DNA of 64,000 nucleotides, taken from assembly GCF_013694095.1 (NCBI RefSeq), contig NZ_JACEFB010000005.1, forward strand, positions 1 to 64,000, given 5' to 3'. Of this stretch, positions 1 through 64,000 are shown piece by piece (positions within the stretch are counted from its first letter, which is position 1; each line of letters begins with the position of its first letter). The position numbers and the translations under genes were made by a program. This DNA comes from Thermogemmata fonticola. GTDB lineage: Bacteria; Planctomycetota; Planctomycetia; Gemmatales; Gemmataceae. The notes beneath the pieces are model-generated. The model was not told the DNA's origin, made no database searches, and saw only the letters and a program-made list of their open reading frames with translations.

Positions 1-91
1 ACGACTGGGAGACAGGAGGACCAGGGCCGGCCCCTTCCGCTTCGTGGCATCCGTCGGGAGAGCATGTCCCAGAGCCTTCAGGGGGCGTGTT

Positions 92-1603
92 TTACAGCTT
101 CCACGTGTCCGGGTTGTCGGTCTTGCTCCGGCGCATGGAGGGTTCCCGCCGCGGCATCGGGGTTTCCTCCTCCGCCAGGGAGAACGGTTCCGTCTCCGGA
201 TCGGCGAGTTGCTCCGCCGCCATTTCCTGCGCTGCGGTTCCTCCGTCATCGCCATCCCGGCTCCCGCCGCCGCTCCGCCCCCGCAGGACCAGCTTGAGCG
301 CCACTTCGGGGAAGGGGAAATGGTCCCGCAGGACCCGGCTCAGGTAGCGGAGATAGACGGCGTCGAACAGCTCCGGCCCGTTGGTGAACAGGACAATGGT
401 CGGCGGATGGACGGCGACCTGCGTGGCATAGTAGAGCTTGGGCACACGGTTGTGCCGCAGGGGCGGGCTGTAGGCTTCCAGCGCCTGCCGCAGGACGCGG
501 TTGAGGTCCCCGGTATTGACGCGCACACCGGCCTGCTTGTGCAGCTCCGCCGCCAAATGCACCACCCGCAGCACATTCCGCCCGCTCTTGGCACTGATAA
601 AAGCGATCGGCACATGCTCCAGCATGGGAAACACCCGCCGCAGATACTCCCCCATCGCCTCCGTCGTCACCCGATCCTTCACCAAATCCCACTTGTTGAC
701 CACGAAGATCGCCGGCTTGTGTTCCCGCACGATGTAATCCGCCAGTTGTTTGTCCACCCGTCCGATGCGCAACTGAGCGTCGAGAAAATGGAGGACGACA
801 TCAGCCCGCCGGATGGCTCGTTCTGCCCGGTGCAAGCTGTAAAACTCGATGCTATCGGCCAGGGAGGACCGCTTGCGCACCCCGGCGGTGTCGATGACCA
901 GATAGACCCGGCCATCTCGTTCGATGCGCACGTCGATGCTGTCCCGCGTGGTCCCCGGCACTTCCGAGACGATGACCCGCTCCGCCCCAGCCAGGCTGTT
1001 GATGAAGGTGCTTTTCCCGGCGTTGCGCCGGCCGACGACGGCCAATTTCAAGGCGGCTTCCGGCGGAGCCGTTACTTCCGCTGCCGGCAACCGGCTCAAG
1101 ATCGCCTCCAGCAATTCCTCCTTCCCCCGCTTTTGCTCCGCGGACACAGGGAGCGGTGCCCCGAAGCCGAGTTTGTAAAAATCCCCGACGGCGCAGGCCA
1201 GCACCTCGGTGTCCGCCTTGTTCGCTGCCAGGATCACCGGCTTGCCCCAGCGGCGCAGCCGCTCCGCCACCTCCTCATCGAGACCCACCAGGCCGCTACG
1301 CACATCCACGACGAACACCACGACCGCCGCCGAGGCCAGGGCGTATTCGATCTGCCGCTCCACCGCCGTGCTCAAATCGGCCCGATCGACGACCCCCACG
1401 CCGCCGGTATCGACCAACTCGAAGTACCGGCCCGCATACTCCACCGTGGCGGAGACACGATCCCGCGTCACTCCCGGCGTCGGGTCCACAATGCTGATCC
1501 GCCGCCCCACCAGCCAGTTGAACAGCGACGACTTGCCCACATTGGGCCGTCCTACGATCGCCACCACCGGCAGGCCGCTGCCTTCTCTCCTCGCGCCAGC
1601 CAT
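92..1603 (-). CDS. der: Ribosome assembly GTPase Der (EngA)
   Basis: Tandem-GTPase protein needed for maturation of the 50S ribosomal subunit. Two complete G domains are visible: the first has P-loop GRPNVGKSS, an LVDTGG G3 motif and NKAD; the second has GRRNAGKST, DTAG and NKWD. A KH-like C-terminal domain follows. A Gly/Asp/Glu-rich tail of about 60 residues lies beyond the usual end, so the protein (503 aa) is longer than typical Der of 440-490 aa. I chose the ATG at 1603; an in-frame GTG at 1615 would add four residues. The identity is secure; only the start is uncertain. Confidence 0.96.
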   Translation of the reverse strand: MAGARREGSGLPVVAIVGRPNVGKSSLFNWLVGRRISIVDPTPGVTRDRVSATVEYAGRYFELVDTGGVGVVDRADLSTAVERQIEYALASAAVVVFVVDVRSGLVGLDEEVAERLRRWGKPVILAANKADTEVLACAVGDFYKLGFGAPLPVSAEQKRGKEELLEAILSRLPAAEVTAPPEAALKLAVVGRRNAGKSTFINSLAGAERVIVSEVPGTTRDSIDVRIERDGRVYLVIDTAGVRKRSSLADSIEFYSLHRAERAIRRADVVLHFLDAQLRIGRVDKQLADYIVREHKPAIFVVNKWDLVKDRVTTEAMGEYLRRVFPMLEHVPIAFISAKSGRNVLRVVHLAAELHKQAGVRVNTGDLNRVLRQALEAYSPPLRHNRVPKLYYATQVAVHPPTIVLFTNGPELFDAVYLRYLSRVLRDHFPFPEVALKLVLRGRSGGGSRDGDDGGTAAQEMAAEQLADPETEPFSLAEEETPMPRREPSMRRSKTDNPDTWKL

Positions 1604-1828
1604 CCTCACTCTCACTTATGCCTCTGGGGGATACACGCCTGCACTTGGACACACGCCTGTCCCCTGTCTATCATCCTATAGAGCTGCTCGGAGAGCTGCG
1701 CGCGTCCCTGGAGCGGCCAGCCTTCTCCCGCTGCTCTCCGCGTTCCGCCGAACTGTCCGCCCGCTCCCGCAATGCTGGTCTCATCGGCTATCCTCTGCCG
1801 CCTCTGCTCTCCCTGCGGAGATCGTATC

Positions 1829-3259
1829 ATGCGGAACCTTGTCCCTGCCCTGGTGCTCCTGATCCTGCTCCCCGCCGCTTCCGCCCAAGAGGAACGTTAC
1901 GAACTGGGGCGGCGCCTGCGGCAAATGGAGGCAGCCTGGGAACAGCAGGAGGACGAGACCGCCCGGCAGCGCGCTCTGGAGCATCTCCGCCCCGTCACCC
2001 GGCAGTTCTTTGCGTTCCGCCTCGCCGAGGCCGCCCGCTCCCTGGATCACGCCACTTTCGCTTTGCAATCGCCACGGGAACCCAGCGCCGCCCGACAATG
2101 GGCCGCCGCTTTGCAAATCACGCCCCAGAAGCGGCTCCTGGATGACCAGCAGACCGAATTAGTCGTCACGGTGCAGCCATTTTACCGGCCGGCGGTTCCC
2201 CTGCCGCGAGGCGCCCGCCTGCGCCTCTGGTTCATCGAAAAAGAGGTGGTCTCGGTCCCGCTCGACTCCTGGCCCCTGACGGTCCGCGTTCCCCTGCCCC
2301 CCCTCGGCGAACACGACGGCTTGGACCGCCGCCTCTACGTCCTTTTGGATGCCCAGGACAACCTCCAGCCGGTGCGCATCGGCATCTCCCAGGTCGCCCG
2401 CCTGTCATCGCGCCTGGAGAGGTTGACACAGGCCCTCCAGGACCGACCCGAAGCCCTGGCCATCGAGACGGCCACTCTCCGCGCCCGGCTGGCTGCCTTC
2501 CGCGCCGCCTTGCGGGGCGAAGCCCCCATCACTGACTTCCCCTACGCCGAATGGCTGCGCAACGCCGAACTCATGGCCGCCCATAAGCCCTTCTTCACCT
2601 GCGAGCGGCACGGCCAGTATTGGCTGTCCATTCCGACCGGCGCCGAGGGTGCCACCCCCTGCCGCCTCTTTGTGCCCAAAGGGCTGCACCCGGAGCGTCC
2701 CGTGCCGCTGGTCATTGCGTTACACGGAGCCGGTGTGGATGAGAACATGTTTTTTGACAGTTACGGCGCGGGTCAGATCGTCCGGGAATGCCACAGCCGC
2801 GGCTGGCTGCTCCTGGCCCCCCGCGCCGGCCTGCTCGGCCCTGCCCCCGTCCCAGCTCTGATCGACGCTCTGGCCAAGCGCTACCCCCTTGATCGCCGCC
2901 GCATCTTCCTCGTCGGCCACTCGCTGGGAGCTGCCCAGGCCGCCGCCCTCGCCCAGCGGCACCCGGAGTCCTTCGCTGCTGTGGCTGCCCTCGGCGGTGC
3001 CCCGCCCCTGAGCGATCCGCAACTGCTCCGCCGCCTCCCCTTCTTCCTCGCCGCCGGGAGCCAAGACGACCTGGCCATCGCCGCCGCCCGCTCCCTCCAC
3101 AAAAAACTCGCCGCCGAAAAACTCCCCCATTACCGCTTCCGCGAATACCCCCGTCTCGAACACCTGACCATCGTCCGCGAAGCCCTGCCCGATGTCTTCG
3201 CTTTCTTCGATTCCCTTCCCCCCGTGAAAGCACCCCCGCCGTCCTCGCCCAGGGACTGA
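1829..3259 (+). CDS. Secreted alpha/beta-hydrolase (esterase/peptidase-like)
   Basis: Predicted exported serine hydrolase of 476 aa. It begins with a clear signal peptide (MRNLVPALVLLILLPAASA) and then about 270 residues without a recognised domain, partly helical and Arg/Leu-rich. The C-terminal alpha/beta-hydrolase domain has the oxyanion region LVIALHGAG, the nucleophile elbow GHSLG, and a late EHL that may supply the catalytic His. The layout resembles the PHB-depolymerase/LpqC-like esterases; the substrate is unknown. The ATG at 1829 is preferred to an upstream in-frame one because CGGAGA precedes it and it opens directly into the signal peptide. Confidence 0.82.
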   Translation: MRNLVPALVLLILLPAASAQEERYELGRRLRQMEAAWEQQEDETARQRALEHLRPVTRQFFAFRLAEAARSLDHATFALQSPREPSAARQWAAALQITPQKRLLDDQQTELVVTVQPFYRPAVPLPRGARLRLWFIEKEVVSVPLDSWPLTVRVPLPPLGEHDGLDRRLYVLLDAQDNLQPVRIGISQVARLSSRLERLTQALQDRPEALAIETATLRARLAAFRAALRGEAPITDFPYAEWLRNAELMAAHKPFFTCERHGQYWLSIPTGAEGATPCRLFVPKGLHPERPVPLVIALHGAGVDENMFFDSYGAGQIVRECHSRGWLLLAPRAGLLGPAPVPALIDALAKRYPLDRRRIFLVGHSLGAAQAAALAQRHPESFAAVAALGGAPPLSDPQLLRRLPFFLAAGSQDDLAIAAARSLHKKLAAEKLPHYRFREYPRLEHLTIVREALPDVFAFFDSLPPVKAPPPSSPRD

Positions 3260-3433
3260 CAATTCCCTGCCACTCCCTGGGGCCTCGCCCCTCCCGCCTC
3301 TCCGGCTTTCGTCCGGGGTGGCTTGCGGACGGCACCGCTTCGCGGCTCCCCGACCCTCTTCCCCCTCTGGTCAATACTCAGGCTTTCGATATACCGCAAT
3401 CAGGATTTCCTCCCGGAAACTCAGGAGATGGCC

Positions 3434-3862
3434 ATGCACGCACGCTTCCTTGGAGCGGTTCTCATCTTGGCGGCCAGCACCCTCGCCCTCGCTTTAGCTC
3501 AGCCCGCAGACCTCAAACGCCTCGAAGGACGCTACAAAGTCCTCATCATGGAGAAAGCGACCGGCCCGGCCCCTAAAGAGGTCATCGAAAACCTCTCCTT
3601 CATCTTCAAGGGAAACAAACTCACAGTCAAACTTGCCAACGAAGAAGAGAAGAACGCCCAGTTCAAACTCGACCCGGAAAAAGTTCCTCCCGCCATCGAC
3701 ATTTTCCCCCTCGATGGCGACTACAAGGGCAAAACCTTCCCCGGCATCTACAAAATCGACAAAGACGAAGTGACCATCGTCATGACGGAAAAAGGCGAAC
3801 GGCCCAAGGACTTCAAACCGGAAGGGGAGGCCATCCTCATCCGCCTCCGCCGCGAAAAGTAG
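3434..3862 (+). CDS. Small secreted TIGR03067-family protein
   Basis: Short exported protein of about 142 aa of a family expanded in planctomycetes (TIGR03067), function unknown. After a signal peptide ending near ALALAQ the mature part has the family pattern: an LKRLEGRYKV opening, a central FKLDPEKVPPAIDIFP segment, then GKTFPGIYKID and a final IRLRREK. Lys and Glu are abundant, unlike neighbouring proteins. AGGAG at 3423-3427 lies six bases before the ATG at 3434 but abuts the ATG at 3428, which is why the later start was chosen. Confidence 0.8.
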   Translation: MHARFLGAVLILAASTLALALAQPADLKRLEGRYKVLIMEKATGPAPKEVIENLSFIFKGNKLTVKLANEEEKNAQFKLDPEKVPPAIDIFPLDGDYKGKTFPGIYKIDKDEVTIVMTEKGERPKDFKPEGEAILIRLRREK

Positions 3863-4209
3863 CTTTCCTCCCACGACAGCGGCATCATCGCCCGCCTGTC
3901 CTCGCTAGGAAACTGCCCCACCGGCAATGTGCATCCCCCTCCCGCGCTGTTCCCGTTACCTCCTGAGCCGTTCGGCCCCTGCCGCTTCTTCTCGTTCACC
4001 GCCGTCTATTTCCCCCTGCGAGGCAGAACCCGAAGGCATCAGCACGACGCCGCCAGCTATCACCCAGGCGGAGGGAGATACCGAGCCGCAGCCGGGATTG
4101 GCCTTCCCGCCGGGGTGTGTTGTACGTTAGGCTGGTTCCAGAGGTAAGCGGGCCGTGGGCGAGTGGAGGATTTCGACGACCAGAACAAAGCCGTCCCCCG
4201 GAGCATGCT
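3863..4209. other. Intergenic region without a recognised gene
   Basis: About 350 bp between the TIGR03067-type gene and the DedA gene. Several short GC-rich frames cross it, but none has protein-like composition. It presumably carries the promoter of the dedA-kbl pair; I could not pick out a convincing -35/-10 pair. Confidence 0.5.
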
Positions 4210-4971
4210 ATGGAAGAAACCCTGAGCCAAGCCGGTACCATTCTCTTGCAAGTGCTCAGTAATCTGACCAATCCCGACGCTTGGCGGGAAGCCCTCAGTG
4301 CGCCGGGCGTCGTGGTGGCGGCCTTTTTGGTGCTCAACCTGATCGTCTTCACGGAAACCGGCCTGCTCATCGGCTTTTTTCTACCGGGGGATTCCCTCCT
4401 GGTCACTGCGGGCATCGTCGCCCACTCCGTCGGCTGGCCCGTGCACTGGCTCATCCTCACTTTGTGCTTGTCCGCGATCGTCGGCGATACGGTCGGTTAC
4501 TGGATCGGCCACAGCGCCGGGCCGGCGCTCTATCGCAAGCCGAACAGCCGCTTCTTCCGCCGCGAGCACCTCCTGGCTGCCCAGGCCTTCTACGATCGGC
4601 ATGGTGGCAAAACAATCATCATCGCTCGCTTCGTGCCGATCATCCGGACCTTTGCCCCGGTCGTCGCCGGCGCCGCCCAAATGCCCTATCGCCGCTTCTT
4701 GGCTTACAACATTTTCGGCGGGATCGGTTGGATTGTGAGCATGATACTCCTCGGCTATACACTCCACATGTGGCTGGACCCCTTGCTCCGGCCTCTCTTC
4801 GGTGATCAATTCCAGATCGCTCGACATATTGATAAAGTTGTCATCACTGTCGTCTTCATATCCATACTTCCATTATTAATAAAATGGTGGCAAAAACGCC
4901 GTGCTTTGAAAACCGCACTGGCAACCCAAAACATCTACTGCGGAGGAACACCATGCCCGCCAACACAATGA
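4210..4971 (+). CDS. DedA-family (SNARE-associated/VTT) membrane protein
   Basis: Integral inner-membrane protein of 253 aa. DedA proteins act in membrane lipid homeostasis (for example undecaprenyl-phosphate recycling) and envelope stress; the substrate here cannot be told. Diagnostic segments are [13 protein letters not shown] after the first hydrophobic stretch, GHSAGPALY, and [18 protein letters not shown] with the conserved Arg and Pro, then Trp-containing hydrophobic segments to the C terminus. The ATG at 4210 gives a natural DedA N terminus. The 3' end overlaps the start of kbl by 19 bp in another frame, suggesting translational coupling. Confidence 0.9.
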
Positions 4972-6143
4972 ATGCGTATTTACGTGAACAAATCTCCCAT
5001 CTAAAATCCCAGGGTCTATACAAAGCGGAACGTTGGATTGAAACCCCGCAAAGTCCCGAAATCGTCGTCCAAGGCCGCAAAGTCATCAACTTCTGTGCTA
5101 ACAATTACTTGGGCCTGGCCAATCACCCGCGAATCGTCGCCGCTGCCGAGGAGGGACTCCGCCGCTGGGGCTACGGTTTATCCAGTGTGCGGTTCATCTG
5201 TGGCACGCAAACCATTCATAAGCAACTAGAACAACGGATCGCCCAATTCTTCCACAAACAGGATTCCCTTCTCTATACCTCCTGCTTCGATGCCAATGGC
5301 GGCCTGTTTGAACCCCTCTTGACAGAACAAGACGCGGTGTTTTCCGATGAATTGAATCATGCCTCGATCATTGATGGTATCCGGCTCTGTAAAGCCCAAC
5401 GATTCCGTTACCGCCACAATGACATGGATGATTTAAGGAACCAACTGGAATCTGCTCGGAAATATCGTTTCAAGATGATATTTACGGATTCTGTATTCTC
5501 AATGGATGGCGATCTAGCGAACTTGCCAGTGATTTGCGAGTTGGCGGACCGATATGACGCCGTGGTAGGCATCGACGACTGCCACGGGACGGGGCATTTG
5601 GGTCCGACGGGACGCGGGGCGGCAGAGGAATTGGGCGTGCTCGACCGCATTGACATCATCACCGGCACGTTGGGGAAGACCCTCGGCGGGGCCAGCGGCG
5701 GCTTCACCGCCTCCAGTGCGGAAATCGTGGATTGGCTGCGCAATCGCTCCCGCCCCTACCTGTTTTCCAACAGTGTGCCGCCAGCATTAGTCGCCGCGGC
5801 TATCGAATCTTTCTCACTCATTGATGAAGCTGCGGATTTACGCGCCAAACTTAAGGCTAATACTGCTAAGATGCGCCACGGTTTAGAAAATGCTGGCTTC
5901 ACGATTAAACCGGGACCTACTCCTATCTTGCCTGTAATGTTAGGAGAAGCCGCTTTAGCGACGCGCATGGCGGACGCGTTGCTGGAACGCGGCATTTACG
6001 TCATCGGCTTCAGCTATCCCGTTGTCCCCCAGGGGCAGGCCCGAATCCGCTTGCAGGTCTCCGCCGCTCACACCGACGAGCAGATCGATCGTGCCGTGGC
6101 CGCCTTCACAGAAGTCGGGCGAGAATTGGGTGTGATTCGATAA
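4953..6143 (+). CDS. kbl: Glycine C-acetyltransferase (2-amino-3-ketobutyrate CoA ligase)
   Basis: PLP enzyme of the alpha-oxoamine synthase family that cleaves 2-amino-3-ketobutyrate with CoA to glycine and acetyl-CoA in threonine breakdown. Visible: [24 protein letters not shown], the [10 protein letters not shown] segment, and [14 protein letters not shown] with the PLP lysine. Length (396 aa) is normal for Kbl, and Kbl is favoured over BioF or ALAS by the close resemblance throughout. GGAGG seven bases before the ATG at 4953 fixes the start inside the dedA 3' end. No threonine dehydrogenase gene is nearby. Several stretches are more AT-rich than the neighbours. Confidence 0.95.
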
Positions 6144-6173
6144 TATACCTTCAAGTCAGAGTGGATATAATTC

Positions 6174-7415
6174 TCAATGTCCTGCCCACACTTGGCACAA
6201 TTCCAATACGACGTGGACTGCGGACTCCAATTCTTCCAAACATGTCCATTCCAAAGGTGAGTGGAAGTTGTGCTCACCACAGGAGAGGTTAGGGGTGGGC
6301 AATCCTTTAGCCGTGAGGAGAGCGCCGTCGGTGCCGCCGCGGATGCTCTTGAGCTTCGGTTCCAAACCGGCCCGCCGGACAGCCTCGACGGCATAAGCCA
6401 CAGCCCGCGGCTCGCGTGCAATTCCCTCCCGCATGTTGCGATACTGCGGCTGGACGGCCACCTGGACCCGCGCGCCAGGATGATCCCGTTCGATCTGCCG
6501 CCCGATCTCCCGCAACCAGGCGGCGTATTCCGCCAATTGCGGCGTCTCGAAGTCCCGGAGCAGACAGCGGATTGTCACTTGGGCCACTCCGCCTTCGATG
6601 ACATACGGATGGATGAACCCCTCGCGGTCGCTGGTCGTCTCCGGACTGTAGTGATGCTGCGGGAGGCGCTCCAGGAATTTCCCAGCCAGGCGCACGGCGT
6701 TGATCATCCGCCCTTTAGCAATCGCCGGGTGGATGTTGGCCCCTGTGATAGTGATGAGCGCCAGGTCCGCAGAAAAGGTTTCCGCTTCGATCTCCCCTAC
6801 ACCTGTGCCATCCAATGTATAAGCCACCACGGCACCAATACGATCTGGCTCTAGATATAAAACACCTTTTCCAATTTCTTCATCACATGTAAATACAATG
6901 CGAATCTGTCCATGTGGTATATCAGGATTTTCACACATAATCCGACATGCTTCCATAATGACAGCTACGCCGGCTTTATCATCGGCTCCTAACAAAGTTG
7001 TGCCATCGGTGGTGATGAGGGTTTTGCCGACAAGCTGGTTCAGTTCGGGATTGTCGGCCACGCGGATGACCTGGCGCGGATCGCCGGGCAGGGGGATGTC
7101 GCCGCCGGGATAGTTGCGGATGACCTGCGGCTGAACATTCCGTCCGCTGGTTTCCGGACTGGTGTCGAGATGAGCCGTAAATGCGATCGTGGGCGCACCG
7201 GGCACCGTCGCCGCGATCGTGGCGAAGACCAGCCCATGTTCATCCTGCTCCACGTTCTGCACCCCCATGGCGCGCAGCTCTTCGCAGAGCAGGCGTCCGA
7301 GTTCCCGCTGGCCTGGCGTGCTGGGATACGTCCCCGCTTTCTCATTGGCTTGCGTATCGATCCGCACATAACGCAGGAACCGTTCTAGCAACGTCGATGT
7401 ATCATATTTCTTCAT
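6174..7415 (-). CDS. pepT: Peptidase T (tripeptide aminopeptidase)
   Basis: Cytoplasmic M20-family zinc aminopeptidase that releases N-terminal residues from tripeptides. The metal-binding AHLDTSPE, GADDKAG and CDEEIGKG motifs and the RGGTDGALLTAKGLPTPNL segment are all present; 413 aa matches PepT. It is the last gene of a co-oriented group (FadB-like, nth, pepT) and ends 30 bp from the convergent kbl. No good Shine-Dalgarno sequence precedes the ATG, and the 65-bp gap to nth is AT-rich. Confidence 0.96.
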   Translation of the reverse strand: MKKYDTSTLLERFLRYVRIDTQANEKAGTYPSTPGQRELGRLLCEELRAMGVQNVEQDEHGLVFATIAATVPGAPTIAFTAHLDTSPETSGRNVQPQVIRNYPGGDIPLPGDPRQVIRVADNPELNQLVGKTLITTDGTTLLGADDKAGVAVIMEACRIMCENPDIPHGQIRIVFTCDEEIGKGVLYLEPDRIGAVVAYTLDGTGVGEIEAETFSADLALITITGANIHPAIAKGRMINAVRLAGKFLERLPQHHYSPETTSDREGFIHPYVIEGGVAQVTIRCLLRDFETPQLAEYAAWLREIGRQIERDHPGARVQVAVQPQYRNMREGIAREPRAVAYAVEAVRRAGLEPKLKSIRGGTDGALLTAKGLPTPNLSCGEHNFHSPLEWTCLEELESAVHVVLELCQVWAGH

Positions 7416-7480
7416 GGTCTATTGCGATGTTTATCAAGGTTCATCGAAAATATATTAATCCACCAGAATCAATATCAAAT

Positions 7481-8239
7481 TCATTCTTTTCTTTGGGATT
7501 TTCGAGTTCTACTTTTGACAGGTTTTTTCAAGGATACTCCTATTTTGGGACACAGATCGGCCAGGATACAGGAATCACAGCGAGGTTTGCGAGCCTGGCA
7601 AACCTGCCGCCCGTGCAAGATGAGGCGATGGCTGAACGCGGTCCATTCGGCAGGGGGCAGCAGCTTCATCAGAGCCTGCTCAATCTTGTTTGGGTCCGTA
7701 TGGCGTGTCAGGCCGAGCCGTTGTGACAATCTTTTGACATGAGTATCGACGGTGATCCCCGGAACACCGAAGGCATCGCCTAAGACCACATTGGCGGTTT
7801 TCCGGCCGATTCCCGGCAAGGTGACGAGTTCCTCCAGGGTCCGCGGGACCTGCCCGCCGAATCGCTCCACCAATTGGGCGCAGCAGTCGCGGATGTGCCG
7901 AGCCTTGCTGCGGTAGTAGCCCGTGGGCCGGATGATCGCCTCCAATTCTCGAAGATCGGCGCGGGCAAAATCTTCCGCCGTGCGGTAGCGGGCAAACAGG
8001 CGGGGGGTGACCTGGTTGACCCGCTCATCGGTACATTGGGCCGAGAGAATGGTGGCGATCAGCAGTTGGAGGGGATTGTCGTGACGCAGGGCTGTGGAGG
8101 GCTGGGGGTAGATTTGCGCCAGGCGCTGATTGATGGCCGCGGCACGTTCGCGGACCGGGAGCAAGCGGCGGCGCGGGCGGCCGGCTCCAGGCGGCTGGGG
8201 ATCAGAAACATCCGGCACCGGGCGGATAGACTGATTCAT
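7481..8239 (-). CDS. nth: Endonuclease III (DNA glycosylase/AP lyase)
   Basis: Base-excision repair enzyme that removes oxidised pyrimidines and nicks abasic sites. The helix-hairpin-helix LPGIGRKTA carries the catalytic Lys, VDTHVKRL carries the catalytic Asp, and the C terminus has the [4Fe-4S] cysteines spaced C-x6-C-x2-C-x5-C (CQARKPRCDSCILADLC). The first 30 residues are an Arg/Pro-rich extension. It starts 37 bp after the FadB-like gene, so the two are probably co-transcribed. It is the intact counterpart of the altered Nth-like gene at 55942. Confidence 0.96.
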   Translation of the reverse strand: MNQSIRPVPDVSDPQPPGAGRPRRRLLPVRERAAAINQRLAQIYPQPSTALRHDNPLQLLIATILSAQCTDERVNQVTPRLFARYRTAEDFARADLRELEAIIRPTGYYRSKARHIRDCCAQLVERFGGQVPRTLEELVTLPGIGRKTANVVLGDAFGVPGITVDTHVKRLSQRLGLTRHTDPNKIEQALMKLLPPAEWTAFSHRLILHGRQVCQARKPRCDSCILADLCPKIGVSLKKPVKSRTRKSQRKE

Positions 8240-8276
8240 TATTTTATCAGATCAACAGGTTGCAACGTTGGACAAT

Positions 8277-9554
8277 TTAAGCCGCACTCGCCAGAATTCG
8301 TGCATCCGCAGGAAAGACCACCACCCCATAATCGCCTTGTTGGAACCAGGACACCAGGCGCTGCACGGATAGTTCATCCACCGCCTCTTCTGGAACCACG
8401 GCGACATGACGGGAGTGAAGGAACGATAATCGCACGACACGTTGGGGCCTTACTATGGTATTGTACGCCTGGGAAATCGGGGGCAATGGGGCGTGCCCCG
8501 CGGGCTGAACCCACACCAGCAGGGAGGCAGGGTCAAGCCGGCGGCACAGTTCCCCCGGATGATACTGCGGCGCGAGAACAATCAATTCCGCGGCTGCCAA
8601 GTCATCGGGATGATCCACAGGACGCAGGCGTTCCAGAAGAAGCAATTTCTCCTGGGAGGTGCAAAAGCCCCGCTGTTCTAGTTGATCAAGGCGTTGTCGA
8701 TAGCGTTGCTGTGGGGAATGGACGAGGACCAAAGCCCCCTTGAGCAAGGCTTCGAGGAGCCAATCTTCGATCGCCGGTATATCCCCCCACACGCCGATAA
8801 CATGGGGAAATGGCAGAGGTGCCCCATCGGCCGCTAAGTCAGAAATGACATTGGGAGGCAGCGGAGGGTTCCAGGCGGCAAAACGGCGGCGTTCGCTAGC
8901 CAAGCCGAGCCAAGCAGCGGGCAAGGGGCGTTTGGCCAGGGAATGTCCGAATTGTTCGCGGAGTCGGGACAGGGCATTGTCACCGTCAGAGGGATAGCTG
9001 AGATGGTCCACAAGCTGGAGCTGGAAGGCTTCGCGGGCCGACAGAGGGATGCCGGAGGCCAAGCGGTGCCGTGCCTGGGGGCTGTGGCGGCTTTGGAGCA
9101 GAACCGACCCGCCGAAGCAGGTCAAGCCTTGGGGCAGTTCGATCCGCGTGGCCGCCCGTTGCACAGCCAGGCGGTAATCGCAGGCCAGGGCCAATTCCCA
9201 GCCCACCCCACGGCAAAGGCCATCGATGGATGCGATGCTCACGCCGGGCCAGTGGGCCAGCTTTTGGATCAGTTGCTGCCCTCTCCAGGCAAAGGCGGCG
9301 CGATCCGCCGGGCGGCGCAGCTCCCGCAGCACCAACGGATGCAGACCCCGGCAGAAACTGTCCTTCGTCCCAGACCGGATCACCAAAATCCCCACCGGGC
9401 AGGAAGTGTAGAGCCAGGCGATGGCTCGTTCCCATTCCTCCAGAGCGTTCCCATCCCAACCCTGCTGCTCCAACGGCGAGAAGGCAAAAGTCAGGGTGGC
9501 GATGTGCCGCTCCAGGTCCACGCGAATATGACGGGACTGATAGATCGGGAACAT
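8277..9554 (-). CDS. FadB/FadJ-like two-domain protein with eroded catalytic motifs
   Basis: A 425-aa protein with an N-terminal crotonase-like domain (about 1-210) and a C-terminal segment resembling the NAD-binding domain of 3-hydroxyacyl-CoA dehydrogenase. The crotonase half keeps SIDGLCRGVGWELALACDYRLA with one catalytic-type Glu, but the second Glu position reads Gln (ELPQGL) and the oxyanion-hole segment reads SFCRGLHP. The second half aligns by eye with FadB (LLLLERLRPVDHPDDLAAAE), yet the Rossmann glycine motif reads GVWGDIPA and the NTS signature is gone. The 3HCDH C-terminal domains are absent. The activity is unknown and may be lost. The ATG at 9554 has GGAGG six bases upstream. 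Confidence 0.7.
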   Translation of the reverse strand: MFPIYQSRHIRVDLERHIATLTFAFSPLEQQGWDGNALEEWERAIAWLYTSCPVGILVIRSGTKDSFCRGLHPLVLRELRRPADRAAFAWRGQQLIQKLAHWPGVSIASIDGLCRGVGWELALACDYRLAVQRAATRIELPQGLTCFGGSVLLQSRHSPQARHRLASGIPLSAREAFQLQLVDHLSYPSDGDNALSRLREQFGHSLAKRPLPAAWLGLASERRRFAAWNPPLPPNVISDLAADGAPLPFPHVIGVWGDIPAIEDWLLEALLKGALVLVHSPQQRYRQRLDQLEQRGFCTSQEKLLLLERLRPVDHPDDLAAAELIVLAPQYHPGELCRRLDPASLLVWVQPAGHAPLPPISQAYNTIVRPQRVVRLSFLHSRHVAVVPEEAVDELSVQRLVSWFQQGDYGVVVFPADARILASAA

Positions 9555-9845
9555 GGCCAACCTCCACGCGTCTTGATCCCGGTGCTCCCTCCGAGAATCC
9601 TCAAAGTACGAGCAGCCGAGGCTCTGCGGAGTGCTTTCGGATCAGCCGATGGCAAGCTAGGCAAAGACGCACGATTCTACCTGCTAAGCCTGGCTTAGGG
9701 ATTGCACCGGCTTGGGAAGGTTCTGCTGCTTGGTTTTCCCGCGGAGTCGCATTGTTTTGCCTTTTTCCTCCAGTCAAAATGCCAGTGTACCGTTCGCTAC
9801 CCGATCTCAGCGAGAAACCGCAGAACGAGACTGAGGAAAGTTTCT

Positions 9846-10223
9846 ATGGTGCGCGGAAGTCAACTGGCATGCATTAGTGTCATATTGTTGTCTCTCGGTG
9901 CGGGGTGCCGGTTGTGCGAGCGGGATCGCTGTGATTCCCGGCCGGGATGGTTTTCTTCCCGCCTGCGGTCGCCTCAGGCCGGCCAGCTCATGAGTCAAGG
10001 TCGCTTGAGCGAGGGCTGCTATGACGCAGTCACAGGCCAACCGGTTCCCTGCCCGCCGATGCCATCCACTCCCGCTCTGCCCACCGGGAGTACGCCGCCG
10101 CCTCCCACGGCCCCGCCGCCAAGCGGTGAAGAGCTGCCTTGGCCCGGCTCCGGGGAGCACATCCGCCCGCCGGGAGTTCCCAGTGCGCCGGCTGGCCAGA
10201 ACGCGACGCCTCCCAAACCCTGA
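9846..10223 (+). CDS. Small proline-rich putative lipoprotein
   Basis: 125-aa predicted exported protein. A hydrophobic N terminus ends in LLSLGAGC, a somewhat loose lipobox, followed by a Cys/Arg-rich patch and then a long Pro/Thr/Ser/Gly-rich, probably disordered tail. I recognise no family. It converges on the secreted-protein gene that ends at 10309. Start chosen at the ATG that opens the signal sequence; upstream in-frame codons do not look coding. Confidence 0.6.
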   Translation: MVRGSQLACISVILLSLGAGCRLCERDRCDSRPGWFSSRLRSPQAGQLMSQGRLSEGCYDAVTGQPVPCPPMPSTPALPTGSTPPPPTAPPPSGEELPWPGSGEHIRPPGVPSAPAGQNATPPKP

Positions 10224-10308
10224 CTGCGATCTCCGCTTCTGTGTACTCTTCCGTGCACCGCACCTCCTACGTTTCCAACCCCTTGGTTTCGCGGACGGTA
10301 CTCCATTA

Positions 10309-11043
10309 CTACTTCGCGCCCTGGGTCTGCCCCATAGAAGGCGGAACCGCTAACACACGCGGGGCCGGCGTGTTCCAGAAACCCTTCGGCGGCGGAGCGT
10401 AACCGGACCGCGCGGGCAGGAGCAACTGCTCCAAGAGTTTTTGGCTTTCCGCCTGGGCGAAGCGATAGCCGGCGGGGGATTCCATTCCGTCCGAGATCGC
10501 GGGAAGGGTTCTCCCGGAGACGGTGGAACTGCTGCGAGCGCCGCGACTGAGCGGCAGGGAAGCGTGAGCACTGCAACAGCCCGCGGAGTGGGGGCGGCCC
10601 ACACCACTGCTCAGTGCAGGGGCGGAAGTACACGGGAAGGTGCCGGTGATTGGGCCGACATACGGCCGGGGTTGGAAGCACGGCAGCGCCTTGCCCGTGG
10701 TGGGATAGAAGAACAGCCAGGCCTTGATCGGGGAGCCAGGGATGATCGAGCGCACGCTAGAAGGAGAAGAGCGGCCGATCCCCTGAAGTGACATCGGACT
10801 ATCACCTACCCCTGGGTGGACTGCCATCTCCGCCTGTTCCCGCAGGGCGAGGGCGGGCCGCTCCCCAGGCGGCACATGAATACGGCTACCATACGGCACG
10901 CTCGAACCTCGGCCCGGCGGCTCCGCCGTCAGAGTCAGCGGCGGCACTTGTGGAGTCGTCGGCAAAGGACGCGGTTCGGCTGCCCCCGCTGCCACACCAG
11001 ACAACAACGCCACCCCCAGCACTCCACTATGCCGTATCCCCAT
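10309..11043 (-). CDS. Hypothetical secreted proline/serine-rich protein
   Basis: 244-aa protein of unknown function. The ATG at 11043 is preceded by CAGGAG at good spacing and opens a signal peptide (MGIRHSGVLGVALLSGVAAGAA). The mature part is rich in Pro, Ser, Gly and Arg, has several Cys in its middle third, and a more ordered C-terminal segment (AQAESQKLLEQLLLPA). It is the 3' part of a much longer open frame reaching 13590, but the overlapping metallo-hydrolase gene in another frame shows that the long frame is not one gene. Confidence 0.6.
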   Translation of the reverse strand: MGIRHSGVLGVALLSGVAAGAAEPRPLPTTPQVPPLTLTAEPPGRGSSVPYGSRIHVPPGERPALALREQAEMAVHPGVGDSPMSLQGIGRSSPSSVRSIIPGSPIKAWLFFYPTTGKALPCFQPRPYVGPITGTFPCTSAPALSSGVGRPHSAGCCSAHASLPLSRGARSSSTVSGRTLPAISDGMESPAGYRFAQAESQKLLEQLLLPARSGYAPPPKGFWNTPAPRVLAVPPSMGQTQGAK

Positions 11044-11279
11044 GCTCTGTGCTCCTGAACTCAGGCGATCGGAAACGGGCCGTACACCGCAGTCTTCCCA
11101 GCGTTCCGCCCGCACCCAACCCTGCCTTTTCCTCATCGACTCCACGCAATCCTTGCAGACGGCAGAATTGCTCAGAACGGCCAAGCCAAGCGTGCCCCTT
11201 CCCGGCACAAGCCGCACAGCCTCGCCATCTTTCCCATGCTGGCGGCCTGGGGGAAAACCGGCACTTCCTGTCCCGCAGG

Positions 11280-12152
11280 CTACTCCGGCAGGTCGCCCGT
11301 TGCTTCGCATACCAGCGGCAGGATACCGCTTGCCTCGTGCCGCGGAGCGGTGATCAGCTTCACCGCAGGACAATACCGCTTCAGGATCGGCTGCACGCTC
11401 TCCGCCGCCAGCTCCGGGCGGTTGCACTCCTCGCTTAGATGGAGTTGCACCAGATACCGCGGCATCCGCTGGGAACGCGCCAGAATCTGCTCCACCAGCG
11501 CCGCCGCCTGAGTGTTGGACAGATGCCCCTGATCGCTCAACACGCGGCGGATCAGATACCACGGCCGGCCGCTCTGGCGCTGCATCTGCGGATCGTGATT
11601 GAACTCCACCGCCAGCAGGTCCAGGTTGGCCAACGCCTCCGCCAGTTGGACGCTCCCGCATCCCAAATCCGCCACGTATCCCAGCGACGCCTGCACCTCG
11701 CCCGGCCCAAGCAACACCGCCCGGAAGGCGAATGTCGGCCGACTGTCGTGGAGGACCTCGATAGGTAGGAAACGACAATTCTCGACCGGCGTAAACCATC
11801 GCCCCCCTCGATACTCCCGCAAAAGCTGGTTCTTCTCCAACAGGGGCAGATACTCCGAACGGCTGCGCAAATCGACCAGGTGACGGCTGTGAAGCCACAG
11901 CGGTATGCGGCGGACGAACAGCTCGGCGAGCACGCTCTCGTGCCAATGGTCCGAATGCACGTGTGTCAACACCACGGCCTGAACCGCCTTCCAGGTGCGC
12001 CCCAGACTGCGTAGCCGCCGCGCCAACTCGCCCGCTTCCAGACCGCAGTCCAACAGCAGCCCGCGGCCCGCCGCCTCGATGTAAGCGGTGTTGCCGCTGC
12101 TGCCGCTGCCCAACGTCGCAAAGCACGCCTGCACTTGCTCTGCTCCTTCCAT
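11280..12152 (-). CDS. Metallo-beta-lactamase-fold hydrolase (YycJ/WalJ-like)
   Basis: 290-aa protein of the MBL-fold superfamily. It opens with FATLGSGSSGNTAYIE, typical of YycJ-type proteins, and has the metal motif VLTHVHSDHWHES (THxHxDH). A late HLSEECN segment resembles the conserved HLS-x-N region of this subgroup, which is related to exonuclease/phosphodiesterase MBL enzymes. The substrate is not determined. It lies 236 bp upstream of the secreted-protein gene on the same strand, possibly as a loose operon. Confidence 0.88.
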   Translation of the reverse strand: MEGAEQVQACFATLGSGSSGNTAYIEAAGRGLLLDCGLEAGELARRLRSLGRTWKAVQAVVLTHVHSDHWHESVLAELFVRRIPLWLHSRHLVDLRSRSEYLPLLEKNQLLREYRGGRWFTPVENCRFLPIEVLHDSRPTFAFRAVLLGPGEVQASLGYVADLGCGSVQLAEALANLDLLAVEFNHDPQMQRQSGRPWYLIRRVLSDQGHLSNTQAAALVEQILARSQRMPRYLVQLHLSEECNRPELAAESVQPILKRYCPAVKLITAPRHEASGILPLVCEATGDLPE

Positions 12153-13113
12153 AATCGCCGCTCCCGCTCCTCTCGTCTTGTTCCATTACTTGTAAACTGG
12201 AACCCAAGGTGCGCCCAGCTCCGTTGGCTTCTACCCTCCATGCAGAAGAACCGCAAACCCTCTTCCCCTCAACACCACGAGAATCGGCTTCCCTGAAAAC
12301 CGCAGGGGGAACAACTGGACGCTGAACCGAGACTTCCTGCCGAACCGCAGCCGGTTGGACGACCCTGCCGTCCCGCGAGGGTGAGTTTGTCAACTTCGAG
12401 CGGCGGGATGGTTCAGCTCCAGGTGAGCATTGCGACGGCTTTGTCAACTTCGGACGACGGGGCAACTCCGCGAGAACCTCCCAACTTTCCCGCTTCTTTT
12501 CCGACCGACGGCCTGAGCGACGCGAGGGCCTGGCTCGCTGATCCAAAGATGCTAGCGACCGTATCAATTGATCACGACTTCGCCGATTACCACTTATGGA
12601 TTGACAAATCAATTTATACAATCGCATTTGCATCTTTTCTGCTGTCGAGATGGGATGATGACCGGATTCCACGGACTTTTTCCGTTTCCTGGGTTCATCA
12701 TGTTTACTTGACAATTCGGAGGAAATCCGAGAAGACCCTGCCGCGGCACGCTGGGAGCGAACCGAGGTTGGCTCCCCTCGCCGCTGGGGCCGAATGGGGG
12801 AAGCCTCGCCGTGGGTCGCTCCCTGCCGACGCTGGCGGCGGGCTGTCACTGGTACTTCTGGGGTGGAAGACTCTGCCGCGGGAGGGCAACGCCCCGGCTC
12901 TTCTGCCGTTTTAGTCCGCATTTTGAGGCCACCGCCGCGTTGGTGGGTCCGGCCACTTGGGGAAGGCTCTTCACTTCGGGGAACTGCTCGCCGAGCCACC
13001 ATTGGGATGGGCTTCGCCTCGACGATGAAGGGCACGCTCCGCTTCCGCGATCGACTTGCCGATTTCGCACTGGATACAGAACGATTTGTTCGACGTTGAT
13101 ATTGGTAGAAAAG
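12153..13113. other. Poorly coding region with an AT-rich island
   Basis: Roughly 960 bp without a convincing gene. A segment near 12550-12720 is clearly more AT-rich than its surroundings, and the words TTTGTCAACTTCG/A occur twice near 12390 and 12440. Frames crossing it encode Arg/Ser/Pro-rich, low-information peptides. It could be decayed coding sequence or acquired DNA; I cannot tell which. Confidence 0.5.
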
Positions 13114-13590
13114 ATCATGTTTTGCTTCGACAGATGGTGCGGGCGCCGGTCGGGGCGGGGGAGGAGGAGCGGGGATGCTCTCCAGGCTCAGAGGCAGGGC
13201 CGGTGTGTCGGGGCCGGGGGAAGCTGGGGAGTGACGCCGCATTGTCTCCGAACGTTGTCGCTTCTGGTGTTGGGTGGGAGTCTGTTCCGCCTTTCGCCGC
13301 TGACAGGGTTGAGTCAGCATGCTTTTCAGGTACCACAGGAGGGTGCCGCAGAGCGGGAGAACCCAGCGGTGGAGGAGGTTGGCTCGCTGCCAGCCGGGAA
13401 GTTGGCGGCACCAGAGGAGAAGGCCAGGGGAGGCATAGCGGCGGCGGGGCCGGAGGGAACGGCCGAGAAGCACCGAGGGGGCGAGTTGCAGCCGCAACTG
13501 TTGCAGAACGCGGTGGGCGTCCCGGTCCCAGAAGAGGTCGGGAGGCGGGGTGAAGCTCCAGGGGGTGCGGGTGCAATGCGGCGTCCTCAT
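13114..13590 (-). pseudogene. Hypothetical protein, N-terminal part only (possibly frameshifted)
   Basis: The ATG at 13590 has CAGGAG six bases upstream and a good promoter 110 bp further up. The first 70 or so residues look like a real protein (FWDRDAHRVLQQLRLQLAP, WQRANLLHRWVLPLCGTLLW). After about 110 residues the sequence turns Pro-rich and then loses protein character, yet the frame stays open to 10309 straight across another gene. I infer a gene whose 3' part has been frameshifted or degraded. The downstream boundary given here is approximate. The family is not recognised. Confidence 0.35.
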
Positions 13591-13697
13591 GGCTTGCTCC
13601 TGGTGTCGCTGGTGGCGGGATACGCGGGGTGAGCAGCATTCCCCTCCACAGCGGTATTTGACATTTTTTACTTCAAGTGTTCAGGTGTTTCAGTATA

Positions 13698-13726
13698 AAT
13701 ATGCACCCTAAAATTGGTCCTGTCAA
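13698..13726 (-). promoter_or_regulatory. Promoter upstream of the hypothetical gene at 13590
   Basis: On the minus strand a perfect -35 TTGACA (13726-13721) is followed by a 17-bp spacer and CATATT (13703-13698), with TATTTATA continuing just downstream. It sits in an AT-rich tract and points at the ATG at 13590, about 110 bp away. Confidence 0.5.
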
Positions 13727-14012
13727 ATGAAAATGGCAAAATTTTTCCAAAAAGTGGTTTTTTCCTGGAAAAAGCAGGGGAAAATAGCGAGCGGCGAAAA
13801 TGGCGAATAGCGAATGGGTGAATGGAAAGAGAAAGAGGAGTGGCTGACTGTGGGGACTCTTGGGTGTTCCGGGGAACACTTCGACGAAGCGTAACGGTTG
13901 AGGGAGCCGCGGAAAGGGGCAGATTCTTTGCCGAAGCTCAGGCGGCGATGAGCGAGGGCATGAGGAATTAGGGAGGGGATGCCCAGAAAGGCGAGGAGTC
14001 TGTGCGAGGTGA

Positions 14013-14339
14013 TTAGATCGAGATTCCCGCTTTTTGCAAGGTATGGCGTGCTCGCTGGGCAGCTTGAGTCCGGGGATAGCGCTGGACAATCTCGATCAGG
14101 CGGTCAATGGCTTCCTGACGGCGTTTAGCTTGGGAGAAGGCTCGTGCTTCGGCGAGCAGTTGTTCAGCAGCTTGTTCATCGGTTTCCATTGCACTGGCAG
14201 GTTGGAGTGGGTAAGCAGGGTTGGTAGCCTGCGGTTGGTACGAATCCCACGCGAAGGGATTGGCCGGACCCGCAGCTTGGGGAGAGGGCGAGATGGCCTC
14301 GGAACTGACTGCCCCCTCCCCATCTGTATACTCTGACAC
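14013..14339 (-). CDS. Small TPR-like protein
   Basis: 108-aa protein beginning at a GTG. The first half is acidic and Pro/Gln/Ala-rich. The second half (about 52-105) forms a helical hairpin typical of tetratricopeptide units: EQLLAEARAFSQAKRRQEAI then LIEIVQRYPRTQAAQRARHT. One TPR-like unit suggests a scaffold or an adaptor, but nothing more can be said. The 370 bp downstream (13640-14010) is AT-rich and holds no gene I can support. Confidence 0.6.
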   Translation of the reverse strand: MSEYTDGEGAVSSEAISPSPQAAGPANPFAWDSYQPQATNPAYPLQPASAMETDEQAAEQLLAEARAFSQAKRRQEAIDRLIEIVQRYPRTQAAQRARHTLQKAGISI

Positions 14340-14574
14340 GAGTCCATAGTCTCCCGCGTCCGGCAGCTTTTTGCTTTCTCAGCTACCTGACCGCGTTGAT
14401 TTTGGGACTCAACCCAATGGGCGCGGCGGGAGGGGAGAGGCTGAGGAACTCGCCGTATTGGCAGCGATGTCAACTCAAGCTCGTCACGGCCATATGGGGA
14501 TGAGGCGGGGGCGTTAGGCCGCACATCGAGGAACGAGACCGAGCGGCGGTCCGCATTTTTTTTGCGACAGATTG

Positions 14575-14603
14575 TTGACGGAAAGGGGAGGCGGGGCTAG
14601 GAT
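14575..14603 (+). promoter_or_regulatory. Promoter of the DUF1559 prepilin-like gene
   Basis: TTGACG (14575-14580), 17-bp spacer, TAGGAT (14598-14603), about 140 bp before the prepilin-like ATG. A perfect palindrome lies immediately downstream. The rest of the 400-bp gap between 14340 and 14740 shows no gene. Confidence 0.5.
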
Positions 14604-14609
14604 GCTTAT

Positions 14610-14630
14610 TGATACTGAATCGCAGTATCA
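14610..14630. promoter_or_regulatory. 8+5+8 perfect inverted repeat at the predicted transcription start
   Basis: TGATACTG, five-base loop AATCG, CAGTATCA. The position just after the -10 box, at or beyond the expected +1, fits an operator for a dimeric regulator or a 5'-leader hairpin. No T-run follows, so it is not an ordinary terminator. Confidence 0.5.
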
Positions 14631-14740
14631 CGAAAGGGAGCGGCTGGAGTGCTAGGCTAGCGCCGTGGCAGCGTCCACTTCCGTAAGCGAGGCACCGGCC
14701 TTGGGAACCTCATAACTCTGAGTTGAGGAGGTCGAGTGCC

Positions 14741-15676
14741 ATGCGTGCTGTGTTCCGACAAAAGCTGGGGTTTACCCTGATCGAGCTACTGGTGGTGATT
14801 GCGATCATCGCCATTTTGATCGGGCTGTTGTTACCGGCGGTGCAGAAGGTCCGCGAGGCGGCGGCACGAACCAGTTGCCAGAATAATCTCAAGCAAATTG
14901 GTTTAGCGCTTCATAATTATCATGATGCTATGGGGCGCTTTCCTACGGCGAATTCTCCGACTTTCAATTCGGCGTTCACGCACATTCTGCCTTATTTGGA
15001 ACAGGAGAATATCGGTCGGCGTTATAATCCGTCCTTGACGCCGACGGACCCTTCCGACCCAGATGGGGATGGTTTCAGCAATTTGACGTTGGGGCAGAGC
15101 GAGTTGAAGACCTATCGCTGTCCCAGCATGCAGCCGCCGCCGGTGCCTGATGCTTTTCCTGGGTGGTCCAGTTACGCGGTGTGCATCGGTAATCAGCCGA
15201 ATCCGTTTTTCGCACCGGGCGCAAATGGGAACCCGGCGTATGACAACGGTCTGATCGTGCGGCAGACGGGCGGCGGTTCAGGCGGTGTGACGGGACAACG
15301 CGGTGTCACTCTAGCTCAGGTGCCGGACGGCACGTCCAACACCATTTTGGCTGGCGAGATGGGGTTTCAGCTCAAGGACTACTTTTTCACCTCCGGTCCG
15401 TATGCGGGGCTTCAGCGCGGGGGCAACACGCAATGGGTGTGGGGCTATGCCTCCTATTCCTTCGGCAGCACGGGGGTCATGTTCAACACGGTGGTGGGCA
15501 CAGCGGCGGACCGGACGGCACGGCTTGGGGCCTTCCGCAGCGACCATCCCAACGGCGCCAATTTTCTTTTCGGGGACGGTTCGGTGCGCTTCATTTCCAA
15601 TGGCCGACTCAGCCTGCCCGTGTACCAAGCTTTGGGAACGCGGGATGGCGGGGAGATTGTGAGCAATGATTTCTGA
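14741..15676 (+). CDS. DUF1559 prepilin-like (type II pseudopilin-type) protein
   Basis: 311-aa member of the DUF1559 family, hugely expanded in planctomycetes. The N terminus has the type IV prepilin cleavage/methylation signature [19 protein letters not shown], then [26 protein letters not shown]. The C terminus has the H-X9-DG motif ([12 protein letters not shown]). These proteins are exported and processed by prepilin peptidase; their assembly role is not established. GAGGAGG nine bases upstream supports the ATG at 14741. A small lipoprotein gene follows closely, a common arrangement for this family. Confidence 0.95.
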
Positions 15677-15698
15677 AACCTCGCCCCGGAGAACTCCC

Positions 15699-15902
15699 AT
15701 GTCCGCCGCATTTGTGGAGACCCTGGTGATGATGCTAGCGGGAGCGGCGCTCGTGGTGGTCCTGGGGGGGTGCAGCACCCAGCCGAAACCCACCTCGGCG
15801 CCCCAAAATCCCGCCCCGACCGCGTCTTCCGTGCCGCCGGAGGTGGAATTCGACCCTGCTACGGCAGCGGAGAAATACCGGAAGACGCCGCGACGGCCAT
15901 GA
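15699..15902 (+). CDS. Small lipoprotein downstream of the prepilin-like gene
   Basis: 67-aa protein with a hydrophobic N terminus and a good lipobox (VVVLGGC), then a Pro/Ser/Thr-rich linker and a short charged end with FDPATAAEKYRK. It starts 22 bp after the prepilin-like stop, so they are probably co-transcribed. Such lipoproteins often accompany DUF1559 genes; the function is unknown. Confidence 0.65.
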   Translation: MSAAFVETLVMMLAGAALVVVLGGCSTQPKPTSAPQNPAPTASSVPPEVEFDPATAAEKYRKTPRRP

Positions 15903-15960
15903 TGGAACGAAAAAGCTTCCTTCTTTGGCATTCCATAATCAGGTGATAGGAGTTGGACCT

Positions 15961-16983
15961 ATGATTTTCCCAAAAATTCTGCGATTGGACAAAGCAATTT
16001 TAGCAACGGGAATTATGGCGGTTCTGACTGCCAGTGCTGTCGGGACAGCGGAGCCGCAACTGCCGGCGCTGCCTCAGGCGGTCTCCAGTTTTGGAGCGAC
16101 GGTGTGCGACGGTTACCTGTACGTTTACGGCGGGCACGCGGGGAAAACGCATAGCTACGACACCCGGAGTGTGCTGGGCAGTTTCCATCGGTTGAAGCTG
16201 TCCGCGCCGGAGAGATGGGAGGAACTGCCTGGCGGTCCCATCGCCCAGGGTTTGAACCTGGTGAGCCACAAGGGGAAGGTGTACCGCGTGGGCGGGATGC
16301 AGCCGCGCAATGCACCGGGGGAAGCAGCGGATAATCACTCGCTGGCGGAGGCGGCCCGGTTTGATCCTGTCAAGCGGCAATGGGAGGAGCTGCCGCCCCT
16401 TCCCGCGGGTCGCTCGTCCCATGACGTGGTGGTAGCCAGGGACTTGCTCGTGGTCGTCGGCGGCTGGCAACTGCGGGGGCGCAGCCACATGCCTCTGTGG
16501 CATGAGAGCACGCTGGTGGCGGACCTCAAGGAGCAGCCGTGGAAGTGGCAAGCGATCCCCCAGCCGTTCCGCCGTCGGGCGCTTGCCGCAGCAGCCATCG
16601 GGCAGAAGGTGTACGTTGTCGGCGGACTGTCACCGGATGGTCCCGAACCGCGCCTGGACATTCTCGATCTCGCCCGCCGGCAGTGGTCGCGTGGTCCCGA
16701 TTTGCCCGGCAAGGAACGGGCGGCGTTTGCTCCCGCGGCTTGTGTTCTCAACGGCCAGTTGATCGTGGCGACCAACGAGGGCGTCCTTTACCGCTTGCTT
16801 CCGGAGGGAAAAGAGTGGGAGAAAGTCGGCCAGGCGAGCCGGAAACGGCAGGTCGCCCGCTTGCTTCCCTGGGACGAGCACGCCGTGCTGCTTCTCGGCG
16901 GCGCAGGAGGCGGGCAAAACCACGACTCGCTCGAAATCATTCCGATTCCCCCGCGCCCAGAACCGACGCCTGAAGCGCGCTAG
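15961..16983 (+). CDS. Secreted kelch-repeat protein
   Basis: 340-aa exported protein with an N-terminal signal sequence ending near SAVGTAEP. It contains a series of kelch motifs: GYLYVYGGHA, GKVYRVGGM, DLLVVVGGW, QKVYVVGGL, HAVLLLGGAGG, each followed by a segment with a conserved Trp such as RQWEELPPLPAGRSSHD. This predicts a beta-propeller, probably for binding; no catalytic residues are recognisable. TAGGAG seven bases before the ATG at 15961 supports this start. A terminator follows at 17032. Confidence 0.85.
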   Translation: MIFPKILRLDKAILATGIMAVLTASAVGTAEPQLPALPQAVSSFGATVCDGYLYVYGGHAGKTHSYDTRSVLGSFHRLKLSAPERWEELPGGPIAQGLNLVSHKGKVYRVGGMQPRNAPGEAADNHSLAEAARFDPVKRQWEELPPLPAGRSSHDVVVARDLLVVVGGWQLRGRSHMPLWHESTLVADLKEQPWKWQAIPQPFRRRALAAAAIGQKVYVVGGLSPDGPEPRLDILDLARRQWSRGPDLPGKERAAFAPAACVLNGQLIVATNEGVLYRLLPEGKEWEKVGQASRKRQVARLLPWDEHAVLLLGGAGGGQNHDSLEIIPIPPRPEPTPEAR

Positions 16984-17031
16984 GCGGGACCTCTGGAGTG
17001 ACATGCTACCGTCCTTGACAATCCGCCGGCG

Positions 17032-17075
17032 CCGCCTCTGACCGCTCGCTCTCAGGTCGGCGGGTGGTTTTTATT
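17032..17075 (+). terminator. Rho-independent terminator after the kelch gene
   Basis: CCGCC-tct-GACC pairs with GGTC-GGCGG around an 11-base loop, and the stem is followed by GTGGTTTTTATT. It lies about 50 bp after the kelch stop codon. The remainder of the 300-bp gap to the DUF1501 gene shows no gene. Confidence 0.6.
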
Positions 17076-17283
17076 CAGGTTTACTTTTGTTAGTCCTAGC
17101 TTGTCATCACTTGTTTGTAGGAGGCGCGGCTCTCGCTTCTGGACAGCAGCGTGGCCACGTTCCGCAAGCCCAAGGCCAAAGCGCCCTAACGGGAAGGCCC
17201 TGGATCGGCAGGGCGCTCCCTGCGGGGGATTGGAAGCGGTTGCAGGAAGTCAAGGCGAAGCGAGGCGGGGTCGAAAGCACTGC

Positions 17284-18720
17284 TCAACTCAGGATGGCGC
17301 GGATGGGTCGGCCGGTGCAGGCGAGCAAGGGTCGGCCCTGAAGGTCCCGGATGTGGGTATCCAGGGGGATGTTCAGGCAGTGGTAGATGGTGGCGTGGAG
17401 GTCTTCGGGTGTCACCGGGTTGTCCTTGGCATAGGCGGCGATTTTGTCGCTGGCTCCGTAGATGATGCCGCCGCGGATGCCGCCCCCGGCCAGAGCGACG
17501 GAGAAGACTTGCCCCCAGTGGTCCCGGCCGGCGCTGCCGTTGATTTTGGGCGTGCGGCCAAACTCCGCCATCCAGACCACGAGGGTATCTTGCAGCAGGC
17601 CGCGGGCGTCGAGGTCTTCGAGCAGGGCGGAATAAGCGGCATCCAGGATAGGCATGAGGGTTTTGACGCTGCGGCTGTTCTGGGTATGGGTGTCCCAGTG
17701 GCCGTTGTTAGGCGCGCCGGGGACGCGGGTCCAGTTGACGCGCACCAGGGGAACGCCCGCTTCGACGAAGCGCCGGGCCAGGAGGCAGGACTGACCGAAG
17801 CGTGTCAGTCCATAGCGTTCGCGGAGTTTGCGGGGTTCCTGGGACAGATCGAGGGCGCGGCGGGCAGCGGGGGAAGCCAGGAGGGCAAAGGCCTGCTGGC
17901 GGTGTGGGTCGCGTTCCTGCTCGGCCAGCGCTTCCAGGAGTCGGCGGCGGCGGTCGAAGCGCTCCCAGGGCACCTCCGCGGGCAGCTCCAGCCCCTCGAT
18001 CTCGAAGCGTCCGGCGCTGGGATCGCCCGTCACAAGCCAGGGGTCAAAGGCACGGCCCAAAAAGCCGGCGTCTTGCCCCGGCCAGGTCAGGTTGCCGTCG
18101 TTGGCGGCTTGCTCCGGCAAAGTGATCGCCGAAGGCAACGCACTCCGCTTCGGAAACACCTGCCGCACGACCGCTCCCAGGCACGGCCAATCGTTCGGCG
18201 CGCCCGGTTTGACATTTTCCACCTGCTTAGGAATATGCGGCCGGCCCGTCGTCATGTAATACCCGGACGAGGAATGGGCATTGTCATAGGTCTGACAGGC
18301 ACGCAACACGGCAATGTGTGAAGTCCACCGCGCCGTGCGCACCATTGTTTCTCCGATGATCAGTCCCGGGGTGGCCGTGCGAATCACCCCCAGGTCGCCC
18401 CGATACTCCGCCGCCGATTCCGGCTTGGGGTCCCACGTCTCCTGCTGCGGCGGACCTCCCAGGAGAAACAGGACGATGCACGCCTTGGGGCGGCGGCGCT
18501 CCGGCGTCTGGGCCGCTTGCAGCCGCAACCACATCGGCAGGCTCAAACCCGCCACCCCCAGCGATCCCACCAGCAACGCCTGCCGCCGCGACGGACCAGC
18601 ACAACCGCCCGGTGAACGGTCCAACCCCGCCCTCTGCCCCACAGTATCACCGCGTCGGCTCGCTCCGCTTCCCCCATCGCTGGGTGACCAACGGATGTCT
18701 CCGATACTCTCAGGTCTCAT
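17284..18720 (-). CDS. DUF1501 family protein (sulfatase-like fold, Tat-exported)
   Basis: 478-aa member of the DUF1501 family, abundant in planctomycetes and related to alkaline phosphatase/sulfatase folds. A twin-arginine signal (SRRQALLVGSLGVAGLSLPM) follows a 45-residue lead. Characteristic segments are CIVLFLLGGPPQQETWDPKP, YDNAHSSSGYYMTTGRPH, VNWTRVPGAPNNGHWDTH, VVWMAEFGRTPKINGSAGRDHW and YGASDKIAAYAKDNPVTPEDLHATIY. DUF1501 genes usually sit beside a DUF1549/DUF1553 cytochrome partner; none is present here. The ATG at 18720 has GGGAG upstream and is preferred to a longer frame from 18843. Confidence 0.93.
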   Translation of the reverse strand: MRPESIGDIRWSPSDGGSGASRRGDTVGQRAGLDRSPGGCAGPSRRQALLVGSLGVAGLSLPMWLRLQAAQTPERRRPKACIVLFLLGGPPQQETWDPKPESAAEYRGDLGVIRTATPGLIIGETMVRTARWTSHIAVLRACQTYDNAHSSSGYYMTTGRPHIPKQVENVKPGAPNDWPCLGAVVRQVFPKRSALPSAITLPEQAANDGNLTWPGQDAGFLGRAFDPWLVTGDPSAGRFEIEGLELPAEVPWERFDRRRRLLEALAEQERDPHRQQAFALLASPAARRALDLSQEPRKLRERYGLTRFGQSCLLARRFVEAGVPLVRVNWTRVPGAPNNGHWDTHTQNSRSVKTLMPILDAAYSALLEDLDARGLLQDTLVVWMAEFGRTPKINGSAGRDHWGQVFSVALAGGGIRGGIIYGASDKIAAYAKDNPVTPEDLHATIYHCLNIPLDTHIRDLQGRPLLACTGRPIRAILS

Positions 18721-19025
18721 GATCGTACTCCCGCGAAGAGGCTCTGCAACGGTGGGAGAATTCGTTCTGGGAAGGAAAACACCGGACATTCCGGCCACTC
18801 GGTGGGACAACAGTGGAGTATACCCTCCCTTTCCCAGCAGCACAAGGACTCACCCCGCGAAAATCGCCCCGGACGGCGGTCGGAATGCCCCCTCCTGGAC
18901 CGCCGTTGCGCAACGCTCCCCCCGTCCCTCGTCCATCCACCCTTACCTCCTCGCCCGCAAAACCAGTTCCGGATTTTCCAGTTTGCCCATAGCCCCGATA
19001 TTGTGAATTTTTCTTTACTACTCGC

Positions 19026-19053
19026 TTGACCTCCCGTAACCCCTAGGTAAATT
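19026..19053 (+). promoter_or_regulatory. Promoter of the first ELWxxDGT surface-protein gene
   Basis: CGC-TTGACC (19026-19031), 16-bp spacer, TAAATT (19048-19053), about 70 bp before the ATG. The same architecture (CGCTTGAC, 16 bp, TAAATT) occurs upstream of the paralogue at 21745, and both have CCAGTTCCGGA about 60 bp before the -35. Conservation between duplicates supports function. The rest of 18721-19123 holds no gene. Confidence 0.6.
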
Positions 19054-19123
19054 CGATGAATGCCTCCAACATCACGCAAGGGTGTGAAACAGCGAGTCAT
19101 TCACTACTACTGAGGGGTCTTCC

Positions 19124-21415
19124 ATGAAGTTCATGATTCGCTCGTGGGTACGCCGTTTGTTCTCGACGGGTTCCGCTCGCACCATTCGCCGCTCTCCAGC
19201 CTTGCAGGTGGAGGCTCTGGAGGATCGCACCACGCCGTCGGTGGTCGGGGTGAAGATGATCCAGGACATTGCTCCAGGTGCGGGAGCATCCAATCCGGCC
19301 CATTTCACCGAGGTCAACGGCGTCGTGTACTTCGCAGCCACGGATGCCAGTGGCGACCGGGAGCTGTGGCGCACGGACGGCACCACGGCGGGCACTTACC
19401 GCGTGGCCGACATCAACCCCAGCGGTAGCTCCAATCCCCGATACTTGACCAACGTCAACGGGACGCTCTACTTCAGCGCCAACGATGGAACAAATGGCCG
19501 TGAGTTGTGGAAGTTTGACGGCACCACCGCCAGCCTGGTCAAAGACATTCATGGCAACGGCAGCTCTGATCCTCGCTGGTTAGTTGATGTGAACGGCACC
19601 TTGTTTTTCACCGCGGAGGATGGGACGAGTGGCCGGGAACTCTGGAAGAGCGACGGGACCAACACCGTTCTGGTGGAAGACATCCGTGCAGGCGGCAGTT
19701 CCGATCCCCGCTACCTGGTCAATCTGAATGGGACATTGTTTTTCTCGGCAGACAATGGAGGCCTTGGCCGGGAGTTGTGGAGAAGCGATGGCACAGAAGA
19801 TGGAACCAAGGTGGTCAAGGACATCAACAGCACAATTCAGAGTTCCGCGCCGGATTGGTTGACGGTGGTAGGTGGAACTTTGTTCTTCACGGCGGAGGAC
19901 GGCAGTCATGGCCGGGAATTGTGGAAGAGCGACGGCACGGAAGGGGGTACCGTCCTCGTTGGGGACATTCTCATAGGTCCGAGTGCTTCCAGTCCCCAGG
20001 GCTTGACCAACGTGAATGGGACGTTGTTCTTCAGTGCCAGTGACGGGACCAACGGCCGGGAGTTATGGAAGTTTGACGGCACCACCGCCAGCCTGGTCAA
20101 AGACATTCATGGTAACGGTGGTTCTTATCCAGCCTGGTTGACCCAGGTGAACGGCATGTTGTTTTTCGTGGCGGATGACGGCACGCATGGCCGGGAATTG
20201 TGGAGAAGCAACGGTGCATCTGACGGGACTGTTCTAGTGAAAGACATCAACTCCACCGGCAATGCTGGTCTCATGTACTTGAGCAATGTCAATGGTACCT
20301 TGTTCTTTGTGGCGGAAGATGACACCCACGGCATCGAATTGTGGATGTCCGATGGGACAACCAGCGGGACGGCCCTGGTGAGTGATATTCGTGAGGACAT
20401 CGGGAATTCCAATCCTGTCCGGCTCACCCCTGCCGGCGGTACCCTGTTTTTTGCGGCAGATGATGGCTCCCAGGGTGTGGAGCTGTGGCGAACGGCGGTA
20501 GCGACCTCGCTCACCATCACCAGCGGCAATAATCAAAGCACGACAGTCGGCACCGCCTTTAGCAGTCCCCTGCAAGTCCAGGTGTTGGATCAGTTCGCTG
20601 AGCCGATGGAAGGCGTACCGGTGGCCTTCACCGCTCCCAGCAGTGGGGCGAGCGCGACCTTGAGCAGCAGCACAGAAACCACGGATGTCAATGGTCACGC
20701 TCAAGTGACGGCAACGGCCAATACCGTGGCGGGAAGCTACCAGGTCCAGGCGACCGCCGGTTCCCTGACCGGCGTGCAATTCAATTTGACGAACTCTCCG
20801 GCGGCATCGGCGGGTTTGCAGATTGTGAGCGGAAATCACCAGTCCACGACGGTGGGCACGCCTTTCAGCAATCCGTTGGTGGTGCGGTTGGTCGATCAGT
20901 ATGGCAATGGGGTGGACAATGCAAGTGTGACATTTACAGCACCCACGGGGGGGCCAGGGGCGCTGTTTGGCGGGATCAACGCGATCACTGTGACCACCGA
21001 CAATAATGGGTACGCCCAAGTTCTGGCTCAGGCTAACGTCGTGGCGGGCAACTACCAGGTGACGGTGACAACTGGAAGTCACACGATTCATTTTGACTTG
21101 CACAATACGGCAGGGTCAATGGCCCAGGTGGTTTTCCGGCTTCAGCCGCCGCTGGAAGTCAATGCAGGCCAACCCTTCCGCGTGCAGGTGCAGTTGCGAG
21201 ACCAGTTTGGGAATGCGGTGCGGCTGCCGAATGTGGCGATCCGCCTGAGCTTGCGGGCGGGCAGCGGGCTGAGCGGGACGCTGGTCGAGCGGACGAGCAT
21301 CTACGGCCTGGCGACGTTTGGTGACCTGGTGCTGTCAACACCGGGGCGCTACCGCCTGGTGGCCCGCCTCGGCAACGGCCTGCAGGTCATCTCACGGGCG
21401 ATTACGGTAATCTAA
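19124..21415 (+). CDS. Giant surface protein with ELWxxDGT repeats and Ig-like domains (copy 1)
   Basis: 763-aa predicted extracellular protein. Residues 1-40 carry a basic stretch and the Gemmata-type motif VEALEDRTTPS, thought to mark exported proteins. Residues 45-455 hold nine units of about 45 aa, each containing NGTLFF and GRELWKSDGT-like sequence; the last units are degenerate. Two invasin/Big-1-like Ig modules follow (about 460-560 and 563-660: QSTTVGTAFSSPLQVQVLDQ and QSTTVGTPFSNPLVVRLVDQ), then a third Ig-like end domain (from 666) without LPXTG. A repeat beta-propeller on an Ig stalk is a reasonable model; the ligand is unknown. A near-identical paralogue starts 436 bp downstream. 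Confidence 0.9.
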   Translation: MKFMIRSWVRRLFSTGSARTIRRSPALQVEALEDRTTPSVVGVKMIQDIAPGAGASNPAHFTEVNGVVYFAATDASGDRELWRTDGTTAGTYRVADINPSGSSNPRYLTNVNGTLYFSANDGTNGRELWKFDGTTASLVKDIHGNGSSDPRWLVDVNGTLFFTAEDGTSGRELWKSDGTNTVLVEDIRAGGSSDPRYLVNLNGTLFFSADNGGLGRELWRSDGTEDGTKVVKDINSTIQSSAPDWLTVVGGTLFFTAEDGSHGRELWKSDGTEGGTVLVGDILIGPSASSPQGLTNVNGTLFFSASDGTNGRELWKFDGTTASLVKDIHGNGGSYPAWLTQVNGMLFFVADDGTHGRELWRSNGASDGTVLVKDINSTGNAGLMYLSNVNGTLFFVAEDDTHGIELWMSDGTTSGTALVSDIREDIGNSNPVRLTPAGGTLFFAADDGSQGVELWRTAVATSLTITSGNNQSTTVGTAFSSPLQVQVLDQFAEPMEGVPVAFTAPSSGASATLSSSTETTDVNGHAQVTATANTVAGSYQVQATAGSLTGVQFNLTNSPAASAGLQIVSGNHQSTTVGTPFSNPLVVRLVDQYGNGVDNASVTFTAPTGGPGALFGGINAITVTTDNNGYAQVLAQANVVAGNYQVTVTTGSHTIHFDLHNTAGSMAQVVFRLQPPLEVNAGQPFRVQVQLRDQFGNAVRLPNVAIRLSLRAGSGLSGTLVERTSIYGLATFGDLVLSTPGRYRLVARLGNGLQVISRAITVI

Positions 21416-21744
21416 GGCGCCTCTGAGTTGAGGTACAACTCCCTCCTTCGGCACGGGGAGCGGAAGGTCACCTCGGTGTCAGCCTGGCCTCGGGTGGTGG
21501 CAAGCCATCCGGGGCCTGCTTTTTGGCAATCCTCTAGCAACTCGGCTGAGCATTGATCCCTCGGCTCACACCGCAAGCAATCCTGGTAGCGGTCAGCGCG
21601 CCGTCCGGCGTCGGGCTGGGTCCAAGCCAGAGCAAACGCTGCGCATGACACCTCGGCGTCTGCAACAAACACCTGACCACAATTCCAGTTCCGGATGTGC
21701 CAGATTCACCGCACTTCCGCCATCGCGAAGTTTTCTTTTTCCGC

Positions 21745-21772
21745 TTGACTGTCTAGAACCTTGTTCTAAATT
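21745..21772 (+). promoter_or_regulatory. Promoter of the second ELWxxDGT surface-protein gene
   Basis: CGC-TTGACT (21745-21750), 16-bp spacer, TAAATT (21767-21772), about 80 bp before the ATG. It matches the promoter of the first copy in boxes, spacer and an upstream CCAGTTCCGGA element at 21685. The 435-bp gap between the two genes otherwise shows no gene. Confidence 0.6.
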
Positions 21773-21850
21773 GCATCGAGATTCCCACATCAGACTCTCA
21801 TTCGTAGACGCATAGCGAATCGCTCGTCTGCAACCCCGCGGAGGCCCGAC

Positions 21851-24163
21851 ATGAGGTATCTGCTTCGCTCCTGGGTACGCTGGTTGTTTTCTGCCCGCTC
21901 CGCTCGCACCATTCGCCGCTCTCCCGCCTTGCAGGTGGAGGCCCTAGAGGACCGCACCACGCCGTCGGTGGTGGGGGTGAAGATGATCCAGGACATCGCC
22001 ACCGGTTCGACCGCTTCCAATCCGGCCTATTTCACCGAGGTCAACGGCGTCGTGTACTTTGCGGCCACGGATAGCAGCGGCGACCGGGAGCTGTGGCGAA
22101 CGGATGGCACCACGGCGGGCACCTACCGCGTGGCGGACATCAACTCTAATGGCAGTTCCAATCCTATAAATTTGACGAATGTGAACGGCACACTGTTTTT
22201 CAGCGCCGATAATGGGACGAGTGGCCGGGAATTGTGGAAGTTCGACGGAACCACCGTCAGCATGGTCAAAGATATTCGTAACGGTGGTGGCTCTGATCCG
22301 CGTTGGTTAGTTAACGTGAATGGCACCTTGTTTTTCACCGCGGATGATGGGACAAGTGGCCGGGAACTCTGGAAGAGTGACGGTACAGAGACCAACACCG
22401 TTCGGGTGAAAGACATCCGGGAGGGTGCCAGTTCCGATCCCCGGTACCTGATCAATCTGAATGGGACATTGTTTTTCTCGGCAGACGATGGAGGCTTAGG
22501 CCGGGAGTTGTGGAAAAGCGACGGGACGGACACTGGCACCCAGGTGGTCAAGGATATCAACAGCACGATTCAGAGTTCCGCACCGGATTGGTTGACAGTG
22601 GTAGGGGGAACTCTGTTCTTCACGGCGGAGGACGGGAGTCATGGCCGGGAATTGTGGAAGAGTAACGGCACGGAAGAAGGCACCGTCCTTGTTGAGGATA
22701 TTCTCCCAGGTTCGAGTTCCTCCAGTCCCCAGAACTTGACGAACGTCAACGGGATGTTGTTCTTCAGTGCCAACGATGGAAGTCATGGCCGGGAATTGTG
22801 GAAGTTCGACGGAACCACCGCCAGCATGGTCCAAGATATTCATGGCAGCGATGGTTCTTATCCGGCTTGGTTGACCCCGGTGAACAATATGTTATTTTTC
22901 GTGGCAAATGACGGTACGCATGGCCGGGAATTGTGGATGAGCAACGGGACATCGAACGGGACCGTTTTGGTCAAAGACATCAACTCCTCCGGCAGTGCGG
23001 GGATCATGTACTTGACCAATGTCAATGGCACCTTGTTCTTTGTGGCGGAAGATGATACCCACGGCATCGAATTGTGGAGGTCCGATGGGACAACCAGCGG
23101 GACAGTTCTGGTGCGTGATATTCGGGACGGCATTGGCAATTCCAATCCTATCCGGCTCGCCAACGCCAACAATACTCTGTTTTTCGCGGCCGATGATGGC
23201 TCCCAGGGGGTGGAGCTATGGCGGACGGTCGTCGCCACCACACTGACCATCATCAGTGGCGACAATCAAAGCACGACGGTTGGCACCGCCTTTAGCAGTC
23301 CCTTGGTAGTCCAGGTGTTGGATCAATTCGACGAGCCGATGGAAGATGTGCCCGTGACCTTCACCGCTCCAATCAGCGGGGCCAGTGCGACCTTCAGTAA
23401 CGACAGCAACACGATCACGGTGACGACGGGGAGCAATGGGCAGTCGTCGAGCGGTGCCCTCAGTGCCAACACCGTGGCAGGGAGCTATCAGGTCCAGGCG
23501 ACCTCCGGTTCCCTCACCGCCGTGCACTTCGATTTGACGAACACGCCAGCGGCCGCCGCAGGTTTGCAAATTGTGAGCGGAAATCACCAGTCCACGACGG
23601 TAGGTACGCCTTTTAGCAATCCACTCGTGGTGCGGTTGGTGGATCAGTATGGCAATGGTGTGGGCGATGCCAGTGTGACATTTACAGCCCCCACGGGGGG
23701 TCCAGGGGCGTTGTTTGGCGGGATTAACGCGATCACGGTGACCACCGACAATGATGGGTACGCCCAAGTTCAGGCCCAAGCCAACGTGGTGGCGGGGAGC
23801 TACCAAGTGGTGGTGACAACCGGAAGCCACTTAGTTCAGTTTAACTTGCACAATGTGGCCGGATCATTGGCCCAGGTGGTTTTCCGACTTCAGCCGCCGC
23901 TGGAAGTCAACGCAGGCCAACCCTTTCGCGTCCAGGTGCAATTACGGGACCAGTATGGGAACGCAATACGGCTAGCGAATGTGGCGGTGCGGATCGTCTT
24001 GCAATCCGGCAGCGGGCTGAGCGGGACGCTGGTCAAGCAAACGAGCATCTACGGCCTAGCGACGTTTGGTGACCTGGTGCTGTCAGCACCGGGGCGCTAC
24101 CGCCTGGTGGCCCGCCTCGGCAACGGCTTGCAGGTCATCTCACGGGCGATCCGGGTGGTGTAA
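21851..24163 (+). CDS. Giant surface protein with ELWxxDGT repeats and Ig-like domains (copy 2)
   Basis: 770-aa paralogue of the preceding gene with the same domain order: VEALEDRTTPS leader, nine ELW units (about 45-455), two Big-1-like modules (about 459-560 and 570-670) and an end domain (from 673). Long stretches are identical, for example the whole leader after residue 18. Differences cluster in the surface-loop part of the ELW units and in the first Ig module, which is a few residues longer. It looks like a recent tandem duplication that included the promoter. No sorting signal is visible, so the attachment mode is unknown. Confidence 0.9.
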   Translation: MRYLLRSWVRWLFSARSARTIRRSPALQVEALEDRTTPSVVGVKMIQDIATGSTASNPAYFTEVNGVVYFAATDSSGDRELWRTDGTTAGTYRVADINSNGSSNPINLTNVNGTLFFSADNGTSGRELWKFDGTTVSMVKDIRNGGGSDPRWLVNVNGTLFFTADDGTSGRELWKSDGTETNTVRVKDIREGASSDPRYLINLNGTLFFSADDGGLGRELWKSDGTDTGTQVVKDINSTIQSSAPDWLTVVGGTLFFTAEDGSHGRELWKSNGTEEGTVLVEDILPGSSSSSPQNLTNVNGMLFFSANDGSHGRELWKFDGTTASMVQDIHGSDGSYPAWLTPVNNMLFFVANDGTHGRELWMSNGTSNGTVLVKDINSSGSAGIMYLTNVNGTLFFVAEDDTHGIELWRSDGTTSGTVLVRDIRDGIGNSNPIRLANANNTLFFAADDGSQGVELWRTVVATTLTIISGDNQSTTVGTAFSSPLVVQVLDQFDEPMEDVPVTFTAPISGASATFSNDSNTITVTTGSNGQSSSGALSANTVAGSYQVQATSGSLTAVHFDLTNTPAAAAGLQIVSGNHQSTTVGTPFSNPLVVRLVDQYGNGVGDASVTFTAPTGGPGALFGGINAITVTTDNDGYAQVQAQANVVAGSYQVVVTTGSHLVQFNLHNVAGSLAQVVFRLQPPLEVNAGQPFRVQVQLRDQYGNAIRLANVAVRIVLQSGSGLSGTLVKQTSIYGLATFGDLVLSAPGRYRLVARLGNGLQVISRAIRVV

Positions 24164-24332
24164 GCTAGCCGGGCTGGAGGTGACGTCGGGACGGCGCGAG
24201 GGGGGGAAACTCGGACCGCATGCCCCAGCGATCTTCCGCCCTCACGCCTGTGTTCTTCCTGCATATTGGCGGCACCAGCCGTTGACGTGGCCAACCGACA
24301 GGCATAGCATTAATAACGCCAATCCGGCGCGT

Positions 24333-24406
<74 letters not shown>

Positions 24407-24841
24407 CTCTTCCCTTCCACGTATCTCCCCCTTTCCGCTGCCAACTCCCCCACCGAATCGCTTGCGACTCACCGCGTGGGAAACCGTTTTCGGGCAATCC
24501 AAAGGAGCCGTGCCTCAGCCGTTCCACAATCTGCGTTCCAGTCGGGGGACGGAGCTACTGGAGCAATTTTCCTAGGCATGGGGTGGTTCAGCGGCTGGAA
24601 CACGATCTCAAGATCAACCTGAAGCACTATGCGCAGATTACAGCGGAGCACTTCCGCTTAGCCGCGCAAGGCGGCACAGAAAGCGGCACACCGGCTGCAC
24701 ACTTTGCAGCCCAGCAGGATAGCGAGCAAAGCTGCCCGGGATGACAAGACACTGCCCGAAGTTTTGGCTGTGGGAAGGTGGGGGCGCAGCCGCGATGTCG
24801 TGATGTACTGCGGATAGTGGGCGGATGGGTAAGCTCGGAGT
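24407..24841. other. Intergenic region between tRNA genes
   Basis: 435 bp with no protein-like frame and no rRNA-like sequence that I can recognise, which matters because the neighbouring Ile-Ala tRNA pair is normally part of an rRNA spacer. Confidence 0.5.
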
Positions 24842-24917
24842 TGGTGGAGAAGAGGGGACTCGAACCCCTGACCTCCTGCTTGCAAAGCAGGCGCTCTACC
24901 AGTTGAGCTACTTCCCC
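24842..24917 (-). tRNA. tRNA-Ala(TGC) with encoded CCA
   Basis: Acceptor GGGGAAG pairs with CTTCTCC, giving the G3-U70 pair that identifies alanine tRNA. Anticodon loop TTTGCAA (anticodon TGC), T arm AGGGG-TTCGAGT-CCCCT, discriminator A followed by an encoded CCA. It lies 36 bp downstream of tRNA-Ile on the same strand. Confidence 0.96.
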
Positions 24918-24953
24918 CGCGCTTGTGACCCACCCGGCGGACTGACCCGTATG

Positions 24954-25027
24954 TGCGCGTACCTGGACTCGAACCAGGGACCTCAGCTTTATCAGAGCTG
25001 CGCTCTAGCCAACTGAGCTATACGCGC
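24954..25027 (-). tRNA. tRNA-Ile(GAT)
   Basis: Acceptor GCGCGTA/TACGCGC, D stem GCTC/GAGC, anticodon stem CAGCT/AGCTG with loop CTGATAA (anticodon GAT), T arm with TTCGAGT. Transcribed first, followed by tRNA-Ala, the order usually found inside 16S-23S spacers, but no rRNA gene flanks it here. Confidence 0.96.
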
Positions 25028-25277
25028 AGAGGTGGGATCCTATCTGTCGCCCAGGGAGTGGAGTTCCCTCGACGCAGCCCGCAGCCGCCCACGGCGTACA
25101 GGCAGTGTAGATTGTAGAGGTCCATCCCCAGAAGTCAAGGCAGAGATACGCAGGCGATTCGCTCGGCTAAGATGATGGACAGGGTCGGGGAAAGTTTCGG
25201 AGCGAGAGGGCGGAAGAGTTTGTACCATTCGGGAAGGAACCCAACGGTCCTGGTTTCGCCGAAGGGAGGGGTTGGTC

Positions 25278-26165
25278 ATGAGCGGTTCCCCCACGCCGGG
25301 GCAACGGTTGCGTCGGGCTTGGGAGGCTAACGTTTTGGCGATTCCGGGGGTCTTTTGCCCCCTGGTGGCAAAGATGGCCGAACGGCTGGGATTTCCGGCG
25401 GTGTATCTGTCGGGGGGCGGACTGTCGGCCAGTCTGGGTTTACCGGATATTGGCTTGATCACCTTGACCGAAGTGGTGCACCAGGCGCAGGCGATCTGCC
25501 AGGCGACGGCGTTACCTCTGATTTGCGACGCGGATACGGGCTTTGGCAGCAGCGTGAACGTGGAGCGAACGGTGCGCCAGTTGGAAGCGGCGGGAGTGGC
25601 GGGGCTGCATTTGGAAGACCAGGAATTGCCCAAGCGCTGCGGACATTTATCGGGCAAGACGCTCATTTCCGCGGAGGAGATGGCGGCCAAGATTCAGGCG
25701 GCGGTGGCAGCGCGGCGGGACCCCAACCTGGTGATCATCGCCCGGACGGATGCCCGCGGAGTGCAGGGACTGGAGGAAGCCATCCGTCGGGCCAGACTCT
25801 ACAAGCAAGCGGGAGCGGACGTGATCTTCCCGGAGGCTCTCGAAAGTGCGGAGGAATTCGCTGTCTTCGCGCGGGAAGTCGGAGGTCCGCTCTTGGCGAA
25901 CATGACGGAGTTCGGCCGTAGCCCGTTGCTGGAGCGGAGCCGTTTGGCCCAATGGGGTTACCGTCTGGTCCTCTATCCGCTCACAGCGCTGCGGCTGGCC
26001 TTACGGGCGGCGGAAGCGGCCTTGCGCCATTTGCTCACCGCGGACCATCAACGGGAGTTGCTCCCCCAGATGTACACCCGCGCTGAGCTTTACGATCTGC
26101 TGGACTATAAGGGTTACGAGGAACGCGACCGGCGGTATTTTGGTTTAGGGCCAGGCCGGGAATGA
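25278..26165 (+). CDS. prpB: Methylisocitrate lyase
   Basis: Member of the isocitrate lyase/PEP mutase superfamily, 295 aa. In the methylcitrate cycle it splits 2-methylisocitrate into pyruvate and succinate. Visible: the active-site loop LPKRCGHLSGK with the catalytic Cys, the metal-binding DADTGFG, LHLEDQ, and IARTDARG. The spacing and the KRCGH motif favour PrpB over other family members. The ATG at 25278 follows a strong GGGAGGGG sequence. The next gene is a citrate/methylcitrate synthase 129 bp downstream, which supports the assignment. Confidence 0.92.
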   Translation: MSGSPTPGQRLRRAWEANVLAIPGVFCPLVAKMAERLGFPAVYLSGGGLSASLGLPDIGLITLTEVVHQAQAICQATALPLICDADTGFGSSVNVERTVRQLEAAGVAGLHLEDQELPKRCGHLSGKTLISAEEMAAKIQAAVAARRDPNLVIIARTDARGVQGLEEAIRRARLYKQAGADVIFPEALESAEEFAVFAREVGGPLLANMTEFGRSPLLERSRLAQWGYRLVLYPLTALRLALRAAEAALRHLLTADHQRELLPQMYTRAELYDLLDYKGYEERDRRYFGLGPGRE

Positions 26166-26294
26166 CTTTCTCCTCAGCCGTTGGGCCGAGTCATAAATAA
26201 GTAAGGAGAGAACAGCCAGGACAAAGCGGCGCGGGAAAGGAAGGCGAGCCGGCAGGAGATTTGCCGCCGCGCCCCTTGCCAGAGGAGCAGGCTC

Positions 26295-27422
26295 ATGAGC
26301 AGCGACGGGAGTCACTATTCGCCGGGTTTGGAAGGCGTGATCGCCGGGGAAACGACGATCTGTTCGGTGGACGACGGCCTGCGGTATCGGGGTTACTCCG
26401 TCGCCGAGCTAGCGGAGCACTGCACCTACGAGGAAGTGGCGTATTTGTTGCTCTACGGGGAGCTGCCCACCGCGGCTCAATTGCAGGCATTTCAGACGCG
26501 TATAGCGGCGGCCCGCCGCCTGCCCTTGCCGCTGCGGGATTTCCTCGCCGCCCTGCCGAAGTGGACCCCCCCTCTCGATGCGCTGCGCACCGCGGTCTCT
26601 GCCTTGAGCCACTTTGACCAGGACGTGGCCGACAATTCCCACGATGCCAACTTGTGGAAAGCCGAACGGCTCCTGGGGCAAATCCCCGTGGCGATCGTGG
26701 ACCATTATCGCCTGGCCCAAGGACTCTTGCCGGTGCCCGCGCGTCAGGACCTCGGCCAAGCCGCCAACTTTCTCTACATGCTCCGCGGGAGCGAACCGGA
26801 CCCCGACGAAGTCAAAGCCCTGGACGTGTCCCTGATTCTTTACGCCGAGCACGAATTCAACGCCAGCACGTTCACGGCCCGGGTCATTGTCTCGACGTGG
26901 GCGGACATGCATGCGGGGATCACCGGGGCCATCGGAGCACTGAAGGGGCCGCTCCACGGCGGGGCCAACGAAAAAGTGATGGACCTGCTCCGGGCCGCGG
27001 GAGGACCGGACACGGCAGCCGCCTGGGTCCAGGCCGCCTTAGCTCGCAAGGAACGGATCATGGGGTTCGGCCATCGGGTGTACAAAAGCGGCGACGTGCG
27101 GGCCCAGATTCTCAAAAAGTATGCCCGGCAGATGGCGGAAAAGTCCGGCGATCTCCATTGGGAGGAAACGGCGGAAGTCATCGAGCAGGTCATGGCCCAG
27201 CAGAAGAACATGTACCCCAATCTCGACTGGCCCGCCGGCCGACTGTATCACGCCATGCGTCTGGACGTGCCGTTGTACACGCCCATCTTCGCCATGGCGC
27301 GCGTGGCCGGATGGGCCGCCCACATCATCGAACAGATGGACAACAATCGCTTGATCCGCCCCCGCGCTTGGTACAAAGGGCCACCCCCGCGACCGGTCCG
27401 GCCGTTGGCGGAGCGCGGCTGA
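26295..27422 (+). CDS. prpC: 2-Methylcitrate synthase (citrate synthase family)
   Basis: 375-aa short-type citrate synthase. It condenses propionyl-CoA (or acetyl-CoA) with oxaloacetate. The catalytic residues are in place: GPLHGGANE (His), MGFGHRVYK (His) and NLDWPAG (Asp), with PLYTPIFAMARVAGWAAHIIEQ near the end. Sequence alone does not separate PrpC from CitZ/GltA; adjacency to prpB is the main reason for calling PrpC. GAGGAG precedes the ATG. No prpD or acnD is in the window. Confidence 0.85.
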   Translation: MSSDGSHYSPGLEGVIAGETTICSVDDGLRYRGYSVAELAEHCTYEEVAYLLLYGELPTAAQLQAFQTRIAAARRLPLPLRDFLAALPKWTPPLDALRTAVSALSHFDQDVADNSHDANLWKAERLLGQIPVAIVDHYRLAQGLLPVPARQDLGQAANFLYMLRGSEPDPDEVKALDVSLILYAEHEFNASTFTARVIVSTWADMHAGITGAIGALKGPLHGGANEKVMDLLRAAGGPDTAAAWVQAALARKERIMGFGHRVYKSGDVRAQILKKYARQMAEKSGDLHWEETAEVIEQVMAQQKNMYPNLDWPAGRLYHAMRLDVPLYTPIFAMARVAGWAAHIIEQMDNNRLIRPRAWYKGPPPRPVRPLAERG

Positions 27423-27423
27423 T

Positions 27424-27463
27424 TCCGCCACGGATGCAGAAGGTCCGCCACGGATGCAGAAGG
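27424..27463. repeat. Perfect 20-bp tandem duplication
   Basis: TCCGCCACGGATGCAGAAGG occurs twice head to tail directly after the prpC stop codon, between the convergent prpC and E2 genes. Confidence 0.95.
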
Positions 27464-27558
27464 GGCGGCGGAGTCATGCCGGTAGCGTCTGGGCGTCCGT
27501 TCTTCGGACTGGCGGAGGACCGCGGAGCGGACCGTGGGAGAGCTGGCTCAACCCCCAC

Positions 27559-28923
27559 CTAGCGGGAAGTGGGCGAGACCGCAGGAGGCGGGGAAAGCAG
27601 GAGGGCGGCAGGCTTTTGCAAGTGCCGGCGCACCGCATTGCCGAAGACCACCCCCACGGCGCCGTCCACCACGCGGTGATCGAAGGAGAACGACAAGTAA
27701 ACCAGGTGGGCCGGTCGCAAGCGCTCGTGCTCATCATAGACCGGCCGTTTGACGATCTTGCCCACGCCCAGGATGCCGACCTGCGGGTGGTTGACGATGG
27801 GAGTGGCCATCAGGCCGCCGATGTTCCCGATGGAGGTGATGGTAAACGTTCCCCCTTGCAGATCGTTCCAGTGAATACGGCCGCTGCGGGCTTGCTGGCT
27901 GAGGCGCTCGATGTCCTGGGCGATCGTCCAGATGTCTTTTTTGTCGGCGTCCTTGATCACCGGGACAATCAAGCCTGCTGCGGTGGCGACCGCGATGCCG
28001 ATGTGGTAATGGTCGTGGAGGATGATTTCCGCCGCGGCTTCGTCGAACGTGCTGTTGACCAGCGGTACTTCGCGCAGGGCAGCGACCACCGCTTTGACCA
28101 GAAAGGGGAGATAGGTCAGCTTGATGCCCGCTTGGGCCGCCGCCTCTTTCAGTTGTTCGCGCAGCCGCACCAGGTCCGTTACGTCGCATTCATCCATGTA
28201 GGAGTAATGCGGGATGAGCCGTTTGGCGGTGGTCAGGTGCTCCGCGATGCGTTTGCGTAAGCCGGTGAGGGGGAGACGTGTGCCGGGAGTTCCCAGGTCG
28301 AAAATCTCCGTGTCGGCCGGCGGGGGATGGGGGGGACGATGTTCTCCGGAGGAAGGGGCCGCTTCGGAAGGGCGCCGGAGAAAGGGGGCGAGGTCTTCGA
28401 GGAGGATGCGGCCGCCCGGTCCGGAGCCGCGAATCCGCGACAGGTCCAGGCCGAGCTGGCGGGCCAAAAGGCGCACGGAGGGTGCCGCGGGAGGTGCGAC
28501 GGACGTCGCACGCGCCGCGGCAGCCAAGGCGGGGCCTCGGCTCCCATTTCCTTCGGAGGAAGTTTGGAGCGGCTCAAAAGCCGGCGTGGTCGAGGACCGA
28601 GGGGACATCGGCGGCACCGAGGAGGACTCGGCGGCAGGGGAAGCGGCCGTTGCCGTCGTCCCCTCAGCGGGGACCCCCGCGGCGGACTCGGCGGGTGCGT
28701 AACGGAGAAGCCGCTCCCCCACGCGGACTTTCCGGCCCGGCACAGCGTACAGCTCCACAATCTGCCCGGCAAACGGCGCGGGAACCTCCATCGTGGCTTT
28801 GTCGGACATGACTTCGGCCAAGCCCTGACCGGGACGGACCTGGTCCCCCGGTTGCACCAACCAGCGCAGCAGCTCCACCTCGATCAACCCTTCCCCGACA
28901 GGCGGCAACACAAAGTCAGTCAT
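27559..28923 (-). CDS. Branched-chain 2-oxoacid dehydrogenase E2 (dihydrolipoamide acyltransferase)
   Basis: 454-aa core subunit of a 2-oxoacid dehydrogenase complex. Domains in order: a lipoyl domain (1-80; the lipoylated Lys at about 42 in MSDKATME), a Pro/Ala/Ser-rich linker, a peripheral subunit-binding domain (SVRLLARQLGLDLSRIRGSGPGGRI) and the catalytic acyltransferase domain ending in FDHRVVDGA with the active-site His. It is the last gene after E1 alpha and E1 beta. The branched-chain type is inferred from the E1 subunits. The ATG at 28923 begins the lipoyl domain. No E3 (lpd) gene is nearby. Confidence 0.93.
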   Translation of the reverse strand: MTDFVLPPVGEGLIEVELLRWLVQPGDQVRPGQGLAEVMSDKATMEVPAPFAGQIVELYAVPGRKVRVGERLLRYAPAESAAGVPAEGTTATAASPAAESSSVPPMSPRSSTTPAFEPLQTSSEGNGSRGPALAAAARATSVAPPAAPSVRLLARQLGLDLSRIRGSGPGGRILLEDLAPFLRRPSEAAPSSGEHRPPHPPPADTEIFDLGTPGTRLPLTGLRKRIAEHLTTAKRLIPHYSYMDECDVTDLVRLREQLKEAAAQAGIKLTYLPFLVKAVVAALREVPLVNSTFDEAAAEIILHDHYHIGIAVATAAGLIVPVIKDADKKDIWTIAQDIERLSQQARSGRIHWNDLQGGTFTITSIGNIGGLMATPIVNHPQVGILGVGKIVKRPVYDEHERLRPAHLVYLSFSFDHRVVDGAVGVVFGNAVRRHLQKPAALLLSPPPAVSPTSR

Positions 28924-29006
28924 GAGGCACCTTCCGGAGGACAAGACTGAGCCTGGCGTCCTTCCCCTCCGCAGCGAGCCGTACCAGGCGGCGTTCCCAT
29001 AAGCAG

Positions 29007-30065
29007 TCAGGCCGGCTCCGCCAGCAATTCCCGAATGGCCGCACGGACATCTTCCAGTTGGGGCACGCTGTTGCGTTCGTACACCTGGTTCATGCCGATG
29101 CCGGGCACGTGCTTGCCCATGAGGGCACGCGGACGCACCAGCAGATCGTAAAAGTGCTCCTCCACGATCCGGCGCAGCAGATGCTCGGCGAAGTTGGTGA
29201 CTTCCGTGTCTTCATTGACAATCAACACCCGGCCCGTTTTCCTCACGCTCTGCGAGATCAATTCCCAGTCGTAGGGGAACAGACTGCGTAAGTCGATGAC
29301 ATCACAGTGAATCCCCTCCTGGCGCGTCAATTCATCCGCCGCCTGGATGCACATCGGCAGGTGCCGGCCGTAGCTGATGATGGTCGCCTCACTGCCTTGG
29401 CGCACCAATTCGGCCCGGCCGATGGGGACGATGTATTCCTGCACGGGCGGCCACTGCGGAGTCCAATGGGTGCGGTCTCCGATCGGGGCGTCGATCATGC
29501 GGGAGAGCTGTTCGGGGTCGTCCGGTTCTCCGGGGATCAAGCGTTCGCCGCGGACCCGGAGCAAGGCCTTGGGGAGCAGGTAGAGGACGGGATTGGGATC
29601 GAGGATGGCGGCCAGCATGAGTCCGTAGGCATCCAGGGGATTGGAGGGCATGACGATTTTCCATCCCGGCAGGCGTGTGGCCCAACTGTCGAAGGAGTGC
29701 GAATGGTAGATGCTGCCGCGGATGCCGGCGCCGGTGGGGGTCATGACGACAATGGGCATGTCGTATTCGCCGCCGCTCGCCCAGCGCTGGTTGCCGGCGA
29801 TTTTGAGCAGGTCGAGGACGTTGAAGGCATAATCGCAAAACTGGATTTCGCAGACGGGCCGTCCGCCCGCGTAGGCGATCCCCATGGCGGTGCCGATGAT
29901 GCCGCGTTCATCCAGCGGCGTGTTCCAGGCGGTTTTCAGTCCTTGCGTCACGGTGAAGACGCCGCCGAGGGGCGGGCCGACATCTTCGCCGAAAACGTCG
30001 GTCACTCCGAGATGTTCTTCGCCGTAATGTAAGGCCAATCGCACGGCCTGGGCCATCGTCGCCAT
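29007..30065 (-). CDS. 2-Oxoacid dehydrogenase E1 beta subunit (branched-chain type)
   Basis: 352-aa beta subunit of the thiamine-diphosphate E1 component, which with E1 alpha decarboxylates branched-chain 2-oxoacids (or pyruvate). Typical segments: VFGEDVGPPLGGVFTVTQGL, ERGIIGTAMGIAYAG, QFCDYAFNVLDLL and, near the end, LIVNEDTEVTNFAEH. It starts 42 bp after E1 alpha and is followed by E2 after 83 bp, all on the minus strand, so this is one operon. Confidence 0.93.
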   Translation of the reverse strand: MATMAQAVRLALHYGEEHLGVTDVFGEDVGPPLGGVFTVTQGLKTAWNTPLDERGIIGTAMGIAYAGGRPVCEIQFCDYAFNVLDLLKIAGNQRWASGGEYDMPIVVMTPTGAGIRGSIYHSHSFDSWATRLPGWKIVMPSNPLDAYGLMLAAILDPNPVLYLLPKALLRVRGERLIPGEPDDPEQLSRMIDAPIGDRTHWTPQWPPVQEYIVPIGRAELVRQGSEATIISYGRHLPMCIQAADELTRQEGIHCDVIDLRSLFPYDWELISQSVRKTGRVLIVNEDTEVTNFAEHLLRRIVEEHFYDLLVRPRALMGKHVPGIGMNQVYERNSVPQLEDVRAAIRELLAEPA

Positions 30066-30107
30066 GAGGATGTTTCCTTGCCGGTGCGTCTGCTGGTGCA
30101 GGAGGAA

Positions 30108-31268
30108 CTAGCCGGCCCCCTCCGGTGCGTCCTTCTGTCCGGGCAAGCCGGTGTAGTCTTGCGGATAGACCACATCCACGGGACTGGGAGCATAGGTGAA
30201 GCGATAGACATCTTCGGGGCGGGGTTCCGGTTCCCGCATGGCGGCTGCCACGGCCGCCTCGGCTTCAGCGCGGGCGTCCGCCCACAGGGTCTCGACTGTG
30301 TTGGCATCCATCGCCCCCGCCGCCAGAAGTTTCTCCTCGAACATTTGCAGCGGATCGGGTTGTTTCCAGTCCCGCTGCGCTCCGCTGGAGGAGGAATGCC
30401 CATGCAAACGGGAAACCAGAGTTTCCAACAGGTAAGGCTTGCGTTCCCGGCGGCAGTAACGCATCGCCCGGTCGAGCGCGTTCCAGACCAGCACCGGATC
30501 GTTCCCATCCACCGTCTCGGCGCGGATGCCATAGGGAAGGGCGCGATCCGCCACCCGCTTTTCTGCGCACACCAGGGTAAAGTCCGTGGAGATTCCGAAG
30601 CGGTTATTGGTGACGATCATCAGGACCGGCAGCTCGTTGCCGGGACGGCTGCTCCAGTTGAGGCAAGTCTCGAAGTCACCCTCGGCAGTTCCCGCTTCGC
30701 CGCCGACAACGATGGTGATGCCCTCATTCTCCTGGGGATATTTCAGGCCGTGCCGTTTTTGCATCAGGGCCGTGCCGGGCGCCATCGCAAATTGCACCTC
30801 GATGACACTGGTCACCGGCACCACGTTCCATTTCTTGACGGCGTAATGGCCGACGAAGTTGCGGCCCCGGGAATGCGGATCGGTCCAGCGCATGGCCAGT
30901 TGCCGCACGTGGTCGATCATGGGCATTCCCATGGCCAGCATCACGCCCGCGTTGCGGTAGTGCAAATGCAGGTAATCGTAGGCGGGGCCTTCCCCTTTGT
31001 GGACCTGAAGCCCCAGACAGACATTGACGACTTCTTCCCCCGGCCCGCCGATCCAGAAATAGGCCTCGCCGGACTTGGACATCTTGATGCTGCGCTCTTC
31101 CAGGGCACGAGTGCGGACCATTTGCCGGTAAATGGTCAAGGCCAGCTCGGCGGAAATGACTTCGCGCCCCGAACGGATCACGGCTGGTGCGGCAACCCCG
31201 GTGGGCCGCCGCCGTTGCCCTTCCGGAATGTCGGGCTGCTCCTCGTCGAAATGCATCTCGGGCATCAT
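30108..31268 (-). CDS. 2-Oxoacid dehydrogenase E1 alpha subunit (branched-chain type)
   Basis: 386-aa alpha subunit with the thiamine-diphosphate region GGEAGTAEGDFETCLNW, and PVLMIVTNN at the end of that motif. Other segments are MVRTRALEERSIKMSKSGE, IGGPGEEVVNVCLGLQ, HLHYRNAGVMLAMG and SRLHGHSSSSG, the last corresponding to the phosphorylation-loop region. Two adjacent ATGs (31268 and 31265) lie 4 and 7 bases after GGGGAGGG; either could start. First gene of the bkd-like operon. Confidence 0.92.
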   Translation of the reverse strand: MMPEMHFDEEQPDIPEGQRRRPTGVAAPAVIRSGREVISAELALTIYRQMVRTRALEERSIKMSKSGEAYFWIGGPGEEVVNVCLGLQVHKGEGPAYDYLHLHYRNAGVMLAMGMPMIDHVRQLAMRWTDPHSRGRNFVGHYAVKKWNVVPVTSVIEVQFAMAPGTALMQKRHGLKYPQENEGITIVVGGEAGTAEGDFETCLNWSSRPGNELPVLMIVTNNRFGISTDFTLVCAEKRVADRALPYGIRAETVDGNDPVLVWNALDRAMRYCRRERKPYLLETLVSRLHGHSSSSGAQRDWKQPDPLQMFEEKLLAAGAMDANTVETLWADARAEAEAAVAAAMREPEPRPEDVYRFTYAPSPVDVVYPQDYTGLPGQKDAPEGAG

Positions 31269-31500
31269 GTGACCCTCCCCGAGGTTCCAGATTCGGCGGC
31301 CCACGCCGTCGCCAACCGTTTGCCCAATAACGTGCCTCACATAGGATGCACTCCCGCTTACCCTCTACTCCATAGGACGCATTCCCTGCATCCCTTCGTT
31401 CGCCATCTTGGACCAGGGGCGAGGGATTGGTCAGTATCCTTCCTCTCCGCCTGGCCGTCAAGACCCCTCCGAGCTTTTTCCTCTGCGCTCTTTTGTCCCC

Positions 31501-31506
31501 ATTATA
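31501..31506 (-). promoter_or_regulatory. -10 box upstream of the E1 alpha-E1 beta-E2 operon
   Basis: A perfect minus-strand TATAAT, in the context GGTATAATGGGG, lies about 235 bp before E1 alpha. The -35 region is weak. The 640-bp gap 31269-31911 contains no gene; it also carries a palindrome (31832) and a 24-bp duplication (31875). Confidence 0.45.
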
Positions 31507-31831
31507 CCACACCGCTGCACCTCTTGATCCAGAGCTGAACCCTTGTATCCGTACCGAGGAGCACGGAACGACGCTCCAGGACGGCACAGCCGGCAGAAAC
31601 GGCGCGTGCTGCCGGTGTCGGCGGCTCTCCGGGGGAAACCTTCCTCCGGCGTGGGCCAACCTTGACCCCCTCCCTCCTCTTTTCCCGCGTTCGGCGGAAC
31701 CTGAGTCACGCCGCGAAGCGCTCTTTCGGGCAGGGCCGGGCTGAGAGCCAGACAGAAACCAGACCCGCGCCGGCGTCATCTTTCGGAGCCATCTTTGCGG
31801 GCGGAGGCAGAAAGGCGGCGGTGAAACGCCT

Positions 31832-31849
31832 CGCCCTCCGCGGAGGGCG
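31832..31849. repeat. Perfect 18-bp palindrome 3' of rfbA
   Basis: CGCCCTCCG followed directly by CGGAGGGCG, about 60 bp downstream of the rfbA stop. There is no loop and no T-run, so it is more like a protein-binding site than a terminator. Confidence 0.6.
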
Positions 31850-31874
31850 GCATCGTCCGAAGCGCAGCGGAAGG

Positions 31875-31922
31875 GGCGCAGGGGTTTTCAGAAGAAGCGG
31901 CGCAGGGGTTTTCAGAAACGGG
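31875..31922. repeat. 24-bp tandem duplication at the rfbA stop codon
   Basis: Two head-to-tail units, identical over their first 19 bp (GGCGCAGGGGTTTTCAGAA). The second unit contains the rfbA stop codon, so the duplication copied the end of the gene. Confidence 0.8.
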
Positions 31923-32640
31923 GCGGCTCGGCACGCACCAGATGATTGGCGTAATCCAGGGAGTCGAGCGTGCCCGCGTCGGTCCAATAGCCTTCGAGGA
32001 AGAAGTGTCCCAGGCGTCCCTGGCGGAGATAGTGGTTATTGACATCCGTGATTTCCAATTCGCCCCGTGCGCTGGGTTTGAGCGTTTTGATGATGCCGAA
32101 GACATCCGGGGGGTAGATGTAGATGCCGACGACGGCGTAGGGGCTGGCCGGCTGGGGAGGTTTTTCCTCAATGGCCACAATGCGGTCGTTGCGCACCGTG
32201 GCGACGCCGTAGCGCTGGGGGTCCGGCACTTCCTTGAGGCCGATCCATGCCCAATCCGGCCGAGAGTTGGCCAGTTCCAGAATCGGCACGAGGGGATCGC
32301 GGAAGATGTTGTCGCCCAAGAGCACGCAGGCCCGGCTGCCGATGCAGAAGTGCTCGGCCAGTCCCAGAGCCTGGGCGATTCCGCCCGCTTCATCCTGGAC
32401 CCGATAGGTGAGGCGGCAGCCGTGATGGCGGCCCGAACCGAGCAGTTCGACAAAGTCCCCCATGTGCTCCGTGCCGGAGACCAGGAGGATTTCCTCGATA
32501 CCGGCCCCGGTCAGCTTTTTGAGCGGATAATACACCATCGGCCAGGGTCCCACGGGCAGAAGGTGTTTGTTGGTGACTTTGGTGAGTTCACCCATGCGCG
32601 TGCCTTTACCGCCCGCCAGAATGACACCACGGAGGGACAT
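31912..32640 (-). CDS. rfbA: Glucose-1-phosphate thymidylyltransferase (short RfbA type)
   Basis: 242-aa sugar-nucleotidyltransferase that makes dTDP-glucose (or a related NDP-sugar) from glucose-1-phosphate. Visible: GVILAGGKGTRMGELTKVTNKHLLPVG, the metal-binding LLGDNIF, VAIEEKP and GYWTDAGTLDS. It is shorter than enterobacterial RfbA (about 290 aa) and belongs to the short COG1209 type. It follows rfbB by about 20 bp on the same strand, giving the first two steps of dTDP-deoxysugar synthesis. An upstream in-frame extension to 32796 lies inside rfbB and is rejected. Confidence 0.92.
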   Translation of the reverse strand: MSLRGVILAGGKGTRMGELTKVTNKHLLPVGPWPMVYYPLKKLTGAGIEEILLVSGTEHMGDFVELLGSGRHHGCRLTYRVQDEAGGIAQALGLAEHFCIGSRACVLLGDNIFRDPLVPILELANSRPDWAWIGLKEVPDPQRYGVATVRNDRIVAIEEKPPQPASPYAVVGIYIYPPDVFGIIKTLKPSARGELEITDVNNHYLRQGRLGHFFLEGYWTDAGTLDSLDYANHLVRAEPPRF

Positions 32641-32660
32641 GGCAGCCTCGGCAGAAGTTT

Positions 32661-33740
32661 TTAGTGGGACAGCAGCGAGCCGGCTGAGTTCGCGGCAGGA
32701 CCCTGCGTACCGGCTGAGTTCGCGGCAGGACCCTGCGTACCGTATTGCCGTTGATAGTAATTCATGTAGTCCTGATTGCGCACGGCGGCGACCCACTCGG
32801 CATGGTCGCTATACCAGCGGATGGTCTGGGCCAGCCCGTCGTCGAAGGGGATTTGCGGGGACCAGCCCAAGGTGCGCTCCGCCTTCGTGCAGTCCAGAGC
32901 ATAGCGCCGATCATGGCCGGGGCGGTCGGGGACGAAACGGATCAGGGACTCCGGCTTCCCCAGCGCCTGGAGGATGCGGCGGGTCAGTTCCAGATTGGTC
33001 AGTTCGCAGCGGCCGCCGAAGTTGTACACCTCCCCGACTTGTCCGTGTTTCCAGGCCCGATGCAACCCGCGGCAGTGATCGCGGACATGAATCCAATCCC
33101 GAACCTGCAAGCCATCGCCATAAACCGGCACCGGCTCGTCACGCAGCAGATTGGTGATGAACAGGGGAATGATCTTTTCCGGGAACTGGTACGGGCCGTA
33201 GTTGTTCGAGCAGCGGGTGATGATGGCGGGCACGCCGAAGGTATGGTGATAGGCGCGGACCAGCAGATCGGCGGCGGCTTTACTCGCGGCATAGGGGCTA
33301 TTCGGCTGCAAGGGGGACTCTTCCGTGAATGCCCCGGTCGGACCGAGCGAGCCGTACACCTCATCCGTGGAAACGTGCACGAAACGGCGGATGGCAAAGG
33401 CGCGGGCGGCATCGAGCAGGACCTGGGTGCCCAGCACATTCGTCCGCACGAACGGGGACGCATCCAGGATGCTGCGATCAACATGGCTTTCCGCCGCCAG
33501 GTGGAAGATATCCGTCACTCCCCGGCGCATCGCTTCCCACACTTGCTCCCGTTGCGTGATGTCCCCGCGGAGGAACTGATAGCGCGGGTGGCGCTCGACA
33601 TCCGCCAGGTTCGCCAGGTTCCCGGCATAGGTCAGGGCGTCGAAGTTGAGGATGTGGATGTCCGGCTCGACTTCCAGCAGGTAGTGGATCAGATTGGAAC
33701 CGATGAAACCGCAGCCGCCGGTGACGAGGACCAGAGTCAT
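32661..33740 (-). CDS. rfbB: dTDP-glucose 4,6-dehydratase
   Basis: 359-aa extended short-chain dehydrogenase that converts dTDP-glucose to the 4-keto-6-deoxy sugar. NAD motif GGCGFIG, catalytic STDEVYG and YAASKAAAD, substrate segment NNYGPYQFPEKIIPLFI. The last 30 residues include a perfect tandem repeat TQGPAANSAG x2 caused by a 30-bp DNA duplication (32680-32739). No rfbC or rfbD is in the window. GGAGAGGG precedes the ATG; a possible TTGACG -35 lies near 33798. Confidence 0.95.
   Translation of the reverse strand: MTLVLVTGGCGFIGSNLIHYLLEVEPDIHILNFDALTYAGNLANLADVERHPRYQFLRGDITQREQVWEAMRRGVTDIFHLAAESHVDRSILDASPFVRTNVLGTQVLLDAARAFAIRRFVHVSTDEVYGSLGPTGAFTEESPLQPNSPYAASKAAADLLVRAYHHTFGVPAIITRCSNNYGPYQFPEKIIPLFITNLLRDEPVPVYGDGLQVRDWIHVRDHCRGLHRAWKHGQVGEVYNFGGRCELTNLELTRRILQALGKPESLIRFVPDRPGHDRRYALDCTKAERTLGWSPQIPFDDGLAQTIRWYSDHAEWVAAVRNQDYMNYYQRQYGTQGPAANSAGTQGPAANSAGSLLSH
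32680..32739. repeat. Perfect 30-bp tandem duplication inside the rfbB 3' end
   Basis: Two identical 30-bp units beginning CCGGCTGAGTTCGCGGCAGG. Being a multiple of three, the duplication keeps frame and doubles a ten-residue peptide at the RfbB C terminus. Confidence 0.95.
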
Positions 33741-33928
33741 GCGTCCCTCTCCATCCGTGTGAGTGTGTGATCCTTTAGTGTAGGACTGAGAGCGTCAAGC
33801 AGAGACAGGCAGACTAGCACAGGAAGAGGAGTTTGCCAACAGCGGCTGGCGCTCCCCTGGAGCAGCTTGTGGCAATGCCGGTCCCCCCCTGACCCGACCG
33901 GATCGCTTCACCGCAGCGGGGGGAAACT

Positions 33929-35236
33929 TCACGCCAGTTGCGGCAGCAGCTCATCGAGGAGGCGCAGGGCGGTAGCGATCTGCTCGGCAGTGATGCACAG
34001 CGGCGGGCAGAAGCGCAGGGCGGCCTCTCCGCAGCCGAGCAGCAGCAGTCCGCGGCGGAAAGCGAGACCTAAGAGGCGATCGCGCAGTTCCGGCGAGGGC
34101 AGGTCCGCCGCCACCATCAGGCCCAGCCCCCGGACTTCGCGGAGAATCGGATGGCGCAAGGCGAGGTCGTGCAAGCCGGCGCGGAGCTGTTCCCCCCGTG
34201 CGGCGGCATTGGCCAGGTATTCCCGCTCCAGCAAATCCAGCGTGGCCAGGGCGGCGGCGCACGCGACGGGATTGCCTCCGAAGGTGCTGGCATGACTGCC
34301 CGGCGGCCAATCCATGATCTCGGCCCGTGCCACCACCGCCCCCAAGGGCAGGCCGCTGGCAATCCCCTTGGCCAGGCAGAGAATGTCGGGGGCCACCCCA
34401 TAATGCTCGATGGCGAACAGCCGGCCTGTGCGCCCCATGCCGCTTTGCACTTCATCCGCCACCAGGAGAATGCCATGTCGGTCGCACCACTGGCGCAGCG
34501 CCGGCAGGCATCCCGGCGGCCAGGGGTAATATCCTCCTTCCCCCTGGATGGGTTCGATGAAGATGGCGGCCACTTCATCCGGCGGGGCCAGGCGGCGCAG
34601 GAGGGTCCTCTCCAGCTCCTCGGCCCAGCGGCAGCCCCGGCTGCATCCCCCTTCCTCCGGGCAGGTCCGGGGAAAGGGGACGTGGTGAATTTCCGGCACC
34701 AGGGGAGCAAAACCGCGGCGATGGACCGCCTTGGACGCAGACAGAGACATGGCTCCGTAGGTCCGGCCGTGGAAGGCGCCGAGCAAGGCGATCACGCGGG
34801 GACGGCGGGTGTGCCACCGGGCCAGTTTCAGCGCCGCTTCGATCGCTTCCGCCCCGCTGTTGCAAAAGAAGACTTTTTTCGGACCGCTTCCGGGCGCCCC
34901 GCGGGCCAGACGCTCTGCGAGTTCCGCCTGCTGCGGATAGTAGAAATCGGTGCCGCTCATGTGGATGAGCCGTTCCGACTGCCGCTGGATCGACGCCACG
35001 ATCTGAGGATGGCAATGCCCGGTCGCCGTCACGGCGATCCCCGCTGTCAGGTCCAAAAACAGGTTGCCATCGACATCCTGGACGACGCAGCCGCTCGCCC
35101 GCTCCACCACCAGAGGATAAACCCGCGTGTAAGAGGGCGACACCCTGGCCGCATCCCGCCGCAGCCACTCCTGGGCTTTGGGACCAGGCGGCTCCACCTG
35201 AATATCCGGCACCGTTCGGCCATCGAACAACCACAT
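33929..35236 (-). CDS. Class III PLP aminotransferase (4-aminobutyrate/acetylornithine type)
   Basis: 435-aa omega-aminotransferase. It resembles the archaeal/Thermus-type acetylornithine/GABA aminotransferases: VSPSYTRVYPLVVERASG, DVDGNLFLDLTAGIAVTATGH, HMSGTDFYYPQQAELAERLA, CNSGAEAIEAALKLAR, LVADEVQSGMGRTG and LAKGIASGLPLGA with the PLP Lys. The next gene on the same strand upstream is an aldehyde dehydrogenase, so the pair may oxidise an omega-amino acid via its semialdehyde (GABA- or lysine-type route). The exact substrate is not determined. Confidence 0.88.
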   Translation of the reverse strand: MWLFDGRTVPDIQVEPPGPKAQEWLRRDAARVSPSYTRVYPLVVERASGCVVQDVDGNLFLDLTAGIAVTATGHCHPQIVASIQRQSERLIHMSGTDFYYPQQAELAERLARGAPGSGPKKVFFCNSGAEAIEAALKLARWHTRRPRVIALLGAFHGRTYGAMSLSASKAVHRRGFAPLVPEIHHVPFPRTCPEEGGCSRGCRWAEELERTLLRRLAPPDEVAAIFIEPIQGEGGYYPWPPGCLPALRQWCDRHGILLVADEVQSGMGRTGRLFAIEHYGVAPDILCLAKGIASGLPLGAVVARAEIMDWPPGSHASTFGGNPVACAAALATLDLLEREYLANAAARGEQLRAGLHDLALRHPILREVRGLGLMVAADLPSPELRDRLLGLAFRRGLLLLGCGEAALRFCPPLCITAEQIATALRLLDELLPQLA

Positions 35237-35402
35237 GATGCTGCACTCCTCGCTTGGGTGTTGCTTGGCCTGCTACCGCCCTTCGGGGGCTTGCGCTCCC
35301 TGTGGCTCTCGCCAGTGCCAGTGCAGGCGGCTTGACAGCAGGGCGCGGACTGGGTCAGGCCTGAGCGGCAAACCCCCTGGCACAAATCGTCCCCCTGGAG
35401 CT

Positions 35403-35436
35403 AGCAGGACCGGCTGAGCCAGCAAGACCGGCTGAG
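35403..35436. repeat. Two-copy 18-bp tandem repeat
   Basis: AGCAGGACCGGCTGAG and AGCAAGACCGGCTGAG, period 18, in the gap between the aldehyde dehydrogenase and aminotransferase genes. The core ACCGGCTGAG also occurs in the rfbB duplication. Confidence 0.8.
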
Positions 35437-35444
35437 ACTTCCGC

Positions 35445-36953
35445 TCACTCAATGGCCGCGGATAAACCCTGAGCCATTTTGATTTCCGTGCCGTGATTGA
35501 CCGTCCAGGCGGTTTTATGGGTAACGACTTCGATCAAGCCGGCGGCGGAGGGATGGCCGTTGCCGCTGCGTTTGACCCCGCCGAAGGGCAGATGGACTTC
35601 CGCCCCGATGCAGGGAAGATTCACGTACCCCATGCCGTATTCACACTCTTCCCGGAAGTAGCGGATGCGGCGGTAATCTTCCGAGATGACCGCCAGGGAC
35701 AAGCCGTATTCGACGTCGTTGTGGATGCGGACGGCTTCTTCGTCATCGCGGAAAGGAATGAGGGCGACATGGGGGCCGAAGACTTCCTCCCGCAAGGCCG
35801 GGAGATCGCTGCGCCAGGGGGTACGGTAGATGAAGGGGGTCATGTAGCATCCGGGGGTTTGCGCGGGCGAGACGGGGCCGCCGTCGAGGAGGACCTCCAC
35901 GCCGGGAGTGTTGCGGACCTGCGCGTTGTAGCGTTCGATTTTTTCCAGGGCGGCGCGATGGATGACGGGTCCGGCAAAGTTTTTTTCATCGAGCGGATCG
36001 CCGAAGCGCAAGCGGCGGGCAGTGCTGACGAAAGCCTCGGCGTAATGGTCCAGCAGTTTTTCGTGAACGAGGATGCGGCTGGCCGACACGCAGCGCTGCC
36101 CCGTCGTCTTGAAAGCGCTGAGAATCCCGGCATTGACCGCCAGATCAAAGCGGGCATCCAGGCAGACGATGACGGCATTTTTGCCGCCCATTTCCGCGGC
36201 GACGATCCGGTCCGGCAGCGGCGCGGACAGCTCCTGAATGCGCCGCCCGACCTCGTAGCTGCCTGTGAAGAGGACTACCTGCACGCGCGGGTCTTTGACC
36301 AGCAATTCGCCCACCGTGCCATCGCCGTGGACCAGATTGATCGTACCAGGAGGGAAGCCCGCCTCGTGGAACAACTCCACCAGTTTCTGACCGACGGCGG
36401 GCGTGTCCTCGCTCGGCTTGAACACCGCCGTGTTCCCTTCGAGCAGGCTGGGACCCAGCATCCACAGCGGCACGGCGAAGGGGAAGTTCCAGGGCGTGAT
36501 CACCGCGACCACCCCCCAGGGTTTGCGGCGGACGAAGGAATCCTTCTCTGCGATTTCACTGGCGACGACATCCCCGTAGATGCCTTGTCGGCCGACCCCG
36601 AAGACGTACTGGACCATGTGCAAGCCTTCGATCACTTCCGCCCGGCATTCCGTGATGTTTTTGCCGCATTCGCGGGCCATCAGTTCGGCGATGGCCTCCT
36701 GGTCCCGCTTGATGAGCTGAGCGAGGCGGTCGAAGCACTCGGCGCGGAGGATGCGGCTAGTCCGGCGCCAGGCGGGATAGGCTTGACGGGCCGCGGCGAC
36801 TGCGGCGGACACCTCCTCCGGCGTGGCTTGCGGAAAGCGCCCCACGACCTGGGCCGTATCTGCCGGTGAGAGACTCTCGAAATCGTCCCGCGGCGGCGAC
36901 CACTCCCCGGCAATCGACAGCCTGCCATGAATCGGTGGTAGCAGCATCGCCAT
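35445..36953 (-). CDS. NAD(P)-dependent aldehyde dehydrogenase
   Basis: 502-aa aldehyde dehydrogenase. Visible: VVAVITPWNFPFAVPLWMLGP, the glycine motif FTGSYEVGRRI, the catalytic Glu in AAEMGGKNAV, and the catalytic Cys in TTGQRCVSASRI, then EEVFGPHVALIPF and PFGGVKRSGNGHPS. The closest functional classes are succinate/alpha-ketoglutarate semialdehyde and pyrroline-5-carboxylate dehydrogenases; pairing with the downstream aminotransferase supports a semialdehyde substrate. The ATG at 36953 has GGGGAGG eight bases upstream. Confidence 0.9.
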   Translation of the reverse strand: MAMLLPPIHGRLSIAGEWSPPRDDFESLSPADTAQVVGRFPQATPEEVSAAVAAARQAYPAWRRTSRILRAECFDRLAQLIKRDQEAIAELMARECGKNITECRAEVIEGLHMVQYVFGVGRQGIYGDVVASEIAEKDSFVRRKPWGVVAVITPWNFPFAVPLWMLGPSLLEGNTAVFKPSEDTPAVGQKLVELFHEAGFPPGTINLVHGDGTVGELLVKDPRVQVVLFTGSYEVGRRIQELSAPLPDRIVAAEMGGKNAVIVCLDARFDLAVNAGILSAFKTTGQRCVSASRILVHEKLLDHYAEAFVSTARRLRFGDPLDEKNFAGPVIHRAALEKIERYNAQVRNTPGVEVLLDGGPVSPAQTPGCYMTPFIYRTPWRSDLPALREEVFGPHVALIPFRDDEEAVRIHNDVEYGLSLAVISEDYRRIRYFREECEYGMGYVNLPCIGAEVHLPFGGVKRSGNGHPSAAGLIEVVTHKTAWTVNHGTEIKMAQGLSAAIE

Positions 36954-37202
36954 GGCTATTTCCTCCCCGACCGGCACCTTTTCACCCGGACAACGCCTGA
37001 CCCAGCGCCGGTTGTTCCATTCTACCCCACGGCTGCTTTTCCTGAATGGGGCCGCTTGCTCTCGCCGATGCTCGCGAAGTCCGGCCGCCGATGCGGCCTT
37101 GCCCCTTGATGAGACAATATCGCGGGAAAAAGAGGGCCGCCGACCTCGTCCTCAAAACAACTTCAGAGAAAGAAGAGGGCCGCAGGCGTCGGGAGGCATA
37201 CG

Positions 37203-37208
37203 TATAAT
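37203..37208 (+). promoter_or_regulatory. -10 box upstream of the LarA-like gene
   Basis: Perfect TATAAT about 70 bp before the start codon; the -35 is not obvious. The surrounding 324-bp gap contains no gene, but AAGAGGGCCGC occurs twice near 37130 and 37173. Confidence 0.4.
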
Positions 37209-37277
37209 GACGGCAAGTGATCCTCCGCCCGCCCAATCGGCGAACCGAGGGGGAAAGCAACAGCGAGCGCAAGCGGC

Positions 37278-38504
37278 ATGGTCGAAGGAAGGCAGCCGGT
37301 GGAATTGCGGATTGGGGAGCAGCTCTGGCGTGTGGAGATCGCCGCGGAGCGGTGCGTGCCGTTGCGCCGGGCCATTCCCTCACCGCCGGCCGGTTCCCCT
37401 GCGGAACTCATCCGCGCCGCTCTGGAGCAGCCGCGCCGCTTCGTGCCTCTGCGCCAGGCCGTAACTCCGGGGGACCGGATTGCCATCGTGCTGGACCCGG
37501 ACCTGCCCGCCATTGGGGAATTGCTGGAAGAGGTGATCCGCCATTTACACTCGGCGGGGATCGCCTCGGAAGCGATCACCATCCTGACGCCGCCGCAGGC
37601 ATCCACTCATTGGCAGACTGACCTGCCGGAATGCTGCCGCTTGGTCCAGCGGGAGCAGCATGATCCGGGGGATCGCTCCCGCCTGGCGTACTTGGCGAGC
37701 ACCGCGGGAGGTCGGCGGCTCTATCTCAACCGCACGCTGATCGATGCCGACTTCGTGATCGTTTTGAGCGGGCGGCGCTACGATCCCCGGACCGGCTACG
37801 CGGGGGCCGAGACGGCGATCTTCCCCGATTTAGCCGATGCCGAGACCCGCTCCGCGTTTGCCGGCCGTTTCCGTTCCAGTGCGCCGCGGCCCGAAGCCGA
37901 CTCCCTGCGGAGTGAAGCCGCGGAAGTCGTCGGTCTGCTCGGCCTGCCCCTGTTTGTGCAGGTGATCGAGGGCGAAGGCGATCAGGTGCAGGAAGTCATC
38001 GCGGGCTTGGCCGAAAGCTGCCAGGAAGGCATCGCCCGCCAGGATGCCCGGTGGCGTGCGGCCGTCGCCGAGGAGGCGGATACCGTGGTGGCCACGGTGA
38101 CAGGTTCCACGGGCCGGCTGCGATTCGCCGATCTGGCCCTGGCGGCGGCCAGCGCAGCGCGGGTCGCCCGCAAAGGCGGACGGATCGCCATCCTCACTCA
38201 GGCGGCACCGGACCTCGGAGCGGGAGCCAGCCTCCTGCGGACGCTCGACGATCCCCAACAGGCCCCACGCCAACTGGAACGCCTCCGCCCCGACGATTGG
38301 GCGGCCTGCCGACTCTGGGCCCAGGCCGCCTTCCATTGCAGCCTCTTCCTGGCCAGTCAATACCCCGATGCGGTCGTCGAGGAACTCTTCGCCACGCCCT
38401 TGCATTCCCCTGTGCAACTCCAGCGCCTCCTGGACGCCGGCGGCCAAGTGCTCTTCCTTCCCGACGCTCATAAACTGATGGTAACGGTTAGCTCGCAGAC
38501 TTGA
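37278..38504 (+). CDS. LarA-like (DUF2088) protein lacking cofactor residues
   Basis: 408-aa protein similar to the N-terminal half and scaffold of nickel-pincer lactate racemase LarA: LRQAVTPGDRIAIVLDPDLP, HDPGDRSRLAYLAST and NRTLIDADFVIVLSGRRYDPRTGYAGAETAIFPD. Compared with LarA, the usual ATGTHRP histidine segment reads LTPPQAS, the PH-x-x-GYSGG histidine reads Asp, and the cofactor-binding Lys of GGRKSI is Thr. It therefore probably cannot hold the Ni-pincer nucleotide. It is transcribed with ygfZ just downstream. The function is unknown. Confidence 0.65.
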   Translation: MVEGRQPVELRIGEQLWRVEIAAERCVPLRRAIPSPPAGSPAELIRAALEQPRRFVPLRQAVTPGDRIAIVLDPDLPAIGELLEEVIRHLHSAGIASEAITILTPPQASTHWQTDLPECCRLVQREQHDPGDRSRLAYLASTAGGRRLYLNRTLIDADFVIVLSGRRYDPRTGYAGAETAIFPDLADAETRSAFAGRFRSSAPRPEADSLRSEAAEVVGLLGLPLFVQVIEGEGDQVQEVIAGLAESCQEGIARQDARWRAAVAEEADTVVATVTGSTGRLRFADLALAAASAARVARKGGRIAILTQAAPDLGAGASLLRTLDDPQQAPRQLERLRPDDWAACRLWAQAAFHCSLFLASQYPDAVVEELFATPLHSPVQLQRLLDAGGQVLFLPDAHKLMVTVSSQT

Positions 38505-38523
38505 GCCTCGGCACTTGAACAGG

Positions 38524-39570
38524 ATGACCCGGCTTATGTCCGAAACTGGCGACCCCGCATACACCGCCGTCTTGTCCCACGCGGCCCTTTTCGATCTCTC
38601 GACTGTGGGCAAATTGCTCCTGACTGGTCCCGACGCCCCGCAATTCGTGCACAATCTCTGCACCAATGCCGTCGCGGACTTGCCCTTGGGAGCGGGATGC
38701 CCGGCGTACTTGTGCGATCCCCGCGCCAAGGTCCTTTTTCCGCTGTGGATTTATCACCTCCGCTTAGGCGATGGCCGCCATGCCCTGTGGCTGGAAACCG
38801 CCCCCCGCTGCGCCCCGGAATTGCTCGCTCATCTCGATCGCTACCTCATCGCCGAGCAGGTCGAGATGCAGGATGTTTCCCACCGCTTTGCCCAATTCCA
38901 CCTGGCCGGCTCGCAAGCGACGGCGCTTCTCGCCGCCGCCATCGCTGCCGAGGTGCCGCCCTTGCCCCCGTGGGGACACATGGAACGGACCCTCGGCTCC
39001 GTCACTGTCCACATCCGCCGCTTCGATCGGCTCGGATTCCCCGGCTACGACATCGTCGTCTTGCAGGAGCACCAGGCGGCCGTCCGGCGCTATCTGGAGA
39101 CCCTCGGCGCCGCACCCGGCACCTCTTCCGCTTTCGAGACGCTGCGGATCGAAGCGGGGTTTCCCCTCTGGGGCGTCGATTACGACCGGGAGCGCAGCGT
39201 GCTGGACCTGCCCCATTTCGAGCAGGCGGTCAGTTATGCCAAAGGCTGCTTTCCCGGCCAGGAGCCGATTGTCATGGCGCGGGACCGCACCGGTCATCCG
39301 GTCCGCACGTTCGTGGGCGTGAAGGTGCTGCAAGGCGGGCCGCCGATGCCCGGCACGCGCCTGCTTCAGCAGCAGCGGGAAGTGGGCATCCTCACGTCCA
39401 GCACCTTTTCCCCCCGCTTGCAAGCCCCCCTGGCCCTGGGCTATGTCCGCTGGGGCGTGCATACACCCGGCCAAGCGGTGGAGATCGAACCGGCGGCGGG
39501 GGCGCGCCTGGCCCTCATTCTCGGACCACCGCCGTTTGACTTCCCAAACCCTGGCTCTGCCAAGCAGTAA
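38524..39570 (+). CDS. ygfZ: YgfZ/GcvT-domain folate-binding protein
   Basis: 348-aa protein of the YgfZ group, a tetrahydrofolate-dependent factor for assembly or repair of some Fe-S enzymes, related to glycine-cleavage T protein. The diagnostic KGCFPGQEP (K-G-C-[FY]-x-G-Q-E) carries the conserved Cys; FDLSTVGKLLLTGPDAPQFV at the start and GVDYDRERSVLDLP before it also fit. The motif distinguishes it from GcvT. Start codons at 38524 and 38536 are both possible. It begins 20 bp after the LarA-like gene. Confidence 0.85.
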   Translation: MTRLMSETGDPAYTAVLSHAALFDLSTVGKLLLTGPDAPQFVHNLCTNAVADLPLGAGCPAYLCDPRAKVLFPLWIYHLRLGDGRHALWLETAPRCAPELLAHLDRYLIAEQVEMQDVSHRFAQFHLAGSQATALLAAAIAAEVPPLPPWGHMERTLGSVTVHIRRFDRLGFPGYDIVVLQEHQAAVRRYLETLGAAPGTSSAFETLRIEAGFPLWGVDYDRERSVLDLPHFEQAVSYAKGCFPGQEPIVMARDRTGHPVRTFVGVKVLQGGPPMPGTRLLQQQREVGILTSSTFSPRLQAPLALGYVRWGVHTPGQAVEIEPAAGARLALILGPPPFDFPNPGSAKQ

Positions 39571-39636
39571 GCGCCAAAAGCCGCCCCCTGGGCAACATGT
39601 CAAATCGCCCCCGGAATCCTATGCCGTCCCGGCTCA

Positions 39637-40131
39637 TCAGGACTCCGGTGTCGGTTTCGGCTTCTCCGCCGCATCCCGAGGTCTGGCTGATGTGTCCACC
39701 GTACTATCCGCCGCATCCGCCGCGATCCCTGAGGCACCTCCTGGGTTACTGATCGCATCCCCCGCACGTCCCGATACCTGAGCGGGATGTGTCAGCGTGG
39801 GATCGGGACCGTCTCCGGCATCCGGCGGCTCGGTCTGGGATGGCGGGAGCGAGAAGTCGAATTCCGGTCGCAGTTCGGGACGCACCAGCGACGGGTCCGG
39901 CTGCAACGGAGTGCGCACGGGCATCGCCTGCATCCGCCTTTGGGACCAACTCAGATACCACCGCGTGAGGTTCAACAAGCCAAACACCAGGGCAAACGCC
40001 GCTCCCAGGTTCATCCGCAGCGGATCATATCGGGCCGCCCATTCCGGGGCGATCCAGGACCGCAGGGCCAGAAAAGCGCTCGCTAGGAGGAAAAATATCC
40101 CGACGAGTAAGCGCAAGGTAGAAATCGACAC
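39637..40131 (-). CDS. Hypothetical membrane protein with disordered C-terminal tail
   Basis: 164-aa protein starting at GTG. Two membrane segments are visible (LRLLVGIFFLLASAFLAL and LGAAFALVFGLLNLTRWYL), followed by an acidic, Pro/Asp/Ala-rich tail of about 95 residues that is probably disordered. GGGAGGAAGG precedes the start. I recognise no family; it converges on ygfZ. Confidence 0.6.
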   Translation of the reverse strand: MSISTLRLLVGIFFLLASAFLALRSWIAPEWAARYDPLRMNLGAAFALVFGLLNLTRWYLSWSQRRMQAMPVRTPLQPDPSLVRPELRPEFDFSLPPSQTEPPDAGDGPDPTLTHPAQVSGRAGDAISNPGGASGIAADAADSTVDTSARPRDAAEKPKPTPES

Positions 40132-40194
40132 CGCCGCCTTCCTCCCTCCCCGCCCGCGATCCGTCGTGGGCGCGGATTCCGGCTGCCTCCTGTC

Positions 40195-40292
40195 ATCTCA
40201 CCATAGCTTCATCTCATCATAGCTTCCTCGATCATCATAGCTTGTTCGATTCTCATAGCTTGTTCGGTCATCATGGCTTGCCCGGCGGTTGC
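40195..40292. repeat. Five imperfect 18-bp tandem repeats
   Basis: Units of about 18 bp approximating TCATCATAGCTTGTTCGA, five in a row with small length changes, between the divergent membrane-protein gene and the Gfo/Idh/MocA gene. Every unit keeps CATAGCTT or CATGGCTT. Confidence 0.75.
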
Positions 40293-40366
40293 ACAGAGTC
40301 GATAATCGACAGGGCACTCCCTTCCGAAACAGGTCCGCTTTCCCCAGATGCAGAGGAGCCTATTCG

Positions 40367-41470
40367 ATGAAGAAGTATCGCGTTGCCGTCATTGGCCGGA
40401 CGGGCAAAGGCAACTACGGCCACGCGCTGGACACGGCGTGGTTGAAGTGTGAGCGCGCGGAGATCGTGGCCGTGGCGGATGAGGATGACCAGGGGCGGGC
40501 CGCCGCGGCTCAACGCCTCCGGGTGCGCAACGCCTATGCGGACTACCGCCAGATGCTGGAGAAAGAGCGGCCGGACATCGTCAGCGTCGCGCCGCGCTGG
40601 CCGGATTGCCACCGGGACATGGTCATCGCTTGCGCTCGCTTCGGCGCCCATGTGTTCCTGGAAAAGCCGGTGGCTCAAGACTTGCAACAAGCGGATGAGA
40701 TGGTCGCCGCCTGCGACCAGCATCACGTCCATGTGGCGGTCGCCCACCAGACCGCTTACAGCCCCAAACTCCAGGTCATCCAGGACCTCATCCGTTCGGG
40801 GCAACTGGGAGACATTCTGTACTTACGCAGTCATGGCCGGGAAGATCATCGCGGCGGAGGAGAGGACCTGATGGTTCTGGGCACTCACGCCTGCGACCTG
40901 ATGCGCCACCTGGCCGGAGAGGCCCGTTGGGCCTTTGCCTACATTCAGCAGAAGGGGCGGAAAGCCCTCCCCGCCGATGTCCGCCAGGGCACCGAACCGG
41001 TGGGACCAATCGTCGGAGACCAGATCACCGCCACCTTCGGCTTTTCGGCCCCCACCGTCGGCCAGTTTTACACCCACGTCGCCCAGCATGGCGTCGGCTC
41101 CCGCTACTGGATGGAAATCCGCGGCAGCAAAGGCACCATCCACATGGGTTACGGCATCATGCCCTTCGCCTACTTCTGCGACGACCCCAGCGGCATCTTC
41201 GGCCACCCCAAGGCCAAGTGGACGCCCATCAGCACCAACGGCATCGGACGGCCCGAAACCTTCCCCACCAAAGACCTGGAAAACGGCAACATCCTGATCA
41301 TCCAGGACTTGATCGCCGCCATTGAACAGGACCGGCCCCCCAAAGACAGCCTGCGCGACGGCCGTGCTGCCCTGGAAATGATCATGGCCGTCTACGAATC
41401 CCACCGCCGCCAACAACTCGTGGAACTCCCCCTGAAAAACCGCAAGCACCCTCTCCAGGACTGGAAGTAA
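40367..41470 (+). CDS. Gfo/Idh/MocA-family oxidoreductase
   Basis: 367-aa NAD(P)-dependent sugar or polyol oxidoreductase. The N-terminal Rossmann start is VAVIGRTGKGNYGHAL, and the family signature EKP is in HVFLEKPVAQ. A GTHACDLMRH segment corresponds to the catalytic His region, and the C-terminal beta-sheet domain has YWMEIRGSKGTIHMGYG. This family is expanded in planctomycetes; the substrate is unknown. GAGGAG eight bases before the ATG fixes the start. A distant relative is at 47846. Confidence 0.9.
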   Translation: MKKYRVAVIGRTGKGNYGHALDTAWLKCERAEIVAVADEDDQGRAAAAQRLRVRNAYADYRQMLEKERPDIVSVAPRWPDCHRDMVIACARFGAHVFLEKPVAQDLQQADEMVAACDQHHVHVAVAHQTAYSPKLQVIQDLIRSGQLGDILYLRSHGREDHRGGGEDLMVLGTHACDLMRHLAGEARWAFAYIQQKGRKALPADVRQGTEPVGPIVGDQITATFGFSAPTVGQFYTHVAQHGVGSRYWMEIRGSKGTIHMGYGIMPFAYFCDDPSGIFGHPKAKWTPISTNGIGRPETFPTKDLENGNILIIQDLIAAIEQDRPPKDSLRDGRAALEMIMAVYESHRRQQLVELPLKNRKHPLQDWK

Positions 41471-41802
41471 TGCCGCGGCAGCGCCAAGGAATCACCCCTA
41501 GCCCTGCCGAGGAGTAAACTCCGTTTCTTCCCCAAATGTGAATGGGAAGCTCCCGCGAGAACTGGAGGAAAAAAACCGCCCCCTGCTCTGCCCCTCGGAA
41601 CCTAGCCTCGGAACCAGGCCGATCCCGGCTTTGCCCGGTCAGGACTCCATCATAGCCACTCACGGCCCAGAATCAGGAGCCAGGCTCAAGCCCTGGGGTC
41701 GTGCCGCCCCTCCTTCCGACTGCATCATCTGCCCCTGATCCAGCGATAATGGCAATGATAGGTCAATAATCCTGGACCCATCGCAAGGGTTTCTTCCAGC
41801 AG
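41471..41802. other. Intergenic region between convergent genes
   Basis: 332 bp between the oxidoreductase and nuoC stop codons. No gene is visible. CCTCGGAACC occurs twice in 13-bp period near 41592-41617. No clear terminator was found. Confidence 0.5.
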
Positions 41803-42336
41803 TCAGCGTCCGCGGATGTCGTGATACTCCAACGGGTACTCGTAATCCTTGCGCAAGGGGTGTCCCACCCAGTCCTCCGCGAGCAGAATGCGGCACAAGT
41901 TCGGATGCCCCAGGAAGCGGACGCCCAGGAGGTCGTACACTTCACGTTCCTGCCAGTCAGCAGTGGCCCAGACGCGGCATAAGCTAGGCACTTCAGGAAG
42001 CCGGCCGGGAACGTTGTCCTTCCAACGCGGCAGCTTCACCTTGAGCGTGAAACGCCGGCCGGGGAAGGAAAAACTGGAAAGATGGTAGACCACCTCGATG
42101 TGCGGCTCAAAACCCGCCTTGGCCGCCTTCTTGGCATCTGGCTCCAGATAATCTACCCCAGTGATGTCGTTGAGCATCTCGAACCGCAGCTCCGGATCAT
42201 CCCGCAAATAGCGGGCCACCGCCTCCAGGTGCTGGCTCTCCACCACAACATACGGGTCGAGCGCATCCAGCTTCTTCTCAATGATGGCCTGTCCAAAAAC
42301 CGACTCCAGCCGGGAAATGATGTCCGTCGCCGTCAT
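41803..42336 (-). CDS. nuoC: NADH-quinone oxidoreductase subunit C (30-kDa subunit)
   Basis: 177-aa peripheral-arm subunit of respiratory complex I. The 30-kDa signature is present: [38 protein letters not shown], and the highly conserved tail [40 protein letters not shown]. The ATG at 42336 has GGAGG upstream. Normally it lies between nuoB and nuoD; here it is single, with a divergent transglutaminase gene upstream and an unrelated convergent gene downstream. Confidence 0.95.
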
Positions 42337-42856
42337 GGTGGGACCTCCGAATTGTTCCCCGGACAATCTCTGGCCAGCTTACAGACGAATCTGGTTCCTG
42401 GCAGCCTGGCGTCGAAACCCTCGCCTGCCGCTTGCCTTTCGCATTGTTCCGATGTTTTTCCGATGTAGCGGCGATTCCCGAAATCATGCGGGGGCCGCCC
42501 CGGCGTTCGGCCCCAGGGAGGAACCATTACTGCCCGTCGCTCACCGCCTTGCCATTTCCCAACGTATCTTCGGTTGTGGGATGCATCTTGGAGGCCTTCT
42601 ACATCTCTCCAGCTTTCTACATCCCTACCTTATACATTCCTATCTTTTCCGGGAGGGAACTTTTCTCTGCCGTCGGGCCAGGTTGCTCTTGTGGAAGCCG
42701 TAGCGCGGCCGATATGGTCAAGGGAGGAAGACGGCACGAGAGCGCCGGGATTGAGGAGCAATAGCGCTGCGGCTTTTTGCGTGGAGCTGGGAGAAGAAGT
42801 CGGCAGGGCCATGCGAATTTCGCCGCTCCGCTGCTTGCTTCGCAGGGAACTCCGCC
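42337..42856. other. Divergent intergenic region with three TTCTACATC-like repeats
   Basis: 520 bp between nuoC and the transglutaminase gene. Between about 42594 and 42650 the words CTTCTACATCTCT, CTTTCTACATCCCTA and CCTTATACATTCCTA follow each other. They may be binding sites for a regulator of either gene. No open frame in this gap looks coding. Confidence 0.5.
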
Positions 42857-44719
42857 ATGATACCGCATGGGATCCGAATAACAGGTTGCGGGCTGTGTCT
42901 GTGGCTGGCCTGCTGGCTCGCGGAGGCCGGCGGGCAAACTTTACCAGGCGGTCCATCACCCCGCCCCGCACCGGGCCAATCTCCCCCCGCCTCTGGCGTG
43001 CCGACTGCTCCCCCCGCGGTGGAAGGGAAACTGATCATTTCTCCCGGCGGTCGCGGAGCCAAGGCCGATCCTTCCCTGCCTCCGTCTCTCAATCCCGGCG
43101 ACTTCATCATCATTCGTCCGCACAAGGGAAATGCCACGCTGAAGACAGCCGGGGCCGACCCAGGGGCAGGAGCACGGCCATCGGGAACCGCCGGGCTTTC
43201 CGGCGCGTCCGCTCCGCCGAAGGACAGTGCAGTTCAAACTCCCCCTACCGCCGCTCAAGCCGACAGCGGGCCCGTGGATTACTGGTTTGTGGTGGCCATC
43301 GAGGGCCAACGGGCGGGGTATGTTCATTGGTCCGTCCAACGGCAGCAACACAAGGGGAAGGAATTTCTGATCGGCACTCGCTATCTGCGGCTGACGGTCG
43401 CGCGCTTCGGCCAGACGGTGACCCAGTGGAGTGAGGAATCCAGCGTGGAAACCCCGGAAGGCCAGGTGCTGGTGACCTCGATGCGGCAAGGACTGGGGAA
43501 GGACCAGGCCCTGACACTCAGCGGAACAGTCGAAGGCAAGACATTGAAAGTGCGCGGCACGGGAATGGCTGCCGGTGCCACGGATACCCCCTGGCCGGAA
43601 GGCGTCGTCGGAATCGCGGGGGAAGTGCAACAATTCCGCCGCCTCTCCTTGCAGCCCGGCCAATCCCACCGTTACCTGAGTTATCTGCCGGCGGTCAACC
43701 GCGTCGTTACCATCACCGTGACTCTCGAAGGGGAAGAAAGCCGCGCCCTTTGGCCCAATACCCCGCCGCGCCGCCTGCTCCGCTATGTCAGCAAGCCGGA
43801 ACCGCTGGGCAAGGTGCGATTGCCGCTGTCCATCACCTGGGTCGATGCGCAGACGCGAGAACCCCTGCTGGTGGAAACCGACTTCCCCGCTTTTGGCGGG
43901 CGCCTGACCTTTCTCCGCACCACCCGCGAAGCGGCGACGGCCCCCGTCACCCAGCCGGTGGAAATTTTCGCCTTCCAGTCCATTCCCCTGAACCGGGCGG
44001 TTCCCCACCCGCACGGGCAAGCGGAAATCGTCTATCGGGTCAAGGTGCCGCGCGAGGAAGAACCCGAAACACTGTTTGTGAGCGACAGCCGCCAGCAGGT
44101 CCAGAATTACGATCCGGTCACGAAGAGTTTTGAGTTACGCGTTCAAGCGCGGCGCGGCCCGCAGGAGAACCTCCAGGAACCGCCGCCGGGGAAGGAATAC
44201 CTGGAAAGCAACTTCTTCCTCAATTGGGATAACGCCGACGTCAAGCGCCGAGCCGCTCAGGCCACCGCCGGCCTTCCTGCCCAAGCCGAGGCTTGGACCA
44301 AAGCCTGTGCCATCGAGCGTTGGGTCCACCAGAACATGAAGGCGTTCGAGTTGTCCCAGGCCCTGGCGACCGCGGACCATGTCGCCAAAGACTTGACCGG
44401 CGACTGCACGGAATACGCCATGCTGGCCGCGGCCATGTGCCGCGCTGTCGGCATTCCGTCCCGCACCGCCATGGGAGTGATCTATGCCACGGATAAAAAG
44501 GGACACCCGGTCCTGGCCTACCACATGTGGTTTGAAGTGTACGTGTCCGGGCAATGGGTGCCTCTCGATGCCACGCGAGGCGAAGGCGGGATCGGCCCCG
44601 GCCACATCAAAATCACCCACGATAGCTGGCATGAGGAAAAGTCCTTTGCCCCTTTGCTCCCCGTCCTGCGCGTTCTGACCGCACGCCCGGCGGTGGAAAT
44701 CCTGCGCGTCCGCCCCTGA
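42857..44719 (+). CDS. Secreted transglutaminase-like cysteine protease
   Basis: 620-aa exported protein. After an N-terminal signal (CGLCLWLACWLAEAGGQT) come a Pro/Gly-rich linker of about 110 residues, a large beta-rich middle domain, and a C-terminal transglutaminase core. The catalytic triad is visible: Cys in DLTGDCTEYAMLAAAMCRA, His in AYHMWFEVY and Asp in VPLDATRGEGG. Such proteins usually cleave or cross-link envelope proteins or peptides. AGGGAA precedes the ATG. Function beyond the fold is inference. Confidence 0.87.
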   Translation: MIPHGIRITGCGLCLWLACWLAEAGGQTLPGGPSPRPAPGQSPPASGVPTAPPAVEGKLIISPGGRGAKADPSLPPSLNPGDFIIIRPHKGNATLKTAGADPGAGARPSGTAGLSGASAPPKDSAVQTPPTAAQADSGPVDYWFVVAIEGQRAGYVHWSVQRQQHKGKEFLIGTRYLRLTVARFGQTVTQWSEESSVETPEGQVLVTSMRQGLGKDQALTLSGTVEGKTLKVRGTGMAAGATDTPWPEGVVGIAGEVQQFRRLSLQPGQSHRYLSYLPAVNRVVTITVTLEGEESRALWPNTPPRRLLRYVSKPEPLGKVRLPLSITWVDAQTREPLLVETDFPAFGGRLTFLRTTREAATAPVTQPVEIFAFQSIPLNRAVPHPHGQAEIVYRVKVPREEEPETLFVSDSRQQVQNYDPVTKSFELRVQARRGPQENLQEPPPGKEYLESNFFLNWDNADVKRRAAQATAGLPAQAEAWTKACAIERWVHQNMKAFELSQALATADHVAKDLTGDCTEYAMLAAAMCRAVGIPSRTAMGVIYATDKKGHPVLAYHMWFEVYVSGQWVPLDATRGEGGIGPGHIKITHDSWHEEKSFAPLLPVLRVLTARPAVEILRVRP

Positions 44720-45385
44720 AGGATGGCCGCTCGGACAAAGCCCCCGCCGTGAAGAGTTCTACACCGGCAAGAGTCCCGCCCCCTTCGGCACGCCCTCCCT
44801 GACGCCTGTCGCGCCACGGCTCGAACTTCCCGCCTCCACAGACTCCTTCTGCATGCTAGGATGAATGACGATTCCCTTGTGAAAAATTTGCGGAAAATGC
44901 CAACAGAGATAGCAAACGGCTTCTACGAGGTTTATAGTGGTAGGAGTGAACCGATTGTTTGCCAGGACCGCGCAAGGGAGGTTTCCCCCAGCCGTTATCT
45001 TTCCAGCAAGAGAGCGGTCCGTGCCGGATAACCAGGGCGTTTCGGTATCCCAACCCTTCCGGCCCGGGCGCGGACACGCCGCCACACGAGAGGCAGGCAC
45101 AAGCTTGTAAGACGTGCAGAGGGGTTCACGTGATCGAGGGCATACACCCACACAGATGATTTACATGTCAAGGATTCAGGACTGAGCCAGGAGGGATGGA
45201 TTTGGTCAGGATGGTGGCGGGAAGCTGGACATAGGAGATGGGCCAACCGCGCGAGGACTGTGAGAACACACCATGAGCCGACCAACCGACCGAGGTGTTG
45301 ATCCTCAAGCAGGGTCAGGAACGATTCGCCGCGACGTGCAGCCGAATTGTTTTTGGGCCAGTGGGGAATTACGGCGGGTTCCGGT
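44720..45385. other. Intergenic region without a recognised gene
   Basis: About 665 bp. Part of it (44880-44950) is AT-rich and might hold the promoter of the coiled-coil gene, but no clear -35/-10 pair was found. I see no structured-RNA signature (RNase P, tmRNA, SRP) in it. Confidence 0.5.
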
Positions 45386-47584
45386 ATGAGCGCACGCAAG
45401 CCGGAGTCCCCGGCCTGGGATGGCAGCGATTCCCCCCCGTTTGTCCCGGAGTCTCCAACGGCGGATGCGATGGAGACCCTGCCTCGGTCTGCCCCATCCT
45501 TGGCCCCTATCCGGATGGCGGACGTGGCATCCCCTGACAACGCGGAGGCCTTTCAGGCTGGCGCAGACGGCGGCCACGGCTCCGAGACCGCCTCGCACCC
45601 GCTGGGTGACGATTGGCCGGCTTTCACCCCTGACCCCTTACCGCAGGAGTGGGTGCTCCCGCCCGATGTCTATTACGCTTTCAGCCATGCTCGGCCCTGT
45701 CCCGATGTCTTCGCCATTCATGCCCCTGATGCCGCGCAGCGCCTGGAATTGCTCAGCCGCCTGGCCGTCTGGTGTTCTCAGGAACGCTGGTGGCTCATCG
45801 TGCCCGACCTCCGCCGCGCTCTAGAACTGGGCCGGGCATGGCCCAAGTCCGCCCCGCGGCCCCTCCTCTGGACCCACGCCTGGCAGACCCCAGCCGCGGA
45901 AAACCCACCCGACATCCTAACCTTGGGCGAATTACAAAACCAAATCACCGCCCAAGTACGCGCCCCGTTGCAAGAGCGGCTCCAATCGCTCCGGCACCTG
46001 CAAGCGATCACTTTGCAATTGGTTCAATGCGACACCCTTCAGGCCGAACTCGCCGCGACCCTGGACACGCTGGAACATACCCTGCAAGCGGAAGCCGAGG
46101 ATGAGCATTCCGCCCTGTACCAGACGATCCACGACCAATTGACCTCCCTCCAACAACGGCTCCAGGAGTGCGAGGCGCGGCGGTGCCAGCTTCAGGAGAA
46201 GCTCCGCCTGGAGCAATCCCTGGCAACTTCGGATCCCGCTGATCCCAACACACCCCGACCGGAGACAAGCTGGTTCGCGCGGCTGAAAAAGTGGCTGCTA
46301 GGCCGCTCCTCTTCCCCCTCCTCCTCTTCCTCCGCCGGCCAGGCCTCCCCTTCTCCCTCTCACCCGCCTCTTGCGACTGCCTCCACCGGCTTCTCATCCT
46401 TGCAAGATGAATTGCAGGCCACCGAGAAGGAGCTTGCGGAATTGCGCGCCCTTTGGCAGGCCGAATACCAACAGCTTCTGGAACGGGAACTGTCCCGTCG
46501 CCGCCAGGTGATCCAAGACCAGCTCGCCGGTCAACGCGCCGAGCATGAACGCCTGCATCTCCAGCGCGAGCGCCTGATTCGGCATCTGTCCCTGGCGCAG
46601 GCGGAGGGACCTGACCTGGAACAGGAATTGGCCCACGTCCAGCGGCAGTTGCGGGAGGCGGACTCTCTGGCCGCGGAACACCTTCAGCACCGGCTTGAGC
46701 AAGTGCAGATCTTCCTGATCCCCGCCCGCGAGGGGCCAGATATGGAGCAACTCCGCCGCCTGGCGGGAGGTGTGGATCGGTTCATCTACGAAAGCTGCGA
46801 GCAAATTCCAGACAGCGTGATGAGGCCGGCGATGAGCCTGCCGGGCCGCCATTTGTTGATCGGGAACATCCTCCCCCCTCCCTCTCGCTGTTGGGAAGGG
46901 AACGGAGCGGTTCCAGGCCTCTGTCGGCTCCCGGAGGCAACCCCCTGGCCCGCCCTGCTGGGTTCCCGGTTGGATCAGCGCCTGTGGGTGGTGGAGGGAG
47001 AGTTCCTCATTGCTCGCCTCCGCCTCGTTCCCCCAGAGCAACGTTTCGCTCTGCGTCAGGAGCCGCTCGTCGATCGTCCCGAAGTTCTTCTTCGCTTCCG
47101 GGATACTTCTGACCGGGAAACCGAATTGGTCGAAATTGCCTTTCCCCTGTCTTGGGGCTTTGCTGCCCGCGCCTTTGTGGCCCAACAATTGGAGCATTAC
47201 CGGCCACTGCCGTGCGGGCCGGCCCAGTGGCATACCACTCCTGCGGGCGACATCCGGGTCTGCTGGCCTGTCGTGGAGCAAGCGGCCAGTGCCCACCGCA
47301 GCGAGAGCATCGATTGGGGCAACGGCGTGCAGGAATGGTGCCTCTTCGACGGGCACACCTTTTACACCGCCGCGTTGACCTTCCGAGCCGATGGGGGATG
47401 GGATCGCGCCGCCGCCGAAGCCTGGCTCCAGGAACTGCTGCCGCTTGCGACCCGGCAACGCTTGGCCGTCGTGACCTCCCGCCAGCCCCTGCCGCCGATC
47501 TCGGCTGCCGCCCAGGACTCCTCTTGCTCCCTCCACTCGGCTGTCGATCCCGCCCCAGAATCGCCCCGAAAAACCGGCGGCTAA
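45386..47584 (+). CDS. Large coiled-coil protein, possibly a degenerate helicase-like ATPase
   Basis: 732-aa protein. Residues about 60-180 read like the start of a P-loop NTPase domain (VFAIHAPDAAQRLELLSRLAVWCSQERWWLIVPD) but contain no GxxxxGK[ST]. Residues 190-450 are a Gln/Leu/Arg-rich coiled coil interrupted by a Ser/Pro linker. After it, DRFIYESCEQIPDS and GRHLLIGNI resemble the Walker-B and following strand of UPF1-type helicases, with the acidic pair altered. The end domain (about 520-700) is unknown. The assignment to helicases is a hypothesis from the layout only. The ATG at 45386 is preferred to a TTG at 45347. Confidence 0.6.
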   Translation: MSARKPESPAWDGSDSPPFVPESPTADAMETLPRSAPSLAPIRMADVASPDNAEAFQAGADGGHGSETASHPLGDDWPAFTPDPLPQEWVLPPDVYYAFSHARPCPDVFAIHAPDAAQRLELLSRLAVWCSQERWWLIVPDLRRALELGRAWPKSAPRPLLWTHAWQTPAAENPPDILTLGELQNQITAQVRAPLQERLQSLRHLQAITLQLVQCDTLQAELAATLDTLEHTLQAEAEDEHSALYQTIHDQLTSLQQRLQECEARRCQLQEKLRLEQSLATSDPADPNTPRPETSWFARLKKWLLGRSSSPSSSSSAGQASPSPSHPPLATASTGFSSLQDELQATEKELAELRALWQAEYQQLLERELSRRRQVIQDQLAGQRAEHERLHLQRERLIRHLSLAQAEGPDLEQELAHVQRQLREADSLAAEHLQHRLEQVQIFLIPAREGPDMEQLRRLAGGVDRFIYESCEQIPDSVMRPAMSLPGRHLLIGNILPPPSRCWEGNGAVPGLCRLPEATPWPALLGSRLDQRLWVVEGEFLIARLRLVPPEQRFALRQEPLVDRPEVLLRFRDTSDRETELVEIAFPLSWGFAARAFVAQQLEHYRPLPCGPAQWHTTPAGDIRVCWPVVEQAASAHRSESIDWGNGVQEWCLFDGHTFYTAALTFRADGGWDRAAAEAWLQELLPLATRQRLAVVTSRQPLPPISAAAQDSSCSLHSAVDPAPESPRKTGG

Positions 47585-47845
47585 AACCCCCGTATCTCCC
47601 AAATCCCAAAGGAAACCCGCAACCCTGCCTCCTGAACCACGACGGATGACGCCGGTGGCAGACTGACTGGGACGGGAACAGCGCAGCGAGACCAACTGAC
47701 GCAACCGACGGGGACTCAACAGTGGGAGAAACGGCACTGTCGGGAAGAGGAATACCCCCGCGGCCTGCTTGTCTGAGGTGTTCGCCGTGTGTAGCGTGAT
47801 GGAGACTCGGTTCGGAACCACGATCAGCTTGTGCGGAGGGAGGCC

Positions 47846-48907
47846 ATGTCCGAGGTGATGAACTTTTGCATTGTCGGATGCGGAATGATTGCTCGCTTCC
47901 ATACTCGTGCATTGCAGGAGATTCCGCAGACCCGCATCAGCGCCCTGGTGAGCCGGCAGCACAGCAATGCGGAGCGGTTGATCGCCGAGACGGGGATTCC
48001 CCCCTGCCCGATTTACAGCCATTTAGAAGAGGCGATCGCCCGGGAGCCGATCGATGCCGTCATCGTCACCACGGCCAGCGGCGCGCATTTGGAACCGGCG
48101 GTGTGTGCCGCTAAGGCCCGCAAGCACGTCGTGGTGGAAAAACCGCTGGAAATTACCCCGGAACGTTGCCAGCAGATCATCGACGCCTGCGATCAAGCGG
48201 GGGTGCAACTCTGCACCATCTTCCCTTCCCGTTTCGGGGATGCCAATCGAGCGCTCAAGCAAGCGGTGGAGAGGCAGAAATTTGGCCGCCTGACTCTGGC
48301 GGAGACCACCTGCAAGTGGTGGCGTTCGCAGCAGTACTATGACGAGGGGGGCTGGAAAGGCACCCGCCGCTGGGATGGCGGAGGCGCCTTGATGAACCAA
48401 GCCATTCACAATGTCGACCTGCTGCTGTGGCTGATGGGACCGGTGGAAAGCGTCTGCGGCTTCACGGCGACCTTGGCCCATGAGCGGATCGAAGTGGAAG
48501 ACACGGCGGTGGCCATCCTCCGCTTCCGCAACGGCGCTTTGGGGGTCATCCAGGCCACGACCAGCGTCCATCCGGGCTATCCGAAGACGATCGCCATCCA
48601 CGGCGACCGAGGCTCCGCCGTCATCGAACAGGATGATGTGTTGCGCTGGGATTTCACCCCGGAGACGGAGGAAGACCGGCAGATCAAGGCCCGCTTTGCG
48701 GTCAAAGTCGGCGCCAGCGGCGGAGCCGCCGATCCGAAGGCCATCAGCCACGAAGGGCACCGGCGGCAGTTGGCGGACTTCATCGAAGCCGTCCGCAAGG
48801 GGCAGCGGCCTTTGGTGGACGGGCGCGAAGGGAAACGCTCCGTCGAGTTGATCTGTGCCATCTACGAAAGCCAGGCCAGCGGGCGGATCATCCACTTCCC
48901 GTCCTGA
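47846..48907 (+). CDS. Gfo/Idh/MocA-family oxidoreductase
   Basis: 353-aa NAD(P)-dependent oxidoreductase. Rossmann start FCIVGCGMIARFHTRAL, family motif VVVEKPLEI, and the GGALMNQAIHNVDLLLWLMG segment with the catalytic-type His. The GHRRQLADFIEAVRKGQRPLVDGREG ending is typical. It is closer to canonical sugar dehydrogenases than the copy at 40367. GGAGGGAGG directly upstream supports the ATG at 47846. The substrate is unknown. Confidence 0.92.
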   Translation: MSEVMNFCIVGCGMIARFHTRALQEIPQTRISALVSRQHSNAERLIAETGIPPCPIYSHLEEAIAREPIDAVIVTTASGAHLEPAVCAAKARKHVVVEKPLEITPERCQQIIDACDQAGVQLCTIFPSRFGDANRALKQAVERQKFGRLTLAETTCKWWRSQQYYDEGGWKGTRRWDGGGALMNQAIHNVDLLLWLMGPVESVCGFTATLAHERIEVEDTAVAILRFRNGALGVIQATTSVHPGYPKTIAIHGDRGSAVIEQDDVLRWDFTPETEEDRQIKARFAVKVGASGGAADPKAISHEGHRRQLADFIEAVRKGQRPLVDGREGKRSVELICAIYESQASGRIIHFPS

Positions 48908-49474
48908 ACTCAAGCGCCAGACCTGCTGGTCATCGCTCGCTCTGCGGGGTGGGACCGCTCGGCGGCCGCTTCCTGCTCCGCAGGTCCTGCTCCGCAGGTG
49001 CAGCGGTTCTGCCCCTGCCCTCCCGATCATTTCTCCGCCTCCGCCCATTGACTTTGGCGCACCCCTCCTCCGCAGGGAGAATCTGGCCGAGCCGGTCCCC
49101 TGCGCAGGAGCACGCTGGCCCAGCCCGTGCCTTCCTCCGCCGAAACGATAGCGCCGGGGAACTGTTCCGGTTCTGCGCGGTCCGCCAGGCGCGATTCCAG
49201 GGGGCGCAGCCGCGCCCTCTTGCTTTTTCTCCGAGGGGAAGCCACAATACCCTCAGAGACCACCACGACCGAACGATGCTCCGGCCTGTGCGCCGCCGCG
49301 TCGGGATGTCGGGAGGCTTCCGCGGCTCGGAGGAATCGGCTTCCCCCCAGCCCTGGAGGCTTCCAGACGCCGAGGCGTGGCGGGTCAACAGGCCGGTTGT
49401 TGTTTCCATACCGCGAACGAGTTGGAGTATCGTTCTCCGAAAGGCCGCCGAGTCGAGAAAAAGGGTCATTCCCC
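48908..49474. other. Leader region upstream of nusA
   Basis: 567 bp with no gene that I can support, although rimP normally occupies this position. A long frame runs through it into nusA, but its upstream part has arginine/serine-rich, non-protein-like composition. A 14-bp tandem duplication lies at 48971. Confidence 0.5.
48971..48998. repeat. Perfect 14-bp tandem duplication
   Basis: TCCTGCTCCGCAGG twice, head to tail, 60 bp after the oxidoreductase stop codon. Confidence 0.9.
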
Positions 49475-51184
49475 ATGGCAACGACCAACAAACGCCGGGA
49501 CACAGGGCGGGAAATTTTGGAACTCGTGGAGAAACTTCACGACGAGCGCAAGGTGCCCCGCGAGACCATTCTCAACGCCATCAGCCACGCCATTCAAGTG
49601 GCCGCCGAACGCCACTTCGGCGTGGAAGAGGGCGTCCTGGTTCAAATCGATCCCGCCACGGGCCAATTGATCGCGCGCTTAGGCGACCAGGAGATCGACC
49701 CCGAAACCCTGGGCCGGATCGCTGCCCAATCGGCCAAGCAGATGATCATCCAGAAAATCCGGGAGGCGGAATCCGACACCATCTACCAGGAATTCTCCAT
49801 GAAAAAGGGGGAACTGGTGGTCGGCCAAATCGCCCGGATCGACGACGGGACCGCGATTGTCAACCTGGGCAAGCAGGAAGCGATCCTCCCCCGCAGCGAG
49901 CAGATCCCCGGCGAGACCCACCACGTGGGGGAACGGATCAAAGCGGTCATCCTGGAAGTCCGCAAGCAAGGCCAGCGGGTCAAAATCGTCCTGTCGCGCA
50001 CCCATCCGGACTTCGTCCGCGCCCTGTTCACCGAAGAAATCCCGGAGATTGAGGAACGGATCATCGACATCAAGGCAATTGCCCGCGAGGCAGGATACCG
50101 CACCAAAGTGGCCGTGGTCAGCATCGACCAGAAAGTGGACTGCGTCGGGGCGTGTGTTGGAGTTCGCGGCAGCCGGATCAAGAACATCACCGATGAACTC
50201 AACGGCGAGCGGATCGACATCGTCCGCTGGAATGAATCGCTGCAAATCCTCATCCCCAACGCACTGCAACCGGCGCAAATTTCGGAGGTGTTCACCTACC
50301 CCCGCTTGGGCCGGGCCATTGTCCTGGTCACCGATGACCAACTTTCCCTGGCCATCGGGCGCCGCGGCCAGAACGTCCGCCTGGCTTCCAAACTCGTCGG
50401 CTGGGACATCGAAATCCTGACCCATGATGAACTGGCCGAGACCCTCGAACGAGCCGAACGCTGGTTCGGCCAACTCCCCCACGCCAGCCCCGAACTGACC
50501 ACCGCTTTGATCGAGGAAGGCTTCCTCTCGTACAACGACATCAGCTTGATCGATGCCCAGGAGCTAGCCGAGTTTACCGGCCTGACGCTCGAACAAGCGG
50601 AAGACGTCGTCCTGTATGCGGAAGAGTACGCCGAGGAAATGGAGCGTAGCGTCGATGAGGAACGGCGGGCCGCCACAGAAGCCGCCGAACAACAGGCCTA
50701 TGCCTCGGCAGGGGCGGAGGAGACGGTGTCGGTCGAGTCCGCCGGCGGAGAAAGCCAACTCCCAGCTCCAGCGAGCGCATCGCTGGAAGTGTCGCTTGAC
50801 GGACAGCAATCCGCCCCTGCGACGGTCTCTGCCGATACCGCTGACGACTCCGTGACATCTGAGGAAACACCATCCTACGCCGAAGAGACGCCTGCACTCC
50901 CCGGAGAGGAGGCCGGGCAGGAGGGGGAATACGCGGTTGGGGAAACGGCAACCCCGCCGAGTGTGGCCGAAGCCGATGAGCAGACCTTCGCGGAAGCGGC
51001 AGATTCCCTCCTCTCGGCGGCAGATTCCGCCCGGACCCAGGCTAGCGATGCGGAAATCGGAGGACCCTCTCCGGGTTCAGATGGCGACAGCGGGGGTGAA
51101 ACCGGGCCGCCGGTTTCCTCTGAGTTCCACCTCCCCGAACCCGTTACTTCCCGGAAGGAGGCGGAAGCCCCACCGGCATCCTGA
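49475..51184 (+). CDS. nusA: Transcription termination/antitermination protein NusA
   Basis: 569-aa RNA-polymerase-binding factor controlling pausing and termination. Domains: N-terminal RNAP-binding domain (1-110), S1 domain (GELVVGQIARIDDGTAIVNLG), KH1 (GVRGSRIKNITDEL), KH2 (AIGRRGQNVRLASKLVGWDI near residue 294), then a helix-hairpin-helix-like segment (LIEEGFLSYNDISLIDAQEL). The last 170 residues or so are an Ala/Glu/Ser/Pro-rich acidic tail, longer than in most NusA. First of nusA-infB-ylxP-rbfA, but with neither rimP before it nor ylxR after it. Confidence 0.96.
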   Translation: MATTNKRRDTGREILELVEKLHDERKVPRETILNAISHAIQVAAERHFGVEEGVLVQIDPATGQLIARLGDQEIDPETLGRIAAQSAKQMIIQKIREAESDTIYQEFSMKKGELVVGQIARIDDGTAIVNLGKQEAILPRSEQIPGETHHVGERIKAVILEVRKQGQRVKIVLSRTHPDFVRALFTEEIPEIEERIIDIKAIAREAGYRTKVAVVSIDQKVDCVGACVGVRGSRIKNITDELNGERIDIVRWNESLQILIPNALQPAQISEVFTYPRLGRAIVLVTDDQLSLAIGRRGQNVRLASKLVGWDIEILTHDELAETLERAERWFGQLPHASPELTTALIEEGFLSYNDISLIDAQELAEFTGLTLEQAEDVVLYAEEYAEEMERSVDEERRAATEAAEQQAYASAGAEETVSVESAGGESQLPAPASASLEVSLDGQQSAPATVSADTADDSVTSEETPSYAEETPALPGEEAGQEGEYAVGETATPPSVAEADEQTFAEAADSLLSAADSARTQASDAEIGGPSPGSDGDSGGETGPPVSSEFHLPEPVTSRKEAEAPPAS

Positions 51185-51206
51185 GCCTTCCCGGCTTCCT
51201 AAAAGA

Positions 51207-51234
51207 GGGCGGCGGGGTAAAAACGGAGCCGCCC
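51207..51234 (+). other. Hairpin between nusA and infB
   Basis: GGGCGGC pairs with GCCGCCC across a 14-base loop, 23 bp after the nusA stop. No T-run follows. A second hairpin, GTGTCC-ACCC-GGACAC, lies at 51319-51334 closer to infB, with TACAAT at 51345 as a possible -10. The gap may contain an attenuator or an internal promoter. Confidence 0.4.
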
Positions 51235-51394
51235 CGTCCAAACCGGCCTTTTCAAGGATGCACGGTCGATTACAATACTACACACTTACCAAGCTGTCAT
51301 GTGTGAGGCGACGCACCCGTGTCCACCCGGACACAGGGAACTGGTACAATAGGGAAAAGGGGTCGTCCGGTTCTCGATCCCGAAGGAGATGCGC

Positions 51395-54300
51395 TTGTCC
51401 AACCCGCCAACGAAAGAGAAAGACACCAAAGGCACCAAAGAAGCCAAAGAAAAGACGACGAAGATTCGGGTCTTCACTCTCGCCAAGGAGTTGGGCGTGG
51501 AGTCGAAGACTTTGCTGGATTTTTGCCACGAGTTAGGCTTTACGAGCATCACGAACCAATTGAGCGGTTTGGAACCTCAGCAGGCGGAAGCCTTGCGCGA
51601 ACGGGTCAAAAAAGGTCCGAAGCGCCCGTCGAGCGCCATCCCCACACCCGCAGCGGCTCCGAAACCGGCCATCCCTCCGACAGTCCCCCCGGTAGGCGGT
51701 AAAGTCGCAACGCTGCGGCGGCCGAAACCGCCGACTCCCTCCACTCAGGCTGCGCCGCCCGCCGCTCCAGCAGCTCCCTCCGTACCGAGTCCATCCGCCG
51801 CCTCAGCTCCTCCCGCAACTTCCACGGCCGCCCCTCCAACGGCCGCTCCTGCGACGGCTCCGCCCGGAGGCGTAACTCCTTCCCCCGCGGCTCCGGGAGC
51901 ACCGAAAGCACCGGCGGCTGCTCCGGCGGCGGCAGGGCAAGCCCCGGCCCCTCCGGCAGCCGTGGCAGGAAGCGTAGCCGCCCCCACGACTCCGCCGTCC
52001 GCCCCCTCCGAGATTTCCGCTCCGGCAGCTTCCACGACCGCGGCCAGCAGTGTCAGCTCCCCTCCGGGAGCTTCGGCCGCCCCCAGCCCCACACCCGCCG
52101 CCAGCTCAATCCCCTCGGCGACCGGCGGCAGTGAGACGGCAAGTCCACCTCCAGCGGTTGCCACAACACCCCCGCCCGCCGCAGGACAGATACCGGCGAA
52201 CGTGGTTCCGCCCCTCTCTGTTTCCAGCGGCGGTATTCGCAACCTGAATGTGCCCCTCGGCGGGCGCCCTCCGACCCTCCACCCGCCCCGGCCGTCCGCG
52301 GCACGAACCGACTCAGGAGCACCCCCCAGCGGTCCGGAGACACGTGGGCCAGCAGGAGCGCCGCGACCCACACCCTCTGCTCCCCCGCCGGTTTCGCCCC
52401 CCGCTTCTTCCGCGCCGCCGAGCGGTCCGAAATCGGCACCACCGGGAGTCTCGCCGACTTCCTCCCCGCCGGCGACAGCCGATTCGGGAACCACCCCAGC
52501 CAGCCGGCGGGCTGAAGTGCTCAACCGGCCCCCGCAACCGCCGCCGCCGAAGATCATCGCCCCTCAGCGCACACCCGGTGCTGCGCCGCCAGCGGGCAAA
52601 GGGAGCGGACCTGGAACGTCCCGGCCTCCAGCGCCTCCCAAGCCGAGTCCCGGCCAACCGATGAAGCTGACGGAGGAGATGATCCGCCGCCTGCGCGAGG
52701 CCAGCGCGCGCGGCCAGCGCGTCAATCTGCAAGAGCTAGCCCGCCAGCAACCCGCCGCACCCCCGACTCGCCCGGAGCCAGGCCGGCTGCCCTCCCGGCC
52801 CAGCGGCCGCGGACCCGCTCTTCTGGATGAGGACGAGGAGGAACGCAGCCGCAAAAAAGCGGGCGGCCTCATCGGACGGGAAGCCCGACAGAAAGGCCGC
52901 GGAGACCGCAGCCACGACATCGACGAACACGCCATCATTGTCGGTCCCGGCGGCAAGGTGGACATCATCGAGGAACGATGGGGGTCGCGCCGCGGTCCAC
53001 GGGCTGCCCGACTTCTCAAAGCCCGCCGTGAACAAGAACAGCGCAAAATCGAAGGACCCGTCGAAGTCACCCTGCCGCTCACTGTCCGCAGCTTCTCCGA
53101 AGCCATCGGAATGAAGCTCAACGAGGTGATCCAGCGCCTGCTCAAAGAAACGGGACGGCTTTACGCCGCCAATGCTGTTGTGGACTTCGATACGGCGGCT
53201 CTCATCGCCCTGGAAAAGAATATTGAACTCATCGCCAAACAGCCGGAAACCAAGGAAGACCAGCTTCTCCGCCGCTACCGGGAGATGCTGGAGAACGTCG
53301 ATCCCGCCCGCCTCAAGCCCCGCCCGCCGATCGTCACCATCATGGGGCACGTGGACCACGGCAAAACCACCCTCCTGGACAAGATCCGCCAGATGTTCGG
53401 CCTGCAATCCGACGTGGCGGCGAGCGAAGCCGGCGGCATCACCCAGGTGCTGCGCGCCTGGTCCGTCAAACGCGAAGTCTTGACCGAAAAAGACGGCCAG
53501 GAGGTCATAGAGGAGCGGTACATCACCTTCCTGGATACGCCGGGCCACGAAGCCTTCACCAAGATGCGGGCGCGCGGCGCCAATGTCACCGACATCGCCG
53601 TGATTGTCGTGGCCGCCACCGATGGCGTCATGCCGCAAACCCAGGAAGCCATTAGCCACGCGCGCGCCGCCAACGTCAAAATCATCGTGGCGATCAACAA
53701 GATCGACCTGCCGAATGCCAATGTGGAACGCACACGCCGACAACTCTATCAGGAAGGGCTTGTGCCTGACAACATGGGCGGCGACGTCATCTTCGTCGAA
53801 ACCAGCGCCGTCACAGGCCAGGGCATCAGCGACCTGCTCGATGCCATCATCCTCGTGGCCGAGGTCGAGGAGTGGAAAGCGGACCCGGACCGGCCCGCAG
53901 CGGGGACCTGCCTGGAAGCCTGCATGAGCGCCGATGAAGGAGTCCTCGCCACGCTCTTGATCCAACAGGGGACCCTCCACCGCGGGGACATTGTGCTCTG
54001 CGGCAGCGCCTACGGCCGGGTCCGTGCCATGTACAACGACCTGGGCCAGCCGATCCAGCAAGCCGGCCCCAGCATGCCCGTCCGCATTACCGGCCTCAAC
54101 CGCGTGCCCAATGCCGATGACCCCTTCTACGTCACCGAAGACCTCTCCGAAGCCCGCGAAATCGCCGAAGCCCGCGAACAGAAAGAACGCGAAGCCTCTT
54201 TGACACGCTTCGTCGCCCCCAAAGACCTGAGCGAACTGACCGCCGCCCAAAGCAAAGCCCAGATCACCGAACTGAAAGTCATCTTGAAGGCCGACGCCCG

Positions 54301-54898
54301 CGGCTCCATCGAAGCCATCCGCAAGGAACTGGAAAAACTGGTGCACGAAGAAGCCCGCGTCCGCATCCTGCATGCCGCGGTGGGCGCCATCACCGAAACC
54401 GATGTGCAACTGGCCCTGACCAGCCCGCACGATACCCTGGTGCTGGGCTTCAACGTCACCGCCGACGATGCCGCCCTCAAGCTCGCCGAAGAGCGCGGCA
54501 TTGCCCTGCGCGAATACGACATCATCTACAAGCTCACCGAGGATGTCAAAGCCGCTCTGGAAGGCCGCCTCAAGCCCGTGGAAGAAATCGTGCACCTGGG
54601 CCGAGCCGTGGTCCGGCAAGTGTTCAAACTGGGCAAAGTCGGCACCGTGGCCGGCTGCTACGTCACCAGTGGCGTGATCGAACGCAATGCCCGCGTCCGC
54701 GTGATCCGCAATGGCGTCGTGGTCTATCCCCCCAGCGACAAAGTCGCCACCCTCGAAAGCCTCAAACGGTTCAAAGACGATGTGCGCGAAGTCCGCGAAG
54801 GGTTCGAATGCGGCTTGAAAATCAGCGGCTACGACGACGTCAAAGTGGATGATGTCATCGAAGCCTACAAAGTGGAGGTCCGCCAACGCAGTCTCTAA
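51395..54898 (+). CDS. infB: Translation initiation factor IF-2
   Basis: About 1167 aa, much longer than E. coli IF-2 (890 aa). An N-terminal IF2_N helix domain ([20 protein letters not shown]) is followed by about 370 residues of Pro/Ala/Ser-rich linker (51600-52650), a second IF2_N-type segment ([20 protein letters not shown]), and the G domain with GHVDHGKT near residue 650, DTPGHEAF and NKIDLPNA. Domains II, III and IV follow. AAGGAG abuts the ATG at 51389, leaving no spacing, but lies six bases before an in-frame TTG at 51395, so the TTG is my preferred start. Confidence 0.95.
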
Positions 54899-54946
54899 AC
54901 GGCACGAGCACCGCGGCAGGGCCTCTTCCCTCGGTTTGCCACGGCT

Positions 54947-55240
54947 ATGGTTATCGGTTCGCTCAAGGCGCGGTTGCTGGTCCGGGAATCTCGCACTCTC
55001 AAGGACAAGCGGCGAGTGGTGCGCAGCATCCTCGATCGCCTGCGGGACGGCTTCAATGTCTCCGCTGCCGAGGTGGACACCCACGACGATGTCAAAGTCG
55101 CCACCCTGGCCTTCGCCACCGTGGGCTTCGACATGGCCGCAGTGCAACATGTTCTGCAACAAATTTCCGAAGCCCTCCGCCGCCATCCCGTCGCAGAGTA
55201 CCTCGGCGGGGAAAGCCGCGTCGGCTCGGAGATCGTCTGA
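54947..55240 (+). CDS. ylxP: DUF503 family protein (YlxP)
   Basis: 97-aa protein of the DUF503 family, usually encoded between infB and rbfA and suspected to act in ribosome or RNA metabolism. The family pattern is clear: LLVRESRTLKDKRRVVRSIL, a central FNVSAAEVDTHDDVKVATLAF and a C-terminal VGFDMAAVQHVLQQI. It starts 49 bp after infB and is followed by rbfA after 22 bp, matching conserved synteny. Confidence 0.9.
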   Translation: MVIGSLKARLLVRESRTLKDKRRVVRSILDRLRDGFNVSAAEVDTHDDVKVATLAFATVGFDMAAVQHVLQQISEALRRHPVAEYLGGESRVGSEIV

Positions 55241-55262
55241 CCTCCCGCGGAGGACCGCACCC

Positions 55263-55739
55263 ATGAAAACCTTCCGCCTCGCTCGCGTCGCTGAAGTCAT
55301 CCGAGAAGCCGCTGCCAAAGCCATTCTCTTTGAACTCAAAGACCCACGGGTCAAAAATGTCACCGTCACACGCGTGGAAGTCTCCGCCGACCTCCAGCAC
55401 GCCAAAATCTACGTCTCCATCATGGGCAGCGAAAAGGAACAGAAACTGACCATGCACGGCCTCAAAAGCGCCACCGGCTTCATCCAAAGCCGCGTCGCCC
55501 AGCAACTCACCACCCGCTATGTTCCGCGGATCAACTTCGTCCTCGACCAAGGAGTCAAACGCAGCATTGCCGTCTCCCAGTTGCTCCAAGCCGAACGTCA
55601 ACGGCGCCAAGAGGGGGAACCGCCCGCCCCCAACGATGAGGAAGCCCTGACCCCCGACGACCTCGAAGCCCGCGAGGAAATCCACGAACCGAAGGCCGAA
55701 CGCGATGCCACCGATCGGCTGCCCCCGCCAGCGTCCTGA
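55263..55739 (+). CDS. rbfA: Ribosome-binding factor A
   Basis: 158-aa KH-fold protein that assists late 16S rRNA processing and cold adaptation. Typical sequence: RVAEVIREAAAKAILFELKDPRVKNVTVTRVEVSADLQHAKIYVSIMG, then FIQSRVAQQLTTRYVPRINFVLDQGVKRS. A charged Glu/Asp/Pro-rich tail of about 45 residues follows. The adenine-rich ATG at 55263 sits behind GCGGAGGA. Last recognised member of the nusA-rbfA cluster. Confidence 0.94.
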   Translation: MKTFRLARVAEVIREAAAKAILFELKDPRVKNVTVTRVEVSADLQHAKIYVSIMGSEKEQKLTMHGLKSATGFIQSRVAQQLTTRYVPRINFVLDQGVKRSIAVSQLLQAERQRRQEGEPPAPNDEEALTPDDLEAREEIHEPKAERDATDRLPPPAS

Positions 55740-55941
55740 TGCGCGCCGTCCCTTATCCCGGACCCGTGCCGACGCATGGGAGGCTTCCGCCGCGGCAAGA
55801 GGCTAACTGTCCAGCGCTGCTGCACCACCGGGAGCGAACCCCAGGGGGGAACGCCGAAGACAACGCCGCCGCCTAGAAAATCACGGACCGTCCGACCCCA
55901 GGAAGCACGGATGATACCCAGAGGAAGGGAGAGAGTGCATC

Positions 55942-56676
55942 ATGCCGGTGATCACAAACAAACAGCAGATGCTCCAGCATGTCCAAAACGTTCTGCGCAA
56001 GAAGTTTGCCAGCGCCGTGGAGAAATGCCCGTCGGGCCGGCCTTTGCTGGAAGAGCTGATTTATGCCATTTGCCGGGAAAACACGACGCCCGCGGCAGCG
56101 TCCGCCGCTTACGAGCGGCTGGTCAAATCTTTCATCGACTGGAACGAGGTCCGCGTCAGCACAGTCTCGGAAGTGGCAGAAGCCCTGCATCCCTTGCCAG
56201 CGGCGGGAGTCCGAGCACGGCGGATCATCGGCCTGTTGCAGAAAGTCTTTGAGGAACGCTACAGCTTCTCCCTGGAAGACCTGGAGAAAAAGGGGCTGAA
56301 ACAGGCCGCCAAGCAACTCTCCCGTTACAAGAATGACGTGACGGACTATACCGTGGCCTGGGCGATTCAACGCTTCCTCAACGGCCACGCCATCCCGCTG
56401 GACGATGCCACGCTGCGCGTTCTTCAGCGGCTGGGCATCCTCGAAGAGGAGATCGACCCCGAACAAATGGAATCGCTCCGCGGCACCGTCGAACACGTGG
56501 TGACCAAGGCGCGCGGGCCGGAGTTCACCGACCTGATCAGCCTGCTGGCCCACGAGTGGTGCGTAGAAAATCATCCGCAATGCAGCCACTGCCCCCTCCG
56601 CGGCGATTGCCCCACAGGCGTGCAAAACACCACGGGGCGAAAGCCGGATTCCCGCGCGCGCAAAAGCCGGAGTTAG
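55942..56676 (+). CDS. Endonuclease III-like protein with the catalytic Lys replaced
   Basis: 244-aa HhH-GPD superfamily protein. It keeps the C-terminal Fe-S cysteines in Nth spacing, C-x6-C-x2-C-x5-C (CVENHPQCSHCPLRGDC), and an Asp where Nth has its catalytic Asp (AIPLDDATLRVL versus AVDTH). The hairpin LPGVGRKTA is replaced by YKNDVTDYTVA, so the lyase Lys position is Tyr. It is therefore at most a monofunctional glycosylase, or a DNA-structure-binding relative. The typical Nth gene is at 7481. It follows rbfA by 202 bp on the same strand. Confidence 0.75.
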   Translation: MPVITNKQQMLQHVQNVLRKKFASAVEKCPSGRPLLEELIYAICRENTTPAAASAAYERLVKSFIDWNEVRVSTVSEVAEALHPLPAAGVRARRIIGLLQKVFEERYSFSLEDLEKKGLKQAAKQLSRYKNDVTDYTVAWAIQRFLNGHAIPLDDATLRVLQRLGILEEEIDPEQMESLRGTVEHVVTKARGPEFTDLISLLAHEWCVENHPQCSHCPLRGDCPTGVQNTTGRKPDSRARKSRS

Positions 56677-56763
56677 GCCGCTTTCGCCTTTCCTCTGCCG
56701 CCGCTCCGGGAGATCGGCGCTCCCTGAGAACCGCCTCCTCAAGGATCGGCGTCAAACGGCCCT

Positions 56764-58218
56764 CTAAGGAATCGGCGTCCATTCCCGGCCTTCGGCCCGC
56801 AAAAGGGCCTCAGCCCCCGTCGGACCTTGCGAGCCGATGGGATACTCTTCGGGCGGCGGCGCTTCGGGGTCTTCCGCGGCGGCAATGATCGGGTCCAGGA
56901 TTTCCCACGCCCGTTCGATCTCATCCGCCCGCATGAACAGGGCCGCATCCCCTTGCAACGCATCGAGCAGCAATCGCTCGTAGGCCTCCGGAATGGTGCG
57001 ATCGGCATAGGCTTGGCGATAGTCGAAGGCCAAGTCCCGCGGTTGCAATCGCACCCCTTCCACATCCGGCACTTTGGTTTGAAAATTGAGGCGAATCCCC
57101 TCGTTCGGTTGAATCACCAGGGTAATCCGATTGCACTGGAGTTTTTCCCCCGGCGGCAGCGAAAACATCAGGTGCGAGGGGCAACGGAATTGAATGACCA
57201 CTTCGCTGTAACGGCTCTTGAGGCCTTTGCCGGAGCGCAGATAAAAGGGCACCCCGCGCCAGCGCCGGTTCTCGATCTCCAACCGGAGCGCGGCGTAGGT
57301 GGGCGTTCGGCTGTCAGGACGGACACCGTGTTCACAGCGATACCCCCGGTACTGGCCCAAAGCGACGGCTTGGGAAAGCCTCGCCTCGCTCCAGGGAGCA
57401 ATCGCTTCGAGGACCTTCATCTTCTCGTTGCGCAAGTTCTCGGCGGTAAAGCGGGTCGGATCTTCAATGGCGACCATCGTCAGGATTTGCAGCATGTGAT
57501 TTTGCATCATGTCCCGGAGAACACCGGCTTTGTCGTAATAGGCGCCCCGGCGGCCTACCGTCCCCCGTTCCGCCACGGTGATCTGCACGTGATCAATGTA
57601 CTGGTAATTCCACAGCGGCTCAAAGAGGGTGTTGGCAAAGCGAAAGACGAGGATGTTTTGCACCGTGTCCTTGCCGAGATAATGGTCGATGCGGTAGATC
57701 TGCTCTTCCCGCCAGTAGCGATGCAAGGCGGCATTGAGGGCCGCGGCACTGGCACGATCCTGGCCGAAGGGTTTCTCGATCACCAGTCGCCGGAAACCGC
57801 CGTTTTCGTGATGGAAGCCCGCCTCCCCCAAGCGGAGGCTCAGCGGGGCGTACAATTCGGGCGCCACCGCTAGATAATACAAGCGCTGGCCGCCGGAGTC
57901 CTCCTGTTGGCTCAACCATTGGGCCAGAGCCTGAATTCCCGCCGCTTGGGTCACGTCGGCCGCCAGATAGTGCAGGCGTTGCGCAAAACTGGTCCAACGC
58001 AGAGGGTCAAAGGCTTCGCCGCCGTTTTCATCGCGCAGGCGATCCGCCAGATATTCCCGGAAGCTGTCGTCCGTGTAGGCTGTACGTGAGACCCCCAACA
58101 CGCGCAACTGTTCCGGCAAGCGCCCGCGGAGATCGAGCTGATACAGTGCCGGAATCAGTTTGCGTGCCGTGAGGTCTCCCGAGGCGCCAAAAATGACCAG
58201 GGTCAAGGGTGTTGCCAT
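56764..58218 (-). CDS. zwf: Glucose-6-phosphate 1-dehydrogenase
   Basis: 484-aa enzyme of the oxidative pentose phosphate (or Entner-Doudoroff) pathway that makes 6-phosphogluconolactone and NADPH. The NADP motif [16 protein letters not shown] opens the protein. [10 protein letters not shown], the active-site RIDHYLGKD, and [18 protein letters not shown] are all conserved. The ATG at 58218 is preceded by GGGAGAA at nine bases; a longer start at 58257 adds 13 residues. It diverges from purK. Confidence 0.97.
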
Positions 58219-58345
58219 TTCGCGTTTTTCTCCCACATTGTTCCGTGACACTCCCATGTTATGAAAGCCATGAGGAGCTGACCGGCGGGGTCAGCCGGCC
58301 TTGGGAGCATTCCGAAGGTACCACTGAACCGACTGATCTGTAACC

Positions 58346-59479
58346 ATGCGTATCGGCATCCTGGGCGGCGGACAATTGGGGCGCATGCTGGCATTGGCCG
58401 CGTATCCTTTGGGATTTCGCTGTTGCGTCCTCGATCCGGCTGCCGATCCCTGTGCCGCTCAAGTCTGTCCTCACATCCGCGGTGAATACGACGACTACCA
58501 GAAACTCTACGAACTGGCCCAATGGGCTGACGTGATCACTTACGAATTCGAGAATGTCCCGGTCGCCACGGCGGAATGGCTCTCCGAGCGTAAACCGGTT
58601 TATCCTCCGCCACGCGCCTTAGCCGTGGGACAGGAACGCCTTGCCGAGAAGGAGTTTTTCACCCGCTTGGGGATTCCCACACCCCAGTATTGTGCTGTGG
58701 AAACGGAGGCGGATTTCTACGCCGCCCTGCGTCAAGTGGGCCTTCCCGCGGTCCTGAAAACCCGCATGTACGGCTACGATGGCAAAGGGCAAGTCGTGTT
58801 GCAAAGTGCCGAAGATTGCCCGCGTGCCTGGCTCCGCCTCGGCGGCCGGCCTCTCCTCCTTGAAGAGTACATCCCCTTCGAGCGTGAGCTGTCCCTCCTC
58901 GCCGTCCGCAGCCGGGAGGGCCAAATCCAGTGCTGGCCCCTGGTGGAAAATCAACACCTCGACGGCATCTTGCACCGCTCCCTGGCCCCGGCGGGCGGGT
59001 CCGAGGAATTGTTCGAACGGGCCGCAGATTATGCCTGCCGTATCCTCGAAGAACTTGATTACGTCGGCGTGCTCGCCATCGAATGGTTCCAGGATGGACC
59101 GCGCCTGCTGGCGAATGAGATGGCCCCGCGCGTGCACAACTCCGGCCACTGGACCATCGAAGGCGCTCGAACCAGCCAATTCGAAAACCACATTCGCGCC
59201 ATCACCGGCTTGCCCCTCGGTCCCTGCGGCATGTTGACAAACCACGCTGTAATGTACAATTTTATCGGATCAGTTCCGGCCTTGGACGCAATCCTCCAAA
59301 CGCCGGAAGCGTCCGTCCACGTCTACGGCAAAAGCGCCCGCCCAGGCCGAAAGGTCGGACACGTCACTTTGATCACCCTTGATCCTGAAGAATTGGCCGA
59401 GAAACTGCCGCAGTGGGATCAGCTCTTTGCCCGCCGCCCTTATCGGGAAAACCCGGAGGGCGGGCCTTCAGAGAGCTAA
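58346..59479 (+). CDS. purK: N5-carboxyaminoimidazole ribonucleotide synthase
   Basis: 377-aa ATP-grasp enzyme of purine synthesis that carboxylates aminoimidazole ribonucleotide with ATP and bicarbonate. Visible: IGILGGGQLGRMLALAAYPLG at the N terminus, VITYEFENVP, the glycine-rich loop MYGYDGKGQ, EEYIPFERELSLLAVR and EMAPRVHNSGHWTIEGARTSQFENH. Normal length. purE is not next to it. It converges on the ABC permease gene. Confidence 0.96.
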   Translation: MRIGILGGGQLGRMLALAAYPLGFRCCVLDPAADPCAAQVCPHIRGEYDDYQKLYELAQWADVITYEFENVPVATAEWLSERKPVYPPPRALAVGQERLAEKEFFTRLGIPTPQYCAVETEADFYAALRQVGLPAVLKTRMYGYDGKGQVVLQSAEDCPRAWLRLGGRPLLLEEYIPFERELSLLAVRSREGQIQCWPLVENQHLDGILHRSLAPAGGSEELFERAADYACRILEELDYVGVLAIEWFQDGPRLLANEMAPRVHNSGHWTIEGARTSQFENHIRAITGLPLGPCGMLTNHAVMYNFIGSVPALDAILQTPEASVHVYGKSARPGRKVGHVTLITLDPEELAEKLPQWDQLFARRPYRENPEGGPSES

Positions 59480-59560
59480 AAGCCGTCATCACAATCTCAG
59501 CGTCGCGGAATGTCCCGGAGTGGAAGGCGGAGGCTTTTGGGACCGCAGCTCGCCCATGTT

Positions 59561-60757
59561 CTAACCGGCACGTTTTTCGAGGACATGCAGCCGCCCGACC
59601 GCTAATGCGAGCAGGAGGAGGGCAAACGCCAACACAGCGAGGATGCACGGGAGCACCGCCAGGAAGGAGGCCCCCTGCCAGGTGACCGCCGAGAACCCCT
59701 GCATCGCCCATGCTGTCGGCAGAGCCAGCGCCAGCTCGCGTACCCATTCCGGCAAAAGGAAGGCTGGCAGCCATAGTCCGCCGAGCATCGAAACACCGAG
59801 GATCACCACAATGCTGATGTTGCGGGCGTGCGCTTCGGCGTTTCCCCAGGCCGCGACCAGTAATCCGACCGCGGCGGCCAGAAGGCACACCGCCAGACTC
59901 AAGAGTACAAATCCTCCCAATGAACCTTCAATCGCCACTCCGAAGGCGAGCCAGCCGAACGTGAAGGTGGCGAGCACCTGCAAGCAGCCCACCCCCGCCG
60001 TGGTCAGCGCTTTGGCCGCCAGCAGCGTCCTGAGCGGAGCAGCCATCGCCCGCATCCGCCGCCAAGTCTCGCTTCTCCGTTCCCGCAAAAAGAGCAGGCC
60101 GCTCTCCATACCCCAAAACAGCAAATACTGGAGAGTCATCCCGCAGAAACTATGCGTGTAGGTGTTGAAACGACGGCCGGGATGGCGCGAGACAGGGACG
60201 GGCACCACCTGGAAAGGCATACTCCAGGATTGCCAATCGGCGGGCAGCCAACGGCTCAGGTGGTGAGCACAGAGCTGTTTCATGACGATCTCGGCCACGA
60301 TGCCGCTGGCCCATTCCACCTCCGCATGCCGCGAGGCGTCATGGAGCAGCACGATCTGCGGCAGGAGGCCTCCCTTCGAGGCCTCCTGAAGAGTGCCGAG
60401 GCGTGCCGCAGTCTGGGCAAATCCTTCGGGAATGACGATCGCCACGGGAACTCGCTGGTGCCGCAGGGCCGACTCCGCTGCCGCGCGATCCACTGGCTGC
60501 GCCTGCAAGCGGGGGGAAGCCAGCAACTCGCGCACCAGGGCCTCTGTAAACGGCCCCGAGTCTTCGACAACCAGACACACCGGCAGGCGGGGTCCAGATG
60601 CCGAGCCAGATGCAGGACGCTCAAATATATAGCCAAAAGCTGATGCTAAAATTATCGGAACCAAAAAACTGAAGAGAAATGCTCGCCGATCTGACCAAAA
60701 TAGCAGCCAGTCTTTAACCATCAAGGCGAACAGGATTTGCCAATTGCCGATCCTCAT
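59561..60757 (-). CDS. ABC-2 type transporter permease
   Basis: 398-aa membrane subunit of an ABC exporter. One N-terminal membrane segment (AFLFSFLVPIILASAFGYIF) is followed by a large extracytoplasmic domain of about 200 residues, then five to six membrane segments in the C-terminal half with the ABC-2 pattern (GWLAFGVAIEGSLGGFVLLSL, VGLLVAAWGN, LGGLWLPAFLLPEWV). It overlaps the ATPase gene by 4 bp (ATGA), indicating coupling. The cargo is unknown. Confidence 0.9.
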   Translation of the reverse strand: MRIGNWQILFALMVKDWLLFWSDRRAFLFSFLVPIILASAFGYIFERPASGSASGPRLPVCLVVEDSGPFTEALVRELLASPRLQAQPVDRAAAESALRHQRVPVAIVIPEGFAQTAARLGTLQEASKGGLLPQIVLLHDASRHAEVEWASGIVAEIVMKQLCAHHLSRWLPADWQSWSMPFQVVPVPVSRHPGRRFNTYTHSFCGMTLQYLLFWGMESGLLFLRERRSETWRRMRAMAAPLRTLLAAKALTTAGVGCLQVLATFTFGWLAFGVAIEGSLGGFVLLSLAVCLLAAAVGLLVAAWGNAEAHARNISIVVILGVSMLGGLWLPAFLLPEWVRELALALPTAWAMQGFSAVTWQGASFLAVLPCILAVLAFALLLLALAVGRLHVLEKRAG

Positions 60758-61692
60758 GCTAGCCTCGCGGCCGAGCTGGCCACTGTGCGGTAACTTTCAA
60801 AGGCCACCCCTTCCCGGAGCAGTTCGGCCAGAGCGTAGCCCAACGATTCTGCCGTTTCGGCACGCAAGCGGAGCCGGCGGCCGATCAATTCCAACTCGAC
60901 GCCATGGGGCAGGCGTTGGCGGACCAGACGCAGGAGGAAGCGGGGCGGAGGGTGCCGAAGTTGTCCGTACAGCAGTAGCGGTGGGGAAATCGAAGGCTGG
61001 CGGGACGGATCCCTGGCCGATTCCCCCAGGCGCCCCTTGTGAAGCTGAGCCACACGATCCGCGACGGCGGCCACTTCGTCCCCCTGATGGGTCGCCAGGA
61101 CCACGGCGCATCCCTCATCTCGCAAGCGGCTGATGTCGGCTAGCAGGCGTTCCCGGCTTTCCGCATCCAGACCCGACGTTGGCTCATCCAGTAAGAGGAC
61201 GGAAGGGTTGTGTACCAAAGCCGCTGCGATGTTGACCCGCTGCTTCCAGCCGCCGGAGAGCGTCCCCACGCGTTGGCGGCGCCGACTCCCCAAACCCAAT
61301 TGGCCCATCACACGTTGCAGATTCTGGTGCAAGCGGTTGCCACCCAATCCCTGCAAGCGCCCAAAAAAACGCAGGTTTTCCTCAACGGTCAGCTCGTCGT
61401 ACAACCCGCACTGCTGCGGCGACCAGCCTACCTGGCGGGCATAGGCAACCGGGTCCGCCTTCCGCTCCAGACCGCGGACTAGCACCCGCCCGGCGTCCGC
61501 TTCACGCACTCCCGCAGCAACACTCAATAATGTGCTCTTGCCCGAACCGTTCGGACCTGTCAACGCCACAAGTTCCCCGCTGTGAACCGCTAAACTGACT
61601 CCATCCACCACCCGGCAGGAGCCGTAACGTATGCTGACCTCCTCCCACACCAGCACCGCGCCATCCGGCCCCCGCATATCCGGCCCCCGCAT
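60754..61692 (-). CDS. ABC transporter ATP-binding protein
   Basis: 312-aa ATPase of the ABC-2 exporter. Walker A GPNGSGKST, Q loop in WSPQQCGLYDELTVEENL, signature LSGGWKQRVN, Walker B LLLDEPTSGLD and the H-loop ATHQ are all canonical. The C-terminal 80 residues are an additional Arg/Leu-rich domain. A 15-bp duplication at the 5' end duplicates the residues MRGPD and therefore the start codon; the ATG at 61692 has GGGGGAG upstream. Together with the overlapping permease it forms a two-gene exporter. Confidence 0.93.
   Translation of the reverse strand: MRGPDMRGPDGAVLVWEEVSIRYGSCRVVDGVSLAVHSGELVALTGPNGSGKSTLLSVAAGVREADAGRVLVRGLERKADPVAYARQVGWSPQQCGLYDELTVEENLRFFGRLQGLGGNRLHQNLQRVMGQLGLGSRRRQRVGTLSGGWKQRVNIAAALVHNPSVLLLDEPTSGLDAESRERLLADISRLRDEGCAVVLATHQGDEVAAVADRVAQLHKGRLGESARDPSRQPSISPPLLLYGQLRHPPPRFLLRLVRQRLPHGVELELIGRRLRLRAETAESLGYALAELLREGVAFESYRTVASSAARLA
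61663..61692. repeat. Perfect 15-bp tandem duplication at the ABC ATPase start
   Basis: ATCCGGCCCCCGCAT twice (plus strand). On the coding strand each unit supplies an ATG, so the gene has two equivalent start codons 15 bp apart. Confidence 0.95.
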
Positions 61693-61789
61693 GGCAGCCA
61701 CTCCCCCGGCCCACATTAGTCCTTATCTGGAGGTAGCGTCTATAACCACAACCTCCCCCGTTGGGAAGTCCAATCCCACGCCGAGCAGC

Positions 61790-61815
61790 CAGGTACACCG
61801 TGCAGGTACACCGTG
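61790..61815. repeat. Perfect 13-bp tandem duplication
   Basis: CAGGTACACCGTG twice, head to tail, in the 325-bp gap between the divergent ABC ATPase and GTPase genes, which has no gene of its own. Confidence 0.95.
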
Positions 61816-62017
61816 AATCGGAGAGAGAATAGCCCGGAGAGAATCCCTTGCATCCCCATCCAATAAAATGGAGGGTAACTGAGCGGGATTCGCAGGAAGA
61901 AGAGAGCGGAGACGAGGCGGAAAGTGGCGAATCCCCGCGGGGGCGAAGGCAAACGGACTGCCTGTTCAAGACCTGGGAGTGGCCCGCTTCCAGCGCGGCG
62001 TGCGCCGGAGATCACGC

Positions 62018-63280
62018 ATGAGCCAATGGTGGAAGTCCTGGAGCCGCGGGATCGCAGCCGTTGCTAAAGCGCGCGAAGTGGTCCGGCAAATCTTGCAGGG
62101 GGAAGGCACGCGCCCGGCGGAATGGGAAGCTCGGCTCTCCACCTGGCGGGATCGGCTTCCGGTGCCCGTCTTCTGGCTCGTGGGGAAAACGCAGTCCGGC
62201 AAGACGTCAATCATTCGTTACCTGACAGGTGCGAGCGATGCGATCATCGGAGCAGGCTTTCGCCCCACGACTCGCTCCACCCACCGTTATGATTTCCCAA
62301 CCGTTGAGGCCCCCCTCCTGGCATTTCTGGATACGCGCGGCCTGGATGAACCGGGATACGATCCCCGCCCAGACATCGCAGCCTGCTCGGCCCAAGCCCA
62401 CTGCGTGATTGCGACAGTCAAAGTCACGGACCCCGCGCAAGCCACCCTCCGTGGCCTGCTGGAATCTCTCCGCAGGGAAAGGCCGGACCGTCCCATTGTG
62501 CTTTGCTTGACCTGCCTGCATGAAGCGGACATCACCACGCCGTTGCCGCAACCCTATCCGTTTCGCCCGGTGGCAGCCTCGGAGCAGTGGGAGTGGCCCG
62601 CCGAAGTCCCCGGCCCCCTGCGCCTCCAGCTCGATAGACAGATTCAGCAATTCACCGGGTTGTACGATCTTTTCGTACCCCTGGACTTGACCCGGCCGGA
62701 AGACGGCTACCCCGTGCCCGACTACGGCGGGGAAGCTCTCAAAAAGGCATTGGCCCACGTGTTGCCGCACACCTACCGCCAGACGCTGCTGCAACTCGAA
62801 TCGCTCCTGGCCGAGTTGAAAGATTTACATCTCCAGCAGGCATTGCCCGTGGTCATCGGTTACAGCATGCTGGCGGGAACGATCGGCACCCTGCCTATTC
62901 CGCTGGCAGACTTGCCGCTGCTGCTCGGCTTGCACGTGCGCATGGCCCGGCATCTCGCGGGAATCTACGGCCAATCGCTGCGCTTCGACAATTATCGCGA
63001 GTTGGCGGCTATCCTGGGAGTAAGCCTCGTCACCCGGCAACTGACCCGGCAACTGGCGAAGCTGATCCCGGTGGTCGGTTCAGCCGTAGGGGGGGCAGTG
63101 GCCTTCGCTTCGACTTATGCCTTAGGCCGGGCGCTTTGCTACTATTTCGAGACAGTCGCCGCCGGTCACGTCCCAGATGCCGCAATCCTCCGGCGAGTGT
63201 ACCAAGAGCAGTTTGCCGCGGCGGAAGCCGCTTTCCACCGCAGCGCCCCGACCAGTCGGGAGTCTGAACCCCAGCGATGA
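62018..63280 (+). CDS. GTPase with a DUF697-type membrane domain
   Basis: 420-aa protein with a P-loop GTPase domain (about 45-230: GKTQSGKTS, LDTRGLDEPG as G3) and a C-terminal DUF697-like hydrophobic domain (VIGYSMLAGTIGTLPIPLADLPLL, then VTRQLTRQLAKLIPVVGSAVGGAVAF). The usual NKxD at G4 is replaced by LTCLHEAD, so guanine specificity is doubtful. Such proteins are usually tethered to the inner membrane and have no established role. The ATG at 62018 has CCGGAG seven bases upstream. It diverges from the ABC exporter. Confidence 0.82.
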   Translation: MSQWWKSWSRGIAAVAKAREVVRQILQGEGTRPAEWEARLSTWRDRLPVPVFWLVGKTQSGKTSIIRYLTGASDAIIGAGFRPTTRSTHRYDFPTVEAPLLAFLDTRGLDEPGYDPRPDIAACSAQAHCVIATVKVTDPAQATLRGLLESLRRERPDRPIVLCLTCLHEADITTPLPQPYPFRPVAASEQWEWPAEVPGPLRLQLDRQIQQFTGLYDLFVPLDLTRPEDGYPVPDYGGEALKKALAHVLPHTYRQTLLQLESLLAELKDLHLQQALPVVIGYSMLAGTIGTLPIPLADLPLLLGLHVRMARHLAGIYGQSLRFDNYRELAAILGVSLVTRQLTRQLAKLIPVVGSAVGGAVAFASTYALGRALCYYFETVAAGHVPDAAILRRVYQEQFAAAEAAFHRSAPTSRESEPQR

Positions 63281-63464
63281 ATTCCCGCGAAAGTCAATCG
63301 AGAGATCAATCCCCCCAAATGAACCGTCGCCAAGACGGCAACTGCGGCCAGGTATCAGTGCCGCTCGCCGCAGGAACGAACAGAAGATAGGGGGGAGGCG
63401 AGAGCGAGAGATAGGAAGCGATCGCGCCAAGGGGGGAAGAAGACCCTTCGCACCAGAGAATGTT

Positions 63465-64000
63465 TCAGGCGGCGGGATCGGACTGCTGGGGGTAGGGGAC
63501 GTCCGCCAGGCAGCGGAGCAACTCGGCGTGAATGCGGCCGTTGGTCGCCACAATGTCCGGCCGAAAAGGGTCAAACGCCTGGCCCGTCACAGTCGTAACT
63601 ATTCCTCCCGCCTCCTGGACCAGGACGGCCCCGGCCAGAACATCCCAGGCGTAATTGTCGAACGCCCAGTAGCCGTCATGCCGGCCGGCCGCGACGTAGG
63701 CCAGGTTGAGCGCCGTCGAGCCAGTACGGCGCAGAGTCTGAGCATGGGCGGAAAGGTACTGCCAGGCCGCGAGGTTCCGCAACTGCCGACGATGATCCGC
63801 CGGAAAGCCTGTGGAAAGAAGACTGTCGCGTAACAGCGGCGTGGAACTCACGTGGATGGGCCGGCCATTGAGAAAAGCTCCCCGCCCGCGCACCGCGGTG
63901 AAAACCTCCTGCAACCGCGGATCGTGAATGACACCCAGCCATGCCTGGCCGGCGAACCACAAGCCGATGGAAACGCAATAGGCCGGGACATCATGGACGT
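63465..64000 (-). CDS. Inositol monophosphatase family protein (5'-truncated by the window end)
   Basis: C-terminal 178 residues of an IMPase/CysQ-type metal-dependent phosphatase that removes phosphate from inositol-1-phosphate, histidinol phosphate or bisphosphate nucleotides. The edge reads HDVPAYCVSIGL, matching the family's H-G-x-P-x-F-A-V-S-I-x-L, and FDNYAWDVLAGAVLVQEAGG carries the second metal motif (W-D-x-x-A-G). The first metal motif (DPxDGT) lies beyond position 64000. The specific substrate cannot be told from this part. Confidence 0.88.
   Translation of the reverse strand, partial: VHDVPAYCVSIGLWFAGQAWLGVIHDPRLQEVFTAVRGRGAFLNGRPIHVSSTPLLRDSLLSTGFPADHRRQLRNLAAWQYLSAHAQTLRRTGSTALNLAYVAAGRHDGYWAFDNYAWDVLAGAVLVQEAGGIVTTVTGQAFDPFRPDIVATNGRIHAELLRCLADVPYPQQSDPAA

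Follow-up and report, generated by a model that had tools for sequence, protein, structure and literature searches.

The DNA analysed here, referred to as the window, is a stretch of 64,000 nucleotides from the planctomycete Thermogemmata fonticola (contig NZ_JACEFB010000005.1, positions 1 to 64,000), the genome of which amounts to 4.8 Mb in 61 contigs and is 97% complete. The main finding concerns a gene for an endonuclease III (EndoIII)-like protein that directly follows rbfA, and the features of the window that bear on it are listed below.

7481..8239, minus strand: canonical endonuclease III (nth), included for comparison (TIGR01083, 274.2 bits; cut-off 211.7)
49466..51184, plus strand: nusA, start codon provisional (TIGR01953, 339.6 bits)
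51389..54898, plus strand: infB, translation initiation factor IF-2 (TIGR00487, 681.8 bits)
54947..55240, plus strand: DUF503 gene, between infB and rbfA (PF04456, 87.7 bits)
55263..55739, plus strand: rbfA, 30S ribosome-binding factor A, directly 5' of the gene of interest (TIGR00082, 98.4 bits; cut-off 51.15; PF02033)
55942..56676, plus strand: the gene of interest, encoding a predicted lyase-dead endonuclease III-like protein of 244 amino acids, ATG start
56137..56160, plus strand: codons of the DWNEVRVS motif (residues 66-73), the hallmark of the DWNEVRVS family
56317..56367, plus strand: helix-hairpin-helix relic (residues 126-142) without the hairpin GxG, in which Y136 (56347-56349) occupies the position of the AP-lyase Lys
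56401..56403, plus strand: D154, counterpart of the catalytic Asp (Nth D138)
56560..56610, plus strand: four Cys (C207, C214, C217 and C223) of a presumed [4Fe-4S] cluster
56764..58257, minus strand: zwf, glucose-6-phosphate dehydrogenase, a convergent neighbour outside the conserved block

An earlier reading of the letters (the sequence-only reading) had placed the gene beside a nusA-infB-rbfA cluster and had noted a canonical nth at 7481. The TIGR models show that the cluster, which also holds the DUF503 gene, and the nth gene are both real. Besides these, the genome has a MutY-like gene on another contig, and a fourth HhH-GPD match listed for it scores below the cut-off. At the locus itself, no promoter-like sites and no Rfam matches were found, and the three terminator-like sites are all on the minus strand, against 1.8 expected. 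An antisense open frame of 289 codons spans the whole gene on the minus strand (window 55873-56742) and is taken as a by-product of base composition.

The window protein was recognized weakly by the Pfam HhH-GPD model (PF00730), with a passing score of 28.1 bits at a cut-off of 26.2 (E 2.7e-6), and the same model matched merely 3 of 39 DWNEVRVS family members at E <= 0.01. The Pfam EndIII_4Fe-2S model remained below its cut-off (13.3 versus 20.5 bits), as did all NCBIfam matches, the best of which were to the DR2438 monofunctional glycosylase model and to mutY. The MutY model TIGR01084 reached 33.6 bits at a cut-off of 286.5, which fails to identify the protein as MutY, and the Nth model TIGR01083 was absent from the matches listed up to an E-value of 10. 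A relative in Gemmataceae bacterium SKYG125 is 80% identical to the window protein. AlphaFold2 with a two-sequence input (the window protein and L035) gave no usable model (mean pLDDT 44.1, pTM 0.26). The protein belongs to the rbfA-linked DWNEVRVS family as defined here, by its NExR motif, its clade and its place after rbfA.

The register of the active site was checked by profile alignment to the solved structures of Deinococcus EndoIII-1 (4unf), G. stearothermophilus EndoIII (1p59) and ROS1 (7yhq), in which Y136 aligns with the lyase Lys and D154 with the catalytic Asp. As a positive control, the same columns held the Nth-type Lys in 9 of the 9 rows alignable there (15 supplied) and D-T-H in 15 of 15. 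Since the Nth-type rows do show Lys in this control, no tested alignment restores a Lys in the window protein, and the controls and structure alignments together confirm the Tyr-for-Lys observation of the sequence-only reading. Its remark that some MutY enzymes carry Tyr at this position is borne out by the planctomycete MutY-type rows, with Tyr in 9 of the 9 aligned (12 supplied, including E. coli MutY); taken alone, this Tyr is compatible with a MutY-like monofunctional enzyme. The remaining residue claims of that reading stand as well: the hairpin LPGVGRKTA (in general form LPG[IV]GRKTA) has given way to KNDVTDYTV, D154 is kept, and the four Cys C207, C214, C217 and C223 have the spacing C-x6-C-x2-C-x5-C that identifies the Fe-S ligands at the sequence level. 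D154 is followed by D155-A156 and not by Thr-His. Judged by these residues, the window protein is Nth-like and cannot be a normal bifunctional lyase. In a further planctomycete HhH-GPD group (L228, L234, L240 and L243), Glu was observed at the lyase-Lys position in 4 of 4 proteins, with D-A-Y replacing D-T-H.

Residues were counted in 127 family members that similarity searches with the window protein or the DWNEVRVS family profile had brought together: 85 from Gemmatales, 20 from the remaining families of the class, 6 rbfA-adjacent and 5 rbfA-near ones from other classes, and 11 others. N68 and R71 of the NExR motif were present in 127 of 127, E69 in 126 of 127, and L99 was invariant (127 of 127), a conservation that is partly favoured by sampling because the members were found by similarity search. 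The NExR motif is not present in EndoIII-1, ROS1 or the four rows of a third paralog group; the Nth and MutY rows are unalignable at those columns. Phe or Tyr occupies the lyase position in 84 of 85 Gemmatales members, and Phe does so in all 20 other class members; Lys occurs once among the 127 (L214), in a protein that has Ser at the Asp position. Gly is found at position 134 in 2 members and at position 132 in 41, so that the first glycine of the hairpin does not separate the groups cleanly. A regular-expression test of the hairpin matched 4 of 127 family members, but it also matched just 19 of 30 control paralogs, which made it too crude, and column counts were used. The Asp is kept in 85 of 85 Gemmatales and 19 of 20 other class members, in 4 of 6 rbfA-adjacent and 1 of 5 rbfA-near proteins, and in 4 of the 11 others. 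The Fe-S motif is present in 84 of 85, 0 of 20, 4 of 6, 3 of 5 and 11 of 11 members of these groups, respectively; the sole Gemmatales row without it (L208) ends with its contig, and the complete rows keep all four Cys in 84 of 84 cases. An internal tandem duplication of about 22 residues (KKGLKxAAKQxxRYF...) was seen ahead of the hairpin relic, at about residues 105-150, in L197, L203 and L207 (genera g7 and g37, which belong to the window's family), and it led to split matches in the Gemmatales genome search.

Matches to the DWNEVRVS family (E <= 1e-5) were found in 95 of 102 Gemmatales genomes and in 69 of the 71 near-complete ones. Phylum-wide, 244 of 294 sampled Planctomycetota genomes had a match at E <= 1e-3, of which the weaker ones may be other HhH-GPD proteins. 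The family was sampled here in Planctomycetota and may occur elsewhere; two scans of viral contigs found no relatives, and a contig scan with a single-protein query, which reaches close relatives only, yielded one Gemmataceae locus. A tree was built from 79 proteins, namely 44 of the 127 family members, 30 HhH-GPD proteins that Pfam detected in the window genome and in 14 further genomes of planctomycetes, E. coli Nth, MutY and AlkA, EndoIII-1 and ROS1. In this quick tree, for which one support measure was computed and in which 28 of 76 inner branches stay unresolved and three end branches are long, the DWNEVRVS family forms one clade (SH-aLRT 99) that groups with EndoIII-1 and ROS1 (96), away from Nth and MutY; the clade support covers the whole family and not its rbfA-linked subset. 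The phylogeny that the sequence-only reading had called for thus places the protein outside the Nth and MutY clades, in a clade of its own beside EndoIII-1 and ROS1, and inside none of the described glycosylase clades in the tree, from which MIG (also named in that reading) and AGOG were left out. Searches of the literature for planctomycetes together with HhH-GPD proteins found nothing, and those joining endonuclease III, Planctomycetes and rbfA found nothing beyond a Chlamydiales pangenome paper in the text that was accessible. The PVC signature protein CT421.2 was considered as an identity and set aside on size, with lengths given as about 53 to more than 80 amino acids (PMC3444138) against the 244 of the window protein.

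The place near translation-factor genes, which had been called unusual, is on the contrary a near-constant feature of the class. In 93 of the 95 Gemmatales matches, the gene shares strand and contig with rbfA and follows it at a distance of no more than 2.1 kb; the remaining two are in genomes without a detected rbfA, and one of them starts at a contig end. Sampled genomes of other families of the class place the gene after rbfA in 20 of 20 cases. The distance from the rbfA stop to the gene start ranged from -35 to 235 bp across 51 loci, with starts chosen by script, and is 202 bp in the window. The downstream side drifts: its largest shared gene family occurred in 5 of 30 Gemmatales loci, of which 27 extended for 600 bp or more on that side, and zwf adjoins the gene in one of the 30, the window itself. 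As background, the two genes that flank canonical nth in the window still do so in 20 and 18 of 30 loci, with the window included and some loci cut by contig ends. Among 60 rbfA loci from other classes, the gene was directly adjacent in three (L112, L120 and L148), within 10 kb in five (L102, L123, L136, L141 and L151), and not seen in 52, several of which are cut short by contig ends. Three further rbfA-adjacent cases from other classes (L064, L211 and L212) were found via protein search, and among the best 30 rbfA loci with 1.5 kb flanks the gene was seen in two, the window and L089, which is from the same genome as L064. Away from the main rbfA, many Gemmatales genomes show another, weak match of RbfA type (PF02033, about 22-42 bits; e.g., G009:C1:1283718-1283972 and G010:C1:698766-699029), possibly a divergent RbfA paralog.

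Two further neighbours, yebC and hisG, were searched for only after being noticed; one product of each was checked with Pfam, and the others were assigned by similarity to those. The yebC gene follows in 10 loci (L045, L055, L057, L058, L059, L102, L123, L136, L141 and L151), with the order rbfA-gene-yebC in L045, and hisG follows in L054, L060, L064, L112, L120, L148 (with one open reading frame between) and L213. The short flanks of L061, L063, L214 and L215 held none of the tested neighbours. YebC is described as a translation factor that contacts 23S rRNA (PMC12234827). The pattern suggests an old block of rbfA, the gene and hisG or yebC that was broken up outside the class. In family f46, rbfA is followed directly by hisG without an EndoIII-like gene (L066-L068, L070, L071, L073, L076, L077, L079, L081, L084, L086, L090, L092 and L093), which looks as if that gene was lost there or never entered.

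The computed traits of the protein are EndoIII-fold descent, loss of the lyase Lys, the hairpin glycines and the Thr-His, an acidic core, the NExR motif, selection and the place after rbfA, and conservation is concentrated on N68, E69, R71 and L99 rather than on the catalytic residues. The conserved position beside rbfA throughout one planctomycete class, held by a protein that lacks key parts of the repair active site, suggests a new task for an old repair fold, one that probably concerns the making or running of ribosomes. The explanation tentatively preferred here, with a chance of being right that comes close to even, is that the protein would be an EndoIII derivative, dead as a lyase, with a role in or around ribosome assembly or translation. 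Its family, found here across Planctomycetota, would descend from an endonuclease III of the EndoIII-1/ROS1 type, and would have lost its AP-lyase capacity and taken up that role. The probable target of the protein is nucleic acid, either rRNA or nascent rRNA/DNA, or a ribosome-assembly partner such as RbfA, which it would contact via a surface that bears the DWNEVRVS motif, the surface location of which is assumed. The conserved neighbours would then reflect a shared process, the motif would form a functional surface, and base excision would probably not be the main task of the protein. Such a binding role would explain the fixed place, a motif that is more constant than the catalytic residues, and the repeated loss of the lyase Lys, the hairpin, the Fe-S ligands or the Asp in genomes that keep nth; canonical nth coexists in 96 of 102 Gemmatales genomes, so that repair is already covered. 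Gene order alone, as with rbfA, yebC and hisG, does not prove a shared function. As a counterpoint, the retention of the four Cys and D154 in Gemmatales, and of Q143, H149 and P152 along with D154 in the class, goes beyond what a pure scaffold requires.

This counterpoint bears on the strongest alternative, a monofunctional DNA glycosylase with altered specificity, in which D154 would activate water or base as in MutY, Tyr or Phe would replace the Lys, the Fe-S cluster would be structural and the place after rbfA would be inherited gene order; overall, this alternative is judged rather unlikely. Within the class, D154 is conserved in 104 of 105 members together with Q143 (98), H149 (102) and P152 (105), a set that is the strongest evidence for some remaining chemistry or ligand binding, and both the complete Fe-S ligands of Gemmatales and the Tyr shared with the planctomycete MutY-type rows are in line with a glycosylase. 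The nearest curated model, that of the monofunctional DNA glycosylase DR2438 (NF053634), also favours a glycosylase and matches 32 of 39 DWNEVRVS family members (E <= 0.01), but its score for the window protein (35.1 bits) is far under the cut-off of 400. DrEndoIII1 is described as acting mostly as a monofunctional glycosylase, with Arg61 as the counterpart of the Gln that other EndoIIIs insert into DNA (PMC9268735). Among the 105 class members the aligned position 47, Asn in the window protein, holds Gly, Asn, Asp, Ala, Ser, Glu or Arg but in no case Gln, which speaks against a glycosylase; Gln occurs in 2 of the 22 members outside the class. The loss of the hairpin GxG argues in the same direction, as does the absence of Thr-His after the Asp position in 127 of 127 members. 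For DrEndoIII3, Thr-His loss was proposed as a cause of inactivity, and restoring Thr-His gave no activity (PMC9268735). Outside the class, the Asp is kept in just 9 of 22 members, and since it is so often gone there, glycosylase chemistry is not what unites the whole family. A glycosylase would thus account well for the Asp set of the class, but not for the gene position or the Asp-less relatives.

The charge of the protein adds a weak argument against a glycosylase. Over the 170 residues ahead of the Fe-S region, the window protein has a pI of 5.3. The median is 5.4 among Gemmatales members (range 4.7-8.9) and 5.1 among the rest of the class (4.6-6.1), compared with 9.75 (8.4-10.4) in 12 planctomycete Nth-like paralogs, two of 14 rows having been dropped for want of the cysteine pattern. 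As the same stretch is close to neutral in E. coli Nth (7.2) and in D. radiodurans EndoIII-1 (7.3), the family differs only modestly from its nearest known relative and the acidic core counts for little.

The C-terminal tails bear on a second alternative, a nucleoid or DNA-architectural protein with a binding-only EndoIII fold and, in several lineages, a lysine-rich tail resembling histone H1, which appears improbable. Lys and Arg make up a median fraction of 0.43 of the final 60 residues in the 20 class members from outside Gemmatales, and K-rich tails also occur in L102, L120, L123 and L148, as this alternative would have it; the window protein and the other Gemmatales members are without such a tail (median 0.17, maximum 0.22). 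Moreover, basic tails are common in RNA-binding proteins too. The tail of L102 (G264; protein 3415-4716 of the reversed locus) is a very long one of the AAAKKAAAK type, given partly as X in the record. A correlation between loss of the Fe-S motif and a basic tail was considered (tails in 15 of 25 members without the motif versus 4 of 102 with it), but was abandoned once kinship was allowed for, since there are only 3 independent pairs and the sign test is uninformative, so that the link lends the nucleoid alternative no support. On a 49-member tree, loss of the motif takes at least 4 changes and basic tails take 9. Precedents in its favour are DrEndoIII3, which shows no activity on common substrates and yet has the highest affinity for damaged DNA of the three Deinococcus enzymes (PMC9268735), and the condensed nucleoid described for G. 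obscuriglobus (PMC8567305). Finally, the gene might be a functionless passenger decaying within the rbfA operon. This would fit the observation that several lineages lost catalytic and Fe-S residues, but is very improbable given the invariant motif residues in 127 members, the retention in 69 of 71 near-complete Gemmatales genomes and the low dN/dS. Against the nearest relative L035, dN/dS is 0.073 at a dS of 1.8, which is close to saturation; the values are 0.139 for rbfA, 0.052 for the DUF503 gene and 0.037 for the C-terminal 400 residues of infB. Such purifying selection shows that the gene is not a chance frame.

The link with ribosome assembly or translation remains the preferred reading for the window protein, and ribosome-linked and glycosylase roles can both hold in different branches. 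A more far-reaching version, possible but on the whole doubtful, is that the family would constitute a new Planctomycetota factor of ribosome assembly or translation derived from a repair glycosylase, with or without Fe-S cluster and basic tail, the NExR surface of which would read rRNA or dock on RbfA or the 30S subunit. To our knowledge, DNA glycosylase folds that departed from base excision are rarely documented. Across the phylum, the family presents a graded series, with Asp and Fe-S, without Fe-S, and without Asp, which has one common motif and many translation-linked neighbours. If the ribosome link is true, a lineage-specific ribosome-biogenesis factor would be added for Planctomycetota; if the protein is a glycosylase, it would be one with a remodelled pocket. 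Under either of these explanations the label 'endonuclease III' would mislead. In one planctomycete species, 151 of 748 essential coding sequences are given as having unknown function, and the accessible main text of that paper, on the essential genes of P. limnophila, holds no mention of rbfA or an endonuclease (PMC10632474).

Among known systems, Deinococcus radiodurans EndoIII-1 (4unf, 8a5c and 8a5f) is the best solved-structure match to the family profile (8a5f, E 3.9e-23). This enzyme, which we take to be DR2438, the protein of NF053634, has DW at positions 66-67, the Asp and the Fe-S ligands in common with the DWNEVRVS family and stands beside it in the tree together with ROS1 (SH-aLRT 96). 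Unlike the family, it keeps the Lys, the GVG hairpin and D-T-H, and has D, A and T at the positions of N68, E69 and R71. The glycosylase domain of the plant DNA demethylase ROS1 (7yhq and 7yho) shares the Fe-S ligands and the Asp, has DWKAIR where the family has DWNEVR, and belongs to the same unresolved fork as EndoIII-1; it differs in its lyase Lys and its eukaryotic origin, ROS1 being a large multidomain bifunctional lyase. MutY resembles the window protein in the Tyr at the lyase position (planctomycete MutY-type rows), the Asp and the Fe-S cysteines, but lies on a separate branch and mostly has G-N after the Asp, where the window protein has D-A. The G-T mismatch glycosylase MIG (1kea), which has Tyr at the lyase position and keeps a canonical hairpin, was matched by the Gemmatales profile with an E-value of 1.6e-6. 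The canonical endonuclease III of the same genome shares the fold family, the Asp and the Fe-S ligands with the window protein, but belongs to a separate clade, retains the Lys, the hairpin and D-T-H, and is basic, with a pI of 9.8 over the comparable 170 residues and of 10.4 over a longer stretch.
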